NCBI RefSeq assembly: GCF_000002865.3 | Contig: NW_001865043.1 | Coordinates: forward strand, 899,776-940,416 | Length of the DNA stretch: 40,641 nt | Origin: Monosiga brevicollis MX1 | Lineage: Eukaryota > Opisthokonta > Choanoflagellata > Craspedida > Salpingoecidae | Direction of reading: 5' to 3' | In this document: one piece after another, positions 1 through 40,641 of the stretch | Numbering within the stretch: the first letter of the stretch is position 1 | Layout of the letters: each line of letters opens with the position of its first letter | Notes under the pieces: model-generated | Seen by the model: the letters and a program-made list of their open reading frames with translations, nothing else | Told to the model about the DNA's origin: nothing | Database searches by the model: none | Program-made: the position numbers and the translations under genes

Positions 1-382
1 CATGTGTGATGGTTAAATTACAGGATTACGACTTAAGATTAGAGGGTGCTTTATTCTTAGAAGCAAACCCGGCCCTATTTATAACACTCGGCTTTTTTTT
101 TTCTCTCTCTCTTTTTTTTTTTTTTTTTTTGCGACTCTGACCAACGCGATGGCAGCGCTGCGTGAGAACCAGGCCTGCATCGCTTAAGGTATGCGTGCCT
201 GCCCTTACACGCCTGACGATGTTGATCCAACTCATCCATAGCTGAGCCAGACTTGTCAAATGCTCTTGCTCACCCGGGTTGACAGGCAAATTAGTGCACG
301 CACTCGAGTTGAGCTGCGCCGAGAGCGCCTGCCCTTGACGCATCGCAATCAGAAGAGGTCGATTGTCTCCTTGGCCACATCC
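1..382. other. Left edge and 5' flank of the FAM193-like gene
   Basis: No gene is supported here. The stretch holds a T-rich and CT-rich tract at 92-130 and, on the minus strand, an AATAAA at 55-50. It lies directly upstream of the proposed start codon at 383, so it probably contains the promoter or 5' UTR of that gene. The (CT)n tract has its pyrimidines on the coding strand, as at several other genes in this window. Confidence 0.5.
92..130. repeat. T-rich / (CT)n low-complexity tract
   Basis: A run of T, then CTCTCTCTC, then about 19 T, roughly 250 bases before the FAM193-like start codon. It is plain low-complexity sequence and may lie in the promoter or 5' UTR. Confidence 0.9.
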
Positions 383-1448
383 ATGGCGACAACAAAACAG
401 AGGGATTCAGTGGCGCCACGCCCCGTGGCTGTGTCGATGGAGGAGCACGATGTGCTAAACAGGCACGACAATGGCCCGAACAGCCATACAGAGCTGGACC
501 GGCTGCAGCCTTTTCAACGTGCTCTTGCCTGTCCCAAGACAAACCCCGCCTACGTTCGACTGCCCAGTATGCTCCGCTGCCGCTCTCCACCGTACCGATC
601 TGTGCACTTGCGTGAAGGATTTACAGCTTTGATTCTTCTCATTTCTCCCCCGCTTCCCTTTGATGGCTTGTGGTGACTGCACAGGCGAGGCCAACAGTTA
701 CCATGTTCTGCAACCCAGTCGCACTCCGGTTGAGGTATGCGCCGCTTATCCTTCATACGCACGCGTGCACAGCACATGGCACATGGCACATGGCACATGG
801 CACATGGCACATGGCACATGGCACAGCGCGCGCGCTTCTTGGACGTCTAGTGCAGCCTCATGCGGCTCATCTGCCCAGGTTCCCCAGCTCGGGGCTCGCC
901 ATTGTGTCCTCTGTTGCCAAGCCACGGTGGCCCGCCCTGTCTTTCCGCCCTCTTGGGAAGGTCCGTACACCTCATCAAATAAAAGCCTCTATCATATCAG
1001 CCCATGGGGACTCTAGCTAACATCCCCCCTTGCTCATCATCTGCACTCGTGGATGATCCTCTGACACTTGCCCGCCCCTTCAATCAGATTTTCGATTCCA
1101 CGGCTCCTGGGTCGAGGCAGCCCGCCGTCGCTTGTACGCAGACTGCAAGCTCTATTTCATGCCCGAAACCAAATTTGATATCAAGGTTGCAACATCGTCG
1201 TCTGCGTACTTCACTATTCTGTGCAACCCACCCAGCCTCTTGCCCGTGGACCTGCCCGCCCAGCCCCGCTCCACTTACGCGTCGTTCTTGTGCCACCTTT
1301 GCTTGCAACCACAGCTGAGTACACATCTTTGCAAGCGCTGCTTGTCTCGACACGGCGAGCATCGCGTCAACGCCGTCATGCAAGAATTAAAGCAGCTGGT
1401 GTGTGTTTGCCGCGAGCACAACCAGCACAGTTGCTCCCATATCATGCC

Positions 1449-1489
<41 letters not shown>

Positions 1490-4400
1490 CCGGCCATCCG
1501 CGGCATACTTACATGTCCACTCATCTGCGCATTAGACAATACAAGCAACTCAAGCCTCGCCCCTCCATGGCCTTACCAATTTCCTTTTACCGCCAAAACT
1601 CCTCTCCCCTTTGTTTCTGAGCTACCCAACCCGGCATGGTCAGCAGCCTCGCAAACGCTTGCGGAGCTCACCTTTCGCTGCTCTCCCCGCGGGCCGCAGA
1701 CCCCAGGCCCCGTTGTTTGCTTGTTTGTTTTTGAAGCCATGGCAATGTCTACCCTGACCTCACCCTTGAATCGTTTAGGCAAATGCCACCCTCCCCATGT
1801 GCGCATGGGTGCTATTTCACCGGCCCCGCCTTCCAAAACGGTTGGTTCTCAAATTGCATATGATAGTGGCTGCCATCGTCGACACGTGACACTGACACCA
1901 TCGGCACAGGGTTTGCAGCCACACCCCAATCAGGTTCACAACTTGCCGGCACCGGCCCAGAGCGACTCGAACGACCAAGCAGGAGAAGATGCAGAGCTGG
2001 CATTGGCTGCAGAGCGTGTCAGTGCCACGTACAACCTGGCCTCACTGCAGCTTCAGATGCGGCTGGAAGCCAACCTCGATCGCCTTGAGAGACAAGTGCA
2101 AGAGGTCTGTCTGACATGGCCATGGTGCCCTCGCCTGTACTGCTGCCCGCTCACCTCACGCATGGTGCACACATGATCCATATTCGGCCCCGGTGTTGGG
2201 AAAACTTCAAAAATAAAGTTGGAAATAGCCCCCCTGGATCCTGGAAAAACTTTTGCCGAGGCCGCAGCCGAGTTAGCCTATCACCAACAGCGCAAGGCTA
2301 TGGTTGAGCGGTTACTTGCAGACGTGCATGCTCAACGGGACCACCTCAAGGCCCTCCTTGCCGATGTCAAGTCGGCGCAGCGCGCCACTAACCAAGCAGA
2401 CAGCGCCCATGCCGAATCTGAGGCCGCGTCACAGCCAACGGCATATGACACCACCCAGTCCACGTTGCTGGACCAACTGCTGGCCGCAAATTACCAGGAC
2501 AACCTGGCCCTTGGCGACAGTGAGGGTTTGTGGGAAGACTTGCGAAAGTTTAGTCAGCTGGCAGACACAGCTACCTCTCTCCTGCAGTCGGCTTCAAACG
2601 ATTCCCGAGTGCGTGCCTGGACCCTTAATACAACAACCCGCGAACGCGAAACCGCTACTTGTAGGCATGACGCAATGGCGGTACAACTACCACCACTGCT
2701 GCTCAACCTCCGCCACGAGGAGCAGTTTCCCTCGTGGGGGCTCATGCGCCAGCAACACTTGATGAAGTCATTGGTGCCACATCGTTACTCCCTTCAAACC
2801 TACTATTACTACTACTTTTACCAGTATCTTTTCCTCATGTCCCAGCCCTGCGAGGCATCGGATACGCTGGGCGATCTCCCAGCCCTTGTATCTGCCACGT
2901 TTCCTGAAGTCCACCCCACTCACTCCCACTCAGACGCCGAACTCTCAAGCGAACAACGTCGCTCTCCTGGCAAGAGGTCTCGCCGCCCCGACGACGATGT
3001 ATCTCCGCCGGTGGCTGCTCCAGCCGCGAGCACAAATGACACCCTTGCCACAAGGGCTGCAGAGACAATGGCGCCGAATGACTTGGGTAGGTTGAGACCT
3101 TTTTCCTCGTTCGCTGGAACTGGACGACCAACCCACCATCCTTCACCTGTAGCCCTACAACTGATATTTGGGTGGCCGCCTCTGTGTGTTTTCAGTGGTG
3201 GTTCTACCGACTCAGGAGGAGCTCGAGCTGCTTCCAGCCGCAGTACAGGCAACCGCCCGGTTAGCCCATGACATCGTGCACAAGACTGCGAGCCACAATC
3301 AACGTTCGAAAAAGGTTTGGCCAATTCTTGTGCTTATCAGTTGCTCATGCCCAGTTCAATCGATGAATGCGAAACAGGCCGAGTTGTCTCCCGACCCCTC
3401 ATTCGGTCTGCTTGCTGCGATTGGGAACAGCTATTGCATGCCCTTTGGTGTGAGGTCCGCAGTGCTGTTGTTGGCGTGTTCAATGGTACATTTACAAATA
3501 AGAACATGGATGTTGCTGGGTTCCGAAAAATTGTTCAAAGGTCTGTATCCTTCTCGACTTCTTTCCGCTGTCACAGGAGGGCAAAATTCTTTGCACCCTC
3601 ACAGCAAAGCTGTTATTTCTATCTCGCTTGTGTAGCCTTGCGCAACGCGACCCCAGGCAGTTGTTCTGCAAGCTGGAGCAGGAGGCCCGTTCCTGGACAC
3701 TACGATGTCGGGGTTTCCTTCTAGCCACACTCAACGACCAAAGCGCCCGCGCCGAAGACTTTGCTGCCGCTGTGATCAACTTGTACATCACCACACTGCG
3801 TGCTGCCAATGTGAGCGACTGACATTTCTGGCTGATCTCGTTGCCCATTATGGTTCTTTGTGGCTTCGACTTTGCATCGTCGCTTTTGTAGCGCCACGAA
3901 GAAAGCTGTGCTTCATTCTGACCCGGCCCGTCTCCAGTTGCAAAATGGCTTCCTAGCTCCATTGCATGAAATTCCACTTCTTCGGCGATTGGGGCTTGAT
4001 TGGATTACACTCAACAAACATCTTTTCATGGTTCATGTTCTCAATCATGATTCGATCATGGAGCGTGCGTGCTTGCCTTGCCATGAGACGATGTGCCTCC
4101 TTGTACCCAGTCACATAGCACCAGACGTGTTCTGATCAGATGTGCTGAAATATGGTAGGCTTTGACGAAGCTATTCCTGTGAATCAGCGCCGAGTATCCT
4201 CCTTATTGGTCAAGCAAAGCTTGGCTGCAGCCACTCAGAGCGCCAGCCTCAAGGGTGAGTTTCGTATCCTGATGTGCCAAGGTTGTGGTCCTTCGCCTCT
4301 TCCGCTCTGTTCTCAAACTTTTTCGGCCATGTACTGCGTAGGCCCTTTGGGAACAGGGGATGACAAACATTGGAGTGACCCCACCGTCATCCAGCTCAGC

Positions 4401-7400
4401 CTCAAAAAGGTTTGATGATGCTCCACTGTTCACTTCTCGGTTCCGAACCTGTTTGCCTGTACTGACTGTTCTTTGCCACTGCTCACGAAATGATGTCATC
4501 TGCTGCGGGATGGAGATAGTCACTTGCGTCGATGCTAGAAGCTGGACTGGTCCTGCAAGATTACTGTCAAATGTGCTGGCGCTTGGTCGAGTGCGTGTTG
4601 CAAGCGTGACATATTGCGTGGGCAGGCGTTGGGCTACTTGCTGCCCTCTTTTGGGGAAAGTCATTCCTCACATGATCCATCGTCTTTACTGGTATCCGCG
4701 TGTCGGATTGGCTTTCATTGGCAGCTTGACAACAGAGCATGCGCTCAAGTCGCGCCTGGAAGCAGAAGCCAATACCAGCCAGCCTCGCACGTGGGCTCAT
4801 GGCAACGAACTGGCCTTTGTTACGGCTATTCGGCAGCTTTTGCCCGCCCCGTTTGCTGTCGATCTAACTCAGATCCCTGCTTTACAAGGCTCTCCCATGT
4901 GGATCGCTGGTTTTCAAGACAGTGGTGCACAGCCAACCGCTGCCCAAGCGGTAAGCTTGCGCTCTCGAGAGACAAAGGTCCCTAGCACCCGCCTCTGCAA
5001 TCCCGAGCCTATGATTCCGACCTCTCCTCATGCTCCCCTGTCGACCGTCATGCCACGATGTATTTGATAGGCCAGCGCCGATCACGTAATGCTCGCCACC
5101 TTCCAAAGCCAAAATCATGAGCTAAGGCAATGCTATCTCACCTTTCCTCAGCTGCAGGCGGTTGTGCACGACACCAACGCACTGCTAGCCGTGGTTGCCT
5201 TGCAGCCCACAGCCCACCTGACTCAGCTCGCACCGCACTTTCGCTGGCCAAGCTGTACTGCCTTTGGCCATACTCAAGATCTTGCTGCTGAGGGCGCATG
5301 GACCAGTGCGGCGCAAGAATCAGGTGAAGCAATGGAGGGCCTAGGCTCAGAGATCAACGAGGATGGCAACTTTGAGCTGACGCCCAGTCAAAAAAGAGTG
5401 TTGTTTTCCCAACCGCCAGAGCTGCGTACACTTTTGGGAGAGCTAGCTGATCTCGCGCGCAATATGCGCTTTGACGGTGGCGATCCGACGGCACATGCAA
5501 CTCCAAACCTGGCTGAAGAAAGCCGCGTTTCTTCAAGCGCTGCGCCCGCCTCTACACGAGGCGAGCGCGTCGCTGCCTCAGACGCCCGCATACCTGATAG
5601 CCTCAAGGTTCTACAATCTCTCTCTCTCCCTCCCTCTCCCTCTCTTTCCCTCTCTCTCCCTCTCTTTCCCTCCCTCTCTCTCTCTTTCCCTCCCTCCCTC
5701 TTCCCACCTTCTTCATTGCTCATGTGTGCTTCTCGCTTTTTGTGGGGATTTTTGTGTCTCCGCATATTTGCTCCTTCTGCAGGTCTCAGATGCATCAACT
5801 GCATTGACTGCATGCGTGACATCATGGCTTGTTGCCCAACCCGCGATGCTTCAGTCCCCTGCTTTGGTGGACCTTTTGCGGCGCGTAAGGCGTCCATTAA
5901 CCAGCGTCATGCTCACACCAGACGTTCTGGCCTATACGAGCGATCAACACGATGTACCACCCAGCCATGAGCGTATCTTTGATGTCAAGGTTTGTTGCGA
6001 GCATTGTGTCGGTGTTCTTCAACGCTCATTGAGGTTGACGCATAGAAGGATTGGTATGTCTAAATCCTGGGTCTGACGTGTGCGTGTATCGGCTTGCCCA
6101 TACCCATCTTTGTTATCCCGATCAGGCGATTCACCTTGCTGGTGACACGCGGCGCCATCGCCCCGTGACCTTTGGCTTGCTGCCGGTCAACTCGCGACTA
6201 AACTGCCGTACGACCCATCTGCCAGTCTTTGCAGTGCCAGCGAGCCGGCCGCATCAAAAAGAATGACATGATGTCCCTCACCATATTTGCCACTCTTCTG
6301 GTTTCTTTGCTGTTTGCCTGCCTCCTTGCCTCTTTGCATCTTCAGCCGGCCCGGGTTTGCGGCAAGGCGTTGTGGCGTGGCCGGATTTAGATGAATTCTG
6401 CGCCATGGCACCTCCGGCTTTACCAGAGTTTTCTGAGCGTACGTACAGCAACGGGGGTTGATCAGCTGAGTTGGGATTCAACTTTGGGTTTGGCACTCAC
6501 AACGACCCTGTAGATCTCATCTTCGCTCTGCCTGGGTCGTTTCTTTTGCACATCAGATGTTGGATTGCTGACTCTTCCCTTGACCGTTTGCTATGGCATG
6601 GATGCTCTGTCAGCCACCACGAGCGAAGATTCGGCCATGGAACTGGCTCAAAACGCTTGTCACTCGCAGTTTGCTGTGGGCCGGCCCGCTCTGGAAGCCC
6701 CCAGCCCCGGTAGGAGTGGGCGTTTCGATGGCCTGGTTCAAGTTCACACGGAAGCGCTTGGTATAGCCATCGGCAAGCTGGCCCAGGACTACCAGCTGCA
6801 ATCGGCAAAGAACCTTATCCGTCAGCTCGAGTCAACATCCCACTTTCTGGCCCGCGCGTCGCAGTCCTCGCTATCGGATACCGATGGGGATGTACCAGCT
6901 CTTGATCAGGATGATGTTCGCATCGTGGAAGCCATCTTACGAACTCCCGTGGATCCACAACGCTTTTCGGTGCCACCCAAGCCCTTACAGCCTAAAGAGG
7001 CAGGCGTTGACCCCGTGACTGGCTTCAACGCGCTGTCTGGCTTTGGTAAGCTCACTTGCATTTGTTGATCTTGATGTTTCGAGGCAATGAGAAGCAGGGG
7101 ACAGAACAACGCTGTGATGAGAGTCACCGGTGTGCTTATCGATCTTGCTTGCTTCACAGTGGCTCGGATGTCGCATACAACGCACGAAATGAGTTCGGTG
7201 CCAGCCACGCGGCAAGCCGGCGCTTTGGTACCTGGCTTGGCCAATCCTCTCGTAAAAGAAACGTCCAGTTGTTCGAATGGAATGACTGCTGTCATGCCAG
7301 ACTCTGAGGGCTGCCGTTCGCCCCAGACAAACGAGTCACCAAAACCTATCTGGACGCCGCTCAAGCAGGCCCTCGCTGCTTCTGCTCAGCATGAATCACC

Positions 7401-9397
7401 CGAGTTTTTGCCTGTCTTGGCAGCACACGTGGCCTCGGAAGCAATCGCGAACATCTCTGTTGAGGACAAGCGCAATGAGAGTGTGCTTCCTGAGCAACCT
7501 AGCCGCCCCGACTATGTCGCCTTGGTATGTTTGCTGCTTGCCCCTGCTGCCAGGTGTGATTGGCGTGCTGCTCTTTTGTGAACATTCCGCTCATGTTCTA
7601 TGCAGTTACCGCCCCCTTTGGACGGGTTGCCCGCTTTACCGCTATCGCAACAGTTCCTGTCACTGCTTGCACGAGAGCACGAATCGATTGTCCCAGCATC
7701 GCAGTTCATTGCGGCCGATCCTTTTGCGTCTGGTGCTCGTGAAATTGAGGCTGATTCACGGGCGCTACCGCCGCTCTACACGGTCTGGTTTAACTTGTCT
7801 TGTAGTGCACCTGTCGTGGCAGCTCATGGAGCAAACACTGTCTGACTTCTGCTGCTCGTGGCCTCTCTTGTTCTCACTTCGCGGTCTACTGTGCTTTTGT
7901 TCAACTTGCCGGGCGAGCACAGCTGTCGGGCCTGCGTTTGCCCATTGTGCTGCCACATGCACGCACTGATATGCAGCCGTTTGAGGAGTTTGATGCTGTC
8001 ATGGTGCGTCTGCGGTGTGTTCGACAAAGCCGCAATTCGCACCTCAATACGCGTGCTCTGTCTCTGTCCTAGGACAAATTTAAAACTATATTTGCACAAA
8101 CCGCAAAGGTTGCCCCTGACTACAGCAGTGTCGAGCCCTGCAACGCCGGAGCTTTTGATGTTCGCCATGCCCACGGTGGCCCAGCAGCCCGACCACGCAT
8201 TAGCAGCATGAACGTTCCGCCACCCCCGTTAAACTTGGCAGTGCCGGCTGGTGATCCCCTGGCCTCTTATTCTCAGTCCGATGCCGGTACGTGCGGCGAG
8301 CAGGCCGAGTGGCGGTTTGGCGCTGCGTCTGCTTGTCCCTATACCTCCACCTATCTTTCTGGCCTACAATTGAAATGAGGCCCTGGTCTCACGCTGTGCC
8401 TGTCTGGTGTTTGACTCGAGCAGCTGACGTTGCGCTACCAACGAGCATGGCACCGGATGAACCCATCCCGGTTCCACACCCTACAACTTGCCGGTGTTCT
8501 TATTGCAACTTGTTCAACACTGACGGTATGCCCCTTTGACGAAGATTGCAAGGCCGTTGCGCGTCATCGCCGCCACCGCCACCACCACCACCACCACCCA
8601 AATTTTTACGCATTACTAGCACTGTTAAAGCGCCTTTATTAACTTACATTGCCCTTGTTCGCGTGTGCTTTGTGTCTTTCACAGAATATGGCGAACGACG
8701 CGACGCGCGCCACGGACCGCAGGCCATGCGACAACGCCTTCAGCAGCTCCGTGCCCATCGCCAGCCTAAACAGGATGAGGCTGGCCCCGTGGACAGCGTT
8801 GAAGACACACGGTCACTTGATGAGCTGCTCAATTTTATCGAGGGAGCCCAGCGGGACTCAGGCTCGAGTCACGCTCCAAATGCTGCTTCTAGTGATAACC
8901 TCGTCAAGACCAAGTCCAAGAAGAAAAAGAAGAAAAGCAAAAGCAAAAAGGCATGTGTCATGCAGTGTACATGTAACGTTGACTGCTCACACGCAAGCGC
9001 CGGTTGACCTTCACGGCCCACTCGCTCATGCATTCTTGTGCCTATTGCTTGACAGGCGCTCAGTGCCCCCTCAGCCATTGAGGGCCCGGGGGTAAAATCC
9101 TTGGATGCTCCTGCACCAGCAAGCAAAGCAGCAACTGTGACACCAACAAATCAAGCTTCTGGGTCCATGGTGGCACCCAAGGCCGAATCTGCTGTCACAC
9201 TTGAAGAAGGCCCGGTCAGTGTGGACTTGGACGATAGTGCGCTGGCGGAGCAGGCTGGCGCTGCGGCCCAGCTTTTCCCTGGAGGGTTGGCAGCCGCTCT
9301 TTTGGCTGGGGACTTGTTAGAGGACGACCCTCAAGACGACCCGGAATTGCTTCGCGAAATGGAAGCGTTAAAGTCGCAGTTGCAGGGTAAGACGTAG
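383..9397 (+). CDS. FAM193-like zinc-motif protein, many exons
   Basis: Homologue of the FAM193 family (FAM193A/B in animals), nuclear or cytoplasmic proteins of poorly defined function. Exons 1-4 join in phase: 383-611, 685-734, 879-960, 1088-1398, and an acceptor after CTGAG opens the next at 1622. The N-terminal part has two CxxC knuckles (HCVLCC and FLCHLC followed by LCKRC), as FAM193 proteins do. Near the C-terminus, 8424-8526 joins 8685 to give CRCSYCNLFNTDEYGERRD, followed by SLDELLNFIEG and a Lys-rich block. This matches the family order of a CxCxxC-FFG-like motif, a helix, a DVDELLEFIN-like motif and a basic run. The middle is coiled-coil and low-complexity. Other clear coding exons include 3195-3315, 4159-4252, about 5089-5608, 5783-5990, about 6565-7045 and 8074-8286. 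The last exon is 9056-9397 and ends with TAG. The start at 383 (CCATGG) is the first ATG giving phase-consistent joins. Several middle splice sites remain unresolved. The homology call rests on remembered human sequence. Confidence 0.72.
772..824. repeat. Heptanucleotide minisatellite (GCACATG)n
   Basis: About 7.5 perfect copies of a 7-base unit. It lies inside the intron between exons 2 and 3 of the FAM193-like gene, so a change in its length would not affect the protein. Confidence 0.95.
1453..1490. repeat. TTG/CTG trinucleotide repeat
   Basis: A run of TTG and CTG triplets. In the preferred gene model it falls in the intron between 1399 and 1621 of the FAM193-like gene. The long open frames across it (poly-Cys, poly-Leu, poly-Ala) are products of the repeat. 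Confidence 0.9.
5612..5700. repeat. Intronic (TCTCTCCC)n pyrimidine repeat
   Basis: Imperfect CT-rich repeat directly after a donor (CTCAAG then GTTCTA at 5609) in the FAM193-like gene. The intron ends at TTCTGCAG before the exon at 5783. Confidence 0.9.
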
Positions 9398-9779
9398 CCA
9401 TGCCGTCGAAAGGATGATGAAGAAGAAAGGACTTGAGAGAGAGAATGAAAGCGAGGGTTTTAGACACTTGTGTGGACGACATTCTGATCGACAATCCGTT
9501 GTGCATCATTCCGTGTGTGGTAGAAAAACGCCAGCAACAAGGACATTCCGTTGATTCTTGAAAGATTTTTCTGGTTGATTGCAGGGTCGGGGTGAAAGAA
9601 TTGACTCGACTACTCGTATATATTCATTCATTTTTATTTAAAAGTCGATTTCTGATCTCTAGAATGCTGTTTGGTGTGTTTCCACGGCTTGGTCTCGCAA
9701 GCAGAATGCAGCCGCTTTGAGAATGCTTGGGCTGGGTTTAACCACAACCGTGCGCGTCAAGTAAACGTGTATGCAAGCC
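9398..9779. other. Convergent 3' region between FAM193-like and RTK genes
   Basis: Intergenic stretch between two tail-to-tail genes. It contains a minus-strand AATAAA (positions 9638-9633, TTTATT on the plus strand), about 145 bases beyond the kinase stop codon, which is a likely polyadenylation signal for that gene. I see no coding exon. Confidence 0.6.
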
Positions 9780-12700
9780 CTATAACTCGCTCTCGGCCTG
9801 TTCTTCCCAGGCCACGGATGCCATTGGGTTGCTTGCGTGGCCGGTCAGCGCTGGCACGCTCGATAAGCGCTGCACAGCCACCATGACGTGCGCTGCTGTA
9901 GGCCGAGATGACGGGCGTGAGTGCCACATCTCACGCACCAATCTAAAATCGGGCAAACACAAGGCGAACAAGGGCAGGTGCCATGAGTGGCATGGCGAGG
10001 CTTGCATTTGAACTTATTCAAAAGGGAAGATAGTTACGTACGTCTGCAAGGCAGGTGGTAAGCGGTCGGTGGCGAGACGTTGCCCGCTGTTCAACATTTC
10101 AACCATCATTTGCAGCGTAAAGTTTCCGTAGGGGGTCTGTCCGTTCTGAAAGATCTGCCATGCGCGAAAAACCAGAAGTGGCGTGACTGTTCTTCCCCCT
10201 TATTTGCTTTGGATCAATGGCGAGGGGGTGGGAGGAGGCACCAAAGGCAAAGGAACTCGCGAGTGTGCCCGGTTGTAGCCTGTGATGATGACCAACCTCC
10301 CATGCAGTAACCCCTAGCGCCCAGACATCCGATGCCGTGGTAAATTGACCTTTTTGAAGCGCCTCCAGCGCCATCCAGCTACGCAGTAGCATAATGTTCG
10401 CAAGATATGAAGCGACCGCGCAAACTAAGTGTCAAACGCTAACACGCATATGCAAGGCGTGCTCGATGCCAATCTCAACTCACCGGAACGGCAAGCTATC
10501 GAGCTGAGATGTGCGGTAATAGTCCTCGGAATTTCGCAAGAAACGACTCACTATCCCAGTTGCATGTCAACAAGTCAGATCAAGCGAAGCCTTGAGCTGT
10601 CTCCGTGCGGGCACGATGGCAGCAGCAGCCTGATTTGCCAACTCACGGCCAACGTCGCCTAGTTTTGCGACCAGAGCTCCATTTCGATCGGAGAAAAGAA
10701 GAACATTCCGACTTGCAACGTCGCGGTGGACTAGACGATGTGCGTGAAGATGGGCCAGTCCATCGGCAATGTGCATCAAAAGTAAGATCTAAAGGGATAT
10801 TGCCAAGGCGCAGTCGTCCACTCGGGCCGTGAATACGATACCAGTTCAGCAGCTCATCACATCGAGCTTTAAGGCATGAATCCGATGATGCACGCATTCT
10901 GGCGGCATCAACGCTTACTCGCTCGAGTTCACCAAGCCGTTTTCCAGGGCTGAGCAGGTAAGCACGCAGACTTCCAAGGTTCGCGAGCTCAAAAACTAAA
11001 GCAATTGGCATGCTAGTAAACATCGCATGAGGAAGCATGGGTGAGATTGGCGTGCAAAATTTGCAAATCAGAGGTTGAGTGGAATCGGGAATGATTGGAA
11101 AGATGTCCTGGGGCCGACGTGGTCACGAGCGCGTGAACACACACACACACACACACAAACAAACAAACAAACAAACACACACAAACAAACAAAACAGAGA
11201 AAATTGGGCTCAACGCACCTATCATGCACGATGCCTAGCAGCTTCACTAGATGCGGGTGTGGTGGTATTAAATGCAGTGTGGCAGCCTCCAACATAGCAG
11301 CTTTGTGATCCATGTCCTGCACCGGGGTCACAAACTTGATCGATGAGCAAATGTGTGAACAATGCCTATGCCAACGCCTGTCACGAACCTTGACAGAAAA
11401 GGTTTTGAGTGCGACAACGGGCGGAAAATTCTTGATGTGTTGGAGCGGAGCGGCCTGCATGGTGCATGCGTCAGGCAAAGTCCACCATGAAAGCAAAAGC
11501 CAACAGAGCTGGAACATGACAGGAAACTCCCACACGCAAAGGAACGCACTTCATACACGGCCCCGAAGTTGCCCTTGCCAAGGGTAGACCCGATGCGGAG
11601 CCATGATCTATCAAGTCAACATGGACATAATGACCAGGCGTGCGCGCACAGCACCCCATCCTCTACATGGCTCGCACGGGAACAGTGGAACAAACACTGC
11701 CAAGCGCTTGTGGGGGCACGACAAGACTTACGCCGAAAGAAGGGTCATCGGTTCTTGCCGGCGCGTTTGAAGTACTTCGGAGAGACGTGGGGCATCTTGA
11801 CCATTCTCTGGCAATGACTGCAGTTGCACGGCGATTTGCTGCAAACACATCTCCAGTTGACCGGCAGCCGACATCGGTATGGCCGAGCCCAAGGCATCGG
11901 CAGGTTCCAAACGATGTGTCGTGCGCGCGCGCCACCAAACAATGAAACAAAGGACAACAACCAAACAACCGCCCACTATGGATCCAAGGATCACTGCCAT
12001 ATTTTGTGGTTGCTGAGACGTGAGCGATTTGGGGGCCCTCGTAGAGGTGTGGTCTACTAAAGCTGTTGTTACCTCAATGCTGGCTTGCGTGGTGCTAGGA
12101 CCAGCGACCCTGAGAATGCCCAAGCCAAGACAGGACTTGGCAGTGAGCGGACATACACACCAACAGAGTAATGCACACACGGAAGTCCAACAGCGGGCGA
12201 CTGTCTTACAAGAAGTTTGGATTCCATAAGAGGGTGCTTCGCTCGGCGCTGGTTGAGACCAGATCGAGACGACCATCGTTATTGATATCAGCAAACGCCA
12301 CGTCCGATGCCCCTCGATCCAGCAGGGAAATGGGCAGCATGGTAGAAAAGCTGTCCTCGCCCTCGTTCCTCAACCATACAATGCGGAGGGTCGTGCTCAG
12401 TGCAGCCACGACATCAACTCGACCATCCATATCTATGTCTTGCAACCAAAATCCTCTCACAACCGAGACCGTGGTGCCTTGCAAAATCACCCCATGATGA
12501 TCCCATGCCGCATCCAGTGAGTTGCGAAACCAGCTGATGGTATAGTCAAGTGTACCCACAACCAGATCAAGCAAATCGTCGCCATCCATATCAGCAACAT
12601 CGAGATACAGGATTGGCCCACCCGCGGCTACAAGTGCCTGCGCCGGGGCCACTGCGCCCTGGCCAAGGCCTCTCAAGCACCACACAATAGCATGGGATGT

Positions 12701-14416
12701 ATCAGACACCATTAGATCCCGATGCGAGTCTTGGTCAATATCTCCCACAGCGAGGGCGATGGTTGACACCGCGGCATTGGCACTGTGCAATACAGCCCGT
12801 ATACCAAATGAACCGTTGCCAAAGCCGCGGTACCAGCCCACGCTACCGTCCCCGCATTCAGCTGTGAGTAGATCCAGGTGGTCGTCGCCATTCCAATCGA
12901 GCACGTTCATGGCACAGATTTGTGAGGCGCCAGAATCAATCGTGATGGGAGATGAAAATCTACCATTACCCAAATTGGAAAGCCAAGCCAATGTGCTGAG
13001 TGTCGGGCTGGCTGTGAGCACATCCACGAGGCCGTCCTCGTTCAAATCGCAAGTGTCAACGATAGCCACGCCGGAGCCACGGCTCTCCTGCACCAAGCGA
13101 GCACTACCAAAGCTCCCGTTGTTTAAATTCTTATACCACAGCACGGTACCATCCACCGAACTGGCTACAAGCGCATCGACGAGGCCGTCCTGATCAAAAT
13201 CGGCGGTTGCACACGGGCCAGGTCGATCCATGTCTGACTCGAATATGGTCCTTTCCTCTCCAAAAAGTCGTCTTGTGTACACGGTGTCCGTGGAACCGGC
13301 ATTACGACGCCAAACAAGACCAGTGGTGCGGCGCGATGCATGCACGAGATCAAGCCAACCGTCTCCGTCCACATCCAAGGCTGCAATGCTATTTAGATCA
13401 CCCGTGGATATTTGCAAGGGCGAAGAAAAGGATGCATTGCCAAGATTGAGGAACCAAGTGAAGAACTCGTTCCCAGTGATGAACAACATGTCTGGAGCAC
13501 CGCTTTGAGTAAAGTCTTCAAGAATAATTTGCCGAACGTCGTGAAGGCGGATTGTCAGGTTGGTGGAAAACCCATGCCCTGAAGCGAGGCGGTTTTGTAC
13601 AAACAAAGCGCTGTTGTCTCCGCCCACCACCACGTCTACCGCGCTATCGCCGTCCACATCTCGTACACTCACAGCCTGTGCCTTGTCGAGGCCCTGCACG
13701 ATGAGCTGCCAAGATGAAAAGGAGCCATTGCCCTGGCTCGGCCACCATAGTACACGGCCTTCGTTGATACATGGCGCCACGATGTCAAGCCAACCATCGC
13801 CATTCAAGTCTCCGGCAGCCAGCTGGCGCGGGCCATCGCACAAGCCGGGCAGGATTTGCACTGAGCTGGCGTTGAAGGCGCCGTGTGCATTTGGGTACCA
13901 GACAATGCGATCATTGCCATAGTCGGAAACTACCAAGTCCAGGAAACCGTCGTTGTCTAGATCCTCTGCGAGTAGTCCGCGAACTTCATCGTGCACCGTC
14001 GACACAATAATACCGGCAGAAAAGTTGCCACCGCCTGTATTTCTAAACCAGACCAACGAGTCATCATTGGTACTGCCGGCCGCCACGTCCACCCACCCGT
14101 CGTGGTCAAAGTCACCAACAGCGCCCTGGAAGGCCGCATGGATAACGCCAACAAGTCGCTGCGGCCCAAAGGTTCCATTGCCCAAATTTCGGTACCAAGT
14201 CACTTGATCGTTGTAGGAAGCGACTGATATCACATCTACCCAACCATCGTTGTCCAGATCAGCAGTCAGCACATCCCTGATGTCAACGACCGCCTTGGAG
14301 ATGTCATTGTTGGTCCAGGTGAGTTGATAGCTGTCGCTTGTTGGTGGGATGGCCGCAAACGAGATGCTGACCAGAACCGCGAGGACGGCCAAGCCAGCCC
14401 ATCGTCCCTTTGCCAT
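9780..14416 (-). CDS. Receptor tyrosine kinase with FG-GAP/VCBS-repeat ectodomain
   Basis: Predicted single-pass membrane receptor tyrosine kinase, 1155 residues. Eleven exons join in phase: 12210-14416, 11732-12109, 11550-11607, 11389-11454, 11219-11316, 10919-11012, 10647-10788, 10484-10550, 10297-10378, 10042-10154, 9780-9942. Residues 1-21 form a signal peptide (start MAKGRWAG; an in-frame ATG lies upstream at 14479). About 13 FG-GAP/VCBS repeats follow, with Ca-binding DxDxDGxxD loops such as DLDNDGWVDV and DINNDGRLDL, enough for one or two beta-propellers. The transmembrane helix is near 772-794 (MAVILGSIVGGCLVVVLCFI). The kinase shows the glycine loop GKGNFGAVYE, VALK (Lys about 898), HRDVASRN (the AxRN-type loop of tyrosine kinases), GDVG in place of DFG, an activation loop with paired Tyr (NSEDYYRTS), WMALEAL for the APE region, SDVWALGV, and a closing RP motif. 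Asp and Lys are kept, so activity is plausible. The tail after the kinase is short. Confidence 0.9.
11137..11193. repeat. Intronic (AC)n and (AAAC)n microsatellites
   Basis: An AC dinucleotide run followed by AAAC repeats. It lies in the kinase-gene intron between the alpha-C exon (11219-11316) and the hinge exon (10919-11012). Confidence 0.9.
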
Positions 14417-14926
14417 TCCAAGCGTGGAGTACCCATGCATGCCTGCCTCAAACCTGACCCCCCCCCCCCGCTTGTTCACGCCTCGAACCTCAATGCAAGC
14501 TGGACATTGCCGTTCTCATCCCAACCTTTTGCCAAGACGACAGCCACCAAGATCCGTGTCCAATCCATCCAAAAAAAAAAAAAGAGAGAGAGAGAGAGAG
14601 CAGGGAGGGATGAATGAAAAAGTTGTAAAAAAGATCTCTCACATGACATGTGTTGTTTTCTTGCGATTTCTTCATGTTGGATTGACAATAAGGCATGTTG
14701 TATGAGGGAGGCAGCGGTGACAACGGCACCCATTCAAGCTGAACGACATCAAGTCGACCATCTTCAATTGCATTGATAGACACCTGAATTTACATGTTAA
14801 GTTTGCTTTTCTTGTGGCCATGGAAACAAGCATCAGACTCAGAAAGGAAGAGGGGTGGGGAAAACAACGGGCAAAAGGCAGAATAGGTCCTTTTTTTGAA
14901 CAAAAATTGAGGTAACATGGCAGAGC
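14417..14926. other. 5' flank of the RTK gene, 3' flank of the RRM gene
   Basis: About 510 bases between the kinase start and the stop codon of the RRM gene; both genes lie on the minus strand. It contains an A13 run followed by (GA)n at 14571-14600, which is a CT tract on the coding strand of the kinase gene. I see no other gene. Confidence 0.5.
14571..14600. repeat. A13 plus (GA)n tract upstream of RTK start
   Basis: Poly-A followed by GAGAGAGA on the plus strand, about 155-185 bases upstream of the kinase start codon. Confidence 0.9.
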
Positions 14927-16817
14927 TTAGCGTCCATAAGCGCTACCGTAAGCACCGGCATACTGCTGTTGTTGTTGCTGAGGCTGTTGTTGATAGCTCA
15001 TGTTGTAGGCGCCCTGCTGGCCACGCTGGCCCTGTGCACCTGCAGCCGTCTGATACTGGAGGTGGGTGGGTTGTTGCTGGGCCTGCTGTTGGCCTTGCAC
15101 CTGACCCTGGGCGCTATACGCGTTACCATAAGCACCTCGCTGTGCCGTTTGCTGCATGCCTTGTTGGTTGTAACCGCCGTAGCTGTTGGCCGCACCAGCC
15201 ATTTGGCCTTGGTTGTAACCCATCTGACCATAACCTCCAGCTGTCTGCAGGCCAGCAGCACCGCGCTGGCCAGCCGTCATGCCGGCACCACCAGCGGCAC
15301 CGCTCATGTTGCCAGCAACGCCGCCAGCTGCACCAGCCATGCCGCCAGCTGCCATGCCACCCATGCCACTGCCGGGCATGCCGGGCATACCGCCCGCAGC
15401 CATACCACCCATGCCGCCCATCCCGGGCATGCCACCCATACCAGGCATCATCTGCATCATGCCATACTGCAGGATCGTGTAGCGAAGATCGAGGTGAGAA
15501 CGAGACGTGAAGCACGCGTTCAAAGCGGAGCATCAGCAGCTCTCACCGCATTGGGCATCATGCCATAGCCCATGCCACCCATGGGAGCACCACGACCACC
15601 CCGGAACTGCGTATACGGAAAAGGAGACACAAGATACAGCGTGAAGACCGGGTCACATTGTGGAGATGGGAGAGCGCAAATGATCAATGACGCATGATGA
15701 ACACTGCTGGGCGACTGGTATCGTATCCGCCATACTTGGCCTGACGTGCCACCACGGCTGGAGGGATCGGCGCTGTTGCCGGTGCGCTTGGTGGCCGGAC
15801 CAGTGCGAATCTAGAGACAACGCCAAAGCACGTCAGGCGTGCACGTAGAAGATAGGTGCACAATGAGTGGTGCGGTAAGAGCCCCCATTGATCGGAGAAA
15901 AGAAGAAGAGAAATGAAAAGGCCCGGGGGGCGGGGGGCGGGAGGCAATGGGGCTTGTGTTCAAGAGTGATGGAGATGGCCGCACCTGGCGATCGCCGATG
16001 AAGCTGTTATGCATGGCACGCATGGCTTCGGAAGCCGTGTTGCGGTCGGCAAAGGTCACAAAACCGAACCCACGAGAACGGTTTGTCTCGCGCTCGAGGA
16101 TCACATTGGCCGACAGGGGGCTGTAACGCTCAAAGTGGCGGAGCAAGTCCTGTTCGCGCGCTTCGTATGGGATGCCACCAACAAAGACCTTGCAGTTGGG
16201 ATCGTCTGGGGTAGCAGGCTGGCCGGGTGCCGCAGGACGACCCATGCCACCAGCTCCACCCGCTGGCATGGAACCAAGGGGGGCTGACTGAGTCAGTGGC
16301 GTATGGACCGCGGAAGTGGCCGGTGCGGGCGCAGGGTGTGTTTGGGCAGGTGCGCTAGACATTTGAGTGGTGGTGTTGGTGTTTGGGGCTGCTGGCACAG
16401 GCACGTTTTGCGGGGCAGCGGTGGGCGCGGATGTTGATGTGGACGAAGTTGTCGACGTTACAGGCGCAGGCACCGTGGAAGGAGCCCCAGTCGAGGTGGA
16501 GGCGGGAGCACTTGAGGAAGCAGGCCTAAATAATTGATCATGCGGGCACAAGAGGCAGCAAAAGGAAAACGCCATCAAGTGAGATAGCAAGTCGATCATT
16601 CACTGTGTCGTGTGCAAAAGCTTTGCATAGGTATGACATGTTCTTTTATGCGATGGAACATGGGTTGGCGGACAAGGAAGGAACAAAGGGGGGTCGTGGG
16701 GCTGCAAGGCGCAAGAAAGAAGAAGCACAAGGCCAAGAACACAACGACATACGCAGCAGGGGTGCTGCCAGGGGTGGTAGCAGTGGTTGCAGTGGACTGA
16801 GCAACACTCGAATTTGA
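14927..16817 (-). CDS. RRM RNA-binding protein with TIA1-like RRM and Gly/Met/Gln-rich tail (5' end incomplete)
   Basis: Probable RNA-binding protein of nuclear or stress-granule type. Five exons join in phase: 15985-16525, 15736-15810, 15547-15606 and 14927-15466, preceded by 16753-16817. The exon order is a Ser/Thr/Pro/Ala-rich linker, one RRM, then a low-complexity tail. RNP2 is KVFVGGI and RNP1 is RGFGFVTF. The RRM end, GDRQIRTGPATKRTG, closely resembles GGRQIRTNWATRKP in RRM2 of TIA-1/TIAR. The tail has PGMGGM-type repeats, then Gln/Tyr/Gly/Ala-rich sequence (QQQPQQQQQQYAGAYGSAYG), a prion-like composition. No ATG opens the 16753-16817 exon, so at least one exon lies upstream; the SAP exon at 17899-18064 is a candidate but does not join directly in phase. 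Hits to TIA1, PUB1 or other hnRNP families would all be compatible. Confidence 0.85.
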
Positions 16818-17898
16818 CTGGGCGGTGTCAAGTGAGGTTGGTCAAAAACAAATTGACAAACGACCGATCCGAGTTCAAGCCGAGGATAGTAGTCACGACA
16901 ATCAGGAACAACGGCAAGGTCCAAGAGTTTTGGGGAAGGGCGGAATGCCATCGTCCATAGGCACCCGATACACGCGCACACAAAAGTCCGGCGTTGCAAA
17001 ATGGAAGAATGAGCATCCGCATCAGAAATATCGCAGGAGCGTGACGCGACGAAGCGCAGAAAGCCAGCACCGTTCAAAGTTGAGAGGGGAAAGAGTTGCG
17101 GTGTCCACAACGAAAATTACCAGCCAGCACGAGTCCGATCAAGGTTGATCCAAGTTCCAAGCAAGGCCAAAACACGAAGCGCCAGAGCGGTAGGGGAGAG
17201 GCGGAACGGTCACGGGAAAGGACAGAAGAAAAAAATCAAAGGATCAAGTGAGAGATACATAAAGGTCCCCACCATCGATCAGACAAAAGTTGAAACAAAG
17301 GAGAGAGAGAGAGAGAAAAAAAAAATTAAAAGAAAAAAAGGGGGGGGGGAACTTCTCCATCAGCATCATGGCTTGACATGCCACTGCCAAGCAACAACGC
17401 ACAACAGCCGGGCTGACAAAGCCCGACACCAGTCGAGAGGCTTGGCAGAGCAGAGCGGTCATGAAAACTTGACAACAATAAAGGCACAAAACTTACGGCT
17501 GTACATGTTCGAAGATGTAACGACGCAGGCGGGCCAGACAGGATACAGGTGCACAAGACATGGGGTCAAGTTCCAAGGATACCATGAAACCAGACGAAGA
17601 ACCACACACAATATCAGCAGACCAGACCCAAGTGACAGGTTGAAACATTCAAGATGGGTATGAGAGGAGCATCAGGACGAGCACAGCGAAGGCAGGACGG
17701 GAGTGCTGAAAGGCGCTTAAACCCGAGGTGGGTCAATGGATGAAGGCATCTTCGGACCAGTGTTCCCCTTCCCCCTTTGTTGTTCTTCCCTTGCTCCCTC
17801 GTCTGTTGTGCCTGTCGCCTCAGGCCATCACAAGGGCGTATTTGTGTTGACAGTCTGAAGCAACGTGTGCACCCCAGGTGGGGCGCGGTCAAACTTAC
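16818..17898. other. Unresolved stretch between RRM and SAP exons
   Basis: Open frames here are short and unconvincing. It holds the GA/poly-A tract at 17300-17349. It may be a long intron of a SAP-RRM gene, or the 3' end of a SAP gene plus the promoter of the RRM gene. Confidence 0.4.
17300..17349. repeat. (GA)n, poly-A and poly-G low-complexity tract
   Basis: GAGAGAGA followed by A-rich sequence and a G9 run on the plus strand, upstream of the resolved exons of the RRM gene. It reads as a CT tract on that gene's coding strand. Confidence 0.85.
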
Positions 17899-18064
17899 GT
17901 TGGGCTTGCTTGTTTTCCAGATATTCCTTGAGGCGCTCTTGCAGCTCGGCCTTGCGCCCAGTGGAGTTGAGATTGGCTTTGGTACAGGCAGCACGCAGTT
18001 GGGTCACCTTGAGATCTTCCAGCTCACCGACGGTGAGGGTTTCCAGGTCGATGGTGTCATCCAT
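17899..18064 (-). CDS. SAP-domain N-terminal exon
   Basis: The exon starts at an ATG (18064) and encodes MDDTIDLETLTVGELEDLK, followed by a SAP-type helix-extended loop-helix, with VTQLRAACTKANLN and GRKAELQERLKEYLENK. SAP domains bind DNA or RNA and occur at the N-terminus of proteins such as SARNP/Tho1. A strong GTAAGT donor follows at 17898 in phase 1. Without splicing, translation would stop after about 78 residues. The next exon is not identified. The gene could be separate, or this could be the first exon of the RRM gene downstream on the same strand, which would make a SAP-linker-RRM protein. About 1.1 kb without a clear exon separates the two. Confidence 0.75.
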
Positions 18065-18573
18065 GGTGTTTTGGTGGCGGGAGGTCAACTCAGAAAGCCG
18101 AAAAAAAACTCTTCAAGACGGAGAAAGGGCGGGGAGAGCGGAAGGAGGAGAAGAAGAAGAAGGAGGAGGAGGAGCAGAGGGAAGCAGGAACCAAACGTCC
18201 AACGACCACGAATGCAATTCGGCAACAGGAGGAGCAAGAGAAGAAAAATGGAGAAGAGACGGCAAACAAAAGTGTGATGGGGAGCGAGGGGGGGTGCCGA
18301 GCGAAAAGTTCACACCTGTAGCAAGCAGCGGCGACTACGGAGGCAAATCGAAGCGAGGAGGGCAGTTGGAGATCAAGTTGATCGAGAAGTAGGCAACGGG
18401 AGGGGAAGCAGTCGATGAGATCCCCGAGAGCAGAGCCAAGACAAGGCGACGAGCGACGACGACGACGACGACGAGCGACGATGGCGATGGCAAGCGATCA
18501 GCGCTCACCGTGCAACAGAAAACGGCTCAAAGCCACTGAACACACGAGAACACGAGACAAAGGGGTGAAACAA

Positions 18574-18574
<1 letters not shown>

Positions 18575-18637
<63 letters not shown>
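18575..18637. repeat. (GA)n microsatellite
   Basis: An almost pure GA dinucleotide run of about 60 bases, some 510 bases upstream of the SAP exon start. Confidence 0.95.
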
Positions 18638-18639
<2 letters not shown>

Positions 18640-19022
18640 CTCTCTGCTTATGCCTTTATCTCTCTTTTTGTTGAAAAATTTTGGGCCGCGAGAGGTTTTG
18701 GCGGGGGTCAAATTGTACGTTCAGTCGAAGACAAGACCCCGGACATTGTCATACATAAAACGGATGACAATACGAATCTGCTGTGTTATGTAGGAGGTGG
18801 TGTTTATACATTATGGCCTGTGCAGTCTCAGATGGTCAACAAATGCAGAGGTGCATGCGTTTATTGTAGCTGCGGTGTGCGGTACAAAAGGTTTTGACAC
18901 GAGCGACCACTGGCTACTTGTTGCAGATGATCTACCGGTTTGTGTAGCGTGATACGGCGATTGGCTGTGTTGTGGTGATGTGGCAGCATTTTCATTTTCT
19001 CGCCCCGCGTCGCGGTTCCAAA

Positions 19023-19062
19023 TCTCTCTCTCTTGCTCGCTCGCTCTCTCTCTCTCTCTCTC
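19023..19062. repeat. (CT)n microsatellite
   Basis: CT dinucleotide run interrupted by TTGCTCGCTCG, about 340 bases upstream of the lipase start codon. Confidence 0.9.
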
Positions 19063-19292
19063 GGTGCGGTACGTGTCTTCAAAACGACCGAATCCTGTTT
19101 GCGGACGGGCAGGGGCGGGATCTCTGTTTGATCAGCTCGCACCCGTGGCCTGGTTGGTTTGGGGAAAAAGAGGGTGAGGGCTTTTGCCAAACCTGCTGAG
19201 GAATGCGGGTCGTGCTGTTGTTTCAACACGTGCAAGCGGCGGTGCCGCGTTCTTGGTGTGACTACTGCCTCGCGCACTAAACATGCACTGTC

Positions 19293-19326
19293 GCTCACGC
19301 GCTCACGCGCTCACGCGCTCACGCGC
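19293..19326. repeat. Four copies of an 8-base unit (GCTCACGC)
   Basis: Perfect tandem octamer, about 80 bases before the lipase start codon, in the likely promoter or 5' UTR. Confidence 0.9.
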
Positions 19327-19403
19327 CGGGCATGATAACCAGGATCCCACACAACCGGACCACTCGCCTCTTTGTCTCTGAGCACGGTCCAGGACATACA
19401 GCC

Positions 19404-21697
19404 ATGGGCAACTCTCGGCGCGGATCACGCCGCGACAGTGTGCAGGCCACGCGCCCCTGGAACGTCTCCTTTGTTGACCAGGGCAATGCCATGATCAACG
19501 CCGATGGGCAGCGCATTAAGCGGTCCGTTTGCCCCCTCCTCGTTGAGCATCTCACTCAGATCCATGTGCACTGCTCAACCCAGCCAGGCCTACTTGCTTC
19601 CCCCTTGATCTCACCAACCTCCTCCCGCTGACCGTGATCAGGCGCCAGTGGCGGACCCCAGAGATGCTGGCTGGTGCACCTCCCAAAGCCATTGTGTTCT
19701 TTTGCCATGGCTGTACGACTGTACCCCCGGTCTCTTTTACTCGCAACGATCTGCCTTGGCTAAACAAGTGCATTCACATATCCGCCCACCCTTGGTCCAC
19801 CGTGTAGTTGCGGACCACTCGGAACGCCAGACCGTTCTTGCTGATCGTCTGACGCCACACAATATTTTCATGGCGTGCCACGACCACGGTCTGTCGCCTC
19901 TTTGAGATCGCCCCCCCCCCCCCCTCCCTTTCACCTCGTACAATACCGACGCCCGCATTTCTTCCCTGCGGCTTGTTCACCATGTGCGCCTGCGCACCGT
20001 GCTCGGTCCCACCAGTGGGACACGGACGCAGTGATGGCTACCCCGCCCACGTTGATGACTTTGACGTTTACATCCGAGATGTGATTGATGCAAGTACTGC
20101 AACTACGCTTGCTGAGCGACTCAGACCCGGCACCGCACCGCAGCAGCAGCGACCTCGCGCCTGCACTGCACTGACCCATGCTGATGGCCTTTGCAGGACC
20201 TTCATGAGTATCAACGCCTTTACCCCGACATCCCCGTCATCTTGGCCGGCGAATCCATGGGTGGACTCATTGCCATTCATGCGGCCATGCGAACACCCGT
20301 CGCCGCCGTCGTAGTTGTGTGAGCGCTCCTGTTTAGGCGCAATCGCTGCACCCGCCCACACAAGCCCGCTCATGCTGATTTATCACGTTGTCGCTGCTGA
20401 CCCTCGTAGCTGTCCCGCCATTCGCCCTGACCCAGCCACTGCTGGACCAATTGTGGTACGTGGGCACCGATGGCGCTCACGTGCCAATGTGCACGCTCGC
20501 GCACACGGAATGTCTGTGGGGACGCCAGGACAATTCATGTGCTTGCACCTGGCCCATGGCATCTTGGCACTCCCACAGATTGGTCTCGCCAAGATTCTGG
20601 CCGCCATCAACCCCCGCATTGGTGTCAAGAAGCTCTCGCCCGACTACATGAGTCGCAACCAGGATACAATCGACGCGTTCCGCAACGATCCTCTCACCTA
20701 CAAGGGTGAGGGCACCACCGAGCTTTGCAGCAAGCCGCTTTTCAATCATCGTGTTTTATCGTACTAACGTTCATACATGCATGTAGGCAAAGCCTTGGCT
20801 GGTTGGGGCGTGCAGATTCTCAAGTCCATGTTGTCTCTTGAGAGCCTGCTGCCGGTGCGTCACAAGGCCCCATGTGCCGCGAGTGTTTGGCCGGACCTCG
20901 TGCTCTGAACTGACTTGGCAAAAACCAACAACCCAACCCTCCTCTTGTAGACGTTTACTGCTCCTCTATTGGTCATGCACGGTGGTGCTGACAAAGTTAC
21001 ATCACTGGACGGTGCGTGGCTGCCTTCCAGCCGCGCGCACGTACCGCCTCACTTTGAGCTGGCCCACAAGTCCAATCAGAACCAGTGTGTCTGACTTTTT
21101 ACAAATCGTCTGAATCTGCGAGCTCATGCTTGTCACTGAACACCGCAGGCTCTGAGTTTTTGGTGGAGAATGTGGGATCGCAAGAAAAGGAACTGAAGGT
21201 GTATGAAGGCATGTACCATGACCTGATGCATGAACTGCCTGAAGACACCGACAAAGGTATGATCATGGCTTGAAGTAAGCAGTGTTGGATGCACTGAGCT
21301 GACTGTGTTGCTATTCGACCCAATTGCAGTGTTGGACGACATGTGTCATTTTATCCGTTCCCATATTCCTGGTGAAATGCCAGCCAAGTCGCAAGAACCC
21401 ACGCCAGTGGTGCCCAAAGAGACAGAAGTCGCCGCAGCCGCTGAACCGCAGCAGGAGGAAGGCCCTGTAGCCGCCGAGCAGCAGGAGGAAGTCCCTGTAT
21501 CTACCGAGCAGCAAAAGGAAGCCCCTGTATCTACTGAGCATCAAAAGGAAGCTGCACCCGCAGCCGCCGAGCAGCAGGAGGAAGCCCCTGTAGCTACCGA
21601 GCAGCAGGAGGAAGCCCCAGTAGCTACCGAGCAGCAGGAGGAAGCTGTGCCAGTCACAACTGTCAGTGCCAAGGGAAAGACTCAGGTCTATGTCTGA
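19404..21697 (+). CDS. Monoglyceride lipase-like alpha/beta hydrolase with Glu-rich C-terminal repeat
   Basis: Serine hydrolase of the monoacylglycerol lipase/lysophospholipase family, predicted to release fatty acid from monoglycerides or lysolipids. Resolved exons: 19404-19522, 19642-19712, 19808-19888, 20016-20089, 20197-about 20318, one near 20410-20456, about 20580-20705, 20787-20853, 20951-21011, 21149-21256 and 21328-21697. The intron after 20089 appears to be GC-AG (GCAAGT). The join around 20318-20410 is not settled. Motifs: an oxyanion strand ending FFCHG, then HDH-VGHGRSDGY, nucleophile elbow GESMGG, acid loop HGGADKVT, and catalytic His in MYHDLMHELPE. Beyond the domain lies a tail of about 90 residues made of imperfect EQQEEAPVAT decamers, ending QVYV. 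A likely polyadenylation signal is at 21895. The start is MGNSRRGSRR, and a Gly at position 2 could allow N-myristoylation (inference). Confidence 0.9.
21475..21660 (+). repeat. Coding 30-base minisatellite (EQQEEAPVAT-like)
   Basis: Six imperfect 30- to 33-base units inside the last exon of the lipase gene. They encode Glu/Gln/Ala/Pro-rich decamers and keep the frame. Confidence 0.9.
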
Positions 21698-22428
21698 TTT
21701 CTCATCCCATTCTCTTGCTAAACTGCATTGCGGACCAAATTCATATGCTTGTGATTGCGTTTGTGCATCTTTCTGATTCTTTGCCCTTGTTTCTTTTGCT
21801 CTTGTTCTTGTTCTTCTTCTTCTTGTTGTTCCAGTTGTTGTTGTTACTGTCGAAATGGATTATTGCACGACTTGATGATATTATTGATGCATCAAATAAA
21901 TTCAATGAACATCATTCAAAAAAAAAAAAATAGGAAGGGGAGGGACCTGATATGGACCTAGACATTTGACGCTTAAGCAGCCAATGAAGGACAGATTGGC
22001 ACTAGCACAGGGACAAGAACAAACAACGCATGACATGAATCGGTAGTCAGGATTGAGCCTCAAACAGAAACGGAACAAAAGCAAACAAAAGCAAAAAGAA
22101 AGACCATTGAGGCAAACACTCACTCGGCAACAGCACAACTCACAAACGTAAAGACATGCATGACAGGACCGACGGATGGGAAAAGCCACACGTGACTCTT
22201 TTGATGCCAGACAGACGGCAAGAGAATAAAAGACACTCAAAAAACGTTAAGGATAACAACACAACTTGAGGCAAAAGACCTCCAGGACTTGAAGACAAAG
22301 TCGATGGGCCAGTAAGGCAACCGCAAGGACGCACAACACTAGTCATGCAACGCAGGGATACTGCAGCGCGAGCACAGCTCAACGTGGCAAAGCCCGATAA
22401 GTTCATGAGATGGGTCCGACGGGCCTCC
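21698..22428. other. Convergent 3' region between lipase and acidic-protein genes
   Basis: Tail-to-tail intergenic stretch. The left third is T-rich and holds the lipase polyadenylation signal. I see no coding exon in the remainder. Confidence 0.5.
21895..21900 (+). promoter_or_regulatory. Polyadenylation signal AATAAA of the lipase gene
   Basis: AATAAA about 200 bases after the lipase stop codon, followed by an A12 run at 21919. Confidence 0.6.
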
Positions 22429-23445
22429 TTATAGCTCGTCGTCTTCATCAACCTCGCTATAGTCAACATCATCATCCTCCGCATCCGGTTCCTCGTCCTC
22501 GTCGTACTGGCCATCGTCATCTTCGTCGTCATCACCACCATCCTGTTGGCCCTCCTCATCGTCATCCTCGACGTATTGATTGTCATCCTCGTCTTGCTCA
22601 TAGGTAGCACCATCGTCCTCTTCGTCTCCTGCCTGGTCATCGCCACCCTGCGTAGTTTCGTCCTGATCGTACTCTCCGCCGGCATACTCGTCCTCTTCAT
22701 AGGCATGCTCATCGTAGTCGCCATCTTCCTCTGCATCATCACCTTCATCGTTGTCGTCCACCACGATATGACTATCCGAGTCGACTACGACCACTTCGTC
22801 ATCATCTTCGCCGTCCTCGTCCACCTCCACGTCATCTTCGTCGTCGTCGTCATCATACTGCGCCCCTTCCTCGGCATACAAGTCATCTTCGTTGGTGTCC
22901 CCAAGGGCGTTCATGTCGGCATCCTCGTCGTCTTCGTCTTCGTTAATCTGGTCAAAGTCGCCCTCGTTGGCCTCTTCTTCCGCGTCATCTTCCTCGTCAT
23001 CTTCCTCCTCGTCATCGTCCTCGCCGTCGTCTTCGTCCTCGTCAAGACCTTGTGCTTCGCCAGTCTCGCCCTCTTCGTCTTCGCTCATGGCATTCTCATC
23101 CTCGTCCTCGTCCTCCTCATTTTCATCCTCATCTCCTTCAGCGTCTTCTTCTTCATCCCCGTCAACATGGAGATCGCCGCCAAAATCCTCGTCGTCATCG
23201 ACCAAACCACCATGATCGACGCGGTGGTGGTTTGACTCGGCCTTGCCAGCATCAAACACGGTTGTTTCCATAGCCTCGTGCGAGCGACCAGACTGGTCCT
23301 CACCGGCATTGGGTGCCTCGTCCTCTTCATGATCTTCATCATCGCCATCCTCTTCGTCGTCATCGTCATAGGCGATGTCATACACGTTGAGGATGTCCCA
23401 GCGGCTGGAAAGCGCACAACCACTCAGGTACTTGACGAAGCGCAT
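22429..23445 (-). CDS. Extremely acidic single-exon protein ending DDEL
   Basis: An uninterrupted 338-residue frame. After a normal N-terminus (MRFVKYLSGCALSSRWDILN) nearly the whole protein is Asp/Glu, with scattered Gly, Ala and Tyr. I do not recognise a family. Such proteins often act as histone or ribosomal-protein chaperones or as nucleolar acidic factors, but nothing here proves that. The last residues are VDEDDEL; DDEL is an ER-retrieval signal in some yeasts, but the N-terminus is not a clear signal peptide, so this may be chance in acidic sequence. Only 117 bases separate its start from the stop codon of the OGFOD1-like gene upstream on the same strand, and an AT repeat there could serve as a TATA element. 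The absence of stops over 1 kb and the conventional N-terminus support a real gene, although low complexity weakens that argument. Confidence 0.7.
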   Translation of the reverse strand: MRFVKYLSGCALSSRWDILNVYDIAYDDDDEEDGDDEDHEEDEAPNAGEDQSGRSHEAMETTVFDAGKAESNHHRVDHGGLVDDDEDFGGDLHVDGDEEEDAEGDEDENEEDEDEDENAMSEDEEGETGEAQGLDEDEDDGEDDDEEEDDEEDDAEEEANEGDFDQINEDEDDEDADMNALGDTNEDDLYAEEGAQYDDDDDEDDVEVDEDGEDDDEVVVVDSDSHIVVDDNDEGDDAEEDGDYDEHAYEEDEYAGGEYDQDETTQGGDDQAGDEEDDGATYEQDEDDNQYVEDDDEEGQQDGGDDDEDDDGQYDEDEEPDAEDDDVDYSEVDEDDEL

Positions 23446-23522
23446 GGCTAAAAAAAAATATTACAACGGGAGAGAATAGAGCAGAGATGAGCGCAGTGGG
23501 AGGGAACAAGAAGCGGGCAAAA

Positions 23523-23539
23523 ATATATATATATATAAA
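23523..23539 (-). promoter_or_regulatory. Candidate TATA element of the acidic-protein gene
   Basis: An AT dinucleotide run (TTTATATATATATATATTTT on the minus strand) about 80-95 bases upstream of the acidic protein's start codon, within the 117 bases between the two genes. The spacing suits a TATA box with a short 5' UTR. A chance microsatellite is equally possible. Confidence 0.35.
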
Positions 23540-23562
23540 CATCGCTAGCGGAATGATAACAG

Positions 23563-25317
23563 TTAGGTCGACGTACTGCCAGTGTCGCGCAGGACAATGC
23601 TCAAGGTATTGGTGCTCGCTGAGACGGAGAGGAGATCATTACCCTCGGCATCATCATCGCAATACACTTCAGCGGCAACATTGTCCTCGTTCTCGGCGGC
23701 CAGGTAACATTGAAAGCCACCGACGTCACCACTGGCCCACACCGCCGTCGCTTGCTCCGACTCCTCACGCACAAAGCAGAGTGTTACATCCAGGCGAATG
23801 TCTTTCTCTAATTGACCGTGGTGGGCTACTGTGTAATCAAGACCAGGACGGAATCGACGGATTTGGGAGGTAACCGCGCTAAGGCGACCACCCGTCACCC
23901 GCTGCAGCCACTTGGCAAAGGCAGTGGATTGGAAGAGCTCGGTCTTAATCTCATGAAGCTTCTGACCGGCCAGGCGCGCTGCTGTCACGGCCTCTGCTTG
24001 ATTGTCTTGGGGGGCGTTGGCACCGTTGCTGTCGCCGTTGGTAGTTGCATCGGGACCGGGGAAGGTGAGGAAGCGCTGCATGTGGGCCGGACCGCGCGCA
24101 ATCCAACCTCCACCCATGCCTGTGGCATCAGGGGGCAAGCCGTCCAATTGGAGGTTGGACTTGACGTCTGCGTCCATGCAGAGACCATGGACGGCGTCGC
24201 CGAGGGAGGGGTGCAGAAACTTGCGAAGTTGCAGGGAAGATTCGTCTTCAAACTTGGCGGAAAGAGCTTGAAGGGCGTCGTCCTTGAGGTAAGCCTCATT
24301 GAGAAAACGCGCCAGGTAGGCACGCTCATCGGCCGTGAGCTCGGTATCGACGGCCGGGGGCTCGCTGTCGGGAGCGGTTTGGGGTTCCGGCTTTGGAGTC
24401 AATCCCGGGATGGAGACGGGGGCTTCGGTTTCGGCACGCGCAATCTTGAGTTGATTGAGCGAGGCCATTTCGGTGCCTTCGGGTTCAGAGGCAGCATGAA
24501 ACCAGCCCTGGATGCTGAGGCGCGGGCTGCCTTCGCGCATGACTTCTTGAACAGCGTGGTAGCTGCGACCAGGCTCGACGCGGAAAAAAGCCATGGTGTT
24601 GAAGAGAGGGAGGAGGCGTGCGGCAGGAATGGTTGAGGGAACCCCCTGTTCGAGTTGGCTCTTATCGGCACGTGTGAAGCTGGTCTGGGAGCTCTTTTCG
24701 AGGGGGAAGAGCTCGAGGGCACCGCCATCCTTTTCCGTCCAATCCTCGGCAGAAAAGTAAATGATGAAGGAGACGGCGCGGCTGCCAATGACGTCGTCGT
24801 GGCAAAGGAGGTGGCAACCCTCGGCGTATGCGGAAGCAGCCATGTCGACGCGATCAGTGAGCTCCCCGCAGCCTGCAATGCGCGAGATCATGCGACGAAA
24901 GGGTCCAGAGTAGAGGGCATCGCGCAGCTGGAGGAGGGTGGGCAGCTTGGCGGCCAGCTCAGGGTTGGTGCTGTCAACGTTGGCGAGGTCGGTCGTTTGG
25001 TAGAGCTTGAAGAGATCTGTTTCCTTGAACTTGGTCTCGAGCGTGCCGACAATCTCGTCGCGTACTTTTGTCAGGAGGTCGGTGGGGCAGAGCGGGGAGA
25101 AGACACAATGGCTGTATGGGGCTGCATTGACGTAGCGTTTGCGATTCTCGGCTATGGTGGCTTCCTCCAGGAGGTGCGGGGCGAGGACAGACAAGTCCAC
25201 GGCCGGCGCGATTTTGCCGCGCTTTGCTTGGGGCTCGGTCGAGACATCGTTGCTTCCGTTCATATTGTTGTTGGTGGTGCTGCTGTTGCCAGCACTGTCG
25301 CCGTTGAGGTCGGCCAT
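23563..25317 (-). CDS. OGFOD1: OGFOD1/Tpa1-like prolyl hydroxylase (2-oxoglutarate, Fe(II) dioxygenase)
   Basis: Homologue of OGFOD1 and yeast Tpa1, which hydroxylate a proline of small-subunit ribosomal protein uS12 (RPS23) and influence translation termination and stress responses. It is a single exon of 584 residues; human OGFOD1 has 542. Fe(II) ligands are His173 and Asp175 in CHDDVIGSR and His254 in SYHAVQEV. Arg266 in RLSIQGWFH is the expected 2-oxoglutarate anchor. The family's second, non-catalytic double-stranded beta-helix follows, ending with VEVYCDDDAEGND-type sequence. The basic patch AKRGK near residue 31 could be a nuclear signal. The start chosen is MADLNGDSAG at 25317; the same frame stays open upstream to 25587, but that part reads as untranslated leader, with a possible intron acceptor (CTTTAG) just before it. 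Confidence 0.92.
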   Translation of the reverse strand: MADLNGDSAGNSSTTNNNMNGSNDVSTEPQAKRGKIAPAVDLSVLAPHLLEEATIAENRKRYVNAAPYSHCVFSPLCPTDLLTKVRDEIVGTLETKFKETDLFKLYQTTDLANVDSTNPELAAKLPTLLQLRDALYSGPFRRMISRIAGCGELTDRVDMAASAYAEGCHLLCHDDVIGSRAVSFIIYFSAEDWTEKDGGALELFPLEKSSQTSFTRADKSQLEQGVPSTIPAARLLPLFNTMAFFRVEPGRSYHAVQEVMREGSPRLSIQGWFHAASEPEGTEMASLNQLKIARAETEAPVSIPGLTPKPEPQTAPDSEPPAVDTELTADERAYLARFLNEAYLKDDALQALSAKFEDESSLQLRKFLHPSLGDAVHGLCMDADVKSNLQLDGLPPDATGMGGGWIARGPAHMQRFLTFPGPDATTNGDSNGANAPQDNQAEAVTAARLAGQKLHEIKTELFQSTAFAKWLQRVTGGRLSAVTSQIRRFRPGLDYTVAHHGQLEKDIRLDVTLCFVREESEQATAVWASGDVGGFQCYLAAENEDNVAAEVYCDDDAEGNDLLSVSASTNTLSIVLRDTGSTST

Positions 25318-26385
25318 GCTAACAAGTTGGGCCGTACGAGCAGTCCTAAAGCACGATGACCATGGCGGGTGATCAGAGAAGTGGTTGTGACAGCATCGAG
25401 AAACCCCGCCCGGAGATAGGGCGCGCGTGAAGTGCCAGGCCAATGGCAGCCCCAGGCTTTGGTGTGCTTGTGTCCATTGTGCATGATGGGGCGGGGGTGT
25501 GATGGGGGCAAAGTGGCTGACAAAGAGAATCAGTGCACCACACAAAGAATCAAAATTCCCAAAAAAACAACCATGTGCTTGAAACACACACTCATGCTAC
25601 CAATACACAAGGCCCTCCTTATGTGTGTATGTCTGTGTGTGTGTGTGTGTGTGTCTGTGTGTGTGTTGTGTGTGTTCTCTCTCTCTTTCTTTCTCTCTTT
25701 CTCTCTTTCTCTCTTTCTCTCTTTCTCTGTAACATATGAACGGGAAAGCAAAAAGTCACACAAAGAAGACTTACCCTTGTCTTGGTGCAGCAAATCGCTT
25801 TCAAGGAGAGAGAGAGTTGAGTGCGTGTTGGCTTGATGTCAAGCACACAGCAAACAACAACAACTCGCGCGCTCGCTCTCGGCCTCACGCGCACGGTCGC
25901 TCGCTCAAGCTGAGCGAGCGCGCACACGGGCGACGGCGGGTGGTAGCAAGGGCACCAAAGGTCACTTGGCTGCACGGTGTGTGCGGCTGTGGGCAGCTGG
26001 GACGGACGGGCTGCAAGTTTGAGCTGGTGGTCCGCAGCTTCGGACAGACAAATGGGCAGGGGCAGCAGCAGCCTGGCTCGCATGCGCTGAATCGCGGCAA
26101 GGGTTGTGGACAGGCAGCGATGAAGAACCCAGGGATCCCGGCTGGTTGCGGCAGCGCTATTGTGTGGGCTGGTTCAAGCACGCGACACCACGTTGGGATT
26201 GGAGAAAATGGCAGCTCAACAAGCCGATCTGTGCAGAGCGGGTGCTCTCCAGCTCAAGAGAGCGTGTGTGTGTGTGTGTGAATGCGAGGAAGTGTTTTCA
26301 AGCCCGTTAACGTTGAAACCTTATTTAAACCTTATCACTACTACTCCATTGGATGTTGGGACGTTTGGATGATCTCTCTGTGTTG

Positions 26386-26421
<36 letters not shown>

Positions 26422-27350
26422 AGAGAAGAAAGAATCAGTGTATCAAGATAATATGCAAGGTAAGGGAGACGTCTTCTCCTAATAGCTTATGAGTGAGGGC
26501 AAATCAGTAACAGAAGGAAGGAGCAATGATAAACTCACCACTTCATTCTAAAAAGAAGGGAACGCTGACTGACTTACTGAATGTGACTGCTTGAGACGGG
26601 TGGTGGTGGTGGTGATCAAAGCGGGACGTTTCTCTTCGTCGCGAAAGATGTTCGTCGAGTGGGGACACACACACACACACACGCACACGCATGTACAAAA
26701 CCATGTGTGTGTTAAACTTGGGCTCGCTTTTCTATTCTAATTTCTCTGCTTGATGTCGTTGCACGCACACACACACAACAGTGCACGCACGCGTGGTCAT
26801 GCACTCCAATCACGACTTGCATCACACACACCAGCAGGCCAATAAGCGTGAACCTCACTGTGAGTTGCACACACCAATGTGAGGGAGAGCAAAGCCTACA
26901 AGGAAACAAAGAAGAAGCAGAAGCACATGTAGCATCACTGGAATCCTCATAGAGTGATTGGCTTGCAAGCGGTATGTAATGTCTCCAACCTTGTGGCTTG
27001 GAAACAATCTTCCAGGCTTCAGAGCCAGACCTGGAGTCTCCCAGTCTGGCCAGAGACTGAGTCGAGCTTGGAGATTGTCAGCGCCAGACCAAACCATCAA
27101 ACCGTAAGAATGGGTGGAGGGGGGCACACGACACGACGGATCAATGCAAGGCAGGGTGGGCCTGGGTAGCCGATGTCTCGGCTTACAATGTTGCAAGGTA
27201 GATTGAGAATGCTTGCGTTGCACCCAAACCCCCATGACATGGCGGAAAAAGCGGAATTTGATAATTCACAACAGTCAAGAGACGGTCAGAAAAGCCAGAG
27301 AAAGAGTCAATTGGCACGGCAATAAAGAGTAAAAAACGAAGCAACCAGAG
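25318..27350. other. Gene-poor, microsatellite-rich 2-kb region
   Basis: No convincing gene. It contains TG and CT repeats at 25621-25730, TG runs near 26263-26280 and 26388-26418, and CA runs near 26666-26685. The left end is the upstream region of the OGFOD1-like gene and the right end the 3' flank of the ACBP gene. The largest frame (plus strand, 25736-26281) has repeat-like, basic composition and no recognisable domain. Confidence 0.5.
25621..25730. repeat. (TG)n and (CTTT)n/(CT)n microsatellite cluster
   Basis: TG repeats followed by CT and TCTTTC repeats, about 300-410 bases upstream of the OGFOD1-like start. Here the coding strand carries the purines, unlike the other upstream tracts. 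Confidence 0.9.
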
Positions 27351-27866
27351 TTATGCCTTGTAGTCCTTGAGGGCCGGGTGCTGCTCCCAGTTGGGATCAT
27401 CCTTGGCCAGAAGATCGACGTAGGCCTTCATCGCGTCTTCCTTGGACATGCCTGCATGCGCCACAAAACCCACCCCCGGAAGGCAAACCACCATCAGATT
27501 GGATCGCACACTTGCAAACCAAAGTACACGCACACGCACTCTGACACATTTGTTTGCAAAAAAGACTGACCGCGCACAGAGTTCCAGGCCTTCCACTTGG
27601 CCGAGGCCTCGAGCTGCAAACCAATCACACGGGCCGGACGAAGAGAGATTGAGCCAAAGAAACCCTTTTTCCCAACCAACTGAGACAAGACACTACGGGT
27701 GGCACGCGCTGACCTGCACGGCCCAGGGCTGGCTTTCGTTGTTGTCGCCGACGGTCGCTTGCTTGTAGTACTTGTAGAAGCTGAGCTTGGTCTCGTTGCT
27801 GCTGTCACCCACCGCGGGACCGTTGCGGATCAGCCAGACGGCCTTGTTGAACTGAGCCTCAGTCAT
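27351..27866 (-). CDS. Acyl-CoA-binding protein
   Basis: Small cytosolic carrier that binds long-chain acyl-CoA esters. Three exons, 27714-27866 (51 codons), 27571-27613 and 27351-27451, join in phase to 98 residues. ACBP family proteins have about 85-100. The four-helix family signature is clear: FYKYYKQATVGD in helix 2 with the ligand-binding Tyr and Lys, KWKAWNSVRG in helix 3, and MSKEDAMKAYVDLLA in helix 4. The start is MTEAQFNKAV; an upstream in-frame ATG (27908) is separated from it by a probable acceptor site, so a 5' UTR intron is likely. The gene is divergent from ribosomal protein P0, with about 800 bases between start codons. Confidence 0.95.
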
Positions 27867-28673
27867 GATGATGGTTCGGTTGGCTGTCGAAATCAAACGG
27901 GAAATCAACTAGGCAGAAACACACGCCCAAGCATCCAGCAGAACACAAGGTGAGTATCACAAGAGAGTCGCAACAAAGCCACCCGGCCCAATCTTCTGCA
28001 CCCGACTCACGAGATCCCTCCAAACAAAAACCGCGAGCGGCCAAACAAGTCTGATTCCTGGCCGCAACCGAGAACCAAAACCAAAACAGGTCGCGTCATT
28101 CCATAAAAACAATAAAGGGCAACTGCCATGGAAGATAAATCCCATCTTCACCTCACGAATCTCTTCCCCTTGCGCCCGTCCCTCCTGGGCCACGCTTCCC
28201 AACCACCGGCCACCGCCGAAACCCAACGGCAAGACCACTGCCGCTCATCACTGGCGAGCGAGCGAGCCTCATCCAGCAGCTTGCGCTGTATTGTTGGAGG
28301 CCAAAGACCAACCTGCTTGCAAGCAAAAATGTCGTCATGTTTTCCTTGGCTGGAGTTGGACCCGGAAAAGCTCAACAAGCTAAAAGTTTTACCACGAAAA
28401 ATCAGATTCAAGTCTATACAAACCATGCACCGCATGCACTTTTCTTTTTATCCCGTACGTGCTGTGTGATGGACCAGAAAGACGCTGCCCTTGGCGCTGC
28501 CGCTGCCGCTGCCGTCACCGCTTGTCGCCTGAGGCTGGGTTGTTAAACCCCTGTGTACCTGCTCTGCCACCCCCTCACAAGCCTTGGCTCACACCATTCC
28601 TGCTGCCACTCGTAATGTTGACAGGATCGCTAAGTCAAATTTTTTTGAACCGGGCCATAACCTCACCGTCAAA
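27867..28673. other. Divergent promoter region of ACBP and P0
   Basis: About 800 bases between the start codons of two housekeeping genes transcribed away from each other. It contains no domain-bearing frame. It probably holds both promoters and leader introns. Unlike other upstream regions here it has no long CT tract. Confidence 0.5.
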
Positions 28674-29606
28674 ATGGTCAAGGTCGATCGCAAGACTTGG
28701 AAGAAGCTGTACTTCCAGCGCTTCTACGAGTACCTCGAGAAGTTCTCGCGCATCCTCATTGTGCACGCCGACAATGTTGGCTCCAAGCAGATGCAGGACA
28801 TCCGCGCTGCCCTCCGCGGCAACTGCGAGCTCCTGATGGGCAAGAACACCATGGTCCGCCGTGCTCTCCTCGACCACGAGAACGAGATCTTCCACGAGCT
28901 GCTCCCCCACATCAAGGGCAACGTTGGCCTTCTCTTCACCAACGACGACTTTGTCGCCATCCGTGACGTCCTCCTTGACCACAAGGTTGCCGCCCCTGCC
29001 CGTGTCGGTGCCATTGCCCCCGAACCCATCATCATCCCCGCTGGTCCTACCGGTCAGGATGCCCAGAAGACTTCCTTCTTCCAGGCCCTCAACATCCCCA
29101 CCAAGATTGCCAAGGGCTCCATTGAGATTATCTCGGAAGTCCGTCTTCTGGAGGAGGGTGGCCGTGTCGGTCCCTCGGAGGCTGCTCTCCTGAACATGTT
29201 GGGCATCTCCCCCTTCAGCTATGGTCTCGTCGTCGTCCAGATCTACGAGAACGGTGCCTGCTTCAACCCCAAGATCCTGGACATCACCAACGATGACCTC
29301 GTTGCCAAGTTCATGGAGGGTAGCCGCAAGGTTGCTGCCGTCTCTCTGGCCATTGGCCGCCCCAACCCGGCCTCGGTCCCCCACATGGTCATCAACGGCT
29401 ACAAGAACGTTCTCGCCATCGCTTGCGTCACCGAGATCACCTTCCCTCTCGCCGAGAAGGCCAAGGCTTACCTCGCCAACCCCGAGGCCTTTGCCGTTGC
29501 TGCTGCCCCTGCTGCCGCCGCTGCCCCTGCTGCTGCCGCCGCCGCTGCCCCCGAACCCGAGTCGGAGGATGATGAGGAGATGGACGGCTTCTCCCTCTTC
29601 GATTAA
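28674..29606 (+). CDS. RPLP0: 60S acidic ribosomal protein P0 (uL10)
   Basis: Stalk-base protein of the large ribosomal subunit; it binds 28S rRNA and carries P1/P2 dimers, forming the GTPase-associated centre. A single exon of 310 residues, close to the family length of 310-320. The N-terminal uL10 domain begins MVKVDRKTWKKLYFQRFYEY and includes GKNTMVRRAL. The middle has the insertion domain, and the C-terminus has an Ala-rich hinge followed by the acidic tail EDDEEMDGFSLFD, which is the P-protein signature recognised by elongation factors. The frame opens upstream at 28584, but MVKVD is the family start and follows AAA ATGG. Codons end mostly in C, typical of a highly expressed gene; this bias also creates a long antisense open frame. 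Confidence 0.98.
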   Translation: MVKVDRKTWKKLYFQRFYEYLEKFSRILIVHADNVGSKQMQDIRAALRGNCELLMGKNTMVRRALLDHENEIFHELLPHIKGNVGLLFTNDDFVAIRDVLLDHKVAAPARVGAIAPEPIIIPAGPTGQDAQKTSFFQALNIPTKIAKGSIEIISEVRLLEEGGRVGPSEAALLNMLGISPFSYGLVVVQIYENGACFNPKILDITNDDLVAKFMEGSRKVAAVSLAIGRPNPASVPHMVINGYKNVLAIACVTEITFPLAEKAKAYLANPEAFAVAAAPAAAAAPAAAAAAAPEPESEDDEEMDGFSLFD

Positions 29607-30073
29607 GCTTCCTGTCTTGTCGTGCGCCAAGCCTCGTAGCGCTCTGCCAAGCCGCTGTGCTGCAGCCCCTGGCTGATGCTATGGCCCAAGTGGGAGATTT
29701 CATGCCGTCCGTGGCTGGTCTCCCGCCGTCGGTCCTGGTGTTGCGAGCTTCTCGAGTGCCCATGTGCACCTCAACTCAATTGACGTCGAAAGCCATGACA
29801 TTACTTTCTGTTGACTTTCTCTTTCTCTTGTCAATGTGTTTCCTAACTTGATCCCGTTGTGCTTTCTAAAAGAGTGAGGAAGCAAGCGGACTGCTGCTGG
29901 TTCCTGTCTGGTCGAGCCTCAAGATGGAGGATAAAACAAAAGATTAAAAAGGCTCAATTAATAGCATCGGCTTGGCCTCAACCAACAGTCCAACTGCAAT
30001 GAGGTGAGGCACCGGGCACGGAAAAAAACTCGCAGCAAGAACAAACAGTATTCGCAGGCGTCTTGTTCTATCC
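29607..30073. other. Convergent 3' region between P0 and BBS1
   Basis: Tail-to-tail intergenic stretch. AT-rich sequence near 29930-29960 may hold 3'-end signals. No gene is seen. Confidence 0.5.
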
Positions 30074-31912
30074 TCACCGGACGTTGATCAGAGGTTCAGA
30101 AATGGGCATTTCTATCAGCGCCGTCACCAAGGGGCGTGGGTTGGGCGGCATATACACATGAGCCGTGATCGGTGAAGAAGTCAGCTCCTCACTCTCCAAA
30201 TACTTGACCAGCGTAGCCTTGCGATAAATGACACCAGGCACCGCGCACGGCAAATGCACCACCCGATCCTCCAGCTAAAGGCAACCCCCCACCAAGTTAT
30301 GCGCAGTGTAATCTGACGGTCGAGGCGGTCCCACGCTACCCAAGCATCGCAGCATCGGCCAGTAGACGTACCTCATACATCGTAGGATCCGCATGGAACG
30401 AAATATGGATGTCCCGCGCCAATTGCTTGGGCGATGTATTCTAAGACATCGAACGAAGGGTGATGGCACACACATGCACGAGGCCATGTGAATGCCATCA
30501 CAAAGAGCATCTCATTGACAACGCGATGACGCTTGCGTCCACCACCACCTCATCTCAAGGACCTTCCTTTCAACCACGCCCCCCCCTCCCAATCCTCTTC
30601 GGAACGATCACTGTCATGTCCTGCTCCGCACCTGCACCTTGACGATGACCTTGAAGTGCGGACCAATGCCGTGCACCTCTGCATCCACCTAAAAGCGTGA
30701 AAGCCATGGCCACCCGGCCAAGTATCGCCCAGATGTGAGGCGGGCAGGCCCAGTCGGCCAGTATGTGCAGGATGAAGACCGCCGAAAGGTTCAACCACGC
30801 TCTACCACATACGTGCAAGGAGACATCCTGCGTCTTGACATCGGGCGCTAGACTCTTTTTGATTGCCTTAACATAGTTGCGCGCTGCGCCGGCGTACCCA
30901 CCCCAACCACAAACCCCAAGCCAGGAGTGCATTTGTGAGCAATTCACAGATCAACAGAGTGGCGTGCTTCGTTGAGACAGCCATGGCGAGCAATGCGAGG
31001 TGCCAAACAGACCAATGTTGAGCTGCATGAGATACAGATCCCGTTGAAAGATACGATGCATCTGCACGGCGTGGGCCTTCTCCCGCATGGTCTGGTCAAC
31101 GTAAAGCTGTGTCTTCTTTGGCACTTTTATGCGCACATTCTGCTCGGGGGGTGCCCCTTGCAGTCGATTGCGATTGGTAAAGTCGGCGCCCTTCTTCACC
31201 CGCGCCAGGAATAGACTACCATCGGTCCCCACGCCCGCAAAGACATATGTACCCCGCCAAATGTGATCAAACGCAACCCCCGCTAAAGGCATGGGGCTCG
31301 AAAATGTGTCAATCAGGCCCGTGTCCGTGAACACGTGCACATGTCGGTCAGCCGTTGCGACCATCACACCCTGCCAAAAAGAGCCCAAGAAGAACCACGA
31401 TGAGTTGGAGCAGGGTTGTGCAGTTGAGCAATCAAAACGGCAACTTACGCGGAGCATTTTGATCTTGTAGTCAAACGCGCAGCAGCTCAAGGGCACATCC
31501 GAAAAGGCGTGCTCCCAGAGGCGTCGGCCCTTTGAATTGAACGCCAGCAAATGACCGTTGGTACACGTGACCAAAATGGCCTTGCCAATACTACGGACAA
31601 CACCCAAGCATGCCATACAAGATGAGAATAGACAGAGCACACCTCAAGACGGTCAAAACCTTGGTGGTATGCCCATTCCATCCCTTCTCGTCAAGGCCAA
31701 GTGAGAAGCCGGCAACATTGAATATCGAGCACAGCCACTGTTCTGACGCGCGCGCCCTCTAAGCTCAACACGACTGCGTACCGCTGACAGTCGACGGCAG
31801 GGGATGGCAGGTCAATCACCAGATCCGAGACGGCTTTGCTGTGAGCCCACATGGAGTGAGGTGGCATGTGTGATAGAAATGCTACCTGACTGCCATCGCA
31901 AACCACAAAATT

Positions 31913-31956
<44 letters not shown>

Positions 31957-34083
31957 TTGAATCCACCTACTCTTTGATGATGTAAAGCTTGTTGTCACGA
32001 GAGACGGCCAGAATGCGATAATCAGTCTCAAAGGCACCCGCCACCGAGAGGCAGGCGATCGCGCTATCGTGTCAGAATCGCCAAAATTTAGCAACAAACC
32101 ACAAATCAGACATTTTGCAATAGCACCTCAAAACTATTCACCGAGCCATGGGTGTGCTGCAAGTCATCAACACTTGGCAACCAAAGGCCAGCCACGTGCA
32201 TGAAGAGACACAAACCCAGGCAGATTGAAGCGCGCAAGAGCGGCAAACTTTTCGGGAGATAAAATCAACACCTGCAAAGATGACGCATGCCAAAATGGAC
32301 ACCATTAAAGGAGACAATGTGGAGTGAGAGGCCCAGCACACTTGGATCATGACGCTGCCTTCAGAACGAAGAGCCTGCTCGCACCTGGCCCTGCTCTGTA
32401 CCCAAGACGATGCATTGCGGGGCCCGCTCCTCCACAATGTTCTGTGCGGGGGGGGATCACCAAGTCAGTAACAATTCATCGTGCTCCAGGTATGTCGAGC
32501 CAACACCCCGACAAGTGCGGACCCTGTGTTTGAGCCACAGCTAACCTTGTACATGGTGGCCATGGCAGTGATGGAAGGCTCCGAGACAATGGGCAGGTCT
32601 TTGATGCGCTCCACATAGCTTGCCCGATCCTCGGGCTCGAGCGCTGGGTGAAGTGGGGTCGCGGCCGGGGGGGGTTGAATGGGTGAAGAAGACAGGTCAT
32701 TGGGGGTGTCAAATGGGTTTGCGGTGCAATGCAAGACTATCGTTGTCCAGGTATGCATGACCGACCTAGCAGGTGCAGACTGCGACCAGAGAGCTCCTGG
32801 TGAGAATCTTGCAAAGAAAGGAGTGCGTCGCACATGGCATCGACGTCCACCTAAGGCAAATGCCGAGTTGAAGGGTGAACAAACAGCATCTCAAGCCCAG
32901 AATCCACCGCCGACTGGTTGAAATTGTAAGAAGCCACCGCCAAGGTAAGAAGAAAACCTACAGTCTCGCTTCGGGCGTTGGCCCAGATGTCTCGCTCCTC
33001 CTCGGCAATCTATCCCGTTATGACCGAGGGGTGGAACAGAGAGTATGAGTTTCTGGGCTAATGAGAACAGGTCGCGAGGTGTTGTCGTTCACGCCAAGTG
33101 TCACCTCAATGGGTGGGAGTGTGTTTTTGAGAAATGGCTTCAAGTTCTTGAACACGTAGAGTGCATTGCCAGCTGCAGCAGTGAGCACGGGCAACTGGTC
33201 ATCGGGTCGTTGATAGATGGCAGCCACCCCGACGGGCTGCCCGGGAAGCGAGATGCTCTGCGGTCGTTCAAGTGCGTACGCGCCAGGCATTGAGCAAGAG
33301 GGGTGTGAGTCAACAAGGATGGGCGGTACCAATGAAAGCTGGCGATCATGTTAACGTCGAGAACCAAGCGCCCGGACCTGCGTGAGGCTCCCGCCCAAGT
33401 AAATGTCAATGCATCCATCATCTCCATTCTCCTTGAAGGAGCCAATGACAATCTAGATGGTACAGAGCGCCAAAGACGACTCTCAATGGGTGAGGTATCA
33501 AGCACTGAGGGCAACGGGAAGCCTTGCTAGTGTATGACAAAGGTGATCAGCGCACCTTGGCCTCGCCCTGGTCATCAAGATCAGCCAAGCCTAGATGGCA
33601 TTTTCCCGCAAAAGTAAGGGGAGCAGCAGCAAACTGGACAAGTAGAAGGGAAACAAAGGCCACAAGCACTGAAATGGCATCGCGGGTGATGCGATGGCTG
33701 AGGACATACACATGGTCTGACTAAATGCGCGCAGGGTGCTGAGCGGCTCATGCAGCAGTCGCGACCAGTTGGGCGAGCCTGTTGACGACGAGGCGACACC
33801 GCAAGGGGCAAGCCAAAATGAGTCAGGGCCCAGCTGATCCATTCGGCAAGACGCGCAAAGCAAGCGCGCCGGTCGGTGATCAAGCACAAGGGCCGGGGCG
33901 CTGATGTAGCACTGAGAACGCCGCGAAAGGGAGGGGGTTGCCAACGACAGTCGCACCTAAATCACGAGGACCCTCCCCAAAACCAGCATCTGTGGCAACG
34001 GCCGCCTCGGAAGCCAATCCAGCTGCAACATCATGAGCCGCTGTGGCTTGCCTTGCACTCGTAGGTACACTGGCGCTCGCCAT
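30074..34083 (-). CDS. BBS1: Bardet-Biedl syndrome 1 protein, BBSome subunit
   Basis: Subunit of the BBSome, the coat that carries membrane cargo in cilia; BBS1 binds ARL6/BBS3. Many short exons can be read in family order on the minus strand. The start MASASVPTSARQ lies in exon 33957-34083. Then come NWSRLLHEPLSTLRAF; HLGLADLDDQGEAK; IVIGSFKENGDD; the propeller segment ALYVFKNLKPFLKNTLPP (33049-33290); the helical insertion (ERDIWANARSE, AMCDALLSLQ); CIVLGTEQG; VLILSPEKFAALARFNLPG; YRILAVSRDNKLYIIK; AILVTCTNGHLLAFN; and the strongly conserved PKKTQLYVDQTMREKA with MHRIFQRDLYLMQL (about 31010-31110). The C-terminal GAE-like region (IGPHFKVIVKVQ, LARDIHISFHADPTMYE) ends at a single exon finishing MPISEPLINVR. 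Not every splice site is resolved. BBS1 is expected in an organism with a flagellum. Confidence 0.93.
31915..31954. repeat. Intronic (CA)n microsatellite
   Basis: CA dinucleotide run of about 40 bases within an intron of BBS1. Confidence 0.95.
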
Positions 34084-34144
34084 GATACCTGCTACCCTTG
34101 CCCTTGCCCCTCGTCCAACCAACTCTCGTTCAAAGCCAGACGCG

Positions 34145-34185
<41 letters not shown>

Positions 34186-34238
34186 TTCAGCAAACTCTGA
34201 CAAAATTCTGAATCTTCTGCCATTTGTCAGATTTTATT

Positions 34239-34271
<33 letters not shown>

Positions 34272-34284
34272 TTACTCAAACCAA

Positions 34285-34351
<67 letters not shown>

Positions 34352-34540
34352 AAACCAATTCAATTTTCTCTCTCTCTCTCTCTCTCTCTCCATCACTTCT
34401 CTGACCGTCGATGCTGCTTGGGATCACTCCCCGCCCCGCATTGGCGATCAAGACGTGCTCAAGAGCGACCTGTGGGCAACGGGGCAGAGCGAGAAATTTA
34501 ACAGTTGCATTTTGGGCGTAGGTCTGCAAATGCTGGAGTC
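34084..34540. promoter_or_regulatory. Bidirectional promoter region of BBS1 and DCTN6 with (CT)n arrays
   Basis: 457 bases between two divergent start codons. Four CT dinucleotide arrays occur (about 34147-34175, 34244-34271, 34290-34346 and 34367-34391), separated by short similar spacers (for example CAAACCAATTCA twice). The spacer repetition suggests local duplication of a CT-plus-spacer unit. It presumably holds the promoters of both genes. Confidence 0.55.
34147..34391. repeat. Compound (CT)n microsatellite with repeated spacers
   Basis: Four CT arrays of 25-57 bases. Spacers at about 34272-34289 and 34347-34366 share TCAAACCAATTCA. Confidence 0.95.
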
Positions 34541-35724
34541 ATGGGCAGCACCATTGATCCCAACTCGTTTGTCTGCCGGGCAGCTCAGCTGTCGGGCGAA
34601 GTGACAGTCGGTGCAGGCACCATCCTGCATCCGACATCTCGCATCCTTGCTACGGTATGACCCTATGCGCCTCTTTGACCCACCCTCATCCAACTTTCCT
34701 TGATCTGGTGCACCGAATTATGTGTGCTGCACCCCCCCCCCTCTGCATCTCCCTGCATCCGCCTCCTCCGGTTGCCTCGCATCGAATATCCATCCGTCTG
34801 AGTGACCAAGTGCGGCGTGCCTAACCCAAACCGAATCTTGTACTAGCATGGCCCAATCATTATTGGCGAAAACAACAACATTGAGGAGCAATGCCTCATC
34901 GAAAACAAGTGAGGATCTAGCACCTCGAGCTACAGATGCGATGCACTGCCCCTCTTGCTGACAGTGGCATTTCCTCTATTGCCTTGACATGAATTAGACA
35001 AGAGGGCACAGTCCTCATCATCGGAAACGGCAATGTCATTCGCGTCGGATCCAGTATGTCTCGCTGCTGCCCCGACTTGGTCGTGGACTATTCCATGCAC
35101 ACTGCTGTACTTCTCACGGCCAATTTTCGCGACAGCGGTGACGGGCCGCGGCATTGGCAATGACAACTTGATCGGACCCAAAGGTCTGTGACCCATGCCC
35201 ATCTCCTCCCCTCGGCGCTGCCGCGTAGGTGGCTAGTATGTCAATATAACAATCGTGCTCATGGGCCTCTGCTCGCATCCCATTGGCTATGCACAGCCAT
35301 GGTCGGCGCCAATGCAACAGTCGGCAACCAATGCGTGGTGGGCCCCAAATGCACCATCACAGACTGTGAGGTCAGACCCATCCTCTTGAAGTCATGGCAC
35401 AGGCGTGTCGTCCCGTTGCCTGTCACACCCGCCTGGCCCTGTGGCCGCTTTGCTCATTTTTACCCACAACGTGGTGTGCCATCGTTAGCTGGCCGACCAA
35501 ACCATCGTAACCAGTGGCGGCCAAGTTGTGCGACGTGACCCTACCTACACCAAGGTTAGGACGCACCCCACCAGAGCCACCCGTTGCCACCCAGTTGAGT
35601 CCACCAACAACCCTCTCGCCTCACCTGCTCATGCACACCGCCTCAATCCCAGCCATATGCGCTCGAGGCCGAGCGCCAGGTGCTGGCCACCACTCTGGAC
35701 AAATTCCACCCGATGCAAAAGTAA
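34541..35724 (+). CDS. DCTN6: Dynactin subunit 6 (p27), left-handed beta-helix protein
   Basis: Pointed-end subunit of dynactin, the cofactor of cytoplasmic dynein. Seven exons join in phase: 34541-34654, 34847-34908, 34998-35053, 35136-35183, 35297-35370, 35489-35554 and 35653-35724, giving 163 residues; human DCTN6 has 190. Hexapeptide repeats of the gamma-carbonic-anhydrase-like fold are evident: GEVTVGAGTILHPTSRILA, HGPIIIGENNNIEEQCLIEN, VLIIGNGNVIRVGS, GIGNDNLIGPKA and ATVGNQCVVGPKCTI. The C-terminal helix is LEAERQVLATTLDKFHPMQK. The order and spacing match DCTN6 (VIHPKARIIAE, GPIVIGEGNLIEEQALI). The protein starts MGSTIDPNSFVCR, and no better upstream start is seen. Confidence 0.93.
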
Positions 35725-35927
35725 AAACCATAGGCCTGAATGTAGTAAAATTGATGTACAAGATAAATCTAGATCAACCTTAAACTCCCCTCTCGCCTCT
35801 CCAGTCCCGTCTCCTCAACCAGCCTGCCGATCCGCTCCTATACAACCAAGCGTTCTTCTCACGCAGCAACAGTCAGCGCGGAAAAAAAAAAAAAAAACTC
35901 ATTTAAGTGGTGTAAAAAAAAGAGTAA
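35725..35927. other. 3' flank of DCTN6 and Pol III terminator region
   Basis: Short intergenic region with an A16 run near 35882-35897 and an A8 run at 35914-35921, which is T8 on the strand of the downstream-facing tRNA gene. Confidence 0.5.
35914..35921 (-). terminator. Oligo-T Pol III terminator of tRNA-Cys copy 1
   Basis: T8 on the minus strand, beginning 6 bases beyond the discriminator base of the tRNA. Runs of four or more T end Pol III transcripts. Confidence 0.75.
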
Positions 35928-36017
35928 GGAGCCTGCACGATATACTCAGCTATTACGCATTCGAACGTACGACCCTTCGGACTGCAGCCGAAAGCTCTAC
36001 CCCTGAGCTAAGACTCC
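35927..36017 (-). tRNA. tRNA-Cys(GCA), copy 1, with 19-base T-arm insertion
   Basis: Read on the minus strand, the gene body is 35928-36017 (90 bases), with discriminator U at 35927. Acceptor strands GGAGTCT and AGGCTCC pair over 7 bp with one G-U. The D arm is GCTC-AGGGGTA-GAGC, identical to animal tRNA-Cys. The anticodon stem is TTCGG/CCGAA with loop CTGCAGT (anticodon GCA). The variable loop is GGGTC. The 5' T stem is GTACG and the loop TTCGAAT. The expected 3' T-stem strand CGTGC, which pairs fully with GTACG, comes only after 19 extra bases (GCGTAATAGCTGAGTATAT). Removing them gives a normal 71-nucleotide tRNA plus U73, the Cys identity base. No intron sits at 37/38. The box A and box B promoters remain intact, because the insertion begins just after the T loop. 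No CCA is encoded. Confidence 0.88.
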
Positions 36018-36162
36018 TAAGCTTACAAGTCCGCCAAAAACTTTTATATATAAATGCTATAAACTTGCAAACCCGATAAAAAGTATGACATCTCGAAAAA
36101 AATTCCAGAACAACCTGTGGTGTGACTGATGTGTAAATGTCATACTTTAAGGTGAACGAGCC

Positions 36163-36167
36163 AAAAA
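36163..36167 (-). terminator. Oligo-T Pol III terminator of tRNA-Cys copy 2
   Basis: T5 on the minus strand shortly after the tRNA 3' end, at nearly the same distance as the T8 of copy 1 although the surrounding sequence differs. Confidence 0.7.
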
Positions 36168-36173
36168 GGATTG

Positions 36174-36264
36174 AGGAGCCTGCACGATATACTCAGCTAT
36201 TACGCATTCGAACGTACGACCCTTCGGACTGCAGCCGAAAGCTCTACCCCTGAGCTAAGACTCC
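36174..36264 (-). tRNA. tRNA-Cys(GCA), copy 2, identical body and insertion
   Basis: The 90-base body (36175-36264) is identical to copy 1, including the 19-base T-arm insertion, with discriminator U at 36174. Flanks differ between the copies, apart from a few bases. The same canonical fold is obtained only after removing the insertion. A T5 run follows 6 bases beyond the discriminator. Both copies face the same way, 247 bases apart, between DCTN6 and the SH3-like gene. Confidence 0.88.
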
Positions 36265-36775
36265 CATTTGTTGAGAATTTGACGAAAATTGTCTTATATA
36301 TATGGTAAGCAGACGATAAAAAAATTTGAAATTTTTGAATTTTGTGTTGTGTGTGTGTTGCTTTTTGCGAGAGAGCGTGAGTGCGAGACTGCGGCTGGTC
36401 GAGTTCCTTCAAAAGCTTCTGGTGCTCATTCGAAATCTGGCGCATTGCTTCACGGAGCAGCCTTGCTTTCGTTGCTGAGGCACACGGTATTGACGGGCTG
36501 GTCATGACGCCTTCCGAGGCGGTGTGATGGCTCTCCATGCGCCCTCACCGCTTTCTTCAATTTTGTGGTGGGAGTAGATTGACACGATTTTGACTTGTCT
36601 CGTGCTCGAGCTCATATTTGTTGTACTCAGTGAGAGGTACGCTGGCCCTCTCCTTGTGCCTGCCGCCCACCCAACGCGCGTCCTTGCGCGGTGTTGCCTC
36701 TGCATTAACAGACGCTTGGTCTGCCGAATGCCTGGCCCATTGTCGACTTGGACAGCCACAAACCCCACCAGCACC
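36265..36775. other. Upstream region of the SH3-like gene
   Basis: About 500 bases between tRNA-Cys copy 2 and the start codon at 36776. AT-rich at the left (36290-36350). No gene is supported; it presumably carries the promoter and 5' leader. Confidence 0.45.
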
Positions 36776-39220
36776 ATGGAGGAGCGCGTGCCAGAAGCCC
36801 AAGACTTTGTCGCGCAAACCGATGAATACTCGCTGCAGCAGGACGACGTCTTTCGTGCCTTCAAAAAGTACGAGCCTTGACCTGCTCGCGCTTTACCTCC
36901 CTGTGTTGCGCCCGTTGTCCTCTCGTGACATCCGACCCTGCATCTGGCACCCCTCCGTTTCTGAGCTAGGCAGGACATTGAGGCAACGTTGGCCGCGGCG
37001 TCCACCGGCAAGTTTAGCGACTACTGGACCGTTGAGCGAGTATGTATCCTTGGACGCTGCTTCATCAATTTTTTTTTCTCCTGCTTTCCATGTGCGTCAC
37101 CTGCCTGACGCTGACCTGTCATCTCGTCTCAGTTGGTAGATCTCAACAACATTGTCGACGCCGATTCCCGGGCTTCGTCCGACATCAAAAGTCCGTCTCT
37201 AGCCCTTGTGTTTGGCCAGCCGGTAGCATGTCTCAAAACTACCATGCTCAACCAGTTCACACCAAGGACATGGGTCTACCTCGTTTTACCTAACACAACA
37301 ATGCCTTGGTCGTGATCGCGTTTGTGGGACAGGCATCTTTACGGGCTCAAAGAACCCCCGCCTTCGCGTACGTTGAATCAATCACCGCGGCTGACACCTG
37401 CCCTGACTCTTCCAAGCTTGTCCCTGCGCTTTGAGTCTTGTCGCAGGGTCTTTTGACTCATACTTGCGCTTTGTGTCATCTCTTTGCGTGGCCATGAATG
37501 TGTCTGTGCCCGTCTGCTTTAGGCCAACAAGCTCGGTGCGCTTGTGTTGACGCACAGCCTGGAGCTGAAGGATCAGGTGCGGTGCTCCTTGTACTGTGCT
37601 CCTTGTACTGTGCTTGCATTTACGTCCCCGGCGGCGCTTCGCCGTGAGCGTGTTGACAGGCCAGATCTCAACCATCGTTGGTAACGCAGGGCTTCCCGGG
37701 CGGTGGTTCGGATACCGGTGGTCATCAATTCTCCGCACCTGAACCCGTCTTCTCTGCTCCTGCCCCTACGTCACAGAGCTTGAACAGCACGTCCCGTACG
37801 TGGCTTGCCGAACGAATGATTCGCATTGTTGCTTGCTTGTTTGGCCAACCCGTTGATAACGTGCTCCTGTCCTCTTTTTTTCGCGTTTGGAGCAGGTTCG
37901 GTCAGCGGTAATGGTGCGCCTCCCACCGCAAGCGCGATTCCTTTTGGTGGGTTGCGAACTTGACGTCCACAATGCTGACTCTTGCGCGCCATGCATTGTG
38001 GGCATCATCACTTGGTCTTCCTCCTCTACTTGTTGCGCCCCTCATGGTAGGCCAGCTACAGCGCTTCGCCTTTGCCCCGGATTTGCCCCCGGATTGCCAG
38101 CTGCGGGTGCGCAAGGGCCCGGACGCCGATAGCGAGACCATTGCAGTTGTAACACGCGATGAAGAAATTTTCGCGGTTGCCGAGCTGGGTGACTGGATTC
38201 GTGTTGAGCTTCCGGGTACGACGCCAGCGATGTCTGTGCTCCTTGCGCACTGGCCTGGCCTGGTTCGCCCAATGTGTGATATACGTACTTTTGATTGCAT
38301 GGCTTGCGGGGCTTGCTTTCAGGCACGGGCCTCAATGGTGAACTTTGGATGATGAGTCGCATGGAAGGCCGAGTGCTTTTGGTTCCCGCCGAGGCCCCGG
38401 CTCCTGTCGCGCCCGCTCCTGCGGCACCTCACTTCGGGTGCGCCTCTCGTCTTGGGTGTTTGCCTCGTGAGGTTGTGGCTCTTGCTTCCGGGGACGTGCT
38501 GACCCGCCTCCGCTCACCGCGCTTTTCTGCCCTGCGTGCTCTCTCTTGTGTGCTGCGCTCCTGCCAGCGCACCTGCTGCCTCCGACCCCGCGCCTGATTT
38601 CAGTCACGTTGTTCATCAGGAGCCTGCGGGAATGGTGCGCTGTTGTGCCTGTGTCACTTGCTTCTGACATCTTGCATCGTGTGTGTTAGTTCCGCTCATT
38701 TATTTGTTTGGGTGCCTCTAGGTGTCGGCACCCCGCATGAGCCAGAGCGTCAGTGCTGCGCTCAACACGTCGCAGCGCCCTGCCTCGCGTGGTGGCCTTG
38801 ATCCCTTGTCTGCAAGCTTGATGGCCGTTCGTACGTCTTTGCGCATGCCATGCGCTTTGGGAAGAGCCACGCGTGGTGAAGCGACCGTGTTGTCGTCCCT
38901 CATTGTCATGTAACTGCTTAGGCCAATCCACCGGCAACAATCCAGTCCTGCATCCATCTGCAGACGGCAGTGCTCAAGCTCTCGTCAGCTACGTGCGTGC
39001 TCAAGTCGTGTTGTCTGCCGCTCTGTCCTACCCCGCTGTCGCAAGTACGCGCCATGTGTGTGTGTGTGTACTAACGCTGTGTTGTTCTTGTTGGTGCGCG
39101 CTTCGCTGCACGTTCCTGCTCGTGCGCCTCACGTAGACTGATTATCAACGTTTGGAGCGTCGTGTTGAGTCGTTGGAGAATGCCCTCGTGGACTTGATCA
39201 GCAAGCTTCGGAGCGTTTAG
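36776..39220 (+). CDS. Unrecognised 374-residue protein with SH3-like domain and C-terminal coiled coil
   Basis: Thirteen exons join in phase: 36776-36867, 36970-37039, 37133-37190, 37333-37367, 37523-37576, 37690-37795, 37896-37946, 38051-38215, 38323-38437, 38568-38634, 38722-38830, 38922-39040 and 39137-39220. The total is 1125 bases, or 374 residues plus stop. The intron after 39040 is best read as GC-AG (GCAAGT). The N-terminal 105 residues are charged and probably helical (QDDVFRAFKKQDIEATLAAA). A Gly/Ser/Pro-rich linker follows. Residues about 165-225 look like an SH3b-type barrel: LRVRKGPDADSETIAVV, then ELGDWIRVELPG and LWMMSRMEGRVLLVPAE. A Pro/Ala linker comes next, and the end is a short coiled coil, YQRLERRVESLENALVDLI. 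No enzyme motif is visible. I do not recognise the family; an adaptor or scaffold role is only a guess from the domain types. Confidence 0.85.
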
Positions 39221-40052
39221 ACCAGGCACTTGAACCACGAGGCTTGGAGGTGGCAACCCTGCCAATTCTCCTCAACGTTCAGAACAGACAGTTGATTGTT
39301 GCATAGAAAGCGTGTGGAGGGTCTCAGTGGCCGGAATTCAGTTCTTCTCTTCTTGTTAGCGTCAAACCCGTGCTTCCCTGACACTTCTACTTCATGACTT
39401 GATGTCAAAAACATCGCCGATATGTTTGACACGACTCGGCTCCCTTGGACAAGCATCAATGATAGCAAATGGTTCAGCAGTCGGTCAACACATGGCAAGC
39501 ATCGTCCAACACAACTCGAGGAATTGCGAAAAATTCAACAAAAATTCAGCCAAAACACATGTCTATTTTTAGACGACACAAAAAGCCGGAAGGCCAGAAA
39601 TGGCTACTGAGAGCTTTGGCTCGAGTCGTGGTTTATATGCAGAAACATACCCATGACCCCCAGCTGGTCCGACGGTACATGGTTATCACCAATGGTCTAT
39701 CGGTGGTGCATCGGCACTGCCATCAACTCCATGTATCAATCTTTGATCGCACACGTCAAGTTTTTTTTCCGGTGTCACAAACACGCAACAAACTGGCGAC
39801 CATTTTGTCTCTCGAATACACATTCCAACGTGTGATAGGCACATCTGTACCATGGCCTGGTATGCCACGCTGCTGCATCACGATGTGTTTTTTTGCTCAA
39901 GCACGCTACTGTCAGGCTCCAGCACGTCTGGAGGCCGTCTTTGGGTTGCGAGGAAGCGCGTAGGTTTGAGGAAGCGTTTTGAGAGAGGTTTGAGAGACGT
40001 CCGTCGGAGCGGAGCGAAAGCTTTGGTGGTGTCTTGAGGTCAATTGAACCAG

Positions 40053-40139
40053 CTGCGGTCGGCAAGCATTCACAGTGACCAGACCAGGTGCACCGTTAGA
40101 ATAGCTGTAGAGTCGCTCAATCCCGAGGATAGGGAAAGT
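40053..40139. repeat. 87-base direct repeat, copy 1
   Basis: Identical base for base to 40203-40289. It begins CTGCGGTCGGCAAGC and ends GGATAGGGAAAGT. The sequence between the copies is unrelated to them. Confidence 0.95.
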
Positions 40140-40202
40140 CACAAGAGAGCAGAGCACACAGGAGAGCAAGGGGAAGACAGAATGGCAGAGGGCTTGACGT
40201 AC

Positions 40203-40289
40203 CTGCGGTCGGCAAGCATTCACAGTGACCAGACCAGGTGCACCGTTAGAATAGCTGTAGAGTCGCTCAATCCCGAGGATAGGGAAAGT
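40203..40289. repeat. 87-base direct repeat, copy 2
   Basis: Exact copy of 40053-40139, offset by 150 bases. Its first ten bases, CTGCGGTCGG, recur inverted as CCGACCGCAG at 40301-40310, so 40203-40310 is bounded by perfect 10-base inverted repeats. No target-site duplication is obvious. Confidence 0.95.
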
Positions 40290-40585
40290 GCAACTCGTGC
40301 CCGACCGCAGGTGTCACAACAAAGGGAAACAACAGTAGCCACAAGCTTATTGCCCCAGGGCAGCTGCCCAGGCATCGTGGGGACCGCGTCACACGCGGTG
40401 TTTACTCATGTGACTGCCACGAGGAGGATCAAGCCCAGGGGGTCCAAAAGTAGGTGTCAATGTGTGAGGTCGTCGTAGCTATGGAATACCAATAGGAAGA
40501 CCCATAGCGACCGATGCTGAGTGTGTGCGAAAGCAGTGGGAGTGTTCAAATGCGTGGAAGCACGGATTTGACGCTAACACCCCCC

Positions 40586-40614
40586 CTCGCCAGCCGGAGC
40601 CCCGATCCGGCGAG
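40586..40614. other. GC-rich hairpin
   Basis: CTCG, a CCAG bulge, CCGGA, a 7-base loop GCCCCGA, then TCCGG and CGAG. The nine base pairs are perfect apart from the bulge. No known RNA family is recognised. Confidence 0.4.
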
Positions 40615-40641
40615 GATGGTTCAAAGACAAACGGAAGAAAT

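Follow-up and report, generated by a model that had tools for sequence, protein, structure and literature searches.

The two tRNA-Cys(GCA) genes encoded in a 40,641-nt stretch of the Monosiga brevicollis MX1 genome (the window; C52:899776-940416 in the contig labels used for genome coordinates) are very probably functional nuclear genes with an ectopic intron in the T loop, which would be removed by the tRNA splicing endonuclease. The basis for this reading is the structure of the genes, their repeated, unlinked copies, the constancy of the exons beside variable inserts, a genome search in which no uninterrupted Cys gene was found, matches for the endonuclease and for RtcB, and promoter- and terminator-like signals. 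From these features we infer transcription, cutting and joining, the exact splice sites and the enzyme responsible. A probable non-canonical T-arm intron had been proposed in a sequence-only reading of the window. The proposal is supported by the interruption of all three Cys genes found, and it is much stronger than one gene pair could make it because of the T-loop inserts in tRNA-Ala(AGC) and tRNA-Lys(CTT) and the permuted tRNA-Thr(AGT) genes. It is also likely, although held with less confidence, that the nuclear tRNA genes of this choanoflagellate are widely disrupted, in an archaea-like manner. T-loop introns would interrupt each gene found for Cys(GCA), Ala(AGC) and Lys(CTT) at about 59/60, the Lys genes would have a further intron near 65/66, and tRNA-Thr(AGT) would be made from permuted genes by way of a circular RNA; a splicing endonuclease of unusually broad specificity would process them all.

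Both Cys genes of the window are found on the minus strand (copy A, 36264-36175; copy B, 36017-35928), are 90 nt long and are identical over this length. The 5′ exon of copy A (36207..36264; positions 1-59, ending in TTCGAA) is identical in the three Cys genes found, and its joined exons are called tRNA-Cys by ARAGORN. It is followed by a 19-nt T-arm insert (36188..36206), placed by a deletion scan with its register (59/60, or 58/59 with the same mature tRNA) taken from comparison with the third gene. The 3′ exon (36174..36187) contains position 60, the 3′ strand CGTGC of the T stem, the 3′ strand of the acceptor and U73 at 36174, and was recognised from a 12-bp complement to the 5′ exon; it too is identical in the three genes. 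U73 is an identity element of tRNA-Cys. The equivalent parts of copy B, assigned by copy and exon comparison, are the 5′ exon (35960..36017), the 19-nt insert (35941..35959) and the 3′ exon (35927..35940) with U73 at 35927. In the flanks, copy A has a Pol III terminator-like T5 run at 36163..36167 and a TATA-like sequence approximately 30-40 nt upstream (36294..36303), while copy B has a T8 run of the same kind at 35914..35921 and a TATA-like sequence at 36042..36053. Other features of the window are Pfam matches to FG-GAP repeats (12206-14512, minus), an RRM domain (15814-16599, minus), an Ofd1-type 2OG-Fe(II) oxygenase (23566-25596, minus) and the ribosomal protein L10P family (28533-29603, plus).

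The pairing described in the sequence-only reading was borne out: the acceptor pairs over 7 bp, including one T-G wobble, and the T stem over five pairs, one of which is U-G. When both strands of the window were searched for the 12-bp complement formed by the T stem and acceptor, it was present at 3 of 81,258 positions, and the two Cys genes account for two of these. The anticodon arm is continuous and the insert is situated in the T loop, outside 37/38, and it is thus not a canonical eukaryotic intron at that site.

Across the whole window ARAGORN made no tRNA call and Rfam gave no match of any family at gathering score; in a permissive Rfam search both copies scored 22.9 bits, short of the gathering score (29). 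Removal of 19 nt from the T arm leads to an ARAGORN call of tRNA-Cys(GCA), whereas none of six Cys, Lys and Ala precursors tried was called, in keeping with the earlier statement that the two genes are complete only after this removal. Deletions of 0-40 nt were scanned along the 91-nt gene including U73, and 89 of 2952 yielded an ARAGORN call. The majority of these (77/89) have lengths of 17-21 nt and begin between bases 54 and 71; the remaining 12 measure 1, 6-12, 16 or 22 nt, with starts at bases 64-71. The scan supports a T-arm insert of approximately 19 nt and leaves its borders unfixed. A sequence-only profile was trained on 31 intact tRNAs of M. brevicollis, with Cys and Ala-AGC absent from the training set. 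A 19-nt deletion was placed at 73 sites, 48 of which gave any score, and the best of these start at base 58, 59 or 60; these three score equally, as expected from the two-base slide of the border noted before. The gain on removal is only 3.5 bits (from 23.5 to 27.0), and even after joining, the Cys sequence scores lower than every one of the 31 intact genes (minimum 36.7). A spliceosomal or self-splicing intron is hardly credible as an identity for the insert, which has no GT-AG ends, matches no Rfam family at gathering score within the window and, at 19 nt, is generally far below the size of group I, group II or spliceosomal introns.

A third, unlinked Cys gene was found by DNA search at C17:44491-44584, with a 23-nt insert and exons identical to those of the window copies. 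Provided that this gene makes the same tRNA, the junction can be placed at 59/60 or 58/59; a junction at 60/61 was rejected, as the third copy would then give TTCGAAA and differ from the window tRNA. From this comparison, the intron most likely lies between positions 59 and 60. The flanks of the three Cys genes match at 10-16 of 40-46 positions, which is background, with 3-9 of the nearest 14 upstream bases matching. Since the three genes share their exons and differ in insert and flanks, the exons appear to have been held constant while the insert changed.

The genome search covered 39,470,161 bases in 57 contigs. A published survey of M. brevicollis used 218 scaffolds (PMC6188563), so part of the assembly was probably outside the search and the 57 contigs are probably short of some scaffolds. 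Within these 39.47 Mb no uninterrupted Cys-GCA gene was found by DNA search with the 90-nt gene, by DNA search with the intronless 71-mer or by a D-arm and anticodon pattern allowing up to three mismatches. Abundant canonical genes, which would argue against the intron, are thus not what was found: there are three genes, all interrupted at the same place. The intronless 71-mer matched the same three places only, each match stopping at base 58 or 59. The pattern gave 43 matches, of which the three exact ones are the Cys genes, one with two mismatches is a mitochondrial tRNA-Arg and 39 have three mismatches. Twenty were cut out as loci, and among these a GCA anticodon together with full-length D and anticodon stems was present only in the three Cys genes; the remaining 23 were judged only from 26 letters of each. 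The tRNAs of contig C57 were judged mitochondrial. A genome search with RF00005 scored 63 of 760 candidates and overlooked intact genes for Gly, Pro, Val, Asp and Gln-CTG that turned up afterwards; its silence on Cys is for that reason not used as proof. It has been reported that two-fold-degenerate amino acids have major tRNA genes matching the optimal codons, with lysine excepted in M. brevicollis (PMC6188563). Because that survey covers such amino acids and excepts only lysine in this species, Cys genes were presumably counted in it.

Interrupted T loops are also a feature of tRNA-Ala(AGC). A D-arm pattern search, the second of its kind, gave 35 matches, including five genes with the D arm GGCGCAAATGGTAGCGC on C27, C37 and C42. 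All five contain a T-loop insert of 17-18 nt; the 3′ part of this insert (CTCGAAGACCC) is common to all five and its 5′ part is variable. The joined exons are called tRNA-Ala(AGC) by ARAGORN. The G3:U70 pair spans the insert and A73 is kept, both being identity elements of tRNA-Ala. In the sequence-only profile, in which Ala-AGC had no part in training, the joined sequence scores 21.7 bits and, like Cys, falls below the intact minimum of 36.7. Rfam gave 24.4 and 22.5 bits for two of the genes, the other three being without a match at E <=10. The Lys, Ala and Thr genes were counted with exact patterns, which genes with other D arms would escape.

The disrupted Lys and Thr genes were brought out by a D-arm pattern search for tRNA 5′ halves, which gave 20 matches. 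There are five tRNA-Lys(CTT) genes, four on C32 (C32:250800-253600) and one on C53 (C53:857300-857800). Each contains a T-loop insert of 15-16 nt after TTCGAG and a second insert between the T stem and the 3′ acceptor strand, 34-35 nt in length on C32 and 12 nt on C53. In the gene tested, ARAGORN calls tRNA-Lys(CTT) only with both inserts removed. The joined sequence scores 51.5 bits in the sequence-only profile, where the minimum of the 31 intact genes is 36.7; Rfam scores for the Lys(CTT) genes are 29.9-32.9 bits. In all five, the CCC of the T stem can pair with a GGG near the 3′ end of the second insert, which is not proof of a structure because the pairs never vary. In the four C32 copies the second insert can largely form a hairpin. 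The covariation signal in the second insert is weak: in four informative sequences there are two compensatory changes, and 33 of 500 shuffles had at least as many, while 10 of 500 equalled or exceeded the covariation score.

One intact Lys(TTT) gene was found beside the five disrupted Lys(CTT) genes. A T is present at position 73 in the Lys and Thr tRNAs inspected, intact (Lys-TTT, Thr-CGT) and disrupted alike. In the tRNAscan-SE survey of 2018, M. brevicollis is listed with five Lys-CUU pseudogenes and with one Lys gene per codon not flagged as a pseudogene (PMC6188563). Because one Lys-CUU gene is listed there without the flag, an uninterrupted Lys(CTT) gene may exist, either in scaffolds outside the search or with another D arm.

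The five tRNA-Thr(AGT) genes (C45:417749; C48:594813, 595617, 596579 and 669840) have their halves in reverse order. In each, the 3′ half (ACCAAAGG...GCCT) is upstream and is followed by a 35-nt linker, the 5′ half ending in the anticodon loop and a T-run, with a TATA-like motif approximately 39 nt upstream of the gene. Both halves and the linker are identical in all five. When the halves are rejoined at 37/38, ARAGORN calls tRNA-Thr(AGT); the unit as encoded was also called, only because the circular default of the program joined its ends. The joined sequence scores 59.0 bits in the sequence-only profile (intact minimum 36.7, 31 genes). Judged by their gene order, these are circularly permuted tRNA genes as defined in PMC3978253, each predicted to be one transcription unit. 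Pairing between leader and trailer received no support, as 897 of 2000 shuffled leaders equalled it. The genes also match YrlA, an RNA with a T-arm-then-D-arm order resembling a permuted tRNA, at 28-30 bits in Rfam, where the gathering score is 69; this match is secondary, given that the Thr(AGT) halves are complete.

Folding of the precursors gives several structures, none clearly best, and alternatives compete with the cloverleaf. A competing hairpin in the unspliced form had been predicted for the window copies, and in their free fold it and the T stem are equally stable (-5.4 kcal/mol); the prediction does not extend to the third copy on C17, whose free fold retains the T stem. Positions 59 and 60 bulge from the T-loop fold in normal tRNAs, and the insert might be kept in the mature tRNA as an enlarged T loop, with the extra bases extruded between them. 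Some folds do retain the T stem although the insert is present, and the length of the insert varies between copies (19 and 23 nt), as in a tolerated loop. Retention is nevertheless considered unlikely. A loop of 19-23 nt at the elbow should, on general knowledge, disturb contacts with RNase P, tRNase Z and the ribosome, and the second insert of Lys(CTT) (12-35 nt) together with the permuted Thr(AGT) genes indicates that unusual cutting and joining most likely occurs in this organism anyway.

Across the four families the exons are almost invariant, with no differences in the three Cys, five Ala and five Thr genes and one base (position 66) in one of the five Lys genes. The T-arm inserts exist in two versions in Cys and three in Ala, the first Lys insert in three and the second in five. 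Downstream flanks (+21 to +60) of the disrupted genes are identical at 8-16 of 40 positions in every pair. Upstream (-60 to -15), the Cys genes are at background, the Thr genes are identical at 20-35 of 46 positions with 13-14 of the nearest 14 bases, and one Lys pair is identical at 30/46 and 14/14. Because their upstream flanks are partly alike, some of the Thr and Lys copies may be recent duplicates.

Enough flank was available for 15 disrupted genes (3/3 Cys, 5/5 Lys, 2/5 Ala and 5/5 Thr). A T-run starts 5-15 nt past the gene in all 15, and a TATA-like motif is present in 10 by the same rule as used for the controls. These controls were 63 nuclear tRNA genes called by ARAGORN with distinct flanks; a T-run is found within 45 nt in 59 of them, and a TATA-like motif lies <=70 nt upstream in 46. 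Many other tRNA genes of M. brevicollis are ordinary.

These comparisons bear on whether the disrupted genes are tRNA pseudogenes or tRNA-derived repeats. Such an origin would fit the low covariance scores (22.9 and, for the third copy, 19.3 bits for Cys; 22.5-24.4 for two of the five Ala genes; 29.9-32.9 for Lys) and the pseudogene label given to the five Lys-CUU genes in the published survey (PMC6188563). It has also been reported that D- and T-arm insertions mostly affect one of many synonymous genes, which are supposed pseudogenes (PMC4090602). In M. brevicollis, however, every copy found of Cys(GCA), Ala(AGC) and Lys(CTT) is affected, in copy numbers of 3-5. The exons are without decay, apart from the single base in one Lys gene, despite unrelated downstream flanks, while the T-arm inserts drift. 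On the far side of the insert, the bases needed for pairing and for identity are retained, and T-runs follow all 15 genes with flank. For Cys, neither exon decay nor dispersed copies beside intact genes were seen, the exons being identical and no intact gene having been found. A pseudogene origin is thus quite improbable, and the genes are better read as functional and intron-containing. Their low Rfam scores may explain why genes of this kind were missed by standard scans; in tRNAscan-SE 2.0, the search for non-canonical introns is described for candidates of the archaeal model, with a 20-bit threshold (PMC8450103).

Under the preferred reading, that of an ectopic intron, Pol III would transcribe the Cys precursor from the TATA box and boxes A and B up to the T-run. 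The tRNA splicing endonuclease would then cut both ends of the T-loop insert, and an RtcB-type ligase would join the exons, so that a T stem of 5 bp is again closed by the 7-nt loop TTCGAAT. Through the same enzymes, Ala(AGC) would lose its T-loop inserts and Lys(CTT) both of its inserts, and the circularly permuted Thr(AGT) transcripts would be resolved. As anticodon-loop introns are called by ARAGORN in the Tyr and Pro-CGG genes, tRNA splicing is needed in M. brevicollis anyway. The intron of tRNA-Pro(CGG), at C3:46000-46230, is 47 nt long. The splicing endonuclease domain PF01974 has matches at two genomic loci, and RtcB has a match at one; the PF01974 match on C42 contains an internal stop codon, which perhaps reflects an intron.

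No clear recognition motif is associated with the T-arm inserts. A strict bulge-helix-bulge (BHB) at 59/60 has 2/4 central pairs in Cys, 3/4 in Lys and 2/4 in Ala, and the Thr junction has 2/4. The total over the four families, 9 of 16 central pairs, was reached by 2644 of 20000 shuffles and is no better than chance. The canonical introns give 4/4 central pairs for Pro-CGG and 3/4 for Tyr. A relaxed pairing, UUCG/UGAG, is possible in Cys with a 5-nt 3′ bulge (four intron nucleotides and position 60); in the relaxed pairings the 3′ bulge exceeds 3 nt. The yeast splicing endonuclease is described as cutting strictly at 37/38 (PMC4033280), and the eukaryotic enzyme as requiring the mature domain, with its D/T-loop elbow, for the usual 37/38 introns (PMC6379350). 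Because T-loop inserts would disturb this elbow, the enzyme of M. brevicollis would have to be different or the T-arm introns recognised locally.

If this account is correct, such gene structures are not confined to algae and archaea, and a holozoan endonuclease can cut within the T arm, the choanoflagellates being the sister group of animals. A well-studied choanoflagellate would then be available for testing this cutting. It would also follow that essential genes are overlooked or wrongly labelled in standard eukaryotic tRNA scans, as with the five Lys-CUU pseudogenes in print (PMC6188563). Among the matches listed in the open-licence literature, supplements aside, there was no report of choanoflagellate non-canonical tRNA introns or permuted genes, and no open-licence PubMed Central paper was found combining permuted tRNA with choanoflagellates.

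Permuted tRNA genes are known from other lineages. A list of 2014 contains 34, from red and green algae, a chlorarachniophyte nucleomorph and one archaeon, Thermofilum (PMC3978253). The Thr(AGT) genes resemble these in having the 3′ half first, a TATA-like motif upstream, a T-run downstream and a 37/38 junction, and their 35-nt linker is within the reported range of 1-74 (PMC3978253). They differ from the listed genes in their choanoflagellate host and in being five copies of one gene, located outside the window. A 2025 paper on the green alga Auxenochlorella reportedly also uses the term permuted tRNA.

Eukaryotic non-canonical tRNA introns have been described for Cyanidioschyzon merolae and for nucleomorphs (PMC4090602). 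The nuclear tRNA-Ile(UAU) of C. merolae contains introns at 12/13, 37/38 and 53/54 (PMC9602550). Both organisms have short nuclear inserts outside 37/38, some of them in the T arm and more than one per gene (PMC9602550), and permuted genes in the same genome, including a permuted Thr(AGT) with a 37/38 junction in C. merolae (PMC3978253). In C. merolae, a red alga, BHB-type junctions are predicted and RT-PCR data exist, whereas M. brevicollis is a holozoan with putative introns at 59/60 and, in Lys, approximately 65/66 and a strict BHB no better than chance. The nucleomorph of Guillardia theta also has a T-arm intron in tRNA-Cys(GCA), 3 nt in length and with excision confirmed (PMC4090602). In M. 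brevicollis the inserts are 19 or 23 nt, and the genome is the nuclear genome of a free-living protist instead of a reduced endosymbiont nucleus. Position 59/60 is among those listed for archaeal non-canonical introns (PMC4090602), which have BHB or related motifs, unlike the chance-level motif seen here. The kind of structure is therefore already known; as far as has been checked, the lineage, the combination of 59/60 with about 65/66 and the absence of a clear motif are new.
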